DNA of 64,000 bases from the NCBI GenBank assembly GCA_017620135.1, contig JAFZQZ010000096.1, positions 1 to 64,000 on the forward strand. The letters are read 5' to 3'. The notes beneath the pieces were generated by a model. The model worked only from the letters and a program-made list of their open reading frames with translations, did not search any database and was not told the DNA's origin. The stretch's first letter is position 1; every line of letters begins with the position of its first letter. Shown piece by piece: positions 1-64,000 of this stretch. The DNA comes from Bacillota bacterium. Lineage in GTDB: Bacteria; Bacillota; Clostridia; Lachnospirales; Bianqueaceae. The translations under genes and the position numbers were made by a program.

Positions 1-944
1 ATAATAACTGCTAAGTCATCCCCACAATCTTCACTAAGCTTTGCAACAGCCCCTAGACCAGTATATGTTTTCCCCGTTCCTGTAGCCATATCGAATATTC
101 CCCGATAGTTTTCTCCTACCCAGGCAGCAATTGCTTCGTTTTGATATGGATGTAACGTGATACTTGAAGGAATCCGGGCCCCAATTGTTTCATTTGCAGT
201 ATTACTATTTCCAGATTGATAACTCTTATTTAAAAACTGATCCTTATCCACATCATAGTTTGGTTCTTTCCTCTTATACTTATCAATCATCGCTTGAGAA
301 ATACTCGGAAATTGAACCACATGAATATTAGGTTCATTATCATTCCAGATAGAAACAAAAGCGTTTTCTTTAAGTTTATACTGATTGGACTCAAATGTAT
401 CGCCCCAGCTTCGAAAGACATCAATCGTCTCATAATTGACCGACATAGCTGTTGAAGACTCGTTCATCGATCCAGAAAAAGCTACACTGTTACCATCCTC
501 ATCAGATATTACTCCCATTTTTTCATGATACATCCCGATCCCTTTATGATCCTCTGTATATGCTATTCGGATATCAAGAACTCCTTCGGCAATTAGTGTA
601 GCTAAAAGATTCAATCGTTCCATAGAATAAAAATCCAGGGATTCATCTGAGAGTTGATTAAGTAAGGCTTTTTCTATCACTGTGTTTCGATCTTCATAAC
701 CCTTTTGAATTGCCTCGATATCTTCCTCCGAAAGATAAGGTGAAGCTACTATCTGAATTTTACCTCCTCGTTTAGCTAACGAGGCTATTCCCTTTGATAT
801 CTCCACCAATGACGTGGAAGAGAAGAAACCTACTGCACGGCGATATAGAACTGCTTCATTAAGTAAAGGAATATAGAAGTCTTGGACAACATTATCAATC
901 AAAGACCTATATTCACTTTTGATAATGTGATCTTGTAAACTCAT
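1..944 (-). CDS. Phospholipase D-like domain/SF2 helicase fusion, partial
   Basis: This gene starts at ATG 944 and runs off the left edge, so at least 314 residues are present and the C-terminus is missing. An N-terminal phospholipase D-like nuclease domain is suggested by HEKMGVISD (HxKx4D pattern, near residue 143) followed by SGSMNES. A DEAD/DEAH-type helicase begins after residue 250, with Walker A ATGTGKT just before the window ends. It lies 14 bp downstream of the cysteine desulfurase in the same direction, so it is the last visible gene of the phosphorothioation-like operon. Its likely role is the DNA-cleaving partner that targets unmodified DNA; this is inference from position and domains. 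It could instead belong to a separate defence unit that merely adjoins. The domain calls are fairly secure, the role is not. Confidence 0.75.
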   Translation of the reverse strand, partial: MSLQDHIIKSEYRSLIDNVVQDFYIPLLNEAVLYRRAVGFFSSTSLVEISKGIASLAKRGGKIQIVASPYLSEEDIEAIQKGYEDRNTVIEKALLNQLSDESLDFYSMERLNLLATLIAEGVLDIRIAYTEDHKGIGMYHEKMGVISDEDGNSVAFSGSMNESSTAMSVNYETIDVFRSWGDTFESNQYKLKENAFVSIWNDNEPNIHVVQFPSISQAMIDKYKRKEPNYDVDKDQFLNKSYQSGNSNTANETIGARIPSSITLHPYQNEAIAAWVGENYRGIFDMATGTGKTYTGLGAVAKLSEDCGDDLAVI

Positions 945-958
945 TTTAACTTCCTTCC

Positions 959-2104
959 TTAAAGATTTTCCTGAATATAAGATAATACATTTCTCAATTC
1001 CACAAAATCATTTTCACTTGTAAAACAGTTAACGCTGAACCTTATCGTACCTTCTGGAAAAGTTCCAAGAAACTTGTGTGCTTTAGGCGCGCATTGTAAG
1101 CCTGTTCGAACAGCAATCCCATTTTCAGCAAAAATGCTGCCAGCACTGTCACTGGATATCCCATCAATTCTACATGAAACTATGCCAACGTATTTTCTTC
1201 CTTGAATATTTCCAATCACAGAAAGAAATGGATACTCATATAGCAACTGTAATAGTTTCTCTCGATGATCATTCTCCTCTTTATATAACTGATTAACTGT
1301 TCGTTCCTTGATCCATTTAAGTGCTGCATTAAGGCCCGAAACTCCCAGAATATTAAACGTACCCATTTCATACTTTTCTGGAAGACTGTCTGGCATGTTC
1401 TGATTTGCAGAATCATACCCTGTTCCGCCAAATATTACTGGTAATAAGTTAGCGGTTGGTTTCATTAAAAAACCAGATATCCCAGTAGGTCCCAAAAGGG
1501 TTTTGTGTCCAGCAAAAACAGCATAATCAATTGTCTCGAGTCCAACATTAAGATCAACAAGTCCAGCTGTCTGCGCCATATCGACAAGAGTTATAGCATC
1601 ATATTCTTTTGCCAATGCAAAAATTTCTTCAACTGGCGCAATTAATCCAATCACGTTACTTGCATGACTAACAATAACCATATCTGGATGAACAGCATCA
1701 AATTGGTAACGTATTCTTTCCAGATCATACTCTAGTAAAGGCGATACTGCTAAGTCTGTTATCTTTATTTTTCCTAATTGCTCAAAATGATAAAGTATGC
1801 GAGTTACAGCGTTATGCTCAAATGGACTAACATAAATGTTTTTAGCACTTCCGGCAATAACACCCTGAATTATCATATTCAGCGCAATTGTTGCTGTTGG
1901 AGTAAAAACAACTTGCTTAGCTGGACAATGCAACAAGTCCTTAAGTAAACTTCTTGTCTCATCGATAATGCCTTTTGCTTTATTAGCAAGACCATAATCT
2001 CCTCTACCAGCACTTCCTCCATGGTTTCTATAAAACTCACTCATGAAACTATAGACCTCATCCGGCTTTGGATATGTTGTAGCCGCATTGTCGAAATAAG
2101 CCAT
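959..2104 (-). CDS. Cysteine desulfurase, SspA/IscS-like
   Basis: This is a 381-aa PLP-dependent class V aminotransferase fold protein that takes sulfur from L-cysteine as a persulfide. The PLP lysine is K201 in the FAGHK motif, and the likely persulfide cysteine is C338 in RTGLQCAPKAHK. The length is normal for the family. The ATG at 2104 follows an AAAGGAG ribosome binding site. It starts 14 bp after the SspC-like gene ends and 14 bp before the PLD-helicase begins, which marks it as the sulfur donor of the phosphorothioation operon rather than a housekeeping IscS; no scaffold or Fe-S assembly gene is nearby. The enzyme class is clear and the SspA role is inferred from the neighbours. Confidence 0.9.
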   Translation of the reverse strand: MAYFDNAATTYPKPDEVYSFMSEFYRNHGGSAGRGDYGLANKAKGIIDETRSLLKDLLHCPAKQVVFTPTATIALNMIIQGVIAGSAKNIYVSPFEHNAVTRILYHFEQLGKIKITDLAVSPLLEYDLERIRYQFDAVHPDMVIVSHASNVIGLIAPVEEIFALAKEYDAITLVDMAQTAGLVDLNVGLETIDYAVFAGHKTLLGPTGISGFLMKPTANLLPVIFGGTGYDSANQNMPDSLPEKYEMGTFNILGVSGLNAALKWIKERTVNQLYKEENDHREKLLQLLYEYPFLSVIGNIQGRKYVGIVSCRIDGISSDSAGSIFAENGIAVRTGLQCAPKAHKFLGTFPEGTIRFSVNCFTSENDFVELRNVLSYIQENL

Positions 2105-2117
2105 ATGACGTCTCCTT

Positions 2118-5100
2118 TCAACAGAGTTTTTTTAGTACTTCCATTAAGATCTGTCTTTTTTCTTGTTCTGATATCGAATGACCCATAGCCTCAAGAGAAG
2201 CTAAAATCTGATTAAACAACAATTTCCCTCGTGGTGAAACATCTACTTTTTCAAATCGTCTTGTTGTGCTTTCTCCACTTTCATCCGCAAAAGTCACCTG
2301 GTAACTTGACGTGTCATTTATTGTTTCTGCAACAACACTACTATGAAAGTCCTTTGCAGTTGTAATATATCGTGCCAATGCTCCATGATATTGCTCTATT
2401 GTTTTCTCGTTCCAGTCCTCAAGTCGTAATCCTGTAGCCAGCTTCGCAAGACGAGTAATAAACAAATCCTCATCGTTCGTCATTGTTCGTAGATGTTGCA
2501 AGAAACGTTCCGTGCCATCAGGGAAAAGCTGCTCAAAACTTTTAGGATCAAGATGATCACACCATTCAGCCACTGCCCCAGCAAGTGTAATTCTTATACT
2601 TTTTGACTCATCCTGACTAGGTAAAAAAGCAATTCTTGTTTTCTGAATTAGATCCTTCTTTAATTCTGTCATTAAGCCATCGAATACTTCTTTTGTAGCA
2701 ATAATATCAGTTGCCGCATCGTTATAATCTCCACGATAATCTACTGCTTCAGGAAGTTTTTTAAAGAGCAGATCGGAAGAACTCGTATTTTGTCGGAGGA
2801 GTCTCATTACATCTATCTGCCTGCGTACTAGTTTTTCTCCCGATGGTCTTTTAGTGCTTTCTTTAGAATACTTTGGTAAAGCCATATACCAACGCCGCAT
2901 AGCATTAGCAACATAGTCATAAGAATTACTGGCTTTCTCAGCATCGACAATGTATTCTTTAAATGCATCAGCTAATCTTGTAATATAGTATTCTTTCTCC
3001 GGATTCCAATCTAAATACTCTAGTGAATAGTTGCTCGGATTGCTGTTTATTTGAATGAGAATATCAGCACTTGTCTGAACTGGACCAAATCGATCATTAA
3101 TCACTGTTTGCTGACGATAGTTATGTAGAACTGCTGCTAAATATATCGGTATTATTCCATAACGAAGGCCTATGTGATACTTAGGTGAAGTTAGTCGCTC
3201 ATATAACGCCGCGAAACTCTTCCTGCCGTTTTGCCGCACCTCAAGAATAAAGTCTTCTATTGTTTCCATCATATTTCGTACAGCTGAATCTTTAGGATGA
3301 AGATTAATCTGAGGAACTCCTCCATCATCATTCCATATTCCTGTACGTAAAAGTGTACTCCGTAGGATAGAAATCTCCTGTCCGGATCCTGAAAGTCCTA
3401 GATTTGGCTCTAACTCAGTTCTTAACAAGGCACTGACAATTTTATTTCGGCTGTTTTGTGCCACGCTTGTAATTTCGTTCTTATTAACGGACTCATTGTT
3501 AATTATTGGAGTTAAGCCATATATATTATCACAGATCTGGGACATTACCTCAGTAAGTCCTGCTTTTCGATGAATTTCAAGCGCTCTGCCATTATGGTAA
3601 TATACCGACAAATAGCTCTCTGGATGTGTATATGAACTAATAAACCCTTTGATTATCTCTTGTAGATCCTCAAAAACCACTTCGTACTCATCAAAAAGAA
3701 CAGGATCATCAATTGTATTATCTCTGAGTTTTGTCACAGCAATATATTCATAAGCCACTGAATCGATATCTTGGTAGCTTCTAGGTAATACAAATAGATA
3801 TCTTTCGTAGTTTTTACTTGTATTATTGATAATATCTATAAGCTTTTTGAGTTGTTGTTCATTCTCTGGGATAATACCGTAGATGATTCCATCGCCCTCA
3901 ATCGCTTCACTCTTTATGTTCCAATCAACATCTTCTGTTACTTCAGAACCAGAAATAAACTGAAATGTAAAGAACCTCGTCATCTCATGGTCATCATTAT
4001 AACGAGATGGATACATATAATTATCAAAATTTGAGGAATTAAGAATGTCTTTTACGGTGGTTTTCCCGGACAGTAATTCCACTTGGTCGTGAATTTTCTG
4101 TCGCACGTCAACACCTGATGTCTGCTTCAGACGAAGATAATCATTACTTCGCTTGATATAAACAACAAACTCTTTCTCAATTAGATCTGAGATAGCTTGT
4201 TCAATCTCGCTTACTTCGTAAGACCCTGAATAAATCCCGATGATTTGTTCTTTTGTCGGATTCAGCCGCTCAAACTGTTCCAGAATATAAATCAAAGATA
4301 TAGTTTTTATGATCTTACATCCAAGGTCATTTTCTGGCAGCTGATTCAGTATCTTGCTTGTGAGAATGTAAGTATCATGAATATCTCCAGCATATACTTC
4401 TTTTTTAAACAACGGTTCAAAATAGTCATATATCAAGTCTGGAGTAACTAAAGTAAAATCATTATTATAATCGTCCAGAAACGCCGGAAGTGTAGCTGTT
4501 CCTTCGGCAGACAAGAAAGTAAATAGCGTCCGTTCATTTTGTGCGATTCTTTCAGACAATCTTGGCAAAATAAAGGTTGACACTGGATGAAGGGGAAAGC
4601 ACCCCTTAATTGCAACTTCAATTTCTCCCTGCGCATCTGTAAACATCTGATGCTTTTTATAACGAGTAAACAAGGCCTCAAAATCTCGATCATATTTTTC
4701 ACAGAATGATTTCCATTTTGTCCCTTTATGTTTTATAACAGAAGATATTATCTCGTAAGTTTGACTAAAATTGTTATTCATATGGACATGCTTAAAGCGC
4801 TCAGAAACGCCACGCCATCCATCTGTTTTTTCTTTCGGTAGTCTATCAATATAGTTTGCTATTTCTTTATGAGAAATTAGCATTAGATGAAGCTGTAATA
4901 CACCGCTTCTACAACATTTTTCAGCAAAATCTTGAAGCATTTTTGTGTCGCTTACAGACGCATCTATAATATTTGCCTCTAAATATTTGCTAAATTCATC
5001 GTAAACAACATATATTCCAGAATATCCTCTTGAATTAAGACTTTTTGCTACGCTTTCATATAACTCAACTACATCGAACCCAAGGAAAGGATTAAAAACA

Positions 5101-5723
5101 CTACCTGCCGTTAATGTTGGATAAATCCACTCGAACGATTCATAAGCGACAATATCATAATTGCTTAATTGATCGATAAAGATTTCAACTGGGATATTGA
5201 TGCCTTGTTTAAACTTTTCAAATGTTTCCGGAAAATCCTTCTCCCATCTCTTGATTACTCCAATAGCTGCCTCATAATTTGTTTCTGGCATTGCATCCAA
5301 TAAACCATGCTCAGAAAGCGTACGTTGAAGTGATAAAAGAAATGCCTGTGTCAAACTTGTGTTGCTACCGCTAATAACAACAGGGAGTATCTTATCATCA
5401 CTTTCATAGTAGTTCTGGATAAGTTGATACAGTCTTTTGTTTTCTTGGACCTTTGGAATCAATTTTCCAAATAGCGACAAGTCCCTTTTCATAAGAATTG
5501 AAAGGATTGTGAGAACAATATGTGACTTTCCTTTTCCATATGCACCAATCAGCACTCGAGCTCGATCTGATGATATTGGATATACGCTTAACAAAATGTC
5601 CTCTAACAAACTAAGGGCAGATTTTGTGGGTATAAAGCTATTGAGTTTTTCGTCATTTCCTAAATCGTAGTTAATATTGACAGAATATTGGAAGCCAGAA
5701 GCAACAGAAATCATGTCTCTCAT
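2118..5723 (-). CDS. Large P-loop ATPase, SspC-like
   Basis: This 1201-aa protein has a Walker A motif GAYGKGKS at residues 60-67 and a Walker B-like stretch YVVYDEFSKY near residue 250. The rest is long and has no domain I can name, and no membrane segment is evident. The P-loop style resembles the large ATPases of Ssp and BREX (BrxC-like) systems. In Ssp phosphorothioation SspC supplies ATPase activity. The start overlaps the DUF4007 stop by 4 bp (ATGA), so the two are translationally coupled, which supports a shared complex. A BREX-type ATPase is the main alternative, but the PAPS-reductase and DUF4007 neighbours favour Ssp. Confidence 0.75.
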   Translation of the reverse strand: MRDMISVASGFQYSVNINYDLGNDEKLNSFIPTKSALSLLEDILLSVYPISSDRARVLIGAYGKGKSHIVLTILSILMKRDLSLFGKLIPKVQENKRLYQLIQNYYESDDKILPVVISGSNTSLTQAFLLSLQRTLSEHGLLDAMPETNYEAAIGVIKRWEKDFPETFEKFKQGINIPVEIFIDQLSNYDIVAYESFEWIYPTLTAGSVFNPFLGFDVVELYESVAKSLNSRGYSGIYVVYDEFSKYLEANIIDASVSDTKMLQDFAEKCCRSGVLQLHLMLISHKEIANYIDRLPKEKTDGWRGVSERFKHVHMNNNFSQTYEIISSVIKHKGTKWKSFCEKYDRDFEALFTRYKKHQMFTDAQGEIEVAIKGCFPLHPVSTFILPRLSERIAQNERTLFTFLSAEGTATLPAFLDDYNNDFTLVTPDLIYDYFEPLFKKEVYAGDIHDTYILTSKILNQLPENDLGCKIIKTISLIYILEQFERLNPTKEQIIGIYSGSYEVSEIEQAISDLIEKEFVVYIKRSNDYLRLKQTSGVDVRQKIHDQVELLSGKTTVKDILNSSNFDNYMYPSRYNDDHEMTRFFTFQFISGSEVTEDVDWNIKSEAIEGDGIIYGIIPENEQQLKKLIDIINNTSKNYERYLFVLPRSYQDIDSVAYEYIAVTKLRDNTIDDPVLFDEYEVVFEDLQEIIKGFISSYTHPESYLSVYYHNGRALEIHRKAGLTEVMSQICDNIYGLTPIINNESVNKNEITSVAQNSRNKIVSALLRTELEPNLGLSGSGQEISILRSTLLRTGIWNDDGGVPQINLHPKDSAVRNMMETIEDFILEVRQNGRKSFAALYERLTSPKYHIGLRYGIIPIYLAAVLHNYRQQTVINDRFGPVQTSADILIQINSNPSNYSLEYLDWNPEKEYYITRLADAFKEYIVDAEKASNSYDYVANAMRRWYMALPKYSKESTKRPSGEKLVRRQIDVMRLLRQNTSSSDLLFKKLPEAVDYRGDYNDAATDIIATKEVFDGLMTELKKDLIQKTRIAFLPSQDESKSIRITLAGAVAEWCDHLDPKSFEQLFPDGTERFLQHLRTMTNDEDLFITRLAKLATGLRLEDWNEKTIEQYHGALARYITTAKDFHSSVVAETINDTSSYQVTFADESGESTTRRFEKVDVSPRGKLLFNQILASLEAMGHSISEQEKRQILMEVLKKLC

Positions 5724-6631
5724 CTTAAACTCTCCTGACTCTGCTCATTAATGGATTCATAAAAGCGTTTTACACAATCCAGGAAACTAAGTTCTTCCTG
5801 CAATGATATAACATCCAGACCGGCAGTGCGATTTATTTTAATTAGTCCAATCTTCTCGATTCGATATAACACATCAAGCATTGTAACAGAGTCAAGATTA
5901 AAAACTTTACCTATATTGCATGGGGCAGAAAGAAGTTCATTTAGCATGATCTCTTTCCTATTATCCGCATTTGCAACTATAACCGCTAAGACAACATAAG
6001 GATTAAAAGTGTCGGCCGCAGGAATGCTCTTTTTGTATGTTTTTTTCTTTTTGTTAAGAATGTCTACCAGCCCTAATTCGCCAAAAGGACAATCAATATT
6101 ATTCTCTGGAGATACTCGTGTAGGATTAGATTTATAGCGCGGAAGATATGTATTTATAATGCACTGAAAATCATCATTTAGTGAACGAATAGCGTAATCG
6201 GTTTCACCATCTTCCATCTTAATATATTTTTGTAATGAGTCCACGAAGTCTTCTCTTGAAAACTCTGTCATTGAAAACTCATTAAAAAAGAAATACCAAG
6301 CCGTTGCATCTTCCTTTTGAGATGCTAGATAGTATTGTAAAAGGTAGAGTGTTCCTAGTTCCTCAATATAGGTGTCATATTCATAGATGAGCCTGCCAAG
6401 ATCAGTAAAATGCTGTGTTCGTTTACCTTTATTGGGTTCAGAAGTAAGTCCAACAGCCTGAAGCCAATACCGCAGAGATTTAACCATATTGGCACCAATT
6501 CCCAGAACATCCATGGGGTTTTCATCACGATCAATGAAAAGATCTGGCTTATTTGCAACACATCGCATACCTTTGCTGAGCCATCCTTTTCTTATAAAAA
6601 ATGTTTCATGAGCTCTGAATCTCATTGACAT
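5720..6631 (-). CDS. DUF4007 protein, SspB-like putative DNA nickase
   Basis: This is a 303-aa protein whose opening (RFRAHETFFIRKGWLSKG) is typical of the DUF4007 family. In the Ssp systems the DUF4007 protein SspB is the nickase that opens one DNA strand so that sulfur can be inserted. I see no simple nuclease motif, which is usual for this family. The ATG at 6631 has a GGGAGG site about 8 bases upstream. It sits 19 bp after the SspD-like gene and overlaps the SspC-like gene by 4 bp. The family assignment is by recognition of the sequence and context; nickase activity is known for family members and inferred here. Confidence 0.8.
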   Translation of the reverse strand: MSMRFRAHETFFIRKGWLSKGMRCVANKPDLFIDRDENPMDVLGIGANMVKSLRYWLQAVGLTSEPNKGKRTQHFTDLGRLIYEYDTYIEELGTLYLLQYYLASQKEDATAWYFFFNEFSMTEFSREDFVDSLQKYIKMEDGETDYAIRSLNDDFQCIINTYLPRYKSNPTRVSPENNIDCPFGELGLVDILNKKKKTYKKSIPAADTFNPYVVLAVIVANADNRKEIMLNELLSAPCNIGKVFNLDSVTMLDVLYRIEKIGLIKINRTAGLDVISLQEELSFLDCVKRFYESINEQSQESLR

Positions 6632-6650
6632 TAGAACTTCCTCCCAGTAT

Positions 6651-8366
6651 CTATTTTGTAAGAAGATACTTATTCATCATACAGCCACCGTCTAAATACT
6701 TTGCTGTCATACACATCTTACAGTGGACACATTTCCCCGGATCAATATAGTAGCTATCTCCTATGATTGAAATTGCTCCTTGCCTACAGATAGATTCACA
6801 TTTTAAACACTTTCTGCAAGCATTATACTTTCTAACTTGATAGCCAACCATTCGTTGCAGGTTGTCATGATCTGCAACATTCATTGTCTTAACCTTTACA
6901 GCATATTCATATCCATCCTGATTGAATGGTTGAATGGAAAGAATTGGGACGTTTGTTCTTGGATCCAAAATGATAGTTTCACGGAGTAGTTTCTTCCCTA
7001 GTTCTGGAGCGATTTTACCAAAAGGAACAAACATACCAATTAATTCATCATCAAATGGTCTCACCAATCGATAGATTTTCGCGTGGTCCTCGGTCGTACA
7101 GTTGGTAAAACGAATTTTAACATCTCCCGCAGACGGAAGGCCATTTCCTCCTTGACGAGCTTTCCATTTTCCGCTATCAACATATACTTCTGGATCCGGT
7201 TTCCCGATTTTCTTTGCAAAATCTATAAGAAATTCCCGCCATTTTTGGGATTCTTCAGGCATATAAATCCTGGAAAGAAACTGTGCCCTAGGATTATTGT
7301 TTGGGCAGCACCAACATCCTACTCGATCATATCCAAGTCTATATGCTGTATTGAAATCTATTTCTTCCGATAAAATATATAACCAGATGTCAATATCTTT
7401 CCAAAAGAATATAGGGGATGCAACTGTTTGTTGCTGAATTTTTACAGATTCAGCGTCATCCTCAATACGATTATATTTACTTCTGCTTACTGATTCAAAC
7501 TTTCTTATGCCATAGAAGGTAAGAATCTGTTGACTTCGATAAAGACTATTAATAATCCGAGTAATTGGTCCTGTCTTAAACATAGAACAACACCAACGCA
7601 TCATTCTGGCTGGAGGTCCAATATCTTCACACACATCATAAAAAACTTGTTCATCATTTTTAGCTATTTGGAAAATTGCTAAGGGATGACTGTCACGATA
7701 TCTGTTAGCATATTCAATTGTTGACGGGAACTCGAGGGTTGTATTTCCAAAGATGTGGACTAAACTTGGATTACTAAGGGCTTTTGTGACCACATCTGCC
7801 GTAACAGTTGAATCTTTTCCTCCAGAAAATGAAATAACGATGTTTTCTTCCTTGAAGTTTTCAGCAGCATGTCTAACAAAACTAAATGCCTCATCTTTCA
7901 GATAATCCAATCTGTGTTGATTTGCCTTTATAAAAAGTGAAATAGATCTATTGAATACCGCATACTCTATTTGAGTAGAAGCATCAAAAACCTTCTTAGA
8001 TATAGAATCCGCATCTGCTTCTGTATAAGTCTTAACTGAAATGGAAAATGGTTTACCATCTATATAATACTTACTATTGAGTGCCCATACAGAATGATTC
8101 ATGTAAGTATTCGGCTCTTCATTTCTAAGGGCAGCAAGAAGAAGCCTCTCTTCAGGGAAAACGGGACGTAAATCAGATGATAAATATCGTGTCTTATGAT
8201 GACAAATAGGGCAGATTCCTTTGTCTTTTGCGGAGAATAAATGAATGAGTGGGATCTTGCAGTTATCGCACCAATAGATTTCTATTGGCGTGTCTTCAAC
8301 AGTCTCAGATCCACAGACTGGACAAAAGGCTTCGTTTGTCTCAATATTACACTTCTTACACCACAT
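6651..8366 (-). CDS. PAPS-reductase/ATP pyrophosphatase with zinc-ribbon and ferredoxin-like ends, SspD-like
   Basis: First gene of the phosphorothioation-like operon, 571 aa from the ATG at 8366, chosen because AAGGAGG lies 7 bases upstream. Four CxxC pairs in the first 55 residues (CKKC, CPVC, CDNC, CPIC) suggest two zinc ribbons. The PP-loop SFSGGKDS is at residues 179-186, with RWCCS and GCWCCPN further on, as in PAPS-reductase-family enzymes such as DndC and SspD that activate DNA for sulfur insertion. The C-terminus carries two cysteine clusters (CRKCLKCESIC and CVHCKMC) that resemble a 2x[4Fe-4S] ferredoxin. The combined architecture suggests a built-in electron supply. Assimilatory sulfate reduction is unlikely given the neighbours. 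Confidence 0.85.
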   Translation of the reverse strand: MWCKKCNIETNEAFCPVCGSETVEDTPIEIYWCDNCKIPLIHLFSAKDKGICPICHHKTRYLSSDLRPVFPEERLLLAALRNEEPNTYMNHSVWALNSKYYIDGKPFSISVKTYTEADADSISKKVFDASTQIEYAVFNRSISLFIKANQHRLDYLKDEAFSFVRHAAENFKEENIVISFSGGKDSTVTADVVTKALSNPSLVHIFGNTTLEFPSTIEYANRYRDSHPLAIFQIAKNDEQVFYDVCEDIGPPARMMRWCCSMFKTGPITRIINSLYRSQQILTFYGIRKFESVSRSKYNRIEDDAESVKIQQQTVASPIFFWKDIDIWLYILSEEIDFNTAYRLGYDRVGCWCCPNNNPRAQFLSRIYMPEESQKWREFLIDFAKKIGKPDPEVYVDSGKWKARQGGNGLPSAGDVKIRFTNCTTEDHAKIYRLVRPFDDELIGMFVPFGKIAPELGKKLLRETIILDPRTNVPILSIQPFNQDGYEYAVKVKTMNVADHDNLQRMVGYQVRKYNACRKCLKCESICRQGAISIIGDSYYIDPGKCVHCKMCMTAKYLDGGCMMNKYLLTK

Positions 8367-8434
8367 GATCCCACCTCCTTCCACAAAAAATACTTACATA
8401 AAAAAGCTTACAAAAATCCTATGATAACCATATA

Positions 8435-8463
8435 ATTATACCACACCCCCCTCTGTTTTTCAG
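8435..8463 (-). promoter_or_regulatory. Putative sigma-70-type promoter of the phosphorothioation operon
   Basis: Read on the minus strand, CTGAAA (8463-8458) and TATAAT (8440-8435) are separated by 17 bp, and the -10 is preceded by TGTGG. It lies about 70 bp upstream of the SspD-like start, and no other good promoter is visible in the 217-bp gap, so the operon probably has its own transcript. Confidence 0.6.
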
Positions 8464-8510
8464 CACTTTTATTTGGGCTTTTTCAGAAATACACCTCTTT
8501 CTCCGATCAG

Positions 8511-8528
8511 TGTCCAAATAGCTGGACA
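8511..8528. promoter_or_regulatory. TGTCCA-N6-TGGACA palindrome upstream of the phosphorothioation operon
   Basis: Perfect 6-bp inverted repeat about 48 bp upstream of the -35 box and between the CHAP gene and the SspD-like gene. It has no T-run on either strand, so it is more likely a protein-binding site than a terminator. No regulator gene adjoins it. Confidence 0.35.
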
Positions 8529-8583
8529 TGCTTCTGTATCACCCATAAATATTCAACAAATTATACACTGTTATTCACCTTTT

Positions 8584-10290
8584 TTACTTCACCACAACCC
8601 CATATCCGATAATCACTTCACTCTGCAATCCATATACTCCCTGGCTGACAGAGTCTGTTCGATTGCCCTCAACTGTCCAGACACAGCCACCTTCGACTTT
8701 TTCCACGATTCCCACATGATCTCCCAGACCGTCAAATCCATCATCTGCCCAGTCTATGAAAATAATATCTCCCGGCATAGGTTCATACATGTCCGGATCC
8801 CGAAACTGTCCTCGATCCTTGAACCACTGTAGTCCGGTTCCGACACCCTGGAACTTTGGAAATAGGTCTTTTTCCAGGTATCCGCATTCGTTGGCACACC
8901 AGCTGACGAAGATTGCACACCAGTCAACTCTGCTGGTATATCCCCACCAGGACCAAAATGGTTCTCCGCCTTCATTGCCCATCTGCAGCAGGGCAACCTG
9001 CAGGATGTCATCATCTCCACCGGTCGTACCATAAAGCAGCATCGTCCAGATCTCGTTGTATTCCGGCTTCTGCATCTCCTGGAGCGCTTCCATCTGCTCC
9101 TGGTCAAACTCATAGGCTTCTGCCATAATTTCAGGGCTAAGATGGAAAACTTCGATAGTAAGGATAGTTGTCTCTTTATAAATCGGATCATTATCCAAAT
9201 TGTCCGATCCCGGTCCACTTCCCGGATCATCAACTTCTACCATCTTTGTCTCGATTTCAGCAGCGAGACTGTTCATCGTCCAGAAGATCTGTTTCAGTAA
9301 TTCTCTGTTCTCTTCCGTGATCATGGCCACTGACTGCGGTTCTTCTTGATTCATACTGGTCTGAACCGCATAGATGGAAAGTACATCCTTCCAGAGACTT
9401 TTCCTGCCTCTGATATTCAGTTCATCATAAACATACATCGATTTCATTGCGGCGATCTCATTGTCAAAATCATAATTGATCTCTCGGATGACCTGTGCCA
9501 TTGATACTCTCTTTACTCCTCCGGCAAAGAAAAGTCCCAGCGGAGTGTTCGCCAGAGCGCCGATCATACTGACGCTGACAATAAGCATCAGCCCAATCCA
9601 GCCGGCTGCCATAAGAGCTGTTACAGTTGTCTTTCCTACCTTGAATGTTTTCTTCAGGGCTGCGCCGGCTTTCTGGAATACCTGATTCACTTTACCCATC
9701 TTTGTCGTTATCGGTCCGCCTCCGGTTGTCAGTCTTTTCGGGCTGATCAGCGGTTTCATCTTCTGCTCAATCAGTCTTCTCTTTGAGAATCGCTGCATCT
9801 GCAGCTGTGCGTTTTGCGGTCTCTGGGACATTGGGACAGATCTCTGGCCGGCAGCGGTTCTTCCGGTCTGAGATAAAGGGACACTTCTGTCACTTTCTGC
9901 TGTCACTTTGGATTTCTGGGCCGATAAGGCGGATCTCTGGCCTGATCCTGCCTGAGATTTAGTAGGATTTTCCTTCTGCTCTTTTCTGTTTCTGACATGT
10001 TCCCGGACTGTCTTCGCAGTCTCCCTGACGCTTCTGTTTCCGACGTTTTTCACATCTCCTGCCTTATCTTTGGCCTCTCTTGCCATCATTCGTTCCCCCA
10101 AATCGGTGGCAAAAGTTTCCGGTTCAGTCTCGTCCGGCTGATCCAGAATCACCTTTCCTGCCTGACGGATCTTCCCTTTCAGGTCTCTGGTCATTTTCTT
10201 TGCGGTCAATCCCCTGCGCAGAACAACTGTCCGGTCATTGATATGAATCTGTCCGCTTCTGTCTCTTTCTTTTATATTTTCGATATCCAT
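8584..10290 (-). CDS. CHAP-domain cell-wall hydrolase of the conjugation system (VirB1-like role)
   Basis: 568 aa. The first 200 residues are basic and low in complexity, probably cytoplasmic. One transmembrane segment follows near residues 225-250 (MAAGWIGLMLIVSVSMIGAL), and the C-terminus is a CHAP amidase/endopeptidase with nucleophile DWCAIFVSWC, histidine in GDHVGIV, and a VEGN motif. It would open peptidoglycan to let the conjugation channel through. It is the last gene of the transfer operon in this direction, 38 bp after VirB4. Tn916-type elements use an NlpC/P60 and lysozyme protein at this place, so a CHAP version fits the Tn1549-like group. Confidence 0.85.
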   Translation of the reverse strand: MDIENIKERDRSGQIHINDRTVVLRRGLTAKKMTRDLKGKIRQAGKVILDQPDETEPETFATDLGERMMAREAKDKAGDVKNVGNRSVRETAKTVREHVRNRKEQKENPTKSQAGSGQRSALSAQKSKVTAESDRSVPLSQTGRTAAGQRSVPMSQRPQNAQLQMQRFSKRRLIEQKMKPLISPKRLTTGGGPITTKMGKVNQVFQKAGAALKKTFKVGKTTVTALMAAGWIGLMLIVSVSMIGALANTPLGLFFAGGVKRVSMAQVIREINYDFDNEIAAMKSMYVYDELNIRGRKSLWKDVLSIYAVQTSMNQEEPQSVAMITEENRELLKQIFWTMNSLAAEIETKMVEVDDPGSGPGSDNLDNDPIYKETTILTIEVFHLSPEIMAEAYEFDQEQMEALQEMQKPEYNEIWTMLLYGTTGGDDDILQVALLQMGNEGGEPFWSWWGYTSRVDWCAIFVSWCANECGYLEKDLFPKFQGVGTGLQWFKDRGQFRDPDMYEPMPGDIIFIDWADDGFDGLGDHVGIVEKVEGGCVWTVEGNRTDSVSQGVYGLQSEVIIGYGVVVK

Positions 10291-10327
10291 TTGTTATTCT
10301 CCCATTCAAACAAGACCGGGAGAATCC

Positions 10328-12655
10328 TCAGGACTCCCCCGGTTTGGTGCTTGTCAGTTTATATAGCTTCGTATCTGTCGGTATCCGGCTGTCAAACGGA
10401 ACAAGATCTCTTCCGACTTTGATCAGACCGGTACCCGGTTCTGAATTGGTGACTCTGGAAAACTGCGTTTTCGGTATCAAAAGCAGTTCAGCCAGCTCGT
10501 CGATATCCGTCTGTGCCTGCGACATCATGACTACACATTCCGAGTTGGAAAGCATCGTTCTTGCCGTATAACTCTGCAGCAGATCCTCCACATTCTGGGT
10601 GATTCCGCAGGCATAAGCTCCATACTTTCGAACACGCTTCCAGAGATTGGAGAGGAAAGTAGCTGAATACTCATGCTGAAACAGCAGATAAATTTCATCG
10701 ATAAAGATAAACGTCTCCTTGCCTTTCGCCTTGTTTTCGGTAATACGGTTGAAAATACTTTCCAGCATGACCAGCATTCCCATTGCCATCAACTGAGATC
10801 CCAGCTCATGGATATCAAAGCAGATCAGACGGTTCTCCACATCCACATTCGTCGGTTTCGCAAAGGTATTCAACGATCCCTCCGTAAACAGTTCCATTGC
10901 CAGTGCCAAATCCTGGGCTTCCGGTTCTTTCTGATTCAGCAGTCGGTTCCGAAAATCCTGCAGTGTCGGAGCTTCGCCTGTTCTTTTAGTCTTCAGGTAT
11001 GGCTGATAGACTTCTTTGCAGACACGGTCAATGACGGATCGATAGTTCTGTTTTGCCCTGGTGTCTCCCAACAATTGATCACAGAGAGACATCAGGAATT
11101 CGGATTTCATGACGATTGGATCTTCATCCAGTCCATAGTCCTTCCCCATATCCAGTGCATTGATGTGGTGTTTTGAATTGGCGGAGATCTCGATCACTTC
11201 TCCTCCGAGTGCTCTTACCAGCGGACTGTATTCTCTCTCCGGATCCACGATAATGACATCCGCATTGCCCTGCAGGATCATCTTGGCAATCTCGCCTTTC
11301 GCAAAAAGGGATTTGCCGGAGCCGGATACGCCAAGGATGAATTCATTTCCATTCTTCAGCTGTCGGCGGTCGACCAGAATCATGTTTCCGCTGATTCCGT
11401 TCTGTCCGTAGTAAAGGCCGTGCGGATGATGAATATCCTGAACAGCAAAAGGCATCAGGACTGCCGTGCCGTAAGTGTTAAGTGTTCGGAAAGCATCCAC
11501 CTTGATTGCTCCATATGGTAAAACCGTATTCAGCCCGTCCATCTGCTGGAAATTCAGAATACTCATCTGACACCCACGAAGAGAAGACATTACCGATGCC
11601 GTGTCTCTGTTCAGTTCTTCAAGAGTGTCCGCTGTCAGTGCCAGGGTCAGAATTACAAAAGACATTCTCTGATCTCTGGTCGTCAGATCATCCAGAAAGC
11701 CCCGCAGCTCTTTTCTCTGCTGTTCCATGTCATAAGGAACCATTGCCGAAAAGTTATAGTTGCTGTTCTGTCTCTGCTGCCATTTGGTGACATTCGTTTC
11801 TACCCCGAGCAGCCGGTTCTCCGCATCCTTGATCGCGTCTTCCAACGGAACGGGTACAATATCGATCGACATCATCATGTTACGGTTTCTTCCCATGATA
11901 TCGGAGATCAGATCATCTCTGATCCATGCAGCATATTCTCTTAAATACAAAACCCGTCCGTAACGTTTTCCCAGAAGAAAAGAATCCTTCTTGAATTCCA
12001 TGGAGTCCGGGCAGAGATAATCACGGAAGTCATGTCCTCTTTTCATCAGGTCCTGAAGATCGAAGAAGTATCTGTCTTCCTCTCCGGGCCTGAAGAAATC
12101 ATGAAAAATCTTCAGCCGGTCGGATACCGTCATCGCCATCAGCATGCTTCCCATCCGGGTAAAATAGGCACCAAGATCTGTCTCCACTCGCTTGAAATAG
12201 ATTCTTGCGTCTTCCAGCGTCCGCTTATGAACGGATACTGTCAGATACTTCTCCTGGATCAGATCATTGGACAGTGCGGATTGCTGACGAAGCATATGGT
12301 TATATTCTTTCCGGTACTCGTCTTTCTGATCATTCTTCAGCGGCATCAGGATATTCTTCTCGAAATCCGCCAGGTTAATCCGGTGGTTGCTGATCGTGAT
12401 CTTGGTGATCGCACTTGGATCCAGAGCATTGATCAGATCACAGTACTTGGAATAGAGCTCGCTCTGATCATCCGGACTGGCAACCCGGTAATTGATGTCA
12501 GCGAACCGGTAGGTTTTGGAAAAAAGATCCTGACCAACCTTGAAGATCCCGTCTTCATACAGTCCCCTGATCGGAATCGTCTCCTGCATCGTCTTCGGAA
12601 TCTTCCTTACTTCCTTGTCCCGGCTGATCCTCTGCAGTATCGTTCTCGTTGACAT
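10328..12655 (-). CDS. VirB4-type conjugation ATPase
   Basis: 775 aa from ATG 12655, chosen for the GGGAG site just upstream. The Walker A motif is GVSGSGKS and Walker B is TFIFIDEIYLLF, both in the C-terminal half, as in VirB4/TraE/CagE ATPases that power pilus assembly and substrate transfer. The N-terminal half is the usual less conserved region. The start lies inside the 3' end of the PrgI-like gene (about 100 bp overlap), so the two are probably translationally coupled. It is full length for Gram-positive conjugation elements. Confidence 0.93.
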   Translation of the reverse strand: MSTRTILQRISRDKEVRKIPKTMQETIPIRGLYEDGIFKVGQDLFSKTYRFADINYRVASPDDQSELYSKYCDLINALDPSAITKITISNHRINLADFEKNILMPLKNDQKDEYRKEYNHMLRQQSALSNDLIQEKYLTVSVHKRTLEDARIYFKRVETDLGAYFTRMGSMLMAMTVSDRLKIFHDFFRPGEEDRYFFDLQDLMKRGHDFRDYLCPDSMEFKKDSFLLGKRYGRVLYLREYAAWIRDDLISDIMGRNRNMMMSIDIVPVPLEDAIKDAENRLLGVETNVTKWQQRQNSNYNFSAMVPYDMEQQRKELRGFLDDLTTRDQRMSFVILTLALTADTLEELNRDTASVMSSLRGCQMSILNFQQMDGLNTVLPYGAIKVDAFRTLNTYGTAVLMPFAVQDIHHPHGLYYGQNGISGNMILVDRRQLKNGNEFILGVSGSGKSLFAKGEIAKMILQGNADVIIVDPEREYSPLVRALGGEVIEISANSKHHINALDMGKDYGLDEDPIVMKSEFLMSLCDQLLGDTRAKQNYRSVIDRVCKEVYQPYLKTKRTGEAPTLQDFRNRLLNQKEPEAQDLALAMELFTEGSLNTFAKPTNVDVENRLICFDIHELGSQLMAMGMLVMLESIFNRITENKAKGKETFIFIDEIYLLFQHEYSATFLSNLWKRVRKYGAYACGITQNVEDLLQSYTARTMLSNSECVVMMSQAQTDIDELAELLLIPKTQFSRVTNSEPGTGLIKVGRDLVPFDSRIPTDTKLYKLTSTKPGES

Positions 12656-13010
12656 GGTTATCGTCTCCCTTCTGAAGTTTGGTAACAAGCGGCCTGAACG
12701 CCTGATAGTAAATATTCGTGTTTCCGGCTGTCATATATGTCGGCATCAAAACTTCGGATCTAAGCCATACCCAGATGAACTGTTCCAGATTCATGCCATG
12801 ATAGCGGATGAATCCGAAGCAGGCCATAGGCAAGGCGCCGAGAATACAGATCCAGGAAACCGTTTCGACTCCGAAACGGTTCCTGAAAGCAAAAAACAGC
12901 AGCACTGCAATCACGCAGGCTGTTGCTGAAAAGATAAACTGACGCATGGTCAGACCGAAGAATACCGATTCCGTATAGTTCCGTATCTCCTTGTTGATCG
13001 GCATCTCCAT
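12555..13010 (-). CDS. PrgI-family conjugation membrane protein
   Basis: 151 aa with two adjacent hydrophobic segments near residues 25-65, then a tail rich in Asp, Glu and Ser. PrgI-family proteins (VirB3-like position) lie directly before VirB4 in Gram-positive conjugation operons, as here. The ATG at 13010 follows GAGAGGG. The gene starts 1 bp after the DUF5688 stop. The acidic tail is encoded by the stretch that overlaps the start of virB4. Confidence 0.8.
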   Translation of the reverse strand: MEMPINKEIRNYTESVFFGLTMRQFIFSATACVIAVLLFFAFRNRFGVETVSWICILGALPMACFGFIRYHGMNLEQFIWVWLRSEVLMPTYMTAGNTNIYYQAFRPLVTKLQKGDDNHVNENDTAEDQPGQGSKEDSEDDAGDDSDQGTV

Positions 13011-13011
13011 C

Positions 13012-13977
13012 TTATCGTTCCCTCTCTTTCGTTCTGGGCCGATCCAGCTCTGCCGCAATGGAAAGCTCTTTTGCGTCCTTATCATAGAAAAGGACTCGGT
13101 TGCCAAAGCGTTCCTGCGGAACGACCTGCATCTCATTGATATCTTTTACCATATGGACCATGCTGTCTTTGTCCATCCCTCCCATCTGCTCTTCTCTCAC
13201 CGGTACGATCAGGACTTCATGAACGGAGCTTGGGAGGACATAATAGCTGCTGCCAATAACTTTTGCAATCTGTTCCTGTGTTTCCGGATAGAATAAGACA
13301 GTTGATCCATATACAGGCGGATCGGCATCATTCGTAAGAACGATCAGATTGCTGTCCGGATCGATATGCGGCTCATCACTCAGATACTGCGGTTTATCAG
13401 AATGACCGAATAATACTTTTGACACTTCCACAAAAGTGGCTCTTTCGGCTTTCTCTGTATTGCTGAGTGCTCTTTCCAGCAGTTTCTGCTCATCCAGTCC
13501 CGCGTTTTCTGCGATCTCATGGGAGATCTGGATCATTCCTTCTTTATCCATGAGTTTCGTTTCCCGATAAACCACCATGGCATATCCGCATCCGAGATCC
13601 TTATGCACCAGAGACTTTACAAGCTTTTCATTTGCTCTGGCATCGATCACGCGGCACCGGACTTTTTCCATAAGGCTTTCCGCGCTCATGTCCGGGATCT
13701 CGATCTTCTTCGCGTCCAGTTCGGCGAGCAGATATTTATTTGAAATATCCCGGAGGATCGGTCTCAGTGCTTCATGGTTTTTAGCTCGGAGATAAAACTC
13801 ATCCAGATACAGAAGCGGCATAGTCGTTTTGCCTTCCTGTCTGAGTGTCATTCCATGAACGACTACATCGTTGTCCTTCACTCTTTCTTCAATGATTACT
13901 TCCGCGTTTCTATATTCTTCCGGGAAGAAATCAATAATCTTTTTAGCTACAGTTGAATAGAATTCATTTTCAGTCAT
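13012..13977 (-). CDS. DUF5688 family protein of a conjugative element
   Basis: 321-aa soluble protein without signal peptide or membrane segment. I recognise it as the DUF5688-type protein found within Clostridia conjugative elements; its function is not known. Here it sits inside the transfer operon between the VirB6-like and PrgI-like genes, with gaps of 1 and 19 bp, so it is expressed with the secretion channel. A role in regulating or timing transfer is only a guess from position. Confidence 0.65.
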   Translation of the reverse strand: MTENEFYSTVAKKIIDFFPEEYRNAEVIIEERVKDNDVVVHGMTLRQEGKTTMPLLYLDEFYLRAKNHEALRPILRDISNKYLLAELDAKKIEIPDMSAESLMEKVRCRVIDARANEKLVKSLVHKDLGCGYAMVVYRETKLMDKEGMIQISHEIAENAGLDEQKLLERALSNTEKAERATFVEVSKVLFGHSDKPQYLSDEPHIDPDSNLIVLTNDADPPVYGSTVLFYPETQEQIAKVIGSSYYVLPSSVHEVLIVPVREEQMGGMDKDSMVHMVKDINEMQVVPQERFGNRVLFYDKDAKELSIAAELDRPRTKERER

Positions 13978-13996
13978 TTTATTTCCCTTTCCGGGC

Positions 13997-14845
13997 TTAC
14001 AGCCCTAACATTTCTTTTACCAGCCGATCGGACATCTTTACTGCTCCGACCAGCACCAACATGTTGAATACCAGTTCTCCGACATAGGTCCAGACCTGGT
14101 TGACGGCAGCTTCCTTGGGATCGATTACCGGAGGACTGGCTGCGAAGAGTGAGAAGATCACACAAGCCAGTACGATGATCGCGCCTTCCAAGCATACCGC
14201 CGCATAGCTTTTCAGGAATGCCTTTCCTATCCCCTGACTTGGTTCTCCTGCAAATGTGGAAAGCGGGATCGGTGCAATGGCCGTATACATATACATTCGG
14301 AAAAACCGCCCATATACCGTCATGATCAGTACAAAGCTCATGACCGTGATCACAAGGCCTCCAATCAACGTGACGGCCCAGAGCGGAATGCTTTCCAGAA
14401 ATCCGCAGTCTTCGATCGCTGTGATGATGCTCTGTGGCAGCACTGTTTCTGTCGCCATATCGATCCCTGCATTTGAAACGATCGTTCTAATCACTCCCTG
14501 GCAGATGGTAAAGATCGCCAGCATCAGTTCCATGCCATGGGAGATAACCCCTTTGGCAATAGCAAACCGGACAAACATCTTCAGCACATGTTCCGGCCTT
14601 TTAACCTCCGCAAAGCTTCCGCTCTGTTTGATGATCCCGGCAACAAAAAACAGCACAAGCAACCCAAGAGCGATCGCCTGTACTGCTCCGTTGATAGTGA
14701 CAATGACATTCCATATGCCGCCGCCTTTAAAATCCTGCGGGGTCGTGGTAATCAGAGTCCAGACCTCAGCCAGTTTCTCGCTCCATAGCCTGAGTGCCTT
14801 CTCCAGATTCTCCACGACCCAGTTTTCGCTGTCCAGTAAGATCAA
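13997..14845 (-). CDS. VirB6/TrbL-like polytopic conjugation membrane protein
   Basis: 282 aa with about six hydrophobic segments, for example AIALGLLVLFFVAGII and GAIIVLACVIFSLFAA. It would form the inner-membrane part of the transfer channel, like VirB6/TrbL. The apparent start is a TTG at 14845, 9 bases after a strong GGGAGG site; no in-frame ATG lies near that site, so a weak start codon may hold its level low. It follows the pilin-like gene by 33 bp. Confidence 0.75.
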   Translation of the reverse strand: MILLDSENWVVENLEKALRLWSEKLAEVWTLITTTPQDFKGGGIWNVIVTINGAVQAIALGLLVLFFVAGIIKQSGSFAEVKRPEHVLKMFVRFAIAKGVISHGMELMLAIFTICQGVIRTIVSNAGIDMATETVLPQSIITAIEDCGFLESIPLWAVTLIGGLVITVMSFVLIMTVYGRFFRMYMYTAIAPIPLSTFAGEPSQGIGKAFLKSYAAVCLEGAIIVLACVIFSLFAASPPVIDPKEAAVNQVWTYVGELVFNMLVLVGAVKMSDRLVKEMLGL

Positions 14846-14878
14846 GTTTCATCACCTCCCGTTCGGAGTTACCGAATA

Positions 14879-15202
14879 TCAGGTTCCGCCGCCGACAATC
14901 AGATTCATGATTTCTTTGGCAAACATGATGACGATCCCACCGGCTACCGTCATGATCCCGTTGGCTCTCTGACTGGGATCATGACTCTTCAGGCTGAGGC
15001 CTACCTGCATGATCCCAAATCCCACCAGGATCATACCGACAGCTCTAACCAGTCCGAAGATGAAATTGGACAGATTATTGACAACCGCGACGGGATCCTC
15101 TCCATCAGCCAGTGCTGTCAGACTGAACGTGACCGTCAGTACCAGAGCCATCCACACTCCCATCAGGATCTTTTGTTTTCTGCTCATGCTGTTCTTGTTC
15201 AT
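14879..15202 (-). CDS. Small two-helix pilin-like (VirB2/TrbC-type) conjugation protein
   Basis: 107 aa from ATG 15202, chosen because AAAGGAG lies 9 bases upstream. A signal-like helix (LMGVWMALVLTVTFSLTALA) ends in a plausible signal-peptidase site, followed by two hydrophobic helices. This matches the small pilin-like proteins in this position of Tn1549-like elements. The first 98 bp overlap the 3' end of virD4. Confidence 0.7.
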   Translation of the reverse strand: MNKNSMSRKQKILMGVWMALVLTVTFSLTALADGEDPVAVVNNLSNFIFGLVRAVGMILVGFGIMQVGLSLKSHDPSQRANGIMTVAGGIVIMFAKEIMNLIVGGGT

Positions 15203-17000
15203 GGTGTTCTCCTTTCGTTTCTTCGCTTGATAATTCTCCTTCAAGCTCGTCTTCTGTAATAAACTCATAGTACGGTTTCTCCTCCTCTTTCTCGTTTAAC
15301 ACTTCTATCTGAATACTGGCGATTCCTTCGATCGATTCTCCGTAGACGTACGGCCTTCCGTTTCCATCCGCGGTCAGTTTGTAATTCGGATGCTTCTCCA
15401 GGTCATATTTATTATCCATGACCGGTGGTTCACCCCGGATAAAGAGCAGTGCATCCTGATTATCAAGCAGACGTACCTCACTCGCATCCAGCAGATCCCG
15501 GCCGCTGAGATTGTAGTTGTCGCCATAGGATGGATTGTTGGATTTTGTCCGGTTATGGGTAGTCACATCGATTGTTTCCTTTCCCAACAGTTCGGATACA
15601 TACTTGTGTGTGCTCTGCTCATTGCCTCCGAGATACAGAAACGTATCACAGTTGCCGCTGATGGACTCCCATTCCTTCTCAAACAGTGCTTTGAGCTGCG
15701 CCATATTCTGCAGGATGATGCTGACTGATACGCCCCGGGACCGCATGGTAGCAAGGTCTTTGTCGAAGTCACTGGGCAGGCTCACATTGGCGAACTCATC
15801 CATAAGAAAATGAACCGGTACCGGAAGCTTTCCTCCATATACATGATCCGCTTCATAGAAGAGCTGCTGGAACAGCTGCGTATACAGGATACTGACCAAG
15901 AAATTGAAGGAAGTATCGTTGTCTGGAATAATGGCAAAGAGTGCTACCTTTTTCTCTCCCATTTGATCCAGTTCCAGTTCATCGGTCATCGTCAGGGATG
16001 CCAAACTGTCCAGGTTGAACTTCTCCAGTCTTGCTGCCAGAGTGATCTGAACCGATTTCAGAGTTTTGGCCGACCCGGAATGATAGTTGGAATAGTATTT
16101 GCAGGCGATATGTCCCGGCTTTCGCTTTTCCAGATCCATGAAGATACGATCAAGTGGCGAAGGAAGCGGGTTTTCTTCATCCTCGATCGAGGCAGCACGA
16201 AGCAGTTCCAAAACCATCGCAAAGTTCTGCTCTTCCACCGGTGCTTCATAGAGAAGCAGGAAGATCAGTGCCATCAGCAGCATTTGCGCGGATATATCCC
16301 AGAACGGATCACTGCTCTTCTGTCCCTTTGGCATCGTGCTCTGGAACAGGTTCGTTACCAGTTTCTGTGCGTCATTATCATTCCGGACATACATCAGCGG
16401 GTTATAGCAATGGCTGCGCTGCATGTTGATGAGATCTAAAACTTTGACTTCATACCCATTCCTTTCCAACAGCCGTCCTGTGGAGCGGCAGAGTTCACCT
16501 TTAGGATCAAGGACTACAAAAGAACAGTCAGAGCCCTGCATCAAATTGGGCTTAGCATAGTACCGGGTTTTTCCCGCTCCGGACCCACCGACCACCATGA
16601 CATTCAGGTTTCGTTTATGCTTGTAGTCATTCAGTCCCATCTTTACATTCTGCGTCAGAATTCGGTTGTCTCTCGAAGGTGTTTGAGCATACTTCCTGTT
16701 GATCTTGGAAGGATTCCCCCACCTGGCAGATCCGTGCTCTTCCTTTGTCCGAAGGTTTTTTCTGCCAGACAACCAGATTACAATTCCCGCACTGTACAGC
16801 AATAAAAAAATGAGGATAGTTTTTAAACTATCCTCGCACCAGGTTATGCGGAACGGATTCTCCATTACCGTTCCAAAGTTTTTGATTATTCCGATCAGTC
16901 CCTGCTGCACGTAGGGTGCAGTTAATAGGGCGATCCAGGAGACAACCAATGCCCCGATAACGGAAAACAGAATGTCTCCTGCTTTTTCATTTCTCTTCAA
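15105..17000 (-). CDS. VirD4/TraG-type coupling protein
   Basis: 631 aa. Two N-terminal transmembrane helices (residues about 10-75) are followed by a P-loop ATPase with Walker A GGSGAGKT and Walker B HFLMDEFANV. It brings the relaxase-DNA complex to the VirB4-driven channel. The C-terminus after residue 580 is rich in Glu, Asp and His and low in complexity. Order and length fit the Tn1549-like transfer module, and PcfB (its usual partner) is encoded upstream. Confidence 0.93.
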   Translation of the reverse strand: MKRNEKAGDILFSVIGALVVSWIALLTAPYVQQGLIGIIKNFGTVMENPFRITWCEDSLKTILIFLLLYSAGIVIWLSGRKNLRTKEEHGSARWGNPSKINRKYAQTPSRDNRILTQNVKMGLNDYKHKRNLNVMVVGGSGAGKTRYYAKPNLMQGSDCSFVVLDPKGELCRSTGRLLERNGYEVKVLDLINMQRSHCYNPLMYVRNDNDAQKLVTNLFQSTMPKGQKSSDPFWDISAQMLLMALIFLLLYEAPVEEQNFAMVLELLRAASIEDEENPLPSPLDRIFMDLEKRKPGHIACKYYSNYHSGSAKTLKSVQITLAARLEKFNLDSLASLTMTDELELDQMGEKKVALFAIIPDNDTSFNFLVSILYTQLFQQLFYEADHVYGGKLPVPVHFLMDEFANVSLPSDFDKDLATMRSRGVSVSIILQNMAQLKALFEKEWESISGNCDTFLYLGGNEQSTHKYVSELLGKETIDVTTHNRTKSNNPSYGDNYNLSGRDLLDASEVRLLDNQDALLFIRGEPPVMDNKYDLEKHPNYKLTADGNGRPYVYGESIEGIASIQIEVLNEKEEEKPYYEFITEDELEGELSSEETKGEHHEQEQHEQKTKDPDGSVDGSGTDGHVQSDSTG

Positions 17001-17006
17001 TACTTA

Positions 17007-17315
17007 TCACATCCTTCTTTCGCATAACTTGTTTTTGTACCGCCTGCTCGCCCACATGATGACCTGGAAAGTTTCATCTTCCCATACTCCGTTAAAAACA
17101 TTGTCGATATAGAGACTGTCCCATTCGTCTCCATCCCAATGTCCTGTTGAGAAATAGACTCCGCCGGATGTTACGACACAGTTGTCCATTTCCAATTGCG
17201 GAAGATAAACTTTGGGGTTTTCCTTAACAACGACCAGGTAACATCCTTCCGATGACGGCTGTTCTTTAGAACAGTCATGAAACGGGATTCGCATTTCGTA
17301 CATTTTGGTTTCCAT
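17007..17315 (-). CDS. Hypothetical conjugative-element protein
   Basis: 102 aa, small soluble protein with several Trp and Tyr residues, no named domain. AAAGGAGG lies 7 bases before the ATG at 17315. It ends 6 bp before virD4, so it is the first gene of the virD4 transfer transcript, below a leader with an inverted repeat and a terminator. Function unknown. Confidence 0.6.
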   Translation of the reverse strand: METKMYEMRIPFHDCSKEQPSSEGCYLVVVKENPKVYLPQLEMDNCVVTSGGVYFSTGHWDGDEWDSLYIDNVFNGVWEDETFQVIMWASRRYKNKLCERRM

Positions 17316-17605
17316 AGATATGGACCTCCTTTAAATAAGATTTGTCCATAAGATAAATCTGGTCCTATCTATAAACCATATTTGTCAAGATCAAGAAAAA
17401 CCGATACTTGAACACTATGTTCAAGTACCCTAAAAGTTTTTAGTGTTTCCATAGACAAACGTCCGCCGTTGAAAAACAAATCATCAATAATACGGAAATC
17501 CGACAATAAAAAAGCCCATCAATAAGATGGGCAAATGAGGTAAACACCAAAAGAGGTATTTGGTTGACTTGATTCAAGATCATAACTGGTTCCTGTAACC
17601 GGAAT
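17316..17605 (-). promoter_or_regulatory. Leader region of the transfer operon
   Basis: A 290-bp gene-free stretch. It holds an intrinsic terminator (17506-17532, listed separately) and, closer to the gene, a perfect inverted repeat ACTTGAAC-N5-GTTCAAGT at 17406-17426. The order terminator, inverted repeat, gene start suggests that transcription of the transfer operon restarts and is controlled here. Confidence 0.45.
17506..17532 (-). terminator. Intrinsic terminator after the small-membrane-protein cluster
   Basis: Minus-strand hairpin GCCCATC-N5-GATGGGC followed directly by TTTTTTAT. It lies between the zinc-ribbon gene and the transfer operon. Confidence 0.75.
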
Positions 17606-17833
17606 TCAATTATTTAATGGTTTCCCACAAAACTGACAAAAATCTTCTTCGTTTCTTTCCAATTGCTTTCCGCAGTGAGGACATTTGTTGTATAGAAAAT
17701 GAGGGATAAGACTGGAAACCGTCACAACTATTCCAACAATGCCGAGAGGCGCCCATATATATCCTAATAGTATAATAAAGAGCCCAGCAATCAAAAGTAC
17801 ATTCCTAATATTAATAGCTTTCTTCCTTGTCAT
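17606..17833 (-). CDS. Small zinc-ribbon membrane protein
   Basis: 75 aa. Two hydrophobic helices (VLLIAGLFIILLGYIW and LGIVGIVVTVSSLI) precede a C-terminal zinc ribbon built from CPHCG and CQFCG. Its function is unknown. It is the last of a row of short membrane-protein genes before the terminator at 17506. Confidence 0.65.
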   Translation of the reverse strand: MTRKKAINIRNVLLIAGLFIILLGYIWAPLGIVGIVVTVSSLIPHFLYNKCPHCGKQLERNEEDFCQFCGKPLNN

Positions 17834-17878
17834 TTTTCTCTTCGCAAATCTCGATCGCTCTTCAGTTATTCTAAAGGT

Positions 17879-17983
17879 TCAGAATAATCCTAATATCGTA
17901 TCCTTCGCAATTAGGAAGAATGCAATCAGCACTAGAACAACCATAAGCAGCCAGTTGCCAATTCCTTTTTCCAGTTCACGCAT
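17879..17983 (-). CDS. 34-aa single-pass membrane peptide
   Basis: A short reading frame from ATG 17983 with GGGAGG 9 bases upstream. The product is one hydrophobic helix (WLLMVVLVLIAFFLIA) with short charged ends. It starts 17 bp after the stop of the 43-aa frame. The strong ribosome binding site and coherent helix support it as a real gene; the role is unknown. Confidence 0.55.
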   Translation of the reverse strand: MRELEKGIGNWLLMVVLVLIAFFLIAKDTILGLF

Positions 17984-18000
17984 TATTCCTATCCTCCCGA

Positions 18001-18132
18001 CTACCAACGATGATCATGATGTCTCCGATGGTTTCTGTGATGTCTGTCGCCATCACCGTATTTATCGTTGACGAAGCCTACGAATCCGGCGATCATTCCG
18101 AAAAACATCACGATAATAAGAAGAAATACCAT
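18001..18132 (-). CDS. 43-aa membrane peptide with His-rich tail
   Basis: A short reading frame from ATG 18132 with AAGGAGG 8 bases upstream. One hydrophobic helix (VFLLIIVMFFGMIAGFVGF) is followed by a tail with six His in its last fourteen residues (HHRNHRRHHDHRW). The tail could bind metal or nucleic acid; this is inference. It belongs to the same run of short genes as its neighbours. Confidence 0.55.
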   Translation of the reverse strand: MVFLLIIVMFFGMIAGFVGFVNDKYGDGDRHHRNHRRHHDHRW

Positions 18133-18228
18133 TGATTCGCAGCCTCCTTGTTTCTTAACTCTGAAGGCATCATATCAGACTTTTGTCAGCAATATCCTCA
18201 TATTTGTCAGGAAGGATGAAATCTTTGT

Positions 18229-18414
18229 CTATCTGGCAGGTTCCAACACTCTGAACTTTTTGGTAGGTGCTTCGCCTACCTTAATGATCAATTCATCCAC
18301 ACAATCTGTATCCCTGTCTTCAGCCAGCATTTCGTTCTTCAGTTCCACCAGGGCTTTAAGAACCATTCCCATTTCATACCGATCCAACGCAACAAAATAT
18401 CTTTCCGATTTCAT
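18229..18414 (-). CDS. Small conjugative-element protein, 61 aa
   Basis: 61-aa acidic helical protein (opening MKSERYFVALDRYE). GAAAGGA lies about 9 bases before the ATG at 18414. It resembles the short conserved proteins scattered in Tn1549-like elements, but I cannot name a family. It lies between the ArdC-like gene and the small membrane-peptide genes. Confidence 0.55.
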   Translation of the reverse strand: MKSERYFVALDRYEMGMVLKALVELKNEMLAEDRDTDCVDELIIKVGEAPTKKFRVLEPAR

Positions 18415-18455
18415 GACTCGTGTCCTTTCTTTTGTTGGAGAACGGACAGGTCATT

Positions 18456-19292
18456 TCATCTGACCTGATCCCGCTCTTTAGACCGATGATACAGGATTTC
18501 GTTCGTTCTTGCAATTATGCGATTGGAGGCCTCACGAACATCGTTCAGACGTTTGCGGAGATCCTTCGGCTCCAGCTTTTTCCAGTCATCCGGGATATCG
18601 TCAAATTCAAACGGATCGACGTTCTGGCCGTACCGGCCGCATACTTCACAGGCAACACATTTCGCCATGAAGTTTGCCATAGGATCATCCATATGGATGA
18701 ACTGGTTTTTAATCTCGGCATATCCGATCTCCATCGTGAGAAATTGAAGAAAATACTGGTTGTTCCTCGCTCCGCTGACAACATAAAGGCACTGCTCGTC
18801 TTCCTGATAATAAGCGCCGTTGTTGTCGAAATCCAGGCTCTCAACTTCTTTCACCTGATAAGGCAGTGCTCTCACCAGGGTGGTCACCATACGATCCCGC
18901 CCTGTTGGAAAAGCGCTTTTCTCTACACCAGTCACCTGGCTGACATCGAAGATCTTTTTTACCTGATAACTGGTGCCTTCCCTGCCATCCTGCATGGTAT
19001 ATTTCTCCGGCTGCAGGATCTTGATCGCATGCATTCCTTTTATAATGTGCCGGTCCTCCTTGGCCCAGCCGTCAAAGTCTTTCAGCTTGGTGGCTGCAGG
19101 TTTCTGTTTGTTGATCAGCAGGACATTCGTTACCGAATATCGGTCAAATTGTCCCTGAAGCTTCAGGTAGTTCTTGAATCGCATCGGACTTTCCAGAATT
19201 TCCTTTGTGGAAATATCGAGCATACGAAATACTTCTTTACGCTCTTCGCTTTTTTCTGCTTTCCAGTTGGGGTTGTTTGGCATGTTACTCAT
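18456..19292 (-). CDS. ArdC-like antirestriction/ssDNA-binding protein
   Basis: 278 aa. The N-terminal half matches the ArdC N-terminal (ssDNA-binding) type: FKNYLKLQGQFDRYSVTNVL, then GMHAIKILQPE and the linking VSQVTG. I do not see the HExxH metallopeptidase motif that the second ArdC-like protein in this element has. ArdC proteins protect entering single-stranded DNA from host restriction during conjugation. The start overlaps the PcfB stop by one base, tying it to the relaxase operon. Confidence 0.75.
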   Translation of the reverse strand: MSNMPNNPNWKAEKSEERKEVFRMLDISTKEILESPMRFKNYLKLQGQFDRYSVTNVLLINKQKPAATKLKDFDGWAKEDRHIIKGMHAIKILQPEKYTMQDGREGTSYQVKKIFDVSQVTGVEKSAFPTGRDRMVTTLVRALPYQVKEVESLDFDNNGAYYQEDEQCLYVVSGARNNQYFLQFLTMEIGYAEIKNQFIHMDDPMANFMAKCVACEVCGRYGQNVDPFEFDDIPDDWKKLEPKDLRKRLNDVREASNRIIARTNEILYHRSKERDQVR

Positions 19293-19954
19293 TATTCGCG
19301 TACCTTCCTTTCCATTTTAATGATTTCTCTTTCTTTGCTGAGACTTTGCACGTCTCTTTCATATTCCTTCTTTTTTCTGGCCAGCTTTGTGGCCATAGAC
19401 GGACGCTCATTTGTTTGTCCAGACCCGAAAGACGGATTTCGTCTGTCCCCAGGCATCATTTTCGTCTTGGATCCTTTTCCGGATAGATTCTCTTTCTCCC
19501 CCGTAAAAGGGCTATCGTCTCTTTCCCTCTCTTTTCCAAGCGATTTCTTTGCCTCGTTCACATAGTTCGCACGCTGGACAGTATTAAAGGAAAATCTCTC
19601 CGCGATCCGGTTGATTTTGGGTCCGTCTTCCTCCCGAACAAATACATCCACATCCGTGTGTTGTGATCGACTGTTTTTGTCTCTCAGCACACAGTAAACG
19701 ATTCCATATCGCTTCGCCTGCTGCTGAAAGATTTTCAAATCTTCTTTCTGAATCTGGATTACCTTCAGTGGCTTTCCGGACTTCAGCATCTGTACCAGTC
19801 TGGCCCGGCCTTTTGTCTTATTTGGATTCTTCAATGCCGCAATGATCAGCATTGCGATTTCTTTCGCAGCCTGACCGGTAAGCCTGGCGATCACTTCTGT
19901 TCCTTCGAGTGTTATCTTGACTACCTGATCGGCAGCCTCAGCGTTCACGCTCAT
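19292..19954 (-). CDS. PcfB/DUF3801 family conjugation accessory protein
   Basis: 220 aa. The first 120 residues fit the DUF3801/PcfB family, which acts with the VirD4-type coupling protein and the relaxosome. The rest is basic and rich in Lys, Arg and Glu. It overlaps the relaxase by 17 bp and the ArdC-like gene by 1 bp, so relaxase, PcfB and ArdC are made together. Family call is by recognition of sequence pattern and place. Confidence 0.75.
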   Translation of the reverse strand: MSVNAEAADQVVKITLEGTEVIARLTGQAAKEIAMLIIAALKNPNKTKGRARLVQMLKSGKPLKVIQIQKEDLKIFQQQAKRYGIVYCVLRDKNSRSQHTDVDVFVREEDGPKINRIAERFSFNTVQRANYVNEAKKSLGKERERDDSPFTGEKENLSGKGSKTKMMPGDRRNPSFGSGQTNERPSMATKLARKKKEYERDVQSLSKEREIIKMERKVRE

Positions 19955-21302
19955 GTCGTTTTTTCTCCTTTCCTTCGACCGATACGGTCATATCTATTTT
20001 CTTTTCCAGATCTTCGCTCCGTTTCAGAATGTCGTCACAGAGGAAGATTTCTTCCTTCAACGATCGTATTCTTTCGCTGAGATCCGTCTGTTTTCGATCC
20101 AGAGCGTCCATTTCTTTTGCCGGAAGATGTCTCCTCCGGTCATTACTGACAGTTCTCCTTTCTTCAACAAGCTCTGCTTTCTCTTCCATCAGCCTTTCCT
20201 TCAGCATAATTAGTTCCTGAATCGTTCCGATCTTCTCTCTGGAAAGCAGCCTGGCTTCCGCTGAGAGCCTGTCCAGTTTGATCAGATCATCCCTCATGGC
20301 CGGCGGAATACTGAGTGGTTCTTTCCTTTTCTGATATTTGGGAAAACATCCGAGCCGGTAGCAGTAATAGAGATATTTCCGATACAGCTTTGTTCTTCTA
20401 AGCAGCAGGTCACCGCGGTTCGGAACATGATAAGTTCCTCTGGTGGGAATGGGAATATAGGCAACTACTTTAAATGGACTTTTGGCATTCTCTTTGATTC
20501 TTGCCAATATTCTTTCATTAGTGTAATCATCGCCCAGACGATACAATCTCATTGGACGCTTCCAGCCTGGTGCCGTGACTGTCCAGTACTGCCGGTTACG
20601 ACTGAGATTGTATTCATATCCCATGTCACCCATATATGCCGCAAATTCCTCCAGACTCCGGCTGGAAGCCAGAGCTTTATCGACTGCTTGCCGGATGATC
20701 GACTGTCTGGTCGGGATACCCGCTTTTTCTTTCATGGTCACATACTGATTCGGCGGATTCCTTCTTGGCTTCTCGATGGTCGACAGGCCGTGCTCTCTGC
20801 AGATCTGATCAGCAATTCTGGAGAAATGGATCCAGGCTTTTTCCTCATCATGCATCTTCAGGCCGTCTACAAAGGAAACTGAATTGACAACATAGTGGCA
20901 ATGGAGGTGTTTGGTATTCAGATGAGTAGTAACCACAGCTTGGAACCGGTCGCCCCACACTTTCTGGACAAACTCCATTCCGATCTTCTGTGCCTGCTTT
21001 GGTGTAACTTCGTTCTGATCAAAGCTCAGGTATCCGTGCCATGCCTGGATTCCGTCATCTTTGTTGAACTGCTTCTTGACCGTGATGAACTGCTGTCTGG
21101 CTGTCGCTGGATTGCAGTTGATCCCTTCGACATAGAACCGGTGTTCCGTTTTCTCTTCATTGGCCGCATACTGAAGGACATCTTCCAGCGCTTGGTATTG
21201 CTGCTCCGAAAACAGTGAGGCATCTGTCTTTTCTTTATTCTTTGCATATTCCAGAACACCTCCCAGATTTCCTCTGACAGCCCAGATCTTGCTTACTGCC
21301 AT
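19938..21302 (-). CDS. MOBP-type relaxase
   Basis: 454 aa. The N-terminal relaxase domain has motif III HLNTKHLHCHYVVN with the metal-binding histidines. The catalytic tyrosine is probably near Y19 (VLEYAKN) but this is not certain. After about residue 300 comes a region with YLYYCYRLG, then a coiled-coil-like tail rich in Glu, Arg and Lys. It nicks at oriT and leads the strand into the recipient. It overlaps mobC by 10 bp and pcfB by 17 bp. Confidence 0.9.
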   Translation of the reverse strand: MAVSKIWAVRGNLGGVLEYAKNKEKTDASLFSEQQYQALEDVLQYAANEEKTEHRFYVEGINCNPATARQQFITVKKQFNKDDGIQAWHGYLSFDQNEVTPKQAQKIGMEFVQKVWGDRFQAVVTTHLNTKHLHCHYVVNSVSFVDGLKMHDEEKAWIHFSRIADQICREHGLSTIEKPRRNPPNQYVTMKEKAGIPTRQSIIRQAVDKALASSRSLEEFAAYMGDMGYEYNLSRNRQYWTVTAPGWKRPMRLYRLGDDYTNERILARIKENAKSPFKVVAYIPIPTRGTYHVPNRGDLLLRRTKLYRKYLYYCYRLGCFPKYQKRKEPLSIPPAMRDDLIKLDRLSAEARLLSREKIGTIQELIMLKERLMEEKAELVEERRTVSNDRRRHLPAKEMDALDRKQTDLSERIRSLKEEIFLCDDILKRSEDLEKKIDMTVSVEGKEKKRHERER

Positions 21303-21658
21303 TCATCTCTCCGATCCTCTGGAAGCAGAACTTTCATCTCGATCTGAGCCTGCAGCTTCTGAAGCTTTCCTACTTCCTGTTCCAGCCATCCCGCATCGAT
21401 CTGACCCGTGCTGTTTGCTTTCGCAGCGATCTGGTTGATGTTGGATCCAATTCTGGACATCTGATTCATGCACTCATAGAATTCTTTTCCGGGTGCCTGC
21501 TTTGGTTCATACCCGGCAATGAGCATCCGGATTAGCGCTGCTTCAGACAGCAGCGTCTTCTGTGCCTTCTCCTTCAGCTGACTGTCTTCGGATTCAGTCA
21601 TCCAGAACTGTTTCTTAATGATTCGTTTCTGAAATCTAATGGCTCTTGCTCTCTTCAT
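21293..21658 (-). CDS. mobC: MobC relaxosome protein
   Basis: 121 aa. The N-terminus has a basic ribbon-helix-helix-like part and the C-terminus a conserved MobC stretch around MSRIGSNINQIAAKANSTG. MobC binds oriT beside the relaxase and helps strand opening. It directly precedes the relaxase gene with 10-bp overlap and starts 5 bp after radC. Confidence 0.88.
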   Translation of the reverse strand: MKRARAIRFQKRIIKKQFWMTESEDSQLKEKAQKTLLSEAALIRMLIAGYEPKQAPGKEFYECMNQMSRIGSNINQIAAKANSTGQIDAGWLEQEVGKLQKLQAQIEMKVLLPEDRRDEWQ

Positions 21659-21662
21659 CTTT

Positions 21663-22193
21663 TCACCTCTCTTTCTCTTTTGTTTTTGGCTTTTTGAACT
21701 CTAGTTTCTCCAAAACGGAAGCATACTGGATGGTTCCCGGCCCAAACTTTTCCCGCTCTCTCATGGAAAAGAACTGCTTGTCCGGGCCCACAATAATATG
21801 ATCCAGTACACTCATGCCCAGAAGGTCATAAGCCCTGATCATCATATCCGTCACTTTGATATCATCCTGTGACGGAACCAGGTTCCCTGATGGATGATTG
21901 TGCGCGAGCAATACATTGCTTGCATTGGACAGAATTGATGCTTTCAGTGCCTCTCTGGGAACCATGATGGAGGCATTGATCGTCCCCATGCTCATGACAT
22001 TCATGTTGATCGGTTTCCCGTCATTTCTGAGGTTGACAATCACAACCACTTCCCGATCGAAATCACAGAGGAATTCGCTTATGATCTCGACAGCACTTTC
22101 CGGTCCTGTGATCGGTTTTTCAGATATGAGAGGCGGGTCTCTGACCATCCGGATCGATACCTGATCCATCTGGTATTTCATCCTCATCACCAC
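21663..22193 (-). CDS. radC: RadC/JAB-domain protein of the element
   Basis: 176 aa if the GTG at 22193 is used; an ATG two codons later is possible. It carries the JAMM-like motif HNHPSGNLVPSQDD of the RadC family. Mobile elements often carry such copies; a role in repair or in handling DNA after transfer is suggested but unproved. It shares its start region with a 57-aa frame and is followed 5 bp later by mobC. Confidence 0.85.
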   Translation of the reverse strand: MVMRMKYQMDQVSIRMVRDPPLISEKPITGPESAVEIISEFLCDFDREVVVIVNLRNDGKPINMNVMSMGTINASIMVPREALKASILSNASNVLLAHNHPSGNLVPSQDDIKVTDMMIRAYDLLGMSVLDHIIVGPDKQFFSMREREKFGPGTIQYASVLEKLEFKKPKTKEKER

Positions 22194-22293
22194 CTTTCAT
22201 TTCTTCCTGAATCGGAATCAAATGGAACTCTCCATCTGGCAGATCGAAGAGCAGTTTCTGGAGCTCTTTAATGTTCAGTCCTTCCTCGTTCAT
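22120..22293 (-). CDS. 57-aa acidic protein overlapping radC
   Basis: Short reading frame from ATG 22293 (MNEEGLNIKELQKLLFDLPD) with AAAGGTG just upstream. It is acidic in the second half and overlaps the start of radC by 74 bp in another frame. This may be a small element protein that couples translation to radC. No family recognised. Confidence 0.45.
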   Translation of the reverse strand: MNEEGLNIKELQKLLFDLPDGEFHLIPIQEEMKGGDEDEIPDGSGIDPDGQRPASHI

Positions 22294-22299
22294 CACCTT

Positions 22300-22450
22300 T
22301 TCCCTTTCATCAAAAGTTTTGTCTCCCAGGGTCTTAGGGACGGAGTCCTTAAAGTCCTGCTCTTTGGAGCAGGCTCACCCTTTATGCTCCAGAGGAGTAG
22401 AAAGGGTCTGCTTGCTACATTTTGACATGCCTTTTCTCGCCCTGGTATCT
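22300..22450. other. Candidate origin of transfer (oriT)
   Basis: The only gene-poor stretch near the relaxosome genes. It holds a perfect 7-bp hairpin CCTGCTC-N4-GAGCAGG at 22356-22373, a run of purine/pyrimidine-biased sequence, and TTGCTACATTTTGACATGCC at 22411-22430. oriT usually lies upstream of mobC and the relaxase, and here only radC and a 57-aa frame intervene. A 26-aa frame can be read through part of it, but it looks less likely to be a gene. Inference from position and structure. Confidence 0.4.
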
Positions 22451-22455
22451 GTCAT

Positions 22456-22878
22456 TTATCTGGTATCTTTGGCCATTGGTTTCGGGTCATATTTCTCAAT
22501 TATGATCCCCTGCGGTGTCCTGTAAAAACGCTCCGGTTTGGCGAACAACTCCATATATTTTGCTGTTAAATCAGGCGGCATATCTTTGTAGCTGTCTTCT
22601 TCAACCGGTGCATAAGCCAGGAAAAAAGTACCGGCAACAATGTCCATGACAACACCTGTTTCGTTGGAAACCAGAGCCCTGTTGAGCGGCAGATCATTCA
22701 GTTTTCCTTCCTCATTACAGACAACTGCAACCTCATCTTCGAACGGAAAAACTTCTTCGATATAACCACCGACAATGCTCTGCATACTCTCCAGTTCATC
22801 TGGAATTGTCATCTTCTCAGGCTCTTTTTCCGGTGCGATTACGATCACATCGATCGTGTTTTTAGTTTCATTTTCCAT
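22456..22878 (-). CDS. DUF3846 family protein
   Basis: 140 aa. Parts such as VGGYIEEVFPFEDEVAVVCN and LPLNRALV fit the DUF3846 proteins common in conjugative elements and phages of Bacillota. Function is unknown. It starts 19 bp after the TOPRIM gene. Confidence 0.75.
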   Translation of the reverse strand: MENETKNTIDVIVIAPEKEPEKMTIPDELESMQSIVGGYIEEVFPFEDEVAVVCNEEGKLNDLPLNRALVSNETGVVMDIVAGTFFLAYAPVEEDSYKDMPPDLTAKYMELFAKPERFYRTPQGIIIEKYDPKPMAKDTR

Positions 22879-22897
22879 TGGTTTTTCATCTCCTTTC

Positions 22898-23821
22898 TCA
22901 GCAGTAATTCGTTACCTGCAGACACAAAAAATCGTTGACATCTTTCCCGTATGGGGTTGGATTATCAACGACTTTCAGTTTGTTATTCAGTTGTTCCTGG
23001 ATGCTTTTCGATGCCAGCCAGCCGGCTCTGTCATTATCCAGATGAAGGTAAATCGTGTTCACCCATGGATGCTTTTCAAGATAAAACACAAGTGCTTTCG
23101 GCAACTTTGTGTGTCTGTTTTTCTCACTTGGACAATAGATTCCTCCCACCGAAAGCAGTGCCGTTTTCGTGAAGTCTTTCCCCTGTCTGTAAAGTAGTTC
23201 AGCATAGGAAAGAAGATCGATTGCTGACTCGAACACATGCACTTTATGACTTTTTTCTTCTCCGATCCGGAACGAATACCGCTTGTCCGATCCGGCACAG
23301 TCGCCCAGTATCTTCTCATCTCCCGTGCCACGGTAGGCTGCATATCTTGGCGTATCATTCTCATCTTTTCCGAGAAAAATGATGCTGTGATATGGCAACG
23401 ATTCATAAATCAGATCATGTTCAAGACAGTAGTCGATCACTGACTTTCCGATACACCTGCCGGCCAGATAATACTTCATAATGACGTTTGTATCATTGCG
23501 GTCTGGTAATATAAGCCGCCTCTCATCCGGTTGATTCTGCTGCTGAATTGTCATCGGGCATGCCCTGGTTCCTATGATGGCTTCGACAGCATTTTTGAAA
23601 GGCATCCCACGAACTTTGATCAAATAATCCAGCGCTGTATGACCGCCGAAACCCTGTGACCACCACATCCATTTTCCGTTGGAAATCTTCAGGGAATCAT
23701 GGTCAACAGTGGCATATTCTGTCGCGGAAACCTTGATCAGATTGTATGGTTCCTTTGCAGTCAGATAGCTAAGAAGATCTATCTTCCGGCATTCCTCAAG
23801 CTGTTCTTTTGTAAAAATCAT
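22898..23821 (-). CDS. DUF3991/TOPRIM primase-like protein
   Basis: 307 aa from ATG 23821; an upstream in-frame ATG at 23839 is possible but would overlap the gene before. The N-terminus matches DUF3991 (GFGGHTALDYLIKVRG), and a TOPRIM-type end follows (FESAIDLLSYA and HLDNDRAG). Such proteins are relatives of DnaG-type primases that may prime the second strand after transfer. Metal-binding acidic residues E of FESA and DND are present. Confidence 0.82.
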   Translation of the reverse strand: MIFTKEQLEECRKIDLLSYLTAKEPYNLIKVSATEYATVDHDSLKISNGKWMWWSQGFGGHTALDYLIKVRGMPFKNAVEAIIGTRACPMTIQQQNQPDERRLILPDRNDTNVIMKYYLAGRCIGKSVIDYCLEHDLIYESLPYHSIIFLGKDENDTPRYAAYRGTGDEKILGDCAGSDKRYSFRIGEEKSHKVHVFESAIDLLSYAELLYRQGKDFTKTALLSVGGIYCPSEKNRHTKLPKALVFYLEKHPWVNTIYLHLDNDRAGWLASKSIQEQLNNKLKVVDNPTPYGKDVNDFLCLQVTNYC

Positions 23822-23831
23822 AGCCGCTGCC

Positions 23832-24035
23832 TCATGCAATAAACGAATAAAAATCCGTGTTCAGATACTCTTCATCCGTCATTTGCTCCAGCTTTCTGAT
23901 ACAGCTTTTGGCGATTTCGATCAGCTCTTCATCTTCCATATGATTCATAGAACGATGAAGTTCATCGATCATATCTTCTCGCGGTTCCCACCAGAAAAAC
24001 ATGATCAACAGCTTTTCTTCTTCATCAAATCTCAT
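23832..24035 (-). CDS. Small acidic element protein, 67 aa
   Basis: 67 aa, helical and acidic, no named domain. It overlaps the ArdC-like gene by 4 bp, which suggests translational coupling. A role is unknown. Confidence 0.6.
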   Translation of the reverse strand: MRFDEEEKLLIMFFWWEPREDMIDELHRSMNHMEDEELIEIAKSCIRKLEQMTDEEYLNTDFYSFIA

Positions 24036-25216
24036 CGTGCTTCTGCCTCCTTCTGTCGTGTTTTTACATTCGTTTTTACCTCCATTTCTTCCTTCAGCTG
24101 TGTCAGATTCTGGATCAGTTTCCCCCCAATTCTGGTTACTTCTTCGCTGTCATGTTCCCGGATTATATCTTTGATTTCCCGGATCAGATTCGCCGGCCCC
24201 TGGATGAAAAGATTATCTTTCATCTCCCGGACAGCTGTTTCCCTGTCATGGCTGTAGTCAAGATAATCATACGGATCCAACATCTCTCCAAATTCCACAA
24301 GCTCATTCGCCACGGCATCTATGGCACGTTCTTTTCTGATTTCCTGTATCTCCCGATCCAGGTTTTCGATCATGTCGGCAGCAGTTGTCCGGATCCCGTC
24401 CATGACATTTCTCAGCTCCGGCATTTCCATTTCTCCGGCCCAGATACCCACGTAGGGAAAAGAATAGTCCGAAGTATCCAGACCCAGATGTGTGCATACG
24501 GTAAATGCTGTGCTTTCCGCTTCCACCTCTTTGGTCTTAGAATCCTTCGGACCGTTTTCTTTCATCTTTTCTTTATTGTGGAGAATGCTGTGCGTCACTT
24601 CATGGAGCAGTGTTTTCACCGTCTGGAGCTCACTCAGACTATTCTGAATTACAATTTTACTTTCGCCAGGACTGAAATATCCTTTTGCTTCGCCGTTAAA
24701 CTTTTCATAGAAAACCGGTACCGGTGCGATTCTTTCCGCAGCTTCTTTCAGGATCTCATAGCCGTCCACACTGCCTTCCAGATCCAGGATCTCCGGCAGC
24801 TTCAGCGGCTCTCCGTCTGTCTGGGAAACATCGTAAACGTATGTCGGTTTAAAGAGTGAAATCGTCTGTTCAACGGTCTCTTTGATCCTGCTTTTTGTCA
24901 GCGGATCGATCACTTCCCGTTCAATTTCCTTTTTGATCGGCGACGGTGCCAGGATCCGGATTCCCTTCTCTCCTTTCATTACATATCGGTTCAGATTCTT
25001 CCAGGTCGTATATCCGGCAACCAAGGACGCGGAGGGGCATTGTAGAGCAATCAACAAGACGTTATTGAAACTGTAGTTATGAAACCGGCTCATGGTTTTC
25101 AGATAATCCTTATACGTTTCACTGGTAAAGAACTGTTTCACGCCTTCCTCCAGCTGCTTGGAGATCTGCTCCATCTCGGCAGTACGTTCCTCTTTTGTTT
25201 TCCATGGTTTGGACAT
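24032..25216 (-). CDS. ArdC-like antirestriction protein with HEVTH metallopeptidase domain
   Basis: 394 aa. The N-terminal ArdC-type ssDNA-binding domain (KTMSRFHNYSFNNVLLIALQ, then GEKGIRILAP and VSQTDG) is followed by a zinc-metallopeptidase-like domain with HEVTHSILH near residue 206. The C-terminus carries a long helical part. ArdC-type proteins guard incoming DNA against restriction. GGAAGG lies 9 bases before ATG 25216. It is the second ArdC-like protein of this element. Confidence 0.85.
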   Translation of the reverse strand: MSKPWKTKEERTAEMEQISKQLEEGVKQFFTSETYKDYLKTMSRFHNYSFNNVLLIALQCPSASLVAGYTTWKNLNRYVMKGEKGIRILAPSPIKKEIEREVIDPLTKSRIKETVEQTISLFKPTYVYDVSQTDGEPLKLPEILDLEGSVDGYEILKEAAERIAPVPVFYEKFNGEAKGYFSPGESKIVIQNSLSELQTVKTLLHEVTHSILHNKEKMKENGPKDSKTKEVEAESTAFTVCTHLGLDTSDYSFPYVGIWAGEMEMPELRNVMDGIRTTAADMIENLDREIQEIRKERAIDAVANELVEFGEMLDPYDYLDYSHDRETAVREMKDNLFIQGPANLIREIKDIIREHDSEEVTRIGGKLIQNLTQLKEEMEVKTNVKTRQKEAEAR

Positions 25217-25248
25217 GAATTACCACCTTCCTTCATTTGATTTTGGGT

Positions 25249-25279
25249 ATAAAAAAGACGCCATCGTGTTGATGACGCC
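25249..25279 (-). terminator. Intrinsic terminator upstream of the ArdC-metallopeptidase gene
   Basis: Minus-strand hairpin GGCGTCATC-N5-GATGGCGTC (two G-T pairs) followed by TTTTTTATA. It separates the 58-aa gene from the ardC-like operon. Confidence 0.7.
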
Positions 25280-25305
25280 AGTTGATAGTATTAGTACTTA
25301 CCTTA

Positions 25306-25482
25306 TTAGTTGGGCTTATATCCTGTCTTTTCGCACAAATCATGAAAGCTCTTGTCATATTGGGCTTGGGAAATAACACCTTTCTTCAGAAATTCTTTCA
25401 ATAGCTCTACTTGTTTTTCGAAGAGTGCGCGATTTTTCTCTTTATAACTCATGTGCTCCCATTCAGTTGGATACTTATTCAT
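25306..25482 (-). CDS. SHOCT-like small protein, 58 aa
   Basis: 58 aa from ATG 25482. The second half (LLKEFLKKGVISQAQYDKSF) has the look of the short C-terminal SHOCT-type motif, in which a helix is followed by G-x-I-(S/T)-x-x-x-(Y/F). It stands alone between a terminator and a 190-bp gap. Function unknown. Confidence 0.55.
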   Translation of the reverse strand: MNKYPTEWEHMSYKEKNRALFEKQVELLKEFLKKGVISQAQYDKSFHDLCEKTGYKPN

Positions 25483-25669
25483 AACAATACCTCTCATGAT
25501 TCTTTATGCGCGACAAACATTAATTCTTAATATATGAGTAGAGGCTTTCATAGTCTCTGCTCTTTCTTTATGATGAAGGTGATTGGCCTGACGTAATCTT
25601 CGATTGGGACACCACGCCCGGAGACAAATGTGTCAGCCCGCCTTCATTGTTCTACATTCGATTTGTAGT

Positions 25670-26164
25670 TTATTTGTATTCTGGCATATTTATGAACTGG
25701 ACCCCTTGCCCTTCTGCTACACCAACAAAAGTTTCACTTGAGAATCTGCCAATCGCAAGATAGTGTTCAATAACATATTTCGCAGTGTAAGGCATTTCCA
25801 AGTTGATGATTTCATTTATAGTAAACCATTTGGCTATACCTTCGTTCGATTGGATCATATCAGAACAATCCTTGTTCAGGTCAGCGAAGTAATAGTAGTT
25901 CTGTCTGATTTCTCCCTTGACGTTTCGCAAAGTAATATAACGCAACTGTAGTCTTTCAAGAGAGTCACGGCCAATACCAAGTTCTTCTTTCATTTCTCGC
26001 AAAATACAGGATTCAGGATTGTTGAGCTCATAATTCTCAAAATGCCCGCCGGCTGAGCCTGTCCAAACATTGTTTACAACCCTGCCACCTTTTCTGTAAA
26101 GCAGAAGCACCATGTCATCCCTAAAAATATATACAGAAGTCATATTCCGAAGTGTAGCGGTCAT
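25670..26164 (-). CDS. NUDIX hydrolase
   Basis: 164 aa. A NUDIX box is seen as GHFENYE followed by REMKEELGI; the gap between the glutamate and RE is two residues longer than usual, while the catalytic REMKEE core is intact. It would hydrolyse a nucleoside diphosphate linked to another group; the substrate is unknown. It stands alone with its own promoter-like sequence, as cargo inside the element. Confidence 0.82.
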   Translation of the reverse strand: MTATLRNMTSVYIFRDDMVLLLYRKGGRVVNNVWTGSAGGHFENYELNNPESCILREMKEELGIGRDSLERLQLRYITLRNVKGEIRQNYYYFADLNKDCSDMIQSNEGIAKWFTINEIINLEMPYTAKYVIEHYLAIGRFSSETFVGVAEGQGVQFINMPEYK

Positions 26165-26202
26165 TCAGTTTCCCTCCACAAATCCAGATTTGTTGTTCCG
26201 AT

Positions 26203-26208
26203 AGTATA
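26203..26208 (-). promoter_or_regulatory. Likely -10 box of the NUDIX gene
   Basis: TATACT on the minus strand, 39 bp upstream of the NUDIX start. The -35 is weak (TTTCTG at about 16-17 bp). Confidence 0.35.
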
Positions 26209-26338
26209 CCATATCTTACACATCCAGAAAAGGAGTCACACGCCATCAATTCTATATTTACCTTCTATACCCTCCCGGGATCTTTTCATCTTCCCGACTG
26301 ATGCCAGATCCCCAAATGGTATATCCTTGATTTGACTT

Positions 26339-27067
26339 TTATCTTGCCCTTCCTTTTAGTGACTGCAAGATCACATCTGTTTTCCTCACAGGTTCGATTT
26401 TTACCACATTATTTGCACATATCCCGGCAAACTCGTTTATATGATACAGTCCCAGTCCCACCTGGACATGGGTAGGATCGATATATCGGCATAGCTCAAT
26501 CAGATCTGATCCATCCTTGAACTTCAGCCGGATTTCAGATCCATCTTTGAGAGTAAACATGTCCTGCATATCTCCGTCCCGGAATCGAATTCCTCGCTGC
26601 GCCTCCTGAATCTGATGATCCAGAAACTTTGTCGAATAGGCATAGATACCAAGCGTCACATCGGCCTTTAGATCGAGATCACATTTGACAAGAAAACTGT
26701 ATGCATCGGTTGTAATGCGGAATCCATAAAGCCGATCATTGATCTTTGCCTCGGGATGTCTGCTGCAGAATTCCCTCATTTCAGAAAGAGACTGGAAGCA
26801 GGTCTCTCCCAGTCCCATAATCATTCCTTCCTCTGCATTGCAGTATTCAGGTGTCCGCAGTTTATTGGACCATCCTTCATGCCAGGTTGGCTCAGGATCA
26901 ATTAACGGATCCTCTATCTTCTTGCCTTCCCACGATCCTACCATCTGGGTCTGACCTTCCAGCTGGCCGCTCTGACGGCCGAGAAAAGGGATCTCGCCAG
27001 GCAAGATCCCTCGCATAGTATAGTGGACAGGCATAATTCGTGTAACTGTTACTCTTTCACTCATCAT
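26339..27067 (-). CDS. Hypothetical conjugative-element protein, 242 aa
   Basis: 242-aa soluble protein without a domain I can name. It begins with a basic stretch and then an aromatic part (LIDPEPTWHEGWSNKL). It overlaps the 77-aa gene by 11 bp and is the last gene of a three-gene operon. Its neighbours suggest an element-specific role. Confidence 0.6.
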   Translation of the reverse strand: MMSERVTVTRIMPVHYTMRGILPGEIPFLGRQSGQLEGQTQMVGSWEGKKIEDPLIDPEPTWHEGWSNKLRTPEYCNAEEGMIMGLGETCFQSLSEMREFCSRHPEAKINDRLYGFRITTDAYSFLVKCDLDLKADVTLGIYAYSTKFLDHQIQEAQRGIRFRDGDMQDMFTLKDGSEIRLKFKDGSDLIELCRYIDPTHVQVGLGLYHINEFAGICANNVVKIEPVRKTDVILQSLKGRAR

Positions 27068-27290
27068 TTTCTCCCCCCATTAAGTAGCTGAACAGTCGTC
27101 TATTCTTCACGCTTTTCTTCATCTGGCTGATAATTTTGAGTTCTTCCAGACTAATTCCCTGCTCATAAAGTAAAGAATCCGTATCCAGTCCTTCCAGCTT
27201 TTTCTCATCAGTGATTCCAAGCGAGGACAGGCGGATAAACACTTTCACATACGCTTTCAGTCTCTTTTCCTGGTCTTTCTCTGTCATCAA
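27057..27290 (-). CDS. Small helical protein, 77 aa
   Basis: 77 aa, charged and helical, with no named domain. It overlaps the gene before it by 83 bp in another frame and the gene after by 11 bp, a tight three-gene operon. Confidence 0.5.
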   Translation of the reverse strand: MMTEKDQEKRLKAYVKVFIRLSSLGITDEKKLEGLDTDSLLYEQGISLEELKIISQMKKSVKNRRLFSYLMGGENDE

Positions 27291-27630
27291 AAGTCACCTC
27301 CATTTCTTTCATCATTAACTGCAATCCATACCAGGTAAACGCATGCCAGTAGGTATGGTCAAAACGGCTGTCGTTGTAGCTGCCCTTGACAAGAATATGT
27401 GCATCCCGTAGGTTACGAAGCGCATCCAAACAACCGTCCTTGCTGTAGAATGGGAAGGATGCTGTCATATCTCTTCCGGATGCCTTGATCCAATAGTAGC
27501 CTCCTTTTTCATACGCAATCCCGCAACGAATCTGTTCCATCATTACATCAAACAGACGCTGAGCAATGATCGCTTCCCTTACCCCTAACTGACAGGCAAG
27601 ATTATGGTTGAATTCAATTTTCATCTTCAA
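27208..27630 (-). CDS. Winged-helix-like element protein, possibly replisome-organiser type
   Basis: 140 aa. The order of helices (CQLGVREAIIAQRLFDVM, then LDALRNLRDAHILVKG) is like the N-terminal winged helix of DnaD or replication-organiser proteins in mobile elements. That is a similarity by eye only. First gene of the three-gene operon that ends at 26339; the terminator of the giant gene lies just upstream. Confidence 0.5.
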   Translation of the reverse strand: MKMKIEFNHNLACQLGVREAIIAQRLFDVMMEQIRCGIAYEKGGYYWIKASGRDMTASFPFYSKDGCLDALRNLRDAHILVKGSYNDSRFDHTYWHAFTWYGLQLMMKEMEVTFDDRERPGKETESVCESVYPPVLAWNH

Positions 27631-27642
27631 ACAATCTCCTTA

Positions 27643-27681
27643 AAAAAGTTTGGCGGGACTCTGTTATTTCAGTGTCCCGCC
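27643..27681 (-). terminator. Intrinsic terminator of the giant surface-protein gene
   Basis: Minus-strand hairpin GGCGGGAC-N14-GTCCCGCC followed by AAACTTTTTT, 12 bp after the stop codon of the giant gene. Confidence 0.8.
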
Positions 27682-27693
27682 TTTTCATCAAAA

Positions 27694-30600
27694 TCATTTT
27701 CTTCTCATCTTCCATTCCTGATAAATGCACCAGGAAAGGAATCCGAAACTGATCATCAGCACCGCGATCCAGCAGATCACATTTGTGGTGTCACCTGTCT
27801 CCGGGTGCTTGGTTACATGGATCGTCTGATCCGCATCCTGCAGATCTTCATGCTGGCCGACGACTTTCTGGATATCCGTCTGAATCAGTGTTTCGAAGAC
27901 GACCAGATCGTGATCCGGATAGTCTTCTGCGTTCACCTGTAGCTGAATAGAAACCGTTCCGTCCGTTTGATCTGAAGTGAACTTTACTTCAACCTTGATT
28001 TCCTTTCCATCCAGCATTGCCGGTTTGCCAGTCTGCTTATCCATAAGCCTCGCCTGCAGTGTGTATTCCACACCAGGAATCAGATTCTTATAGCTGACAG
28101 TATCCGTGATGGTAATCAGCCCGGCACTCACGTTCACCCGCTTCTGTCCGTTCACTGTTGCCAGTGTTCTGACCTCTGGGAAGTGGATGGACTGTTCTTC
28201 ATTGGAAAAATCTGCATGGGAGGCAATCTGTTTGTATTCGAAGAAGATATCCTCAAATACTACAACCGTTTTCCCTTCCAGTGCCGAACCATCCAGTTCA
28301 AAGAGCATTTCGATCTCTCCGTCCGGCTTATCAGTAGTAAAGGTAACACTGGTCATGACGGGCTCACCGTTCACCATCAGCATATCTTCGGTTTTCTTGT
28401 CCATCAGAGTGCCGATCACAGTATACTTTTTGCCCGGGATTAGGTTGTGATAACTGACTACGTCTTTGATCTGGACTTTCTCCTCCGCCAGAGCGGTATG
28501 AGTGCCTGTCTTGACATCGGAAGATGTTGTACGGATCTCCGGTACATAGATCGTCTGGCCATCATCTTCCAGATCTTCATGAGAAGCGATTTCCTGTTCA
28601 TTCAGGTAAAGCTTTTCAAAGATCACCAGTGTTTTGCCTTCCAGATCCGTTCCGTCCAGATCAAAAACTACCTCAACTGTTCCGTTCGCTGTTTCAGGGA
28701 TGAAGCTCATTCTGACTGGTTTCATGCCCGGAAGGACTTCGCCGGTTTCTTTATCCATTACAACACCTTCAAGGAAATACTCTCTGTCAGGAACCAGGTT
28801 TTCGTAACAGACAGTATCAATAATCTCGATCATATCATCCGCCAGTGACATTTGTGTTCCATTCTGATCTCTGGCTGTCGTTCCAATCTTAGGAATATGG
28901 ACCGATTGTTCCTCATCCGTAAAATCTGAATGTTCAAAGACTATCCATTCTTTGTACATGACCATTTCGAAAACAACAACCGCCTTTCCTTCAAGAAGGG
29001 AACCGTCAAAGACAAATGTCAGTTCGATGCTGCCATCTGCTTTCTCTGCGATGAATTCTGCCTGAGCTTTCACAGGATTTCCCTTCCCATCCAACAATTG
29101 TTCTCCGGTTTCCTTCACATAGAGTTCACCTTCGACGGTATACTTCTTACCAGGAATCAGGTTTCTGTATTCCACCAGATCGATCAGCGTGATCTCACCG
29201 GAACCAGCAATATGATCATCCGTTTTCTGATCTCTTGCATGAGTTTCTCCGCCGGGGAAGTGGATCATCTGCGCTTCATCGTTTTCATCCACATGCCACG
29301 CAACGAGCGCTTCTTCTCCAAGGTGGATCCATTCAAAAGCTACGATGGTTTTCCCTTCAAGACCGGTTGCGTCAAAGTTGAATTCCATCTCGATCTCACC
29401 GTCCGGTTGATCCGGTACGAAATAGGCTACACTGACAACGTCATATCCGTCATATCTCAGGGTCTTCCCTGTATCCTGCTCTTGCAGAATACCGAGGACC
29501 ATATATATTTTACCGGGAATCAAATTGTAATAGGAAACAGTATCGATTACTTTTACCATGCCGTCTGCCGGGGCGATATGATCTTTTGTTTCGAAGTCCA
29601 GCGCAAGTGTCTGGATCCTGGGCACATGGATCGTCTGCTTTTCATCGGCAAAATCTTCATGAACCGCGATTACTTCATCGTTCAGACGAAGCTGTTCGAA
29701 TACAACAAAGGTCGTACCTTCCCAGCCTTTGGCATCTATATTGATGATAACGTCTGCTACTCCGTCTGACGTTTCAGGTGTAAGCTTTGTTACGCTTCCA
29801 ACACCAAGCCAGGCTCCGGTATCCGCATCCATCAACGATGCGCATAGTTCATACTCTTTACCTGGAATCAGGTTCTTATAGTTGACTTTATCCACGATCA
29901 CTGCGTTGGAATCAGCCCACATAAGGTGATCTCCGGTCTTTGTATCGAAAGCCTCTGTCTCGATCCAAGGGAAGCTTACGGTCTGATCCTCATCTTCCAA
30001 ATCGGCATGGAAGAATACGTCTCTGCCTTCGTACTGGATAGACTCAAATGCCACGACGCTTTTGCCAGCCAGTTCTCTGCTGTCAAAGATAAAGGTAAGC
30101 GCGATCTCTCCATCCTTCTGATCCGCAATAAAAACAATCTCTGCTGTTACCGGTTCATCATCGATCAGGAGCGGCTCACCTGTTTCCCTATCCATGAGAA
30201 TGCCTGTTACGGTGTATTCTCTGCCTGGAATCAGGTTCTTATATTTGACCACATCCGTGATCTCTGTTCTTTCTGAAATCATGGCTGCATGCTCCTTTGT
30301 TTTATTATCCGTGGCAGTTGTCCCGCCGCCAGGGATATGAATGGTCTGTCCTTCATCGTTCAGATCTACATGGCTGGCGACAAGTACATCGCCCACATAC
30401 ATCTCTTCGAATACGACCACATCTTCTCCTGCCAGACTTCTGGCATCGAAGATGAATTCCATCTGAACTTCACCATTCTCTGTCGTAGGAATCACATATG
30501 CCAAAGCTGTGACAGGATTCCCTCCTTCATCTTTTACCGGTTCTCCAGTGCCTTTGTTCATCAGTGTTCCCACCAGGATAAACGCCTCATTACGCGTCAC

Positions 30601-33600
30601 ATTCTGATAGAAAACAGTATCAATAATCTTCGCGTTCTCCGCAGCAAGAGTAATATGATCCTCTGTCTGCGAATCCGTCGCGGTCGTTCCGATCTTCGGA
30701 ATGCGAACGGTCTGTTCTTCATCCGCGATATCCGTATGGACAGCAATCTGAAGATCATTCCAGCTCAGATACTCATATACCACCAATGCTTCACCCACGA
30801 AATCATCAGCTACGGGAATGATCGCATGGATCACAGTTGAGCCGTCGGATTCCTCAGGCGTAAAAGATCTTTCACTGACAATATACTGTTCCTGACTTTC
30901 TGCTTCTTCTCCGGTAGAACGGAGCATGATGATGCAGCGCAGTCGATACTTCCTTCCGGGCACCAGATTTCTGTATTGGACTTCATCGATCACGGTGACC
31001 TGTCCATGATCCGGAATGGTTTGATTACCGTTTTCATCTCTGGCCTTGGTCTGAACATCCGGTACCTTGATCGTCTGATCCTGATCTTCGATATCCTTAT
31101 GCTCAGCAATCACAGTATCATCCAGATACAGTTCCTCATAAAATATCAGGTCTCGTCCCTGCAGAGATTCAGCGTTTAGACTGATCATTACATCAGCGGT
31201 TCCATCCGAAGTTTCAGCAGTGAATTCCACACTTCCGACAACCGGTTTATCTCCGATGATGATAGGGCTTTTTGTTTCCTTATCCATCAGCACTGCTTTC
31301 AGCGTATAGGTCTTTCCGGAAATCAGATTTTCATAAGTGACTGTATCAATCAAAGTGATCGGTCCTGCACAGTTTGCAAGTTCTGTTCCCGTGATACTGT
31401 CTTTCGCTTTCGTTCTGATTTTCGGGATATAGACCGTCTGATCTTCATCCTCCAGGTCCGCATGGACGAAAATGTCCTTACCTTTATACTGAATCGTCTC
31501 GAAAGCCACCAGCGTATGATTCTCCAGCAGAGATCCGTCGAAGGTGAAACTAATCTCCACATATCCATCGGCTTTCTCTGCCGTGAAGGTTTTCTCAGCT
31601 GTAACTTCAATGCCATCCACAGTCAAAACATCACCAGTTGCTTTGTCCATCAGTTTTCCAAGCACAGTGTATTCTTTCCCGGGAATCAGGTTTTTGTATT
31701 CAACACGGTCAATAATGGTGATTTCCTGATCCGCAAAGGAGATGTGATCTCCTGTTTCCGAATCAGCAGCAGTCGTTCCGCCATCCGGTACATGGATGGT
31801 CTGGCCTTCATCGCTCAGGTCCTCATGTCGGCCGATAATTTTGCCTTCCACCTTCAGCTGTTCAAACACGACCAGGGAATGACCGGCCAGCTCGGATGCA
31901 TCAAAGGAGAACTCCATTTCCACGGATCCATTTGCACTTTCAGCCACAAAAGTTGCGACTGTCACGACTTTTTCTCCATTGATCAGCAAAGGATTTCCAG
32001 TTATCTGATCATACAGGATGCCTTCCAGGGTATAGGTTTTCCCTTGAATCAGATTTTTATAGGCAACAGTATCAATGATCTTCGCCTGTTTATCCGCCAG
32101 CATCAGATGATCGTCAGTCTGGGCATCTTTGGCTGTGGTTCCGATTTGCGGGAATTTTACCTGCTGCTTCTGGTCTTTCGGATCCTCATGCAGGCAGATC
32201 GTTTTTCCTTCAAAGGATATATATTCATAACAGACCACTGTCTTCCCAGCCATATTACTGGCATCGAAGGTGAAGCTGTTCTGAACTGTTCCATCCGGCA
32301 GGCCTTCCGCATTCATCTCTGGTTTGAAAGTCATGGTGTGCTCAAAGATGGTATTGCCGTCTTGATCCATGATCACACCTTTTACCGTGACTGTCTTCCC
32401 GATATAGCTCTGCATGTTCTGGTAGGAGATCGTATCCACAAGAATTACGCTTTCCTTCGCTTCACACAGATGGAGTCCATCGGCAGTCAGCTCGGTCGTA
32501 ATAGTAGGTTTCTCGAAATCGTAAAAAGGTCCCTTGTCCACGGTTTCGTTGTTATTTTTGATCTCGACCGTAAACGGCGCGATCAGTTCATAATCTTTGT
32601 TTTCTTCAGTTTCCAGTTCTTCGACGATATACTTTCCGTAAGGAAGTTTTCCAAGAGAAGAATCTTTCAGGTCTGTTCCGATCCAGAGAGAAGCATCGTC
32701 TTTGGAACTGTAATGACCATTGCTGTCTGTTTTAATCACAGCGGTATAGGCAGCGCCGATCATCTTGTTCCCATTCTTATCCAGCATGGTGATCCGGAAG
32801 CTGAATCCGCCAAGCGGGATCTGTTTCCGTCCATCAAGCTTATCGAACTCGAAGTCTCCTCGGATCCGGGTATCATCCACCTCAAAGCCGTCTTCCTGGA
32901 TCTTCGTATTACCGGTATAAAGAGCTCCGACGTTTCCGTTCATCTTCACCTGTCCGAAGAAGGTGCTTCCATAGCTGACAGTCGTCGCCTTATTGGTAAA
33001 CTCAGGATCGTTGTTATATCCTGTTGCCGCCTTCACCTCGGAAATGATGATCGTTCCAAGAGGAAGACCTGTATTGCCGCCGAAGCTGTAAAGCTCACTG
33101 CTTCCGGCTATCAGATATTCCTGAGAGAGTACTGCGATATACCGGCCCTGGCTGTCTTTCTTTGTCTCGATCGTCCAGGTTCTGGTCGGTGTATGCTGTC
33201 TGGCTGCGCTGATACTTTCATAATAAGCAGCATAAAACTCTATCTTGAATCTCGCACCTGCCAGATCTTCATCTTCTCCGTTTCCGTTATGCTTGTACAC
33301 CTGGATCACTTCCGGATCATTCATCGGAACGTCTGTCATCTTCAGTTCCTTGCTGTCCCCGGGCTTCAGTACCACAGTGTAGATATTTGTATCTGTTAGA
33401 TAGCCTTTTCCCGATTTTGTTTCCTTCACATAGTAGGTGCCGGCAGGAAGATCGGTAACTACGTTCGTCTTTCCTGTTTCATCCTTTACGGTCAGCTTGG
33501 TTGGCCAGGGATTGGACAGTGTGTTTCCGTTCTTTGTCCGATAGATCGTATATTCCGTTCCAGTCAGGGAATAACAGCTGTTGCCGTTGGTCACGCTTGG

Positions 33601-36600
33601 AAGACTGGAAGCTTTCGTCAGGCTGAGCTCGGATGTTTTCGGCTTATCCTTGAAGGATACAGACTCCGTTTTTCCGACAGCCACTGTCACTTTCTTGACT
33701 TCACTGCTGATTTCATAGCTTCCGTCAGAAGGTGCTTTTGTTTCCTTCACATAGTAGGTACCTGCAACCGGAAGCTTCATTGTATTGGTATTCCCGGCAT
33801 CATCCTTGACTACCAACTTGGTAATGGATGCTCCGGTACTCGCGTCAACTGCTCCGGTAACTACCTGTGTACAGGCGGCATCAGTATAGACAGTGAACTC
33901 TGCTCCTTTGGACGAATAATTCGTATTGTTATCCGTAACCGCGGTATTGGAGGAAGTCTTGATCACTTTCAGCAAACCGGTATCATGGTCGTCCACCACA
34001 CCCAGTGAGTTGGTCTCTGTCGGTTTGATCACAACACTGTAGACTGTGGTATCCAGCAGATAGCCTTTCGGTGCCGTGATTTCCTTTACAGTATACGTTC
34101 CGGCATCCAGTTCCAGTGTATTGGTCTTGCCGTTGGCATCCGTTGTCAGACGGCCAACTTCGGTTGTTCCGCTGTACACGCCGTATACGGCTCCGGAAAG
34201 AGAATAGTTGGTGTTTCCACTGACCAGGCTGGGATTCTTCGGATTCTTCTGAATCACCAGATATCCGGTCTTGTCAGGCGCATCCATACCGCCGGCACGA
34301 GTGATCCAAACTTTGCCTTTATGAGGATCTTCGCTTCCATTGTTAAAGGACATCGAGTAATACTCCAGAGGAACGATTCTGGCTTTCATGCTGTAGTCGT
34401 TGGTATGCAGCATCCAGTGCAGTCCGTTCGCTTCTCCGATATAGATGCCGGCATGCTGGAGACGATAGTTCCCGTTGCCATCATAAATACCTGCCTGGTT
34501 ATTGGAGAACCGGATGATCGCTCCGGGATCCATATCATCGAGCATAGCCACAAAGTCATCATGGGTCATAGTGTAGTTGTCACAGACCTGGACATAGTAG
34601 CCATTGGCATCCTTGTAGTGATAGAGACCTTCCAAACCAGCTTCCACAGAACCGACATTGTTCCAGCTGTCAAAGGTTCCACTGAGATCGTTGGCCGTTC
34701 CATAGCTGTAGGCATCATAGTAGGCTTTCCAGTCGGCATCGGTATACAGTTTCTGATAGATATATCCGAAAAACGTATTGACCAGACCGGCACACTGAAC
34801 ACCGGAATAAGTTCCGGAATGAAGATAGGTATTCAGTTCTTCGAAGTCATCTGCCCCGATCCAGAGGTTGATGCCAGGCCATACACTGTTGGCTGTTCCG
34901 GATCCGATCGCCCCTCCATCCGTATAAGGAATGGATCCACTCATCATGGCCTGTCCTTCAGTTGTACTGTACAGACCATCGGCTGTTCCGTTCACTACCT
35001 GCCAGGCATAGGCTGAAGACAGATAAGCAGACACATCAAAGCCGATCGCCTGTGCAAAACGGAGGACCGCATTTGTTTCCAGGGTCATACCATCCGTGTA
35101 AGCAGCGTTGGTACCGCCGGATTTCATCATCAGCCCTCTGGACATTTCTTTCCCTGCCAGAACTCTGACTACAGATCCGTCTGTGGGGATCTGATAGAAA
35201 CCTTCTTTATCACGGTAGATCTCAACCATTTCGCCAGTCAGCGAATATGCTGTTACGGGAATGGCGTATCCGAAAGCATCATAAGCATCCATCCTGATAA
35301 CTTCGGGATCGGTCAGCTTCAGGAGATGTCCGTCTTCGGCGTACACCTCTTTACCGGTTTTGGCATCCCGGTAAACGTAGGGGATAGTTTCCATAAAGTA
35401 CTTGTACGACTCTTCCTCAGTGATCAGGTGGATCGTGCCATAGTTATAATTGAGGTCAAACACGATCGTGACCGGATACAGATAGTAATAGGGATCAACA
35501 TTCTCATCATTTACGATGACTTCGAAATGAAGATGTGCTCCCGTGCTCCTGCCGGTAGATCCCACACGTCCGATCTGCTGTCCTTCAGCAACTTCCATGC
35601 CTTCACTGATGTTGATCTCACTCAGGTGGGCATATCTTGTCACCAGACCGTCTTCATGCTGAATATCCACGTAGTTTCCATAGCTGTCTTCCACTGTTCC
35701 GTTCCATACATGGGTAACTGCGACCGTGCCGGCTTTCACCGTAATAACCGGTGAACCGTCACCGGCCGCCAGATCAATTCCCTGGTGGGGAGAAGAATGA
35801 TCATCATCCACCTGCCCGAATAAAGTGGTGATAACTCCTTCCTCTGTCAGTGGATAGCTAACCTTTCCTCCCACGGAAAACTCATACCAGGCTTCTAGCG
35901 GGACAAAGGGATCAGGAACTATGACGATATCTTCCAGCGGCTCTTCAGACTCGTCTTCCGTCTCACTTTCCACGGCCCTTTCTGATTTTTCGGATTCCTC
36001 TGAGATTTCGCGGCTTTCTTCCTGCTCGGTTTTTTCTTCATTAAGGCCTTCTGTCTCGCTATCCCGGGATTCCTCAGATTCTTCAGAAAGCTCTTCCGAC
36101 ATTTCCGAGCTTTCTTCTTTCTCCATTTCCGGCACCGGCTCCTCCTCGGATTCTTCAGTTACGCTCGAATCAGGATTTTCTTCCGATTCTTCAGCATTTA
36201 CAGGCTCTTCAATCTCTTTAGAAACCTCCACTTCCTCAGATTCCTCATCGAGTTCTTCATCCGAATCTTCGTATTCTTCCGCAGACTCTTCGGCCTGTTC
36301 CTCGACAACTTCAGATAATTCATCATTCTGCTCCCCCTGCTCGGAGGATTCCTCTATGATGGTATCTTCTGGTTCTTCTTCTGGTTCAGAGGAGTTTTCA
36401 TCGATATTTGATTCTTCCTCCTGAACCGGTTCGATCTCATCAGCCACGATTTCTTCTTCAGCTGATGTCTCCTCATCTTCCTGGATTGGCTGCGCTGTCT
36501 CCTGTTCTTCCAGATCAGGATCAGTGACATTCTTTTCCGGAGTGATCACGATCTCTTCTCCGGTAATGGAGATGCCGCTGTCTTCCATCTCAGCTGCAAA

Positions 36601-36678
36601 CGATTGCAGGTTGCTGGAAGAGACCAGCATCACAACAGCCATCAGCACGACCAGGATCCTTTTGATTTTGTTTTTCAT
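27694..36678 (-). CDS. Giant surface protein with M23 peptidase, P60-like domain, SpaA-type domains and 13 VaFE repeats
   Basis: About 2994 aa from ATG 36678, chosen for the AGAAAGG site upstream. In order: signal peptide (ILVVLMAVVMLVSS), an acidic Glu/Ser-rich stretch to about 260, an M23 (LytM) peptidase at about 290-395 with HQGID and HLHFE, a possible NlpC/P60-like domain with VQCAGLVN near 628 and HAGIYIG near 740, several SpaA/prealbumin-type domains to about 1390 (for example YTVKEITAPKGYLLDTT), 13 VaFE-type repeats of about 120 residues to about 2960, then HPETGD, a membrane helix and a basic tail, i.e. a sortase anchor. It probably extends from the cell wall for mating contact or adhesion. 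It sits alone between two terminators. Confidence 0.9.
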   Translation of the reverse strand: MKNKIKRILVVLMAVVMLVSSSNLQSFAAEMEDSGISITGEEIVITPEKNVTDPDLEEQETAQPIQEDEETSAEEEIVADEIEPVQEEESNIDENSSEPEEEPEDTIIEESSEQGEQNDELSEVVEEQAEESAEEYEDSDEELDEESEEVEVSKEIEEPVNAEESEENPDSSVTEESEEEPVPEMEKEESSEMSEELSEESEESRDSETEGLNEEKTEQEESREISEESEKSERAVESETEDESEEPLEDIVIVPDPFVPLEAWYEFSVGGKVSYPLTEEGVITTLFGQVDDDHSSPHQGIDLAAGDGSPVITVKAGTVAVTHVWNGTVEDSYGNYVDIQHEDGLVTRYAHLSEINISEGMEVAEGQQIGRVGSTGRSTGAHLHFEVIVNDENVDPYYYLYPVTIVFDLNYNYGTIHLITEEESYKYFMETIPYVYRDAKTGKEVYAEDGHLLKLTDPEVIRMDAYDAFGYAIPVTAYSLTGEMVEIYRDKEGFYQIPTDGSVVRVLAGKEMSRGLMMKSGGTNAAYTDGMTLETNAVLRFAQAIGFDVSAYLSSAYAWQVVNGTADGLYSTTEGQAMMSGSIPYTDGGAIGSGTANSVWPGINLWIGADDFEELNTYLHSGTYSGVQCAGLVNTFFGYIYQKLYTDADWKAYYDAYSYGTANDLSGTFDSWNNVGSVEAGLEGLYHYKDANGYYVQVCDNYTMTHDDFVAMLDDMDPGAIIRFSNNQAGIYDGNGNYRLQHAGIYIGEANGLHWMLHTNDYSMKARIVPLEYYSMSFNNGSEDPHKGKVWITRAGGMDAPDKTGYLVIQKNPKNPSLVSGNTNYSLSGAVYGVYSGTTEVGRLTTDANGKTNTLELDAGTYTVKEITAPKGYLLDTTVYSVVIKPTETNSLGVVDDHDTGLLKVIKTSSNTAVTDNNTNYSSKGAEFTVYTDAACTQVVTGAVDASTGASITKLVVKDDAGNTNTMKLPVAGTYYVKETKAPSDGSYEISSEVKKVTVAVGKTESVSFKDKPKTSELSLTKASSLPSVTNGNSCYSLTGTEYTIYRTKNGNTLSNPWPTKLTVKDETGKTNVVTDLPAGTYYVKETKSGKGYLTDTNIYTVVLKPGDSKELKMTDVPMNDPEVIQVYKHNGNGEDEDLAGARFKIEFYAAYYESISAARQHTPTRTWTIETKKDSQGRYIAVLSQEYLIAGSSELYSFGGNTGLPLGTIIISEVKAATGYNNDPEFTNKATTVSYGSTFFGQVKMNGNVGALYTGNTKIQEDGFEVDDTRIRGDFEFDKLDGRKQIPLGGFSFRITMLDKNGNKMIGAAYTAVIKTDSNGHYSSKDDASLWIGTDLKDSSLGKLPYGKYIVEELETEENKDYELIAPFTVEIKNNNETVDKGPFYDFEKPTITTELTADGLHLCEAKESVILVDTISYQNMQSYIGKTVTVKGVIMDQDGNTIFEHTMTFKPEMNAEGLPDGTVQNSFTFDASNMAGKTVVCYEYISFEGKTICLHEDPKDQKQQVKFPQIGTTAKDAQTDDHLMLADKQAKIIDTVAYKNLIQGKTYTLEGILYDQITGNPLLINGEKVVTVATFVAESANGSVEMEFSFDASELAGHSLVVFEQLKVEGKIIGRHEDLSDEGQTIHVPDGGTTAADSETGDHISFADQEITIIDRVEYKNLIPGKEYTVLGKLMDKATGDVLTVDGIEVTAEKTFTAEKADGYVEISFTFDGSLLENHTLVAFETIQYKGKDIFVHADLEDEDQTVYIPKIRTKAKDSITGTELANCAGPITLIDTVTYENLISGKTYTLKAVLMDKETKSPIIIGDKPVVGSVEFTAETSDGTADVMISLNAESLQGRDLIFYEELYLDDTVIAEHKDIEDQDQTIKVPDVQTKARDENGNQTIPDHGQVTVIDEVQYRNLVPGRKYRLRCIIMLRSTGEEAESQEQYIVSERSFTPEESDGSTVIHAIIPVADDFVGEALVVYEYLSWNDLQIAVHTDIADEEQTVRIPKIGTTATDSQTEDHITLAAENAKIIDTVFYQNVTRNEAFILVGTLMNKGTGEPVKDEGGNPVTALAYVIPTTENGEVQMEFIFDARSLAGEDVVVFEEMYVGDVLVASHVDLNDEGQTIHIPGGGTTATDNKTKEHAAMISERTEITDVVKYKNLIPGREYTVTGILMDRETGEPLLIDDEPVTAEIVFIADQKDGEIALTFIFDSRELAGKSVVAFESIQYEGRDVFFHADLEDEDQTVSFPWIETEAFDTKTGDHLMWADSNAVIVDKVNYKNLIPGKEYELCASLMDADTGAWLGVGSVTKLTPETSDGVADVIINIDAKGWEGTTFVVFEQLRLNDEVIAVHEDFADEKQTIHVPRIQTLALDFETKDHIAPADGMVKVIDTVSYYNLIPGKIYMVLGILQEQDTGKTLRYDGYDVVSVAYFVPDQPDGEIEMEFNFDATGLEGKTIVAFEWIHLGEEALVAWHVDENDEAQMIHFPGGETHARDQKTDDHIAGSGEITLIDLVEYRNLIPGKKYTVEGELYVKETGEQLLDGKGNPVKAQAEFIAEKADGSIELTFVFDGSLLEGKAVVVFEMVMYKEWIVFEHSDFTDEEQSVHIPKIGTTARDQNGTQMSLADDMIEIIDTVCYENLVPDREYFLEGVVMDKETGEVLPGMKPVRMSFIPETANGTVEVVFDLDGTDLEGKTLVIFEKLYLNEQEIASHEDLEDDGQTIYVPEIRTTSSDVKTGTHTALAEEKVQIKDVVSYHNLIPGKKYTVIGTLMDKKTEDMLMVNGEPVMTSVTFTTDKPDGEIEMLFELDGSALEGKTVVVFEDIFFEYKQIASHADFSNEEQSIHFPEVRTLATVNGQKRVNVSAGLITITDTVSYKNLIPGVEYTLQARLMDKQTGKPAMLDGKEIKVEVKFTSDQTDGTVSIQLQVNAEDYPDHDLVVFETLIQTDIQKVVGQHEDLQDADQTIHVTKHPETGDTTNVICWIAVLMISFGFLSWCIYQEWKMRRK

Positions 36679-36712
36679 TCTTTTTTGCCTTTCTCTCGAC
36701 ATTTCGAGCAAT

Positions 36713-36745
36713 AAAAAAAGGACCTATCGTAGTTTCGATAAGTCC
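36713..36745 (-). terminator. Intrinsic terminator upstream of the giant gene
   Basis: Minus-strand hairpin GGACTTATCG-N6-CGATAGGTCC followed by TTTTTTATT. It ends the 264-aa gene's transcript 25 bp after its stop and precedes the giant gene. Confidence 0.75.
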
Positions 36746-36769
36746 TCAGATTGATTTGATTATTCGATT

Positions 36770-37564
36770 TTACTTGACTTCTCCGCATTCGGAGCATTGA
36801 TAGCCGGTGATGATTTCCTCATCCCAGGCTTCTGTTACCAGCACTTTCTCTTCGCCGATCTTTACCTTCTCTGTGTGATATTCGGCTTCATGGTGAACAG
36901 TTTCGGTCAGCGGCCTGCACCAGTAATTATGGTCCTCGCTGATACAGTGCTCAGCCATTTCCTGTAGGTTCTGGGTCTCATAGGAACAGCCCAGGCATGA
37001 GTAAATATATTCACCAGTAGGTACTTCTTCGTCCCATGCCTCGGTATCCAGAATCTGCTGTTCTTCGTAGACCGGTACCGTTTCATAAACGGCGTCATGA
37101 TGGATGACCTCTGTGATTGGGATCCAGGCATGAACATGCTCGGATTCTTTAGCAGGCATCTGATTTTCTGACTCTGTTTCGGATTCCTCTGACTGTTCCG
37201 GTGGATCCTCCGTTTTTTCAATCTCTGTCGCAGGAGAAATACTGTTTTCCTGCTCGGATGGTCTTTCCGGTTCAGGATCTGGAGTACGGGACGATTCGGA
37301 TTGATCTTTCTCATCCAGCTTATTTGATTCATCAGTTAAAGACTCTTCCGAGCTTTCGCTCACCGGCAGATCTTCGGTTTCCTGTGAATCGGCTGAACCA
37401 TCGTCCTTTATGACTGACTCCAGATCTGCATCTTCCTGATGAATTTCTTCAGTGATACTTACGACCGGTTCTTCCAGTTCCTGAACCATGTGGGGTTCAG
37501 GTGTGCAACTGCCGTGGCAGACAATGATTCCGAGCATAACAATTCCAATAACTGAGTGAATCAT
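36770..37564 (-). CDS. Secreted acidic protein with duplicated zinc-ribbon-like repeat
   Basis: 264 aa. A hydrophobic N-terminus (IGIVMLGIIVCHGSC) could be a signal peptide; it does not fit a good lipobox. A long stretch rich in Glu, Ser, Asp and Pro follows. From about 140 there are two similar repeats, each running through EVIHH or ETVHH, a variable part and EAWDEE, ending in YSCLGC and YQCSEC. The Cys and His content suggests metal binding. It is next to the giant surface protein and may act with it outside the cell. Confidence 0.65.
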   Translation of the reverse strand: MIHSVIGIVMLGIIVCHGSCTPEPHMVQELEEPVVSITEEIHQEDADLESVIKDDGSADSQETEDLPVSESSEESLTDESNKLDEKDQSESSRTPDPEPERPSEQENSISPATEIEKTEDPPEQSEESETESENQMPAKESEHVHAWIPITEVIHHDAVYETVPVYEEQQILDTEAWDEEVPTGEYIYSCLGCSYETQNLQEMAEHCISEDHNYWCRPLTETVHHEAEYHTEKVKIGEEKVLVTEAWDEEIITGYQCSECGEVK

Positions 37565-37670
37565 CTCGCCCTCCTTCTCTTTATTACTTGATATAGACTA
37601 CATCTCTCAGGTAGTTTCTTTCTTTCGGAGAGTACTGAGAGAATAATAGGGTTGGGTTGTAGGGAAGGGA

Positions 37671-38639
37671 TCAGCGGGCATCCTGGCCTCTCGGTCTATC
37701 ACGGGAATGATTTTTCAGATATTCTCCGAAAAACCTCAGCGCATCATAGATATAATCTTCCCTCTCCACCAACTTGATGTGTTTTGGTATGACTTCGTTG
37801 AATCGATCAGCCCGAAGAACGATTCGTTCTTTCTGGTTTGGCTTAAGCTCAGACATGATCGCTTCAATGGCTTCTGCTGTCAGATTCCCATTTTCAGCCA
37901 TCTTCCTCATGCGGATCGTCTGATCATGGGAGGGAGTAGCCTCATTACGATCGATCTGTTCATACAGACTGTTCTGCTGGTCAGTATTAAGAAACGAGAC
38001 CTCATAGGCGGGCCTCATTTTCATCCGACCTTCATCGACCAGATTCAGAAGCTCAGGAGTCAGATTTGTCAGACGGATATATCGTTTTATCTGAGAAACG
38101 CTGTCGCCTGTTTCTTCCGATAATCTTCCGTTCCCTCGTTCTCTATCTAACTTCGGCTCCACTGGGTCCGAAGTTAAATCAGTCCTCATTCCCTGCCTGT
38201 TCATGGCATCTAATCGCATTTTGTAAGCAAATGCTTTTTCACTTGGTAAAATGTGCGATCGTTGAAAGTTGCTTTCCACCATTAAAACCGTTGCCTGATC
38301 TCTTGTCAAATCTACGATTTCAGCTCGGAGAGTCGGAATACCGAGAATCTCACAAGCCCGCTTTCGTCTGTGACCGGAAATCAGTTCGTATCTCCCATCT
38401 TCTTTCTTCCTGACCGTAGCAGGAGTAATGATTCCATGTTCCTTAATACTGTCGATCAGGGCTTCCATATCTTCATCATCTCTGACTTTGTATGGATGAT
38501 TCGGGAAGTCATCAATTTGTTCCAGTGGAATTTCATTGATCTTCGCCAGTTTTTCTTCATCCCGCTGTTCCTGTGTGCTGAAGATGTCATCGTACGAACG
38601 AAGATCGAGTTTGATGTCTCTTTTGTTCCCGCTCGGCAT
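37671..38639 (-). CDS. parB: ParB-family partition protein
   Basis: 322 aa. It has the ParB N-terminal domain (ISGHRRKRACEILG), followed by a central helix-turn-helix region (RLSEETGDSVSQIKRYIRL). It binds a parS-like site and, with ParA, keeps the excised element from being lost. Its start overlaps the end of parA by 53 bp in a second frame. Confidence 0.92.
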   Translation of the reverse strand: MPSGNKRDIKLDLRSYDDIFSTQEQRDEEKLAKINEIPLEQIDDFPNHPYKVRDDEDMEALIDSIKEHGIITPATVRKKEDGRYELISGHRRKRACEILGIPTLRAEIVDLTRDQATVLMVESNFQRSHILPSEKAFAYKMRLDAMNRQGMRTDLTSDPVEPKLDRERGNGRLSEETGDSVSQIKRYIRLTNLTPELLNLVDEGRMKMRPAYEVSFLNTDQQNSLYEQIDRNEATPSHDQTIRMRKMAENGNLTAEAIEAIMSELKPNQKERIVLRADRFNEVIPKHIKLVEREDYIYDALRFFGEYLKNHSRDRPRGQDAR

Positions 38640-39414
38640 CTCTGATCACCTCCTCTGCCAAACTCATATATGCCAGTGCAGCTGGACAACTTGCGTCATA
38701 AGCGAAGATACTCTTCCCTTTCGCACTGGCTTCCGCTACCTTCACAGCGATTGGAATCGTATTTGGAAAGATCCGAAGCTGATCCCCAAACGTCGAATGA
38801 ATAGCATCGATAGTGCTCTTTGCCAGATTTGTTCGATTGTCAACCAGAGTAATCAAAATTCCCCCTATAGATATGGAAGGATTCAGGTGTCGGCTGACTT
38901 TCAGGATCGTTTTCAGCAGATCCGTCATACCTTTCGCAGGCAAGTACTGAGCTTGTACCGGTATAATGACACTGTCTGCTGCAGTAAGTGCATTCAAACT
39001 GACCATGCCAAGTGATGGCTGACAGTCTATGACAATGAAGTCATACATATCTCGGACATCATTTATATATCTCCTCAGAACCGTCTCCCGTGACATCGCA
39101 TTGATCAGGTTCATTTCCATGGAGGATAATTCCAGGTTTGATGGCAGCAGATCAATGCCTTCCGAATGATGAAGAATTCCCTTTAAAGGATCTTCTCCGT
39201 TTTCCATCAGGACATCATGAAGTTTGTTATTCAGCGTGATCTCCAGCTCATCCGATCTTTGCCAGCCCATGTGGGCAGTCAGATCAGCCTGGGGATCCGC
39301 ATCTATTGCTAACACTTTCGCACCGAGCATAGTGAGCCCGGCGGAAAGATTTAAGGCGGTAGTTGTTTTGCCGACTCCACCTTTGCTGTTTGATATACAT
39401 ATTACTTGATTCAT
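38587..39414 (-). CDS. parA: ParA-family partition ATPase
   Basis: 275 aa. The deviant Walker A motif KGGVGKTT is near residue 11, with DADPQAD and VIDCQPSLGM further on. The ATG at 39414 follows AAAGGAA. Upstream lies a roughly 1-kb gene-free leader, so its control may be complex. First gene of the parA-parB unit. Confidence 0.93.
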   Translation of the reverse strand: MNQVICISNSKGGVGKTTTALNLSAGLTMLGAKVLAIDADPQADLTAHMGWQRSDELEITLNNKLHDVLMENGEDPLKGILHHSEGIDLLPSNLELSSMEMNLINAMSRETVLRRYINDVRDMYDFIVIDCQPSLGMVSLNALTAADSVIIPVQAQYLPAKGMTDLLKTILKVSRHLNPSISIGGILITLVDNRTNLAKSTIDAIHSTFGDQLRIFPNTIPIAVKVAEASAKGKSIFAYDASCPAALAYMSLAEEVIRDAEREQKRHQTRSSFVR

Positions 39415-39773
39415 AGTTTTGTTCTTTCCTTTTAGAGTAGAAGTAAATGCTTCTGCCAGATTCTGAGCCGCTTAGCTCATCTCATGGGAATCTCACCCCT
39501 CCGAGGATCTCTCCGAGCCGGATCACCGCTGTCAGTGCCATCCGGAAGTACCATTATCGTCCTGATGATCCTGGCCCGGCAGGAGTCTGTCCTACCTTTC
39601 AACCGGGATTGTTTCGCTACCGTTAGGATCTCGGCGTACCCGGTTCGTGGCTCATATCAGGATTTGAAGTTCTGGTTTCAGCTATTCAATTTTCAATGTT
39701 CAAGTGGCAGAGGAAAAAGTCCCTCTACTTACAAGGACCGGGAGAGGCCGTTTGTTCGGGTTTTTGAAAAAAT

Positions 39774-39795
39774 AATTTGTGAACAATTTGTGAAC
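39774..39795. repeat. Tandem 11-bp repeat
   Basis: Two exact head-to-tail copies of AATTTGTGAAC. On the minus strand they overlap a promoter-like sequence for parA, so they could be an operator or a ParB-type site. Confidence 0.5.
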
Positions 39796-39836
39796 AAGAA
39801 AAACCATCATCAATCCTCCTGACTTTTTGGGCATAA

Positions 39837-39872
39837 TAAAAAAGCCTATCAACGACATTTCGTTGATAGGGC
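39837..39872 (-). terminator. Intrinsic terminator far upstream of parA
   Basis: Minus-strand hairpin GCCCTATCAACG-N6-CGTTGATAGGC followed by TTTTTTATT. No minus-strand gene feeds it within the window, so it may end a short non-coding transcript or insulate parA from transcription across the element boundary. Confidence 0.7.
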
Positions 39873-40115
39873 AAAAATGAACTATAATAGAAGATAACCT
39901 TCTTGAATTTAATATTTTGGGTACTCAGGGTTTACCCCGAGTACTTTAAACGGTTGTGAAGCAAAATTGAGTGTTCGGGGTTTTCATGCATCGCAATTCT
40001 TGTATACTTATGTATCAATTTCGCGGTGCAATTTTGAGAAAAATCTGAGAAAAATAAAGGAAGCAAGCCCTGAAACCCGCTCCTTTACTGGTTTTTTTGA
40101 ACTATCCTTTACTTT

Positions 40116-40208
40116 CGAGACCCCGATGCCTCATCACATCATCCCGCCAAATTCGGCGGGTTTTCTTTTGTCCGGAAGCCACTGTTTATGCGGCCTCCGG
40201 GCATTTTG
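40116..40208 (+). repeat. Conserved double-hairpin element, copy 1
   Basis: Starts with CGAGACCCCGATGCCTCATC, then hairpin CCCGCC-N5-GGCGGG plus TTTT, then a second hairpin with the conserved loop ACTGTTTATGC and a T-rich end. A second copy lies at 41904-41996. The first-hairpin stem differs in sequence but still pairs, which suggests selection on structure. It may also act as a tandem terminator. Confidence 0.7.
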
Positions 40209-40264
40209 TTTGTTGTCATATCAGCTTTTGAGTCCAAGATAATACCCTCATTTTGACGACAATT

Positions 40265-40297
40265 TGCGTACACCTCTGCGTACATCTTGCGTACACC
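40265..40297. repeat. Three helically spaced direct repeats TGCGTACAYC
   Basis: Copies at 40265-40274, 40277-40286 and 40288-40297, 11-12 bp apart, i.e. on one face of the helix. Such sets are typical of tyrosine-recombinase arm sites at the ends of integrative elements or of repressor sites. No integrase is nearby in the window. Confidence 0.5.
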
Positions 40298-40373
40298 TTC
40301 GACTTTCCTCTTTCTGTTAATACTTTAAATCTCCACTTTCTTTTAAGAGCTGCATATCCATCGGATTTATAGA

Positions 40374-40423
40374 TGCAATATTTGCACGTCCATCTTGACA
40401 AATACATGCAAATATTGCATAAT
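40374..40423 (+). promoter_or_regulatory. Promoter and paired operators of the HTH-MntA/HEPN operon
   Basis: TTGACA at 40395-40400 and CATAAT at 40418-40423 are 17 bp apart. Two inverted copies of a 13-bp near-palindrome (TGCAATATTTGCA at 40374-40386 and TGCAAATATTGCA at 40407-40419) lie just upstream of the -35 and over the spacer, with centres 33 bp or three helical turns apart. The HTH of the antitoxin is the natural ligand. Confidence 0.75.
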
Positions 40424-40448
40424 ATTCACGAGGGAGGATGTGCAAATT

Positions 40449-40922
40449 ATGAATGAATTAAAAAGACTAAGGTTGGATCTGGGGCTCACACAGCAAGAAA
40501 CAGCAAAAAAAATCGGTGTTTCGCTTCGCTCTTATGTAACATATGAAAACGATGAAACAAAAGCAAACACACCTAAATACCGCTTCCTTCTATCTGAATT
40601 AACACAAATGAAAAGAATAGATGAAGCACACGGACTTTTGACAATCGATAAAATCACATCTATTTGTGGTTCTGTTTTTCCAAACTATCGTGTTGACTTT
40701 TGTTATCTTTTCGGATCATATGCAAAAGACAAAGCCGTACCATCCAGTGATGTTGATCTCTTAATCTCAACAAAAACAACAGGACTGCAGTTTTATGAAC
40801 TTACAGAGATTCTTAGAGAAAAGCTTCAAAAAAAAGTGGACCTAATAGAGACCAAACAGTTATTGAATAACGAAGACCTTCTTTGCGAAGTATTAAAGGA
40901 CGGAATCAAAATATATGGATAA
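40449..40922 (+). CDS. Xre-HTH/MntA nucleotidyltransferase fusion antitoxin
   Basis: 157 aa from ATG 40449, chosen for AGGGAGG 11 bases upstream. The N-terminus is an Xre-type helix-turn-helix (LRLDLGLTQQETAKKIGVSL) and the C-terminus a MNT-type minimal nucleotidyltransferase with GSx10DxD seen as FGSYAKDKAVPSSDVDLLI. MntA antitoxins silence their HEPN toxin by adding AMP to a tyrosine. The fused HTH suggests that the antitoxin also represses its own operon. It overlaps the toxin gene by 8 bp. Confidence 0.88.
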   Translation: MNELKRLRLDLGLTQQETAKKIGVSLRSYVTYENDETKANTPKYRFLLSELTQMKRIDEAHGLLTIDKITSICGSVFPNYRVDFCYLFGSYAKDKAVPSSDVDLLISTKTTGLQFYELTEILREKLQKKVDLIETKQLLNNEDLLCEVLKDGIKIYG

Positions 40923-41262
40923 CACAAAAGATGATCGTTATTATACAATACGAATCCAGGAAGATTTGTCATTTATAATACGGAACATGGAAAAAACAAC
41001 TATAGAGCAATATTCAACGAATGAAATTTTACAAGACTCTATGATGTTTCGATTGATCCAGATCTCTGAAAATACAAGGAAGCTGAGTGATGGTTTTAAA
41101 AGAAGCCATCCATTGATTCCTTGGACCGCAGTCTATGGCCTCAGGAACAGAATAGTTCATGATTATGGTAATATAGATCTTAGAATTGTGTTTGATACTC
41201 TCAAACAAGATATCCCTGAATTGTATAGACAAATCCAAGAAGAGTTAAGGAATTCATTCTGA
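40915..41262 (+). CDS. hepT: HEPN-domain RNase toxin (HepT)
   Basis: 115 aa. It contains the HEPN RNase motif RX4HXY as RNRIVHDY near residue 75, in which R and H are catalytic and Y is the AMPylation target in the HepT/MntA type. Its start overlaps the antitoxin stop (ATGGATAA), so the pair is translationally coupled. Likely roles are defence by growth arrest or retention of the element. Confidence 0.9.
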   Translation: MDNTKDDRYYTIRIQEDLSFIIRNMEKTTIEQYSTNEILQDSMMFRLIQISENTRKLSDGFKRSHPLIPWTAVYGLRNRIVHDYGNIDLRIVFDTLKQDIPELYRQIQEELRNSF

Positions 41263-41322
41263 AATATCAAAAAGAGCTGGAGGAAATGTGGGAGACAAAG
41301 AAATATATAAAACTCCCTTTGC

Positions 41323-41576
41323 AATATTTCGAAACATGGAATAAGCTTTGAAGAAGCACAGACTGTTTTTATGACGAGAATGCTATCATGTTTGATGATC
41401 CGGACCACTCTGCGGAGGAGGAGCGGTTTTTGATCATTGGAATCACATCACATGATAATCTTTGCATTGTAAGTCATTGTTATCGAGGGCGGGATGATAT
41501 CATCCGTATCATTTCTGCAAGGAAAGCAACGAGAAATGAAACCAGAACCTATCAAAGCTATCTGGGAGGTGAATAA
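41323..41576 (+). pseudogene. Decayed BrnT-type toxin gene
   Basis: BrnT-like sequence NISKHGISFEEAQTVF is read in one frame at 41323-41370, and YDENAIMFDDPDHSAEEERF with a typical C-terminus ISARKATRNE in another. The two are joined if one T is added to the T-run at about 41366-41370. The usual N-terminal FEWD stretch is missing. So the toxin has lost its start and has a 1-base deletion. Confidence 0.75.
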
Positions 41577-41578
41577 TA

Positions 41579-41794
41579 ATGCGTGAAGAATACGAGATTG
41601 AGAAACTGAATCCGAGGAAAAACCCGTACTCCAATCGGTTAAAGAAACAGGTTACAATCAACCTGAATACCGAGACGATTGAGTATTTTAAGGAAATGTC
41701 ATCCCAGTCAGGTATACCGTATCAGACATTGATCAACCTATATCTGACAGATTGTGCACAGAATCATCGGAAGCTACAGATGATTTGGGACTGA
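41579..41794 (+). CDS. brnA: BrnA-type antitoxin
   Basis: 71 aa. The basic N-terminus is followed by a ribbon-helix-helix-like fold (KKQVTINLNTETIEYFKEMS) with IPYQTLINLYLTD, as in BrnA. GGGAGGTG lies 9 bases upstream of the ATG. It begins 2 bp after the toxin remnant, the normal brnT-brnA order, and appears intact although its toxin is broken. Confidence 0.8.
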   Translation: MREEYEIEKLNPRKNPYSNRLKKQVTINLNTETIEYFKEMSSQSGIPYQTLINLYLTDCAQNHRKLQMIWD

Positions 41795-41838
41795 TCGGAA
41801 TCCTGTATACACCTGCAGTGACGAAGTCGCTTTCACTC

Positions 41839-41996
41839 CATCGGGGGCTGATGAAGCCGAATGCCGCTTAGAACCTCACTTTCTAAAAGATTTCTAGCCG
41901 ATCCGAGACCCCGATGCCTCATCACTCATACCTCGCTTAACGTGAGGTTTTCTTTTTGCCCGGAGGCCACTGTTTATGCGGTTTCCGGGCGTTTTT
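41839..41996 (+). repeat. Structured region with double-hairpin element, copy 2
   Basis: The part 41904-41996 matches the element at 40116-40208 (same opening CGAGACCCCGATGCCTCATC and same loop ACTGTTTATGC). Upstream, CATCGGGG at 41839-41846 can pair with CCCCGATG at 41909-41916 and encloses a GGCT-N5-AGCC hairpin, so the full fold could be about 160 nt. The upstream arm is absent in copy 1. No gene is seen in 41795-42063. Confidence 0.6.
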
Positions 41997-42063
41997 CTTT
42001 TCTCCACAAAACCTTTGCTGTCCAATATATTAGCTTTCTGAACATCTACCATTTCAAAAACGC

Positions 42064-42750
42064 TTACTCTTTCTTGGATGAGCCGATTGCGCTTTTGATA
42101 CAGAAGAAGTATAAGAACAGCACCATCAGGAGCTCACCAAACATGCTGATGAAGAAGATCAGATCGCTGTTTCCGGTTGCCGGACCGAGCGCAGAAAAAG
42201 CAAACATGAAGAATGCAGAAAGGAAAAGATGAGGATTCTTTTGCCTGATCCATACAACAATACCGACAGCCATCATGGGGATCACAGTGCCAAAGGACAG
42301 GACCCTGCTGATCGCGTCTGCCCACTTAGGCGTTTCTTCTCCCGAGGCAAGACGGACGACTCCCGCGATTTCCCGTTTTTCCAGAACCGTTGCAAGTGCC
42401 TGCGCCAAGCCGCCGACCATCAGCACGACTGTCAGGATCCAGACAACGATCAGCCAGCCTTTTTTCAGTTTCAGGGCATAAGCACAAATAGGAAAGATCA
42501 GTGGGATCAGCAGCCCGTGAGCAACAAAGCGTGCGGGGCTGATCGAAAAAAGAATACCTTCCGGCAGTATCTTGCCAAGCCCGATGATCGCAGCATCCAG
42601 GATCAGCCCGATCGTTAATACGCCTGAGCAGAGAGCGACCGGTTGTTTATGATGCTTTGCCTGAAGAAACAAAAACACGGCGATCAGTATTTCCGCTGCA
42701 ACGATACACCAGATGGATGGTGCACAGATAGTCATAAAGAATTCTCTCAT
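42064..42750 (-). CDS. Polytopic membrane protein, 228 aa
   Basis: About seven hydrophobic helices cover most of the 228 residues (for example WCIVAAEILIAVFLFLQA and WLIVVWILTVVLMVGGLA). AAAGGAG lies 7 bases before ATG 42750. No family is recognised with confidence. It stands alone, first gene of the likely chromosomal flank; C-terminus ends in a basic tail. Confidence 0.7.
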   Translation of the reverse strand: MREFFMTICAPSIWCIVAAEILIAVFLFLQAKHHKQPVALCSGVLTIGLILDAAIIGLGKILPEGILFSISPARFVAHGLLIPLIFPICAYALKLKKGWLIVVWILTVVLMVGGLAQALATVLEKREIAGVVRLASGEETPKWADAISRVLSFGTVIPMMAVGIVVWIRQKNPHLFLSAFFMFAFSALGPATGNSDLIFFISMFGELLMVLFLYFFCIKSAIGSSKKE

Positions 42751-42919
42751 CTATTTTCTCCTTTGTCGTGCCATTAGTTAATATCATACTCGACAATCAT
42801 CGAAATAGCAAGCTTAGGTATCGATTCACGGAATCGTTATCGTCAGGAGTGCCCCACTTGAAGAATCATCCGTTCACTTACTTGTTTTTATGATAGCATG
42901 TTATAGTCAACCATTTCCA

Positions 42920-43594
42920 TCAACATATTATCTTTCCATCTACCAGATGATATTCCTTCATGCAAACTTCCGCTACCAGTGGGTCATGCGTGACAATTAG
43001 AATAGTTAGCCCTTTCTCCCTGTTGATTTTCTGCAGAAGCTCCATCAACAGGATCGTATTCTCCCTGTCCAGCGCACCGGTTGGTTCGTCAGCCAGAATG
43101 ACCTGCGCATTCATATTTAATGCACGGGCGATTGCGACCCGCTGTTTCTGGCCACCGGAAAGTTTCCCTGCCGGTTTGCGGTATAGTCCCATTAGTCCCA
43201 CCTCATCCATGACTTTCATCGCATTGGAACGGTTTTCTTTCGTGTGTCTTCCTCCGATCATCTGCGGAAGGCATACGTTGAAAAGTGTGCTCTCTTCCTC
43301 AAGCAGACTGTAATCCTGAGAAATAAAGCCGATATCGGTATTGCGCAGACGGCACGTCTCCTTCTCTTTCATGGTCTCCACATCCTGACCATTCCAGCAG
43401 TATTGTCCTGATGACAATTTCTCGATTCCCGCGATGATCTTTAGAAGTGTCGTCTTTCCCGATCCGGAAGGTCCGGTGATCGCGATCATTTCACCCTTTT
43501 CGATCGTCAGACTTGTTCCTGCCAACGCCGCGACTTCGGTCTCTTTGCCTATATCATATTTCTTAACAGCGTCTTTCAATTCAATCAGTCCCAC
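42920..43594 (-). CDS. ABC transporter ATPase, LolD/MacB type
   Basis: 224 aa. Walker A GPSGSGKT, signature LSGGQKQRVAIARAL and Walker B VILADEPTGALD are all intact. Family members of this length drive FtsX-type permeases that move peptides, lipoproteins or antibiotics away from the membrane. It follows two permease genes, 1 bp after the second. Confidence 0.93.
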   Translation of the reverse strand: MGLIELKDAVKKYDIGKETEVAALAGTSLTIEKGEMIAITGPSGSGKTTLLKIIAGIEKLSSGQYCWNGQDVETMKEKETCRLRNTDIGFISQDYSLLEEESTLFNVCLPQMIGGRHTKENRSNAMKVMDEVGLMGLYRKPAGKLSGGQKQRVAIARALNMNAQVILADEPTGALDRENTILLMELLQKINREKGLTILIVTHDPLVAEVCMKEYHLVDGKIIC

Positions 43595-43595
43595 G

Positions 43596-44816
43596 TTATT
43601 CTCCTTCCTCCGCTCTTCTTCCTGCTATCATACTTTTCCTGATATACTGAAAACCGATCAAAGATGACAGGAGCAGGATGGCTGTCATCATACACAGAAG
43701 CACAGTAAAGGCTTCCCATGAACCGACAACAAATTTCATATGAGGCCATATTCCATTTGCCAGCGACTTCGTCAGCATTCCTATCGCAGACGAGATCACG
43801 ATCAGAAGAAAATTGGACGCAACATACAATAAATAGATTTTCGGTACAGTCGCTCCCAGGAGATACAGCTCCCTGAATACATTCTTCTTTGTCTCGATCG
43901 TTAGAAAAACATACCCTCCATATCCGAACAATGCAACCAGTGTATAGAGAACCAATAGAAAGATGAATCCGCTGTTGTCTGCTATCATGGCAGTAAATAT
44001 AGTGTTCATCATTTCTTTCATGTTCAAGACAGTTCCATATGTCCCGGCCTGTGCTTCGATTTTCTGCCTGATCTCTTCAAAACCTGTTTCCGGCTTCAGA
44101 GGGATCAGGTAGATCGGCTCCCACCTGATTTCTTCATCAAACTCATCACCAAGGTCAAAAGAAAGGATCGCCTCATATCTTTCCTGTCCGCTCGTCAACT
44201 CTTCCAAGGCATCGGAAGCGATCAATGTGACGAATCTATCTCCTCTGGGAATAGGAATCGCACAGTTTTCCCGCAGAATTCCCGAAACGATACATCGGAC
44301 TTTATGATCATATGTGCTGCCCGGATTTCCGAACGTTATTTCGATCTCAGAGCCGACAGGATAGTCCTTTCCAATGCCGGCTGTCACTACGACATAATGC
44401 TTACCTTCCTCTCTCGTAACTATTCCTTTTTGAAGAGACAAGGAAAGGATCTCGTCCATATGATCATAGATAAGCAGCTTGCAGTTTTTAGTCCCGCTTT
44501 GTTCATATTTCGCAAGTACATCTGCGAATCGACAGATCTTCTCTCCTTCCGCGGCGAAGCAGATCTTTTTATATACGTCCGCTCGAAGATCTCCCATTTC
44601 ATCCATTACCAGATTCATGTTAGGAGTAAAGTAAACGGTGCGACTGTAATCGATCCTGTAGCATCGGTCCATCTGTAAACGTTCCTGAAAATAAGTGATC
44701 AAAACGTCTGCTGTACTCGCAAAGAACATTGCCATAATGACCAACTGCAGAATGAGAACCAGTTCTCTCAGTTTTCGCTTTGAATAGAATAACTTCATCA
44801 GTTCTATGCCGTTCAT
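43596..44816 (-). CDS. FtsX-like ABC permease
   Basis: 406 aa from ATG 44816, which overlaps the stop of the upstream permease (ATGA). One N-terminal membrane helix (LVLILQLVIMAMFFA), a large external part and three C-terminal helices make a typical FtsX/MacB topology. It works with the ATPase downstream and the second permease upstream. The substrate is unknown; no sensor or regulator gene adjoins. Confidence 0.8.
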   Translation of the reverse strand: MNGIELMKLFYSKRKLRELVLILQLVIMAMFFASTADVLITYFQERLQMDRCYRIDYSRTVYFTPNMNLVMDEMGDLRADVYKKICFAAEGEKICRFADVLAKYEQSGTKNCKLLIYDHMDEILSLSLQKGIVTREEGKHYVVVTAGIGKDYPVGSEIEITFGNPGSTYDHKVRCIVSGILRENCAIPIPRGDRFVTLIASDALEELTSGQERYEAILSFDLGDEFDEEIRWEPIYLIPLKPETGFEEIRQKIEAQAGTYGTVLNMKEMMNTIFTAMIADNSGFIFLLVLYTLVALFGYGGYVFLTIETKKNVFRELYLLGATVPKIYLLYVASNFLLIVISSAIGMLTKSLANGIWPHMKFVVGSWEAFTVLLCMMTAILLLSSLIGFQYIRKSMIAGRRAEEGE

Positions 44817-45961
44817 GCGTTCCTGTCCTCCCCGATCCTTCTGACTTCTTTGAAGACAAGCGGTAAAGTGGCAGCAGATATAAACAGAAAAACCAGTCCC
44901 ATCATCAGCCCAAGTATCAAATAGGAAGGAGTTTCTTCCCTGTATATGATCTGCATAAGTGGGAGCGTGATCTTCTGCAGTAAAGCCGCTGCAGCTGTAC
45001 CTGTCAGGAAATAGCATAACAACCGTCCATAGATCATCCAGAGGATCTTCGCTGATGTCAGTCCACAGAGATGATAAACAGAAAACTCCCGGACAGATGC
45101 CTTGACCCATTGCAGAACGAGTTGAAAAAGCGTTAATCCGGCGATCAAACTTAATATCAGGCTTTTTCGAATATAAACGATAGTTTTTTCTGCCAACCTG
45201 GTTTCTGCTGTATGCTTTGGCAGACAGACCTGCATCTTTGGAAATTCTTTTTTCAGAGTCTTCTTATACGTTTTGAGTTTTTTATTATCAGCATCGTTGA
45301 ATTGAATCAATATCTGATCCGGCTCGAAGCTTTCCAGATAACAGGAAGCGGGAATCACGATGAACCTGAAATACTCCTCACGCAGTCTCCCGGTATTTGG
45401 ATCATCGTACGGTGTTTCTTCTGTAAACAGATGTACCTTTGATTCATCCGGAATCATGCTGTTAAAGTTAAAGGTCCCCATCCAGCCAACGCCGATGACC
45501 GTATATAAATCGTCTCCTATCTTGATTTCTTTTGACCGGTCATCCTTTTGATACTGTTCGGATACGTAAGCGACCTTCTCGCCTTCAAGCACCTCTTCTT
45601 CTGTAAAAAAGCGTCCGCTGGAATGAGGAAACCACCTGGTCTGCTCTGTTCCGTCCCATCCGACGATATATAACCCGTTTTCACTTTTTGTCAGGTAAAT
45701 AATATTCGCGATCTCTTCATTTCCTGCCCTGTCCAGGAGCTGATTCATTCGTCGAATCTCAGTGCTTTGTTCATCACCGGGATTTACGATCAGGGATGAG
45801 TAATCACTCCAGTTTTTCGCCATCTCATATTCACTCACTGCGATACCAAGCATTTCGCAGATACAATACATCGTCACGATGATTCCAACGAGCAGGATCA
45901 GCAGGAGTCCTTTTTTCCGATGAATGTCTGCCCACAGAAAGCTGAGAAAGATATGGTTCAT
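44813..45961 (-). CDS. FtsX-like ABC permease partner
   Basis: 382 aa from ATG 45961, 7 bases after a GAGAGGG site. The helix at the N-terminus (LLLILLVGIIVTMYCI), an external domain, and three C-terminal helices are as in its partner. Its ends overlap the next gene by 4 bp. Two different permeases with one ATPase suggest a heteromeric exporter. Confidence 0.78.
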   Translation of the reverse strand: MNHIFLSFLWADIHRKKGLLLILLVGIIVTMYCICEMLGIAVSEYEMAKNWSDYSSLIVNPGDEQSTEIRRMNQLLDRAGNEEIANIIYLTKSENGLYIVGWDGTEQTRWFPHSSGRFFTEEEVLEGEKVAYVSEQYQKDDRSKEIKIGDDLYTVIGVGWMGTFNFNSMIPDESKVHLFTEETPYDDPNTGRLREEYFRFIVIPASCYLESFEPDQILIQFNDADNKKLKTYKKTLKKEFPKMQVCLPKHTAETRLAEKTIVYIRKSLILSLIAGLTLFQLVLQWVKASVREFSVYHLCGLTSAKILWMIYGRLLCYFLTGTAAAALLQKITLPLMQIIYREETPSYLILGLMMGLVFLFISAATLPLVFKEVRRIGEDRNA

Positions 45962-46184
45962 GGTTTGCCCTCTCATATCATGTTTGTTTGGCTATTTCTT
46001 TGATATGATTGTACCCTTTTTTATATTAAGATTCCCTTACGTAATTCTTATCTTTCTCTGTTCCAAAGGGAAGATCTGGTCGTTTTGTTGCTCCTATGCC
46101 GATTTTATGTCGCTTTCCGATTGCACTTGCTATTGATCGCAAAAATGTATATAGTTAACATAACAGGAACAGGAGGAAACCATT

Positions 46185-48554
46185 ATGCCATTCAGAGATT
46201 ATTATAATCAGGAACCCGTACGGAGTTTTTCAACGATCGAAGAGTTTGAACAGGATCAGGCGTCGCGATACAGTGAAGATGACAATGCTCGTCAGATGCC
46301 CTTGTTTAGCCCAGGCACAGGCCGCAGCATTCAGGATGATATGCCGCGTCTGGATTCGGCAAGAAAAAACCTGAATCTACAGCAAAAACTCGGTTGGGGA
46401 CAAAACGAAAACGGCGATATCCCGAAGGATGCCAACGGACACAGCCGCATGTATATCATGAGGAAGAATGCCCAAGGGCAGGAGACCCTCATGGAATATG
46501 ACGGTCACCGACTTTCCGACGGGTCTGTTTTGGAGATGAACAGCTTCGGCTTCTTTGATGAGATGCTGATGGGCAATGTCTTTGCTTATCCGCTCGGTGA
46601 CGACGAACCGGTACAGCTGCAGATGAAACATCGAAACGGGGATATCTCATTCTCGATCAGTAAGCCGCTGCAGCCGGATGATCTGTCCAAGTGCATGGAG
46701 CCGCAGCCGCCCGAACCGAGAAGACCCGGCTTTTTCCGCAGCCTCATGAATCGGTGGTTTGGCGCTTTCCAGCGCGACTTTGATGACTACAACAGAGCAG
46801 TGGAATTAAGGGAAGCCTGGGATGAGCGCAAATACAATCTTTCGCGCCAGGCAATGCTCCAGACAAACGGACGCAAGCTCGGTCAGGTACCAAACGAGAA
46901 AGATCAGGCTAAAGCGCTGAAGGAAGCGGAAGTTCGGGAAAAGGAACTGGAAGCAGAAAGAGCCGTTCAGGCTAAGCTGGAAGACGATCTGGAGAACGCC
47001 AAAAGAGTGGCAGGACAGACCGAATTAGGGCAGAAGCTTTCAGAAGCCATCTATGAACCGGATCCGAAAATAATTTCTACAGAAGAAACGGAAGCGCTAT
47101 ATCCCGGCCGTACTGTAAAAGATGACGGCGTCCATGAAAGCCTTTTCCAGGGAGCTTATACAGATAGTACAGGTACTCATCACACCCAAGCCGGATATTT
47201 CAACGGCGGAGAGGGAAAAAACTATTTCGGAGACCTGACCCGCATTCCAAAAGAGGATCTGGATCTGGATTCCATCAAAGTCGGACAGGAAAACGTGACA
47301 AAATCAGATTTCTGCAATCTGGCCCTGTTTGCCGGTATGGATCCGAAAATCGGAGCGAAGAACTATCTCGTTACCCCGGAATACGATCCTACGTTGAAAC
47401 CGGCCATGCAGCAGCTTAAAGAGACAGACCCCGAGACTCAGCAGGAAAAAAGAGCTTTTTCCGATGAAGAGATCGATGCACTGATCAGCGGTTCCTGTTC
47501 CAGCATGTACACTACAGATACACATAAGCTCACTCCTCGTGGGCAGAGCGGAGTTTACATTAAGACTGGTATCGATCCGGCCAGACTGGCTGTACGGGAT
47601 GCTTTAAATGAATACAAGGCAGGCAAGATCGGAAAACTGGCGCAGATCATCGCCACCGGTATCAATGAAGAAGCCGGTGCCATCTGTCAGATGGAAGAAT
47701 CCGCGGGAGAAGAAATGATGGGCGGTATCGCAGCGTCCAAAAGTATGATCAAGCTGCTGAACGCGGATCCCAACCTGAAGGATGCGGCATTCAAGGCCGG
47801 CATGAAGGAAAAGAACCTTTGGACCGTGGAAGGCGCTCAGGAACTTTCGGTGCTGCATCAGAAGGCAGCGGACGCAAACGTAAAGCTTTTCCAGGCAGCC
47901 GTGGATGGAAAAGAACTGCCACCGCAGGAGAAGGCACAAGCCGTTAAGGACATTATCAAGGGCAAGGTGGCCCTGGAGTCTATGCTTGTGGATAACAAAA
48001 AGTCTCAGGGAGAGAAAATTGACACATACTTTGCCAAGTTTGCGCAAGGCGCAATGCCCCCGACTGAAAAAGACAATCCGAGACAAGTCAGATATTATGA
48101 TGAGAATGGCGGACTGATCATGCCAAAGAAAGGCGTCCCGTACATGACCAGCGGGATGCACATGACGGAGTCCATGAAACGCTACTATAAGGAAAAACCT
48201 GCCAGCGTTATGCTTCTGAAAACACCTGCAGGTAAGAAGAATCTGGATACGATCGCAGACCAGATCGTAGCGGAAGATAAACTGCTTGATCTGTCCACCA
48301 GGGATCTTGCCAATAAACTGAATTTCGCTGCTTCGCAATCGAATACGAAATATGGCGAGCGTGGCATTCGCAAGATGGCTGAACAGGGCATGGTAACCAA
48401 GGATACAATGCAGGAATTAAAGCATGAGCTGAAAACCGGTCAGGCAAGCCCGAAGATGGAACAGCCTAAGAAAGCCGAGCCGGTTGTCCAGGCAGAAAAC
48501 AACATCCAGGATAAAGGCAAAATGGTCGAAGGAAACCAGCCCGGGATCAGATGA
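46185..48554 (+). CDS. Large helical protein of unknown function, 789 aa
   Basis: 789 aa, AGGAGG 7 bases before ATG 46185. No signal peptide and no membrane helix is evident. A Pro-rich part and a short basic part lie near residues 170-205, a charged coiled-coil-like stretch near 235-285, and the rest is mainly helical with many Lys, Gln and Glu. I recognise no domain. It ends at a bidirectional terminator that also serves the convergent 414-aa gene. Confidence 0.7.
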   Translation: MPFRDYYNQEPVRSFSTIEEFEQDQASRYSEDDNARQMPLFSPGTGRSIQDDMPRLDSARKNLNLQQKLGWGQNENGDIPKDANGHSRMYIMRKNAQGQETLMEYDGHRLSDGSVLEMNSFGFFDEMLMGNVFAYPLGDDEPVQLQMKHRNGDISFSISKPLQPDDLSKCMEPQPPEPRRPGFFRSLMNRWFGAFQRDFDDYNRAVELREAWDERKYNLSRQAMLQTNGRKLGQVPNEKDQAKALKEAEVREKELEAERAVQAKLEDDLENAKRVAGQTELGQKLSEAIYEPDPKIISTEETEALYPGRTVKDDGVHESLFQGAYTDSTGTHHTQAGYFNGGEGKNYFGDLTRIPKEDLDLDSIKVGQENVTKSDFCNLALFAGMDPKIGAKNYLVTPEYDPTLKPAMQQLKETDPETQQEKRAFSDEEIDALISGSCSSMYTTDTHKLTPRGQSGVYIKTGIDPARLAVRDALNEYKAGKIGKLAQIIATGINEEAGAICQMEESAGEEMMGGIAASKSMIKLLNADPNLKDAAFKAGMKEKNLWTVEGAQELSVLHQKAADANVKLFQAAVDGKELPPQEKAQAVKDIIKGKVALESMLVDNKKSQGEKIDTYFAKFAQGAMPPTEKDNPRQVRYYDENGGLIMPKKGVPYMTSGMHMTESMKRYYKEKPASVMLLKTPAGKKNLDTIADQIVAEDKLLDLSTRDLANKLNFAASQSNTKYGERGIRKMAEQGMVTKDTMQELKHELKTGQASPKMEQPKKAEPVVQAENNIQDKGKMVEGNQPGIR

Positions 48555-48558
48555 TAAA

Positions 48559-48600
48559 AAAGGCTTCCCAAGAGATTTTCTCAAGGGAAGCTTTTTTTTG
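48559..48600. terminator. Bidirectional intrinsic terminator
   Basis: GGCTTCCC and GGGAAGC(C) arms with A-run before and T-run after, between two convergent genes. Confidence 0.8.
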
Positions 48601-48601
48601 T

Positions 48602-49846
48602 TCATCCTATCTTCGTCCAGTTGATCTGATTCAGCAGGCTCTGATCAAGAGCGTTGCCGGATACACCAAAGGTGTCCCCGTATTGATTCTGGTAAACATG
48701 GTCGGCGACGACGCTCACTTCGACCGGACGTCCGTCCAGTCCGGTATAGGTATTGACTCCGCGGATCGCTTCGGATCGCGCCGCGCTGATCCGGGAATCC
48801 GACGCCATCTTTTTGTTCCACGAATCCATCGTCATGGCTGACATCTCCGCCGAGTTCCGGGCCAGTGTCTGCTGAAGATTCCGCTGTGACTGCATGAGGT
48901 TGAGCTGTGCCTGCTGCGCCTGCGCGGCATATCCCTGTGCTTCCAGGGTTCTCTGCCGGAACATCTGCTCGACAAAGCTGTCATACTGCTGCTGAAGCGC
49001 CTCATCCGGTACCAGGGAAGATACGAAATTCAGAAAGGCAGCCGTTCCCTCTTCCTCCCGCTCTTCCGGAACAGTCGCGATATAGCTCCGGTTGCATCCC
49101 CACTGAATGCAGTCCACCTGTTTGCCGTACTGACTCGCGTGACCGAACGGGATCTGTCCGTTGGCCGGCAACGGCTGCATCTGCCGTGCCTGCTGTTGCT
49201 GTGCTTTGCCCATTCCACCGAACAGACTTCCCAGCGCGCCGAGCGGATTCATCATCATGTTGATCTGTTGGAAAGTATTATTGGCATCGTAATATTCGAT
49301 ACCCTGATAGTCCATGCCGGCAAGGACGACGATATTCTTCCCGTTCTTCTGCCCTCTGTATTTTACGAGAATACCCTGACAGGTGGCATTGGCGATCTCG
49401 ATCCTGACTGTGATATTGACCGTGTGCGACATAAAGAACTGCTTCAGCCAGCCAACCGCTTTTCCCGGGTCTTTTCCATAGGCGCTCGGAAGAGTTGCCG
49501 TGGCCACAGGCGTCAGCTGTGTCTGGGCAAAGGCGGAAGCAAACTGCATCAAATAAACGTAAGGCTCCGTAAATGTCCTAAGGCTTCCGGGGATGGTCGT
49601 CGGAAGATTCTGGACAGACTGGCGGACAGCCGGGTTCTGATAGTCTTCGAACATCTCTCTCGAGCTTGAAGCCATGATGATCTGTGCGTCCGGACTGACA
49701 GCCGCCATGCTGATCGTCATCGGCACGGCATCACACTGCCATTTCTGAACGATCGTTCCGGAAGTGACATATCCTTCCGGGAGAACTGCGCTTCCCAGCG
49801 CGATACCTTCGGTGGAAACAAATGTCTTACGAATCATATCCTGCAT
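48602..49846 (-). CDS. Protein of unknown function, 414 aa
   Basis: 414 aa from ATG 49846, chosen for AAGGAG 9 bases upstream. The first 200 residues look globular, followed by a Gly/Met/Gln-rich part (GSLFGGMGKAQQQQARQMQ) and a coiled-coil-like part rich in Gln and Ala. No signal peptide or membrane helix. No family recognised. It is convergent with the 789-aa gene and lies 93 bp after the duplicated DUF898-like gene. Confidence 0.7.
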   Translation of the reverse strand: MQDMIRKTFVSTEGIALGSAVLPEGYVTSGTIVQKWQCDAVPMTISMAAVSPDAQIIMASSSREMFEDYQNPAVRQSVQNLPTTIPGSLRTFTEPYVYLMQFASAFAQTQLTPVATATLPSAYGKDPGKAVGWLKQFFMSHTVNITVRIEIANATCQGILVKYRGQKNGKNIVVLAGMDYQGIEYYDANNTFQQINMMMNPLGALGSLFGGMGKAQQQQARQMQPLPANGQIPFGHASQYGKQVDCIQWGCNRSYIATVPEEREEEGTAAFLNFVSSLVPDEALQQQYDSFVEQMFRQRTLEAQGYAAQAQQAQLNLMQSQRNLQQTLARNSAEMSAMTMDSWNKKMASDSRISAARSEAIRGVNTYTGLDGRPVEVSVVADHVYQNQYGDTFGVSGNALDQSLLNQINWTKIG

Positions 49847-49939
49847 AGCTATTTTCTCCTTATTCACAAATCTGATCGAGTTCATTCAGCAGTTAAGACA
49901 CAGTGTTTGATTGCCATCCTTCTTAAGTAGTCCTGATTG

Positions 49940-50572
49940 TTAAAAGAGCAAATGCGTATGAGCGACTTTCCATTTCTTCAGCTTGATCCCTACCCATAAT
50001 CCATAGATTCCCAGAGTAATGATCGTCAGAAGAAGCCATTTGATCCACTGTCCGAACAGCCCGACAGCCGTCCCGTCAAAAGCCAGCCGATGACCGCTGA
50101 TAATGGTATGCTTGATCTCCCAGTTATAGATCATGGTGTATGCCCAGGGCAGGCAGATCCCCAGCGTGATCGTGGTGACCAGGATCCCCAGGATATGGTA
50201 GCCGATCAGCTGGAATAATCCTCCGTCAAACCAGGATTCACCGGTGAAAAATCCTCCGGGATATCCCACCGCGTTGACATGTGTATGTACAGCCCGCCAT
50301 TTTTTGAGTTTGATCCCTACCCAGAACCCATAGATTCCCAGCGTAATGATCGTCAGAAGCAGCCACTTGATCCACTGGCCGAACAGGCCTACGGCAGTTC
50401 CGTCAAAATAGAGCCGGTTTCCATTGATGACTGTATGTTTTGTTTCCCAGTTGTAGATCATGGTATAAGCCCACGGCAGGCAGATCCCCAGACTGAGAAC
50501 TGTCACCAGAAAGCCAAGGATCCTGTAACCGATCAACTGGAGCAGACCTCCGTCGAAATATGATTTATTCAT
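49940..50572 (-). CDS. Internally duplicated DUF898-like membrane protein
   Basis: 210 aa made of two near-identical halves of about 95 residues. Each has SYFDGGLLQLIGY or SWFDGGLFQLIGY, LGICLPWAYTMIYNWE and LLLTIITLGIYG, so four membrane helices in all. The family resembles DUF898/YjgN-type. Function unknown. It lies 4 bp after the chrA-type gene and appears to be the last gene of a long operon. Confidence 0.75.
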   Translation of the reverse strand: MNKSYFDGGLLQLIGYRILGFLVTVLSLGICLPWAYTMIYNWETKHTVINGNRLYFDGTAVGLFGQWIKWLLLTIITLGIYGFWVGIKLKKWRAVHTHVNAVGYPGGFFTGESWFDGGLFQLIGYHILGILVTTITLGICLPWAYTMIYNWEIKHTIISGHRLAFDGTAVGLFGQWIKWLLLTIITLGIYGLWVGIKLKKWKVAHTHLLF

Positions 50573-50576
50573 TTAT

Positions 50577-51194
50577 TTATACTCCTCCAAATCTGAAAAT
50601 GATCCCGATCACAGCTGATGCCGCCAGAAATACGACGGGATGAAGCTTACTGATCTTTGCGAGTACTTTATTCTTCTTCAGCGCCTTGAATGTTCCAAGG
50701 TTCATCAATAGCCAGAGAACGACCGCCAGGATCACCGCCGGATATCGGATGCCGCTGAAAACACTCTTCAGACTGTCAAATGCTCCCGGGTTAAACAGAG
50801 CGATCTGGCCGACACTCAGACACGCCGCGGCGATCAGGCCGGTGGATGCCGGACGCAGTCCGTAAAATGCCGCCTTCACATATTTATTGTCCTGGAAAGC
50901 TTTCAGGATCTTCGCGACGATAATGATGATCACGATGGATGGAAAGATCAGGCCAAGTGTAGCGACCACTGCACCAAGTATACCACCGACGGTATAACCG
51001 GTATAGGTGGACATGTTCACGCCGATCGGTCCCGGGGTACATTCGGAAACCGCGATCATATCGGCGAGTTGATCTGCTGTGTACCAGCCGGTTCGCACGG
51101 AGATATCCTGAAGGAAAGGAAGTGTGGCGAGCCCGCCGCCGATAGCGAACAGACCGGCTTTCGCAAATTCATAAAATAACTGCAGATAGATCAT
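50577..51194 (-). CDS. ChrA-type transporter half, second subunit
   Basis: 205 aa, about six helices. The chromate-transporter motif appears as FAIGGGLATLPFL and SECTPGPIGVNMSTY. It is half the size of long ChrA, so it works as a pair with the gene before it, which it overlaps by 4 bp. In this operon it more likely moves an organic anion or sulfate-like ion than chromate; that is inference. Confidence 0.85.
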   Translation of the reverse strand: MIYLQLFYEFAKAGLFAIGGGLATLPFLQDISVRTGWYTADQLADMIAVSECTPGPIGVNMSTYTGYTVGGILGAVVATLGLIFPSIVIIIIVAKILKAFQDNKYVKAAFYGLRPASTGLIAAACLSVGQIALFNPGAFDSLKSVFSGIRYPAVILAVVLWLLMNLGTFKALKKNKVLAKISKLHPVVFLAASAVIGIIFRFGGV

Positions 51195-51742
51195 GCCTTA
51201 TCCCCTCCTTTCTGCAGGAGTAGATGAGCCGCGATACCAGCCGCCGCGGCGATCAGCACGAAAATGATGGGCGAAACATCCAGCAGCAGTGATCCGATCA
51301 GCACTAACAGAAAAATGCACAGAGTTACAGCGTCTTTGATCGATGATTTTCCCAGTTTGACCACTGCATTCAGGATCAGCACGAAAACACCGACCCGGAT
51401 ACCGGCAAACGCGTTCTTTACGACGGCCAGATCCGCAAAGTTGGAAATAAACGCCGCGATAATGGTAATGATCACCAGCGACGGGAAGACCACTCCAAGC
51501 GTGGCGATGATGCCGCCCAGAACACCCCGAGTCTTGTTGCCGATAAATGTTGCCGTATTGACCGCGATAATGCCGGGCGTACACTGTCCTATGGCATAAT
51601 AGTCCATCAGTTCTTCATTGGTGGCCCAGCCTCGTTTTTCCACGACCTCCTTCTGGAGCATAGGCAGCATGGCATAGCCGCCGCCGAAGGTCAGGCCTCC
51701 TATTCTGGCAAAAGTAAAAAACAGGTCCAGCAGTTCTTTCAT
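51191..51742 (-). CDS. ChrA-type transporter half, first subunit
   Basis: 183 aa, about six helices. It has TFGGGYAMLPMLQ and GQCTPGIIAVNTATF, the same family motifs as its partner. The 4-bp overlaps with both neighbours (EamA before, ChrA half after) point to co-translation. Confidence 0.85.
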   Translation of the reverse strand: MKELLDLFFTFARIGGLTFGGGYAMLPMLQKEVVEKRGWATNEELMDYYAIGQCTPGIIAVNTATFIGNKTRGVLGGIIATLGVVFPSLVIITIIAAFISNFADLAVVKNAFAGIRVGVFVLILNAVVKLGKSSIKDAVTLCIFLLVLIGSLLLDVSPIIFVLIAAAAGIAAHLLLQKGGDKA

Positions 51743-52650
51743 GCAAATCCTCCGTTTTTCTTTCCTGGTGTCAGGACGATGGCGATGGCGATGAATACCA
51801 AGGCGCAGCCGATCAGCTTGCGAAGGCTCAGCGTTTCATGCAGGATCAGGAATCCGCTGAAAGTCGCGAACACCGCTTCGGTTCCCATGATGAGAGACGC
51901 TACTGTGGGATCGAGGTGTTTCTGACAGACATTCTGCATGGAATAGCAGAAGGCGCCGGAGAGGACCGCGGCGTAGAGGATGGGGATCGCGGCCGCTTTA
52001 TACTGTCCCCACGTCGCGTGTTCAAAAAGCAGACTCAAAACCAGGGAGATCACCGCGATGACAAAGAATTCGATCACCGCGTACCACAGAAGGTCGGCAT
52101 TTTTTGAGAAGTAATTGATCGTAAGGATCTGAATGCTGAACAGCACGGCGCAGAGAAGTTCGAAAGCATTGCCGATGCTCATATGCAGGCCCTGTTCGAT
52201 CGAGATGAAGTATAGTCCCGCCAGGGATATGATAACGCCGATCCACAGGCGCCTGGTAGCCTTGATCCCGAGAAAGATACTAAGTACAGGGACCAGGATA
52301 ATATAGAAAGAAGTGATGAAGCTGGCTTCTCCGACGGTCGTCGTGATCAGCCCGATCTGCTGTGTGATACTGGCCGCGCACAACGCTGCGCCGGTAACAA
52401 TGCCACCAAGCACCGTCTGACGCACATCATATGAGGGTCTTGGTATGTTTCGATGTTTTCGCAGCGCGTCACGGCATAGCGCGATACAAAGCAGGATCAC
52501 TGCCGATATCAGGAACCTGGCAAAAACATAGGAGAACGGCGGAATCTCATCCATCGCCACGCTCTGAGCGACGAACGTCGTTCCCCAGAAAAACGTGACC
52601 AGGAAAAGCAGCGCTTCATACTTTTTGCCGGACGAACTTTTTTTATCCAT
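51739..52650 (-). CDS. EamA/DMT-family transporter
   Basis: 303 aa from ATG 52650, the first Met before the helices begin. About ten hydrophobic helices in two EamA repeats, for example LLFLVTFFWGTTFVAQS and MGTEAVFATFSGFLILHETL. The start overlaps the UlaE-like stop by 8 bp. It may be the importer or exporter of the compound handled by this regulon, since no PTS is present. Confidence 0.85.
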   Translation of the reverse strand: MDKKSSSGKKYEALLFLVTFFWGTTFVAQSVAMDEIPPFSYVFARFLISAVILLCIALCRDALRKHRNIPRPSYDVRQTVLGGIVTGAALCAASITQQIGLITTTVGEASFITSFYIILVPVLSIFLGIKATRRLWIGVIISLAGLYFISIEQGLHMSIGNAFELLCAVLFSIQILTINYFSKNADLLWYAVIEFFVIAVISLVLSLLFEHATWGQYKAAAIPILYAAVLSGAFCYSMQNVCQKHLDPTVASLIMGTEAVFATFSGFLILHETLSLRKLIGCALVFIAIAIVLTPGKKNGGFA

Positions 52651-53530
52651 TCGTGATCGCTTCTTTGAATTTTCCTTCCATGAATGCATGGACCCCGGCA
52701 ATGTCTTCTTCCCATGTGGGACTGCCAACATACCAGCACTCACATACAAAGGCTCTCACGCCCAGTTCAAGGGCTTTACGGATCGCGGCGGGAAAATCCA
52801 CATGGCCGGTTCCGAAGGGTACTTCCCGGAACACATCAGGGATTGTTTCCTTCAGGTGGACAGCGGAAATATGCCCGCGTCCGCATTCCAGATCCAGAGC
52901 GACAAGCGCAGCGAGTGCGGAACTGTCTGCTTCTTTGGCTTTCAGGACCGTATAGGCGGCATTCGTCAGATTCCCAACATCCGGATAGACCTGCAGCCAG
53001 GGATTGGCGACGGCATCCACGTAGTACATCGCTTTGCTGACCGTATTCATAAAAAGTGTTTCCATGGTCTCAAAAGCAAGCACGACGCCGTATTCCGCGG
53101 CAAAAAGAACACTCTCGCGCAGGTTCTCCTCAAAGAAGCGCCGGGTATCGGGTGTGCTCTCTTCATAATAGACGTCATAGCCGGCGAGCTGGATCAGGCG
53201 AATGCCCAGACGCGAAGCAAGAAGGATGGCTTTTCGCATGATCTCCAGGCTGCGCTCGCGGACAGCCGGATCCGGATGTCCCAGGGGATATTTGCGGTGT
53301 CCGGACAGACAGATGGAATGGATCGGTGTACCGGTTTCTTCCATATCGGCCCGAAGCTGCCGGATCTCTTCCATAGTCCAGTCCAAACGGGCAAGCTTCT
53401 GGTCCGTTTCATCGATGGATAATTCCATATAGTCAAATCCGGCTTTTCTGACATGCTCCAGCTTCTCACGAAGAGAAAGATCCCCGGGCATGCTTTTTTC
53501 ATATAATCCCAGACGATAATCGATAGACAT
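52643..53530 (-). CDS. UlaE-like L-ribulose/L-xylulose-5-phosphate 3-epimerase
   Basis: 295 aa, TIM-barrel protein with the pattern of hexulose-phosphate/pentulose-phosphate epimerases (UlaE/SgbU): MSIDYRLGLYEKSMP opening, LAFETM for the metal-binding glutamate, YPDVGN, HLKET and a late ECW. In ascorbate use UlaE epimerises L-xylulose-5-phosphate to L-ribulose-5-phosphate. It lies 9 bp after the FG-GAP-like gene. Confidence 0.85.
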   Translation of the reverse strand: MSIDYRLGLYEKSMPGDLSLREKLEHVRKAGFDYMELSIDETDQKLARLDWTMEEIRQLRADMEETGTPIHSICLSGHRKYPLGHPDPAVRERSLEIMRKAILLASRLGIRLIQLAGYDVYYEESTPDTRRFFEENLRESVLFAAEYGVVLAFETMETLFMNTVSKAMYYVDAVANPWLQVYPDVGNLTNAAYTVLKAKEADSSALAALVALDLECGRGHISAVHLKETIPDVFREVPFGTGHVDFPAAIRKALELGVRAFVCECWYVGSPTWEEDIAGVHAFMEGKFKEAITNG

Positions 53531-53539
53531 ACTGTTTCC

Positions 53540-54577
53540 CTATTCTTCTACAACATAGACGGCTGCGTGGGCGGCTTCGCGGTTCGCGGAGTAGATCACA
53601 TCACCCTGCGGGCCATTAAAAATATACGCGTTGCTGGGCCCCACGCCCTCTTCCACGGTATCAGTCACAAACATCCCGGTATCTGCATCCCAATAAACCA
53701 CGAACAGCTGCTGCTTTCCTCGTCTGCATCCGCCGACAAAGCAGGGATGGCCCGCGATCGTACCGGCTTTGACCACATGATAAAACTCGCTGACTTCCGG
53801 ATGCTGATAGACCTGTTGATACATTCCGTCCACCTTTTTATAGATACGGAAATAGCATCCGTGGAAACGTTCGATCGTCGCGATCTCGGCTTCTCCGTCG
53901 CCGTCCAGATCGATAAGGTCCGCGTCGCTGGTGGCCTGGTCCATGATCTTCTCTATCGTCCAGTCCTCGCTTCCGGCAGCCGGAGGGATCAGACGGAACA
54001 CACCCTGTTCGCAGGTGGAAAGACCTACGTCGTAAGCCTCTTCCTTTATTCTGGCGTAGCCGTGATTCTGGAAACAGCCGGAAAGGATCTCTTTCAGTTC
54101 GATGGGTCCGTCCCAGTCGGAAGGAAGAACGGCCGCGTAAACGCTGCCCGGCTCGCTCCAGTCATCCCGGGTCTTTTTATGGGCTGCCAGCGAGCAGACC
54201 ACCAGGAACGTCCGGCCATCTCGCTGCAGCAGATCAAAGCGGTGCAGATAAGGCAGAGTGAACAGATCTCTCGTATCGAAACCGCCCTGGTCATTCGGTT
54301 TTACCCATACCAGACAGGCCTCTTCCCATTCATACAGACGATAGAATTTCTGTACGGCCAGAAACTCGCCTTCACGGCCGGGGATCTCCACCATACTCAT
54401 GGTGCCGCCGGGTTGTTCCCAGACAGTCTTCTTCCGTTCATGGGAAGCACAGTCAAAGGCGACGCAGGCTCCGCGGTTTTCCGCCGCGAAAAATACCCAC
54501 GGTTCATTTTCATGCTGCATGACGCTGACCGCGTACACGTGATCCAGTTCGGTCAAAGTTTGTTTGCGATATTTCAT
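53540..54577 (-). CDS. FG-GAP/VCBS-like beta-propeller protein
   Basis: 345 aa from ATG 54577 (GAGGATG just upstream). A DLDGDGEAEIATIERF motif is typical of the calcium-binding FG-GAP repeat, and several Trp/Phe/Gly-rich strands suggest a propeller. There is no signal peptide, so it is cytosolic, which is unusual for FG-GAP proteins. Its place between a lactonase and an epimerase hints at a metabolic role. Function unknown. Confidence 0.65.
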   Translation of the reverse strand: MKYRKQTLTELDHVYAVSVMQHENEPWVFFAAENRGACVAFDCASHERKKTVWEQPGGTMSMVEIPGREGEFLAVQKFYRLYEWEEACLVWVKPNDQGGFDTRDLFTLPYLHRFDLLQRDGRTFLVVCSLAAHKKTRDDWSEPGSVYAAVLPSDWDGPIELKEILSGCFQNHGYARIKEEAYDVGLSTCEQGVFRLIPPAAGSEDWTIEKIMDQATSDADLIDLDGDGEAEIATIERFHGCYFRIYKKVDGMYQQVYQHPEVSEFYHVVKAGTIAGHPCFVGGCRRGKQQLFVVYWDADTGMFVTDTVEEGVGPSNAYIFNGPQGDVIYSANREAAHAAVYVVEE

Positions 54578-54614
54578 GGTTTCATCCTCAAATAAAAGAT
54601 ATCGATCGGACGCT

Positions 54615-55718
54615 TTACAGGCAGGAACGGAACGGGATATTCTGCGGAGCTTCGAAGCAGTCCTCGAACCCGCGGCGGTGATGATAATAGACCTTGTCCT
54701 TGTCCTGCGGGTAGACATACGAGCCGCCCACCTGCCAGAAGAACGGGTGGAAACCATATTCATTACGGTCTTTCTTGAAATCATACAGGAGACGGATCTC
54801 TTCACAGTCTGCCTGGAAGTTGGTCCAGACATCCCAGTGGATCGGGACGACGACCTTGCAGCGAAGGTTCTCGGCCATGCGCAGGATATCCACGGAAGTC
54901 ATCTTGTCCTGCATGCCGATGGGGTTTTCTCCGAAGGAACCGAACGCGACGTCGATATCATAGTCCTTGCCGTGCTTCGCGAAATAGATGCTGAAATGAC
55001 TGTCGCCGGAGTGATAGATGTTGCCGCCGGGCGTTTTGACGAGATAATTGACTGCTTTCTCATCCATGTCCGTGGGGCATTTTCCGGTCAGCTCTTCCCG
55101 GTCCGGACCGGTGGAATCGGTCGTTACGATACAGGTGCGGTCAAAGCTGTCCAGCGCCACGATCTCCAGATCCTTGAAACGGATCACGTCGCCGGGTTTG
55201 ACGATGCGGCAGCGCTCCGCGGGAACGCCCCACTTGATCCAGGTCTCGACCGATTTGAGCGGGCCGATGAACGGAACGGGGATCTCCTGACCGTTTTCAT
55301 CCGTTGTCGTCATCCCGCTGTTGATCACATGGGCCGCCCATTCGGCGCTCATATGGTCCTGATGATAATGCGTCGCCAGCACCGCGTCGACATGTTTGAA
55401 GGCAAAGGGATCGATGACAAAAGGCACGTTGCGCAGGTTCGGCTGCATCGCGCGGCCGCCGCACATGTTCGCCATCTGATGTCCGACTGCCATCTTGCCG
55501 TTGCCATGCGTGCGTTTACCGTTTCCGCACCACAGATCGATGGTGATGTTCGTATTGCCCGGCGTTTTGAACCAGATACCGGTACAGCCAAGCCACCACA
55601 TACCGATGTTGCCTTCCGGGATCTTAGCGTTTTCAATATCTTCGACCAGCCAGGTGCCCCATTCCGGGAACGTCGACATGATCCAGGATTCTCTTGTCAT
55701 TTCACTGATCTTGCTCAT
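54615..55718 (-). CDS. UlaG-like metallo-beta-lactamase-fold lactonase
   Basis: 367 aa. The motif THYHQDHMSAEWA is the metal-binding HxHxDH site, and the opening WWLGCTGIWFKTPGNTNI and LWCGNG match UlaG, the L-ascorbate-6-phosphate lactonase. It is the first gene of the minus arm behind a strong divergent promoter, as ulaG is in enterobacteria, though those genomes place it opposite a PTS operon. The exact substrate here is unknown. Confidence 0.88.
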   Translation of the reverse strand: MSKISEMTRESWIMSTFPEWGTWLVEDIENAKIPEGNIGMWWLGCTGIWFKTPGNTNITIDLWCGNGKRTHGNGKMAVGHQMANMCGGRAMQPNLRNVPFVIDPFAFKHVDAVLATHYHQDHMSAEWAAHVINSGMTTTDENGQEIPVPFIGPLKSVETWIKWGVPAERCRIVKPGDVIRFKDLEIVALDSFDRTCIVTTDSTGPDREELTGKCPTDMDEKAVNYLVKTPGGNIYHSGDSHFSIYFAKHGKDYDIDVAFGSFGENPIGMQDKMTSVDILRMAENLRCKVVVPIHWDVWTNFQADCEEIRLLYDFKKDRNEYGFHPFFWQVGGSYVYPQDKDKVYYHHRRGFEDCFEAPQNIPFRSCL

Positions 55719-55745
55719 CTTTTCGCCCTCACTTTTATGATTGAT

Positions 55746-55871
55746 ATGATCATTTGCGGAAACATTATAGCTCTTTTTTACTCAAAAGTCAATCGGATTC
55801 TGTCCTTATATGATTTATTTATTCATATAAATGAACTTATCCTTGATTTTATGATCATTTTATGTTATCCT
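55746..55871. promoter_or_regulatory. Divergent promoter region with paired ATGATCAT palindromes
   Basis: Minus arm: TTGACT (55792-55787) and TATAAT (55769-55764), 17 bp apart. Plus arm: TTGATT (55843-55848) and TATCCT (55866-55871), 17 bp apart. TATGATCATTT occurs at 55745-55755 and 55850-55860, 105 bp or ten helical turns apart, one near the minus start point and the other in the plus spacer. TTCAT-N4-ATGAA lies between at 55822-55835. The DeoR-type regulator coded in the plus arm is the likely ligand. Confidence 0.75.
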
Positions 55872-55903
55872 TGCTTCAGCTTATGTCCTTGAAAGGAGAT
55901 CCC

Positions 55904-57475
55904 ATGTCAGACTCCCGGTCTTATATCCTGATCATTGATACAGGTTCCTCCTCCATGCGGGGCATCCTGTTTGACAGCAGCGGGTATATGCGCTTCTGCG
56001 AGCAGCGCACCTACACGATGCACACGGAAGGCAAACGCGCGGAATATGACCCCGCTGATTTTGAACACTGTCTTATCGCGATCTGCCGTGCCGCGGCCGA
56101 CTGGCTGGCCGGACACGAAGCGCAGGTCGAGGCTCTTGCCTTTACGAGCCAACGCAGCAGTATCCTGCCCATCACTTCCGACGGAACTCCGCTTTGTCCG
56201 ATCATCACCTGGTATGATAAACGCTCCGCCGATCTTGCCGATCAGATGAACGACCAGGTGGGAAGCGAACTGTTCCGGCTCACCGGAAACTACTCTTTCC
56301 CGGTCCTCTCCGCACCGAAGATCGCCTGGCTGCGCCAGAACCATCCGGATATCTACGAAAAAGCTTACAAAATCATCGGAATCCAGGACTATCTCATCTA
56401 TTTGTGTACCGGACGTTTCGTGACCGATTCTTCCCTGGCCAGCCGTTCCCATCTGATGAATATCCGTACCCGCCGGTGGGATGACGATCTTCTTCGGATC
56501 TATCATGTGGACGCCGATAAACTGGCGGATCTGGTGGAACCCTGCAGTATCGTGGGTTCTGTCACGGAGGATTTCAGCCGTCTGACTGATCTGCCGAAGG
56601 GAACTTCAGTCATCGCGGCAGGCGGAGATCAGCAGTGCAGCGTGCTGGGGCAGGGAATGCTCCGGCCTGGCGCCATCGGCCTTACCTGCGGAAGCGGATC
56701 CTACCTTTCCGCCCTTTCGGACGAGCCGCTGATGGATGAAAAGGTCCGCGTCTGTGTGACCACCGCCATCAATCCCGGTTACTGGGTCATGGAAGCAAGC
56801 ACGCTTTCCTCCGGCACCGTTCAGGACTGGATGAACCGGACCTTCTTCCAGGAAAAGCCCGATCCTTCGGCCGGCCCGTACGATCTGCGCGTTCTTCAGG
56901 AGGAAGCCGCCAAAAGTCCTCTCGGAGCCAGGGGGCTGATCATGCTGCCGGATCTGGCCGGAAAAGGCTGTCCCGACTGGAACGAACAGGCCAGAGGTGC
57001 TTTTCTGAATATCGGTTTTGACCATACCCGAAGCGACTTTGCCAGAGCGATGCTGGAAGGACTGGCCGCGGAGATCACGGAATGCTGTCAGGCTCTTTCC
57101 AGGCTCTTGCCGAAAGTGGATTCCATCATGATCACCGGCGGTCTTACCAAAAGCGATCTGTTTTGTCAGATGATCGCCGATATGATCGCTTTTCCCATCC
57201 GAAAGAGCACCGCACGAGAGACCACAGCTATCGGCGCCTATCTGGCCGCGGCATACACACTCAGACGATTCCCTTCGCTCGAGGATGCCTATGCTTCATT
57301 GCCGGTCCAGGCGGAAACTGCACCTGATCAGCAAAAGCAGCTCTTCACACCGGATCAGGCCGCGACCGAAGAATACGGGAGGATCTCTGCTGTCCGGCGG
57401 CGGCTGTATGACGCACTCGCCGCGTGTCAGCTCGAACCGTCGACCGGACATAATATGAAAGGAATCAAGGTATGA
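55904..57475 (+). CDS. FGGY-family carbohydrate kinase
   Basis: 523 aa from ATG 55904, with AAAGGAG 7 bases upstream. N-terminal IIDTGSSSMRG and later AAGGDQQCSVLGQG, CGSGSYLS and MITGGLTKSD are typical of FGGY kinases such as xylulokinase, glycerol kinase and gluconokinase. It would phosphorylate the sugar or sugar acid that the lactonase and epimerase then handle, replacing PTS phosphorylation. The substrate is unknown. It overlaps the DeoR gene by 4 bp. Confidence 0.92.
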   Translation: MSDSRSYILIIDTGSSSMRGILFDSSGYMRFCEQRTYTMHTEGKRAEYDPADFEHCLIAICRAAADWLAGHEAQVEALAFTSQRSSILPITSDGTPLCPIITWYDKRSADLADQMNDQVGSELFRLTGNYSFPVLSAPKIAWLRQNHPDIYEKAYKIIGIQDYLIYLCTGRFVTDSSLASRSHLMNIRTRRWDDDLLRIYHVDADKLADLVEPCSIVGSVTEDFSRLTDLPKGTSVIAAGGDQQCSVLGQGMLRPGAIGLTCGSGSYLSALSDEPLMDEKVRVCVTTAINPGYWVMEASTLSSGTVQDWMNRTFFQEKPDPSAGPYDLRVLQEEAAKSPLGARGLIMLPDLAGKGCPDWNEQARGAFLNIGFDHTRSDFARAMLEGLAAEITECCQALSRLLPKVDSIMITGGLTKSDLFCQMIADMIAFPIRKSTARETTAIGAYLAAAYTLRRFPSLEDAYASLPVQAETAPDQQKQLFTPDQAATEEYGRISAVRRRLYDALAACQLEPSTGHNMKGIKV

Positions 57476-58263
57476 AAAACAGTGCTCATGCCATTGCCAG
57501 ACGCCAGATGGCTTTGCTGAAACACCTTCAAAGCGCGGGCTCCTGCACGGTACCTGAATTCGCGCGCCTGCTGCAGGTGTCGGAAGTGACCGTCCGCCGC
57601 GATCTGGAAGAGCTGGAAAACAAGCAGCTGCTGATCCGCTACTTCGGCGGTGCCAGAGCGATCGAACCCGCCGTTAAGGAGGATGAACCCGCCTACATGG
57701 CTTCGATCTCACAGCACATGGGCTGCAAGAAAGCCATCGCCCGTGCGGCAGCCGCCATGCTGGAGGACGACGACTCTGTCTTCATCAATTCAAGCTCTAC
57801 GGCTTTACTGATCTATCCCTACATCACCAAAGAAGTGATGATCATCACGAACAACGGCCGCAGCCTGGAGGTCGACCGGCCGGCGAACGTGTCACTGCTG
57901 CTCACCGGCGGCGAGGTCACCGGCCGCAAAAACAGCCTGACCGGCCAGGTGGCCGTCGATATGCTTTCCCGGTTCACCGCCAGCAAATGTATCCTGGGCG
58001 TCAGCGGGATCAGCGTATCGGGCGGCATTACCAGCCGCGTGATGGAAGAGACCATGATCAACCGGACGATGCTGCGGCGCTGTTCCGGAAAGAAGATCGT
58101 GATCGCCGATCATACCAAGATCGGACTGGAACACAATTTCTTTTCCGGCGATCTCGGAGATATCACCGACCTGATCACGGATACCCAGGCAGATCCGGAA
58201 AAGATCCGGGCCCTTCAGGACGCAGGGATCCAGGTCACCTTAGTACAGGCGGAGGATGAGTAA
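57472..58263 (+). CDS. DeoR-family transcriptional regulator
   Basis: 263 aa. The N-terminal winged helix SVPEFARLLQVSEVTVRRDL-like pattern (here TVPEFARLLQVSEVTVRRDL) and a C-terminal DeoR sensor domain with sugar-phosphate-binding signatures (SSSTALLIYP, LTGGEVTGRKNSLTG) are present. It likely represses both divergent arms until a phosphorylated sugar intermediate binds, like UlaR. Confidence 0.93.
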   Translation: MKNSAHAIARRQMALLKHLQSAGSCTVPEFARLLQVSEVTVRRDLEELENKQLLIRYFGGARAIEPAVKEDEPAYMASISQHMGCKKAIARAAAAMLEDDDSVFINSSSTALLIYPYITKEVMIITNNGRSLEVDRPANVSLLLTGGEVTGRKNSLTGQVAVDMLSRFTASKCILGVSGISVSGGITSRVMEETMINRTMLRRCSGKKIVIADHTKIGLEHNFFSGDLGDITDLITDTQADPEKIRALQDAGIQVTLVQAEDE

Positions 58264-58965
58264 ATGAAGATCACTGAACATCTTCTGAAGATCTCCGGAG
58301 TAGAATATGAAACCAACTCCAACTGTTACGCGCTCGTGTATGACGGCGGTATCGCGCTGATCGACTGCGGCTATGAGACCAAACAGTGGGAGACCATGTG
58401 CCGGGTCCTGAACCAGTGGGATCTCGATATATCGGATGTCACACATGTCTTTCTGACCCACGCACACTTCGATCACGGCGGCAACGCCCGGCGGGTTAAT
58501 GAGCTGGGCGCAAAACTCCTCACCAGCCAGTCGGACGTCCGGCTGATCGAGGAAGGCAATCCCGAAAGCGAACGCCTCTTCGGGTCTCCCTGGATCCCGG
58601 CTAAAGTAGATCAGGTGCTGCATGACGGAGATCGGTTCCCGTTTCCGGGCGGCAGCTGCATCACCGTCCTGGCGACGCCCGGACACAGCGCCGGTTCGCT
58701 CTCGTTCCTGATCGAGACCGACCACGTCCGTGCGCTTTGTACCGGAGACATGTTCTGGACCGTTCCCAGGCCGCCGCTGGATGCGGTCAGTGTGGAGCTC
58801 GGCTTTATGGGCAGCGAGGATTTCAACCTGAAAGATTTTCGCGACTCATTGGAAAAGCTGGCCAAAATACCCTGCGACATCCTGCTGCCGGGGCACTATT
58901 ATTTCTACCGCGGCACGCGGGTACAGGAAGTCATAGAAGAAGCACTCGATTTATCAAGGAGGTAA
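58264..58965 (+). CDS. Metallo-beta-lactamase-fold hydrolase
   Basis: 233 aa. THAHFDHGGN (HxHxDH), ATPGHSAGS, CTGDMFW and PGHYYF provide the full metal site of a glyoxalase II/lactonase-like enzyme. It is not close to the UlaG-like gene, so the regulon has two different hydrolases of this fold. It starts directly after the DeoR stop. Confidence 0.9.
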   Translation: MKITEHLLKISGVEYETNSNCYALVYDGGIALIDCGYETKQWETMCRVLNQWDLDISDVTHVFLTHAHFDHGGNARRVNELGAKLLTSQSDVRLIEEGNPESERLFGSPWIPAKVDQVLHDGDRFPFPGGSCITVLATPGHSAGSLSFLIETDHVRALCTGDMFWTVPRPPLDAVSVELGFMGSEDFNLKDFRDSLEKLAKIPCDILLPGHYYFYRGTRVQEVIEEALDLSRR

Positions 58966-59020
58966 CAGGGGCATTCAATGGCTGCAATCCTGAGCCCCTG
59001 TCCGAACCGCTCCGCGGTTC
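58966..59020 (+). other. Intercistronic double hairpin
   Basis: CAGGGGC (58966-58972) pairs with GCCCCTG (58994-59000), and GAACCGC-TCC-GCGGTTC (59004-59020) is a perfect 7-bp hairpin. There is no T-run, so it may stabilise or process the mRNA between the hydrolase and the SnoaL-like genes. Confidence 0.55.
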
Positions 59021-59045
59021 CCAAACATTTCAAGGAGGGATAAGT

Positions 59046-59720
59046 ATGATCACCACAGAAAGAAAAAAAGCCCTGCTTACTGCCATGCAGAAGCTCGAGG
59101 CTTATAGGGAAATTCAGAATGAGATGGGCCGTACCGTTGCCGCCTTCAACTTCCGCCAGGCAGACGCGGTGCTTCGTCACTTCGCCCTGGACGCGGAAGG
59201 CGTGAGCCTGGAATACTGTGATGAAGGCGTATTCAAAGGCGCTGAAAATGTGGAGAGCATCATCCGGGAAGTCGTCGGCGCGCCGGTGAAACCGGGCGAG
59301 ATGCTGGATCTGCAGCTTACGACGCCGATGATCGAGATCGCGGATGACCTGCAGACAGCCAAGTGTCTGTGGTGGGTCACCGGCGCCGGCGCCATACCGC
59401 AGGAGGACAAGGATCCTATGGCCATCTGGGCCTGGGGCCAGGTCGCCGCTGACTTTCTTTTCACGGACGGCGAATGGAAGATCTGGCACCTTCACTATTT
59501 CCGCTTCATCAAATGTGATTATAAGAAAGGCTGGGTGGATGACACTTCCATGATCAACCGTCTGAACACCCCGCTCCATCCGCAGGCTGACACCTGCACG
59601 TACCATAATCCTTACTCGCCCACCGGGATCCGTGAAGGACTGCCCTGCGCGCCAAAGCCGTACAGCACCTACACCCGGGACGATCTGGGCTGGGAACTCG
59701 ACCGCAACAAGAACTGGTGA
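59046..59720 (+). CDS. SnoaL/NTF2-like protein A
   Basis: 224 aa, AAGGAGG 8 bases before ATG 59046. It has the pattern of NTF2/SnoaL-like domains, with aromatic strands CLWWVTGAG and EWKIWHLHYFRFIKC. Such domains catalyse isomerisation, dehydration or cyclisation, or act as small binding folds. Its neighbour is a paralogue, with shared TTPMIEI/TTPIIEV and DGEWK. The reaction is unknown. Confidence 0.75.
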   Translation: MITTERKKALLTAMQKLEAYREIQNEMGRTVAAFNFRQADAVLRHFALDAEGVSLEYCDEGVFKGAENVESIIREVVGAPVKPGEMLDLQLTTPMIEIADDLQTAKCLWWVTGAGAIPQEDKDPMAIWAWGQVAADFLFTDGEWKIWHLHYFRFIKCDYKKGWVDDTSMINRLNTPLHPQADTCTYHNPYSPTGIREGLPCAPKPYSTYTRDDLGWELDRNKNW

Positions 59721-59731
59721 GGGATCGCAAA

Positions 59732-60403
59732 ATGCTGAATATCGATATCCATGATTTTGATCTGCTGACCGACGAAGAGTTTGAATCTCTGGAAGCAGAG
59801 ACTGCCCGGCTGACTTCCGCCTGGCAGGTACAGAACATGCGCGGCTGCGCGGCGATCTTCTGGGATGACCAGCGGATCGGTGAGAAGCGCCACGAACTGA
59901 AAGCGCTGAAACATCCCGGCGTGGACGTGGCTGCTGAGATGGCTTTCCGGATGAAGCCGGTGGTGGATTCCCTGGAAGGCAACTCGCTGGTCCATCCGCT
60001 GACCACCCCGATCATCGAAGTCGATCCCACCAACACCAAATCCCGCTCTCTGTTCTGGTCGCTGGGCGTGGAAGGTCTTTCCAAATTCAGGGAAAAACCC
60101 ACCGCGATCATTTCGATCGGTATGGTGCCCGGCGCCAACGTGGTCGAAGACGGCGAATGGAAGATGCTCTGGGGCGCCTGGCAGCGCACGACGAAGAACG
60201 AGTATCACGCGGGATGGGTCGAGAGTATGATCCCCACCAACACCCGTCCGCCGCTGACGCCGGAAGAAGACAAAGCCCGTCTCGGCCGTTTCGCTTATCA
60301 AAAGGACGAGCTTCGTAAGCCCGTCCCGGAACCGCCCCGTAAGGATACCTGGGAAAAATTCCCCGATGAAATGGATCCTCAGTGGCAATTCATCAATCTG
60401 TGA
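59732..60403 (+). CDS. SnoaL/NTF2-like protein B
   Basis: 223 aa from ATG 59732 (GAGGG upstream; a GTG at 59717 is possible). It shares TTPIIEV, DGEWKMLWGAW and YHAGWVESM with protein A, so the two are diverged paralogues and may form a heterodimer. It starts 11 bp after protein A ends. The reaction is unknown. Confidence 0.75.
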   Translation: MLNIDIHDFDLLTDEEFESLEAETARLTSAWQVQNMRGCAAIFWDDQRIGEKRHELKALKHPGVDVAAEMAFRMKPVVDSLEGNSLVHPLTTPIIEVDPTNTKSRSLFWSLGVEGLSKFREKPTAIISIGMVPGANVVEDGEWKMLWGAWQRTTKNEYHAGWVESMIPTNTRPPLTPEEDKARLGRFAYQKDELRKPVPEPPRKDTWEKFPDEMDPQWQFINL

Positions 60404-60413
60404 GAAAACCAAG

Positions 60414-61754
60414 ATGAAAGATTTTTACGCTGAATACCGTTCCAAACTCAGAACACCGGAAGAAGCGGTCCAGGTGATCAAAAGCGGAGACTGGGTGGAT
60501 TATACCACGAATTTCGGATTCCCGATCCTCCTGGATAAAGCCCTCGCCAAAAGACGCGATGAACTTTTCGATGTCAAGATCCGTGGGAATCTGCTGAACG
60601 GTCCTATCGAGGTCGTCGAGGGTGATCCGAGCCGCGAGCATTTCTATTACAACAGCTGGCATCTGTCCGCCTATGAACGAAAACTCTTCGATCGGGGCCT
60701 CTGCAATTTCATCCCGATGATCTTTCGTAATCTGGTCCCCTATTATCAGTATTTTCTGACGGTCAACGTCGCGATGATGTGTGTGACCTCCATGGACAGG
60801 CACGGTTATTTCAACCTGTCCTCCGCTACCGGTATCGCCAAAGGGATCCTGGATAAAGCGGATATCGTCATTCTGGAGGTCAACGAGCATCTGCCGCGTA
60901 TTTACGGCGGCTTTGAGGAAAGCATCCATATCTCGGAAGTGGATTTCGTCGTCGAAGGAACGCATCCGCCTCTTCCGGAATTCCCCATCAACCCGCCGAC
61001 GCCGGAGGATATTGCCATTGCCGGCCATATCCTTCCGTTTATCCAGGATGGCGCGACGCTGCAGCTGGGGATCGGATCGCTGCCCAACGTCATCGGTTCG
61101 GAGATCGCCAAATCCGATCTGAAGGATCTGGGCATGCATACCGAGCTGGCCGGCAACGCGTATTTTGAGCTCTATAAGGCAGGAAAACTCACCAATCAGC
61201 GCAAAACCATCGACCGCGGGAAAGGCGTGCTCGGCATGGCCTTCGGTTCACGGGATTTTTATGACTGGATCGATCAGAATCCCGGCGTCATCGCCTGCCC
61301 GCTGACCTATGTCAACGCGCCAGAGACCATCGCGAAGATCGACAACATGATCTCCATCAACAACTGCATTGCCGTCGATCTGTTCGGACAGATCAGTTCT
61401 GAAAGCGCCGGTATGCGCCAGATCAGCGGGACCGGGGGACAGCTCGATTTCCTGACAGGCGCCGCAATGAGTCATGGCGGCAAAGCCTTTATCACCATGA
61501 CATCGTTCTATCAGGATAAAGAAGGCCGCCGCCATTCACGGATCGTTCCTCATTTTATGGGGGATATCGTCACAAGTCCCCGAAGCCAGGCTTACTATCT
61601 GGTCACCGAATACGGCGCTGTCAATCTGACCGGCCGAACGACCTGGGAACGGGCAGAAATGCTGATCAGCATCACGCATCCGGACTTCCGGGAGGAATTG
61701 ATCGCGGCTGCTGAAAAGCAGAAGATCTGGCGCCGTTCCAACAAGTATGATTGA
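60414..61754 (+). CDS. Acetyl-CoA hydrolase/CoA-transferase family protein
   Basis: 446 aa from ATG 60414. It has the pattern of 4-hydroxybutyrate/acetate CoA-transferases: GIGSLPNVIGSEI, MHTELAGNAYFEL (the glutamate is a likely acyl carrier), GKGVLGMAFGS and ISGTGGQLDF. It may attach CoA to the acid produced by the pathway. It is the last gene of the plus arm and convergent with the next gene (no gap). Confidence 0.9.
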   Translation: MKDFYAEYRSKLRTPEEAVQVIKSGDWVDYTTNFGFPILLDKALAKRRDELFDVKIRGNLLNGPIEVVEGDPSREHFYYNSWHLSAYERKLFDRGLCNFIPMIFRNLVPYYQYFLTVNVAMMCVTSMDRHGYFNLSSATGIAKGILDKADIVILEVNEHLPRIYGGFEESIHISEVDFVVEGTHPPLPEFPINPPTPEDIAIAGHILPFIQDGATLQLGIGSLPNVIGSEIAKSDLKDLGMHTELAGNAYFELYKAGKLTNQRKTIDRGKGVLGMAFGSRDFYDWIDQNPGVIACPLTYVNAPETIAKIDNMISINNCIAVDLFGQISSESAGMRQISGTGGQLDFLTGAAMSHGGKAFITMTSFYQDKEGRRHSRIVPHFMGDIVTSPRSQAYYLVTEYGAVNLTGRTTWERAEMLISITHPDFREELIAAAEKQKIWRRSNKYD

Positions 61755-62396
61755 TCAATGACCGTCCTTCCAGTCATCCGCCGGCTTCAGAACGGGCTCT
61801 TCCGGTTCTGCTGCCATGAAAGGCATTACACCAGGTGCGTGGAATCCCCGAGGCGCTACACTGACCGCTTCCGGATCACGCGCCTGTTTTTCTTTCTTCA
61901 TGTGGTCGGCAAACTCACCGGCCATTTTTTTCACGAAGCCTTCCGGAGGAAGTTCCGCCATATCATCCATATGCTCCATGAATTTGTCGGAACCCGGATC
62001 TTTCAGCAACCAGTTCTGTACGGCCTGCTTCTCCGGATTTTTCGGGTCCAGAAGACCTTCCGGCACCGGTCCGTCCAGACGTTTCGGACTCATCGTCCCA
62101 TCCGCTTTCATGGCATACTGACTCAAAAGCAGATAGTCCGCCATGGCCTCGCCTGACATCCGGATGGTACCGAGCACATTGTCCAGTGTTTTCGCTTCCA
62201 TTCTGTTCATGAACATTTCCCGGCGGCGCTGTACATGCATCAGATAGATCAGATTCATCCGTCCGCGTACCGTCAGGGGATCGAGCGCTTCGTCTTCTTT
62301 TTCCTTATCTGCTTTCTCTTTGTCTTTTCTCTTCTTTTCTTCTTCCTCAGCCAGAAGCTCTTTCGCGCTCTTCTTCTTTTTCTTTTCTTCACTCAT
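61755..62396 (-). CDS. Lys/Glu-rich cytosolic protein of unknown function
   Basis: 213 aa. The first 45 residues are nearly all Lys, Glu and Asp, followed by a helical part with many Met (RGRMNLIYLMHVQRRREMF) and a Pro-rich end. No membrane segment and no recognised family. GGTGGAGG lies 9 bases before ATG 62396. Confidence 0.6.
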   Translation of the reverse strand: MSEEKKKKKSAKELLAEEEEKKRKDKEKADKEKEDEALDPLTVRGRMNLIYLMHVQRRREMFMNRMEAKTLDNVLGTIRMSGEAMADYLLLSQYAMKADGTMSPKRLDGPVPEGLLDPKNPEKQAVQNWLLKDPGSDKFMEHMDDMAELPPEGFVKKMAGEFADHMKKEKQARDPEAVSVAPRGFHAPGVMPFMAAEPEEPVLKPADDWKDGH

Positions 62397-62612
62397 GATC
62401 TATTTCCTCCACCTTTTCGGATAAATGTGTTTTTGTTTTACAGTTTGCATTGTATCACAGTGGTTCATAGCCTACAAGCGATCCGGGCAAGACGGCATAA
62501 GAACGGCATAGGCTCTGTTCTGTCATGCTCTATGCCAAAACCGATTGCAAGCCATTTTGCATCATGCTATACTCACAGTATCTGATCTTATGAGATAAAA
62601 GGAGGTTTTCCC

Positions 62613-63008
62613 ATGAATGACAAACCTGAAAAGAAAAGTATCAGCGTCGAAAGTCTTCCTGCGGCTGTCGGTCCTTATCGTCAGGCAGTGGAATACGGCG
62701 GACTGATCTATACCTCCGCCCAGCTGCCGATCGATCCGGCAACCAACGAACTCATCCCGGGTGACATTGCCGCACAGACGAAGAAAGCCATGGAAAACCT
62801 CCGCGCCCTATTGGAAGGCTGCGGCAGTTCCATGGCCAAAATTCTTCATTGCCGGGTCTATATCACAGACATGGCGGCTTTCCCGACAGTCAACGCTGTT
62901 TACGGTTCATTCTTCGAAGGGATCGAACCGCCCGCCCGGGTCTGTGTGGAAGTCTCCGGACTTGCGAAAAACGCGGACATCGAGATCGAAGCCGTCGCTT
63001 ATCGCTAA
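62613..63008 (+). CDS. ridA: RidA family enamine/imine deaminase
   Basis: 131 aa with the RidA pattern AAVGPYRQAVEYGG, TSAQLPIDP and late YGSFFEGIEPPARVCVEV, R of PPARVC being the active-site arginine. It removes reactive 2-aminoacrylate-type intermediates. AAAGGAGG lies 8 bases before the ATG. It stands alone between two minus-strand genes. Confidence 0.92.
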   Translation: MNDKPEKKSISVESLPAAVGPYRQAVEYGGLIYTSAQLPIDPATNELIPGDIAAQTKKAMENLRALLEGCGSSMAKILHCRVYITDMAAFPTVNAVYGSFFEGIEPPARVCVEVSGLAKNADIEIEAVAYR

Positions 63009-63011
63009 GAA

Positions 63012-63908
63012 CTATTTACTGTCCGTGCCGGCACTCGGTCCGTACAGGATCTTCGCCAGCTCGGAATCCTTATCCGGAATGATCGTCTTATTGCCGCCGC
63101 CGAGTGAAACCTTCAGCGCGTCGAGCGAACGAATATAATTGTAGAAATCCGCTTTATCCTCTGTATTGTAGGCTTCCTGCAGGATCCTCATATATTCCGC
63201 TTCGCCTTCCGCCACCAGGATCTCGGCGTTCTTTTTTGCGTCAGCTACCATGACCGTAACTTCCTTATCCGCCTCGTTGCGGATCTTCTGAGCTTCCGCC
63301 TCGCCCTGTGCGGTATAGGAAGCCGCGATATTCTGACGCTCGGAAATCATTCTGTCATAGACAGCGGATTTGTTGTCATCCGGCAGGTCGAGCGCCTTGA
63401 CTTCCGCGGTGATGATCAGGATGCCGTACTCGCTGATGTCGGAGTTGGCTTCCCTTGTCAGAAGCTCCGTCAGTTCATCGCCTCTGGCTTCGATCACCTC
63501 GTCCTGTGTCATGGAAGAAATGACATTCTTCAAAGCGTTGTAAACAGCCGCGTCGATACGCTCTTCCGCCCTCCCGTTCACTGCTTCCAGTGTACGGATA
63601 TATTTCACGGGATCGACCACTTTCCAAAGCACGTAGTTATCCGCGATCATGCTTTTCTTGTCGCGGGTGATGACATCCGAAGGAGTCACATCATACAGAT
63701 GTGTCGCCGCGGAAATGCGCTGGATGTTCTGAATAAAGGGAATCTTGAACTTCAGTCCGGGCTCTGACTCAATACTGACGATCCGTCCGAACTGACGGAC
63801 TGCCACGTACTGATTCGGCTGAACGGTATACATCGAGTTAGCCGCGACCAGAACCAGCAGAAAAACGATCACGATACCAAAGAATTTACCGACCGTTTTC
63901 TTCATCAT
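63012..63908 (-). CDS. hflC: HflC-like SPFH membrane protease regulator
   Basis: 298 aa. One N-terminal helix (GIVIVFLLVLVAANSM), an SPFH/band 7 domain (YVAVRQFGRIV and AVNGRAEERIDAAVYNAL), then a long helix. HflC and HflK form a large membrane ring around the FtsH protease. It overlaps hflK by 4 bp. Confidence 0.9.
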   Translation of the reverse strand: MMKKTVGKFFGIVIVFLLVLVAANSMYTVQPNQYVAVRQFGRIVSIESEPGLKFKIPFIQNIQRISAATHLYDVTPSDVITRDKKSMIADNYVLWKVVDPVKYIRTLEAVNGRAEERIDAAVYNALKNVISSMTQDEVIEARGDELTELLTREANSDISEYGILIITAEVKALDLPDDNKSAVYDRMISERQNIAASYTAQGEAEAQKIRNEADKEVTVMVADAKKNAEILVAEGEAEYMRILQEAYNTEDKADFYNYIRSLDALKVSLGGGNKTIIPDKDSELAKILYGPSAGTDSK

Positions 63909-64000
63909 TCATTCCCTCCTTCCTCTTCTGTTTCCGGAACGGTCCTTGTGATCTCGGTCGTTTCCGGTTCCTCCTGAACGAAACTTTCCAGCGGCAGCAT
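63905..64000 (-). CDS. hflK: Probable HflK, C-terminal end only
   Basis: The last 31 codons of a minus-strand gene, acidic and Pro/Glu-rich, end in GGNE with a stop that overlaps the hflC start (ATGATGA). Such an end and place fit HflK, but the conserved SPFH domain lies outside the window. Confidence 0.6.
   Translation of the reverse strand: MLPLESFVQEEPETTEITRTVPETEEEGGNE

Follow-up and report, generated by a model that had tools for sequence, protein, structure and literature searches.

PbeA, named an HKD nuclease-SF2 helicase in PMC10853773, has been known since 2019 from the DndCDEA-PbeABCD system of Haloterrigena jeotgali (PMC6459918). In that antiviral system the PLD-SF2 protein PbeA, a small PbeB, the CxC ABC ATPase PbeC and a DndE-like PbeD are encoded after the phosphorothioation genes, the last of which specifies a cysteine desulfurase. 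The archaeal PbeABCD requires the phosphorothioate mark in its host, and virus DNA was not visibly cut by it (PMC6459918). The described effectors of SspABCD modules are SspE and SspFGH (PMC8092258, PMC9646914); 83.9% of 2,678 sspBCD modules had neither, and the question of further restriction partners for sspBCD was raised by the same study (PMC8092258). On the Pbe side, 320 of 553 pbeAC pairs were found without adjoining dndCD (PMC6459918). Type 4 BREX, in which every system described in PMC12839542 contains PglZ, has a BrxP-like PAPS reductase with a Cys-rich C-terminus, a DUF4007 protein, a BrxC-like ATPase and a cysteine desulfurase.

Here, we describe a locus of a gut bacterium that combines modification genes of the Ssp type with Pbe. 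As seen complete in relatives, its operon type shares effectors and their order with DndCDEA-PbeABCD, except that Ssp (DUF4007 plus an Orc/Cdc6-type ATPase) replaces DndCDE and that its PbeA falls in a separate clade. The four modification roles are common to it and to SspABCD-SspE and SspABCD-SspFGH, from which it differs by its PbeA effector, a long, ferredoxin-bearing BrxP-type SspD and the gene order D-B-C-A. With Type 4 BREX it shares all four genes listed above; however, it carries PbeA, and neither PglZ nor BrxL is found in the assembly. No published description of an Ssp and Pbe pairing was found in the literature covered, which lay outside bioRxiv 10.1101/2024.06.03.597175 (Type 4 BREX, gut isolates) and gkaa726 (ABC ATPase survey); the sulfur-marking partner of PbeABCD in published work is of the Dnd type only, and the Ssp partner is apparently new. 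Such an operon partly answers both of the questions raised above, that of the orphan sspBCD modules and that of the pbeAC pairs without dndCD. Pbe may explain how many seemingly incomplete sulfur-marking systems defend their cells, and the operon predicts which of the orphan modules do so, and by what.

Five genes at a contig end

The window, the whole stretch of 64,000 nucleotides that was analysed, begins with the first base of contig C115 (88,701 bp). Positions 1-8384 encode on the minus strand, in sequence, an SspD/BrxP-type PAPS reductase, SspB, SspC, SspA and a cut PLD-SF2 helicase. The features are as follows:

8435..8463, minus strand: promoter-like site preceding sspD, CTGAAA-17-TATAAT, in which a TG stands in front of the second hexamer; a consensus match alone
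6651..8366, minus strand: sspD/brxP-like, PP-loop PAPS-reductase-family protein, 571 aa counted from the ATG at 8366
5720..6631, minus strand: sspB, DUF4007 protein, 303 aa
2118..5723, minus strand: sspC, BrxC/SspC-like P-loop ATPase, 1201 aa
959..2104, minus strand: sspA, cysteine desulfurase, 381 aa
1..944, minus strand: pbeA, 5' part, 314 residues with the HKD (PLD) nuclease and the start of the SF2 helicase; ends at the contig edge

All five genes were found at the place and on the strand originally predicted, with family matches far beyond chance. The prediction had also put them in one transcript, which is likely given the gaps of 19, -4, 13 and 14 bp on one strand. Its span of 1-8463 stands for the genes and not for the right limit: sspD starts at an ATG at 8366, behind GGAGG, or alternatively at 8384, and 8463 is the -35 end of the promoter-like site. 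Across the region such sites were not commoner than in shuffles.

The four modification roles that had been assigned are all present, as are the residues on which they were based. SspA matches TIGR01977 (1e-128), Aminotran_5 (1.2e-68) and the PADLOC SspA model (9.5e-40), and it has the PLP lysine K201 and the catalytic cysteine C338. SspB is matched by PF13182 (5.6e-84), by the SspB structure PDB 6juf (4e-22) and by PADLOC SspB (2e-57). In SspC, where GAYGKGKS begins at residue 60, the PADLOC SspC model outscores BrxC (9e-130 vs 1e-43). SspD matches PF01507 PAPS_reduct (1.5e-30), and its SFSGGKDS begins at residue 179; in PADLOC the BrxP model gives 6.5e-80, whereas the match to the short SspD model is weak (8e-12). 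Its N-terminal Cys motifs are zinc-ribbon-like, a ferredoxin-like Cys cluster lies at the C-terminus and the Cys columns are conserved. This PAPS reductase is long and BrxP-like, its C-terminal region resembling a ferredoxin, and is not a short SspD. The locus thus holds every gene that defines an SspABCD module: SspA, SspB (DUF4007), the SspC ATPase and the SspD ATP-pyrophosphatase.

The fifth gene had been taken for the effector and for a possibly new cutting module, distinct from SspE and SspFGH. The distinction was correct, neither being found elsewhere in the assembly; the novelty was not. Profiling of the fusion with PADLOC identified PbeA (2.2e-102, across the first 300 of the model's 682 positions), a protein already described, and by its sequence the PLD-helicase is PbeA, the first gene of PbeABCD. 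ResIII (1.1e-8) and PLDc_2 (1.7e-7) match it, an HKD motif (HEKMGVISD...GSMN) stands at residue 140, ATGTGKT lies in the initial part of the SF2 helicase, and the protein is 68% identical to PbeA of locus L045. The PLD-SF2 fusion on its own is not the whole effector: relatives encode PbeB, PbeC and PbeD behind it. The leftward extension that had been proposed ends at base 1: as the window starts with the contig, the assembly holds no sequence to the left and the fusion protein is cut off at residue 314. The remainder of PbeA, PbeC and PbeD were absent from the whole assembly, a joint absence that fits one assembly gap. PbeB, like PbeC and PbeD, was not seen in this genome, whose assembly breaks off within the locus, and the three genes probably lie beyond the contig end.

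The top Foldseek PDB match of the PbeA model, aligned over almost its whole length, is the PLD-SF2 restriction enzyme SauUSI (PDB 7clg, PMC7913695), in which a PLD nuclease at the N-terminus is likewise fused to an SF2 motor. Overall superposition is nevertheless poor (TM 0.3), and the helicase of the model matches many SF2 motors (Z 20-25). Since SauUSI leads in Foldseek only, we use it for architecture and not for kinship. Its C-terminal recognition domain for methylated DNA has no visible equivalent in the shorter PbeA.

The whole operon in relatives

Relatives carry sspD-B-C-A followed by pbeA, a pbeB-like ORF of 50-60 aa, a CxC ABC ATPase (pbeC) and a DndE-fold pbeD; L012 and L013 show the complete operon. 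Among 46 informative loci collected via SspD alone, PbeA lay directly behind SspA in 25 and any Pbe gene was present in 31. When 398 genomes from the phylum were scanned without regard to the effector, Pbe was found at 10 of 28 DUF4007 loci. The pairing thus recurs across many gut bacteria, with PbeC mostly of the CxC type (CICG) and the HKD and helicase motifs of PbeA retained.

Profile searches recovered the two smaller proteins poorly. PbeD gave weak matches in PADLOC (4 of 12 members, best 3.6e-5) and weak ones at best in NCBIfam, while no NCBIfam Pbe model matched the small PbeB-like ORFs; a structure model was therefore applied to the former, and shuffles and split-half profiles to the latter. 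Behind PbeC, all 10 extended loci encode a protein of 164-184 aa, whose model has DndE as its best match (Z 7.6, 110 of 114 residues), the next unrelated fold reaching Z 4.3. Of 23 loci, 22 have an ORF of at least 45 codons that separates PbeA from PbeC, where shuffles expect 0.7, and split-half profiles recover almost every one of these PbeB-like ORFs. A 346-aa gene of L012 was considered as PbeB and rejected in favour of this small ORF. L013 likewise has a gene without a Pbe label, of 332 aa.

Proposed mechanism and its alternatives

We consider it about 75% probable that the locus comprises the first five genes, the fifth incomplete, of an SspDBCA-PbeABCD operon of eight genes for phosphorothioate defence, a low-GC cargo located next to a conjugation module. 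Judging from the respective families, SspA would take sulfur from cysteine, SspD would activate and transfer it using ATP, SspB would bind or nick the site, and the SspC ATPase would drive placement of the mark. The DNA of this strain is thus predicted to carry phosphorothioate, on which its defence would presumably depend. PbeC and PbeD would inspect DNA, PbeB would regulate, and PbeA, a SauUSI-like HKD nuclease and SF2 motor devoid of its own recognition domain, may act on unmarked DNA, so that replicating phage DNA would be blocked or cut. As the archaeal PbeABCD gave no visible cutting of virus DNA, cleavage by PbeA is a prediction.

The modification genes could instead belong to a Type 4 BREX system (BrxP, BrxC, DUF4007 and cysteine desulfurase), with PglZ and BrxL beyond the contig end and PbeA as an accessory. 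BrxP is indeed the best PADLOC model of the PAPS reductase, the other three genes are also found in Type 4 BREX (PMC12839542), and in one locus, L143, SspC and SspA are separated by a PglZ-BrxL block. However, a subset of SspD shares the BrxP-type layout (PMC12839542), the ATPase favours SspC, and, among relatives in which PbeA follows SspA, those traced through to PbeD showed no PglZ and no BrxL. In this genome, whose assembly is interrupted by a gap here, PF08665 found no PglZ (the control was positive), and BrxL gave just a 63-residue match (E=9e-4), the background level of ordinary genomes. We have therefore set this explanation aside as highly improbable. A working SspE-like GmrSD protein further left, to which PbeA-D would be a second, additive restriction module, is also unlikely. 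A GmrSD gene does lie behind PbeD in L132 and L140 and between SspA and PbeA in L028, L048 and L053, and SspE and SspFGH are additive within one host (PMC8092258). Nevertheless, nothing lies in the 14 bp between sspA and pbeA here, and no GmrSD_N protein was found in the assembly by a search positive in 8 of 14 control genomes, although the gap might still hide one; nor does the assembly, with this gap, contain an SspF homologue.

Equally doubtful is a pbeA truncated in the organism itself, which would leave a module that only modifies and whose effector has decayed. Only 314 residues and no other Pbe piece are in the assembly, modules with no known effector are common (PMC8092258), and in L127 a PbeA fragment of 209 residues stands alone behind SspA; but the pbeA frame is open to contig base 1 with no stop, its catalytic motifs are intact and the break is exactly the contig end. 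Slightly less improbable, Pbe might be an independent neighbour in a defence island, indifferent to the Ssp mark: it is also encoded on its own or beside methyltransferases (PMC6459918; L114, L116), and the PbeA and core phylogenies disagree. Against this, sspA and pbeA share a strand at a short distance, their order is kept in 25 other loci, and all 29 PbeA of the Ssp operon type group in a single clade, separate from the Dnd- and methyltransferase-linked PbeA.

The effector slot behind sspA

In sister loci the slot behind sspA is filled by SspE-like, SspFGH, DndFGH or helicase-GHKL-PLD cassettes; there is one DNA breakpoint, located where sspA ends, and the core tree requires at least 14 effector changes. 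On this tree the effector labels are distributed non-randomly (14 changes, compared with 15 or more in shuffles), so the exchange has been frequent but not free. The nearest relative of the window's core is L021, whereas that of its PbeA is L045 together with L080; core and PbeA do not have one shared history, and strict co-adaptation is not evident.

A broader reading, against which we lean only slightly, is that a widespread lineage of Ssp-type operons, present in gut Bacillota, in spirochaetes and in a methanogen, has kept a single fixed position behind sspA in which restriction cassettes are exchanged, of which PbeABCD would be the commonest. PbeABCD would then serve both Ssp-type (single-strand) and Dnd marks, with PbeC-PbeD reading the marks of both machines, and the SF2 helicase-GHKL ATPase-PLD nuclease cassette would be an undescribed phosphorothioate-linked effector. 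If Pbe does read marks from two machines, its recognition must be directed at the phosphorothioate or its context and not at the writer complex. The slot also offers an easy starting point in the search for more effector cassettes. An independent pairing, in another phylum, is found on plasmid pRinCIP108029a of Rhizobium indigoferae (L118), where Ssp genes adjoin a Pbe set; unlike the operon described here, it has a short SspD, convergent genes and the order PbeB-C-D-A.

The sulfur-modification operon and its effector gene at the contig end

The operon occupies window positions 8384 to 1 on the minus strand; its five genes are separated by 19, -4, 13 and 14 bp and were identified by Pfam, NCBIfam and PADLOC taken together.

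First gene, minus strand: PAPS-reductase-family protein (SspD), 571 aa
Second gene, minus strand: DUF4007 protein (SspB), 303 aa
Third gene, minus strand: P-loop ATPase (SspC), 1201 aa
Fourth gene, minus strand: cysteine desulfurase (SspA), 381 aa
Fifth gene, minus strand, cut at window base 1: PLD-SF2 helicase protein (PbeA), first 314 residues only

All the residues quoted in the original prediction, which saw here an Ssp-like operon with a PLD-helicase fusion replacing SspE, were present on checking. SspA, SspB and SspC can be assigned clearly. The PAPS reductase belongs to the long type (PADLOC BrxP, 6.5e-80), with conserved cysteines clustered at its C-terminus; such a long protein is also used by Type 4 BREX, and a subset of SspD is reported to share this layout (PMC12839542). 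Because no PglZ and only a background-level match to BrxL were found in this genome, we file the module under Ssp and not under BREX.

The fifth protein is PbeA by PADLOC (E=2e-102), and it shows the HKD motif together with the first of the helicase motifs. PbeABCD was described in haloarchaea as the partner of DndCDEA phosphorothioation (PMC6459918, 2019); a later correction of the annotation makes PbeA a fusion of an HKD nuclease with an SF2 helicase, assigns PbeC to the CxC ABC ATPases and PbeD to the relatives of DndE, and describes PbeB as small and disordered (PMC10853773). Window base 1 is also the first base of contig C115, in an assembly of 121 contigs, so the gene breaks off where the contig does. 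The remainder of PbeA, PbeC, PbeD and SspE-like and SspF genes were not found anywhere in that assembly. One gap in the assembly, just where the contig stops, accounts for the absence of the Pbe parts; a pbeA truly truncated in the organism is a possible alternative.

With a GC content of 37%, against 45-49% across most of the adjoining conjugation module (window 8584-39414), the operon looks like transferred cargo. This module encodes a CHAP protein, a VirB4/TraG-type ATPase, a type IV coupling protein, a MobA/VirD2 relaxase, ParA and a protein of 3005 aa that has M23 peptidase and SpaA domains.

The slot behind sspA in related loci

An alignment of window-type SspD alone was searched against 84,980 species genomes; neighbours were labelled by local profile searches, and cassette gene identities by PADLOC and Pfam on representatives. 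The gene behind SspA was visible in 46 loci. This slot held PbeA in 25 of them and an SspE-like GmrSD gene followed by PbeA or PbeC in 6 more. SspFGH accounted for another 6 loci and a helicase-GHKL-PLD trio for 5; one locus each had DndFGH or an SspE-like gene by itself, and in 2 the slot held something else or nothing. At L055, L056 and L057 the GmrSD gene stands in PbeA's place with PbeC directly next, as if PbeC might function with another nuclease.

The trio (SF2 ResIII helicase, GHKL ATPase and stand-alone PLD nuclease) occupies the slot in seven loci, L011:23456-27888, L031, L041, L060, L064, L134 and L136; no published system with this set adjoining Ssp was found. At L030:7751-11924 two genes fill the slot, one for a protein of 1006 aa that matches sigma-70 region 4 and one for a divergent PLD protein.

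In most loci PbeC has its CxC motif, and in all ten extended loci it is followed by a homologous protein of 164-184 aa. The AlphaFold model of this protein (pLDDT 87) has DndE as its best solved fold, which fills Foldseek's top eight rows at E-values of 0.5 or more; VIA scored the match at Z 7.6 over 110 residues, against 4.3 for the next unrelated fold. An ORF of at least 45 codons lies between PbeA and PbeC in 22 of 23 loci, where shuffles expect 0.7, and in split-half profiles one half of these ORFs recovers nearly all of the other. The relatives therefore carry PbeA, B, C and D, ordered as in archaea.

A probable mechanism derived from protein families

SspA and SspD would supply sulfur, SspB and SspC would choose the site at which host DNA receives the phosphorothioate, PbeC-PbeD would inspect DNA, and PbeA would target DNA without the mark. 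The predicted model of PbeA resembles SauUSI (PMC7913695), in which a PLD nuclease is coupled with an SF2 motor. SauUSI carries a recognition domain of its own, which PbeA apparently lacks, so target recognition probably falls to PbeC-PbeD. In archaea PbeABCD blocks virus replication only with the mark present and without visible cleavage (PMC6459918); it has been argued that cleavage belongs to Pbe action (PMC10853773). The components of the operon are already known; no description of the Ssp-Pbe combination and its slot was found in the literature searched.

Cassette exchange and probable repeated origin of the pairing

A tree from SspD, SspB and SspC (46 labelled rows) requires 14 or more changes of cassette label; shuffled labels give a mean of 18.2 and a minimum of 15. 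The sisters L024 (Pbe) and L050 (SspFGH) have core proteins 82% identical, and their DNA similarity stops within the last 50 bases of sspA. The 29 PbeA of the Ssp-operon type form one clade, apart from a small outside sample of Dnd- or methyltransferase-linked PbeA, and within it PbeA and core histories conflict. The operon-bearing Methanobrevibacter MAG at L080 has a PbeA 65% identical to the window's over 314 residues, against 25% for SspC; provided that this MAG is clean, the cassette has moved between archaea and bacteria, contamination of the MAG being the alternative.

In an effector-blind check, DUF4007 was found in 31 genomes, counting that of the window, among 398 from its phylum; 28 loci were fetched and classed by inspection. 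Pbe occurred in 10 (two with short SspD), SspFGH- or DndFGH-like sets in 6, the trio in 2, BREX-like blocks in 2 and an SspE-like gene alone in 1; 7 were cut or ambiguous. Ssp genes with short SspD also adjoin Pbe on a Rhizobium plasmid. The pairing is thus common and probably had more than one origin.

At L143:7949-17354, SspC and SspA are separated by DUF4007-like, BrxC/SspC-like, PglZ-like and BrxL genes, which looks as though a block of Type 4 BREX had been inserted into an Ssp operon. In Ssp loci with SspFG/DptH-like sets, a protein of 270-280 aa weakly similar to SspB/DUF4007 lies behind the DptH-like genes as a second copy, some 15-16 kb from the first; it is at L121:18620-19462, and similar weak DUF4007 matches occur in L122, L129 and L142.
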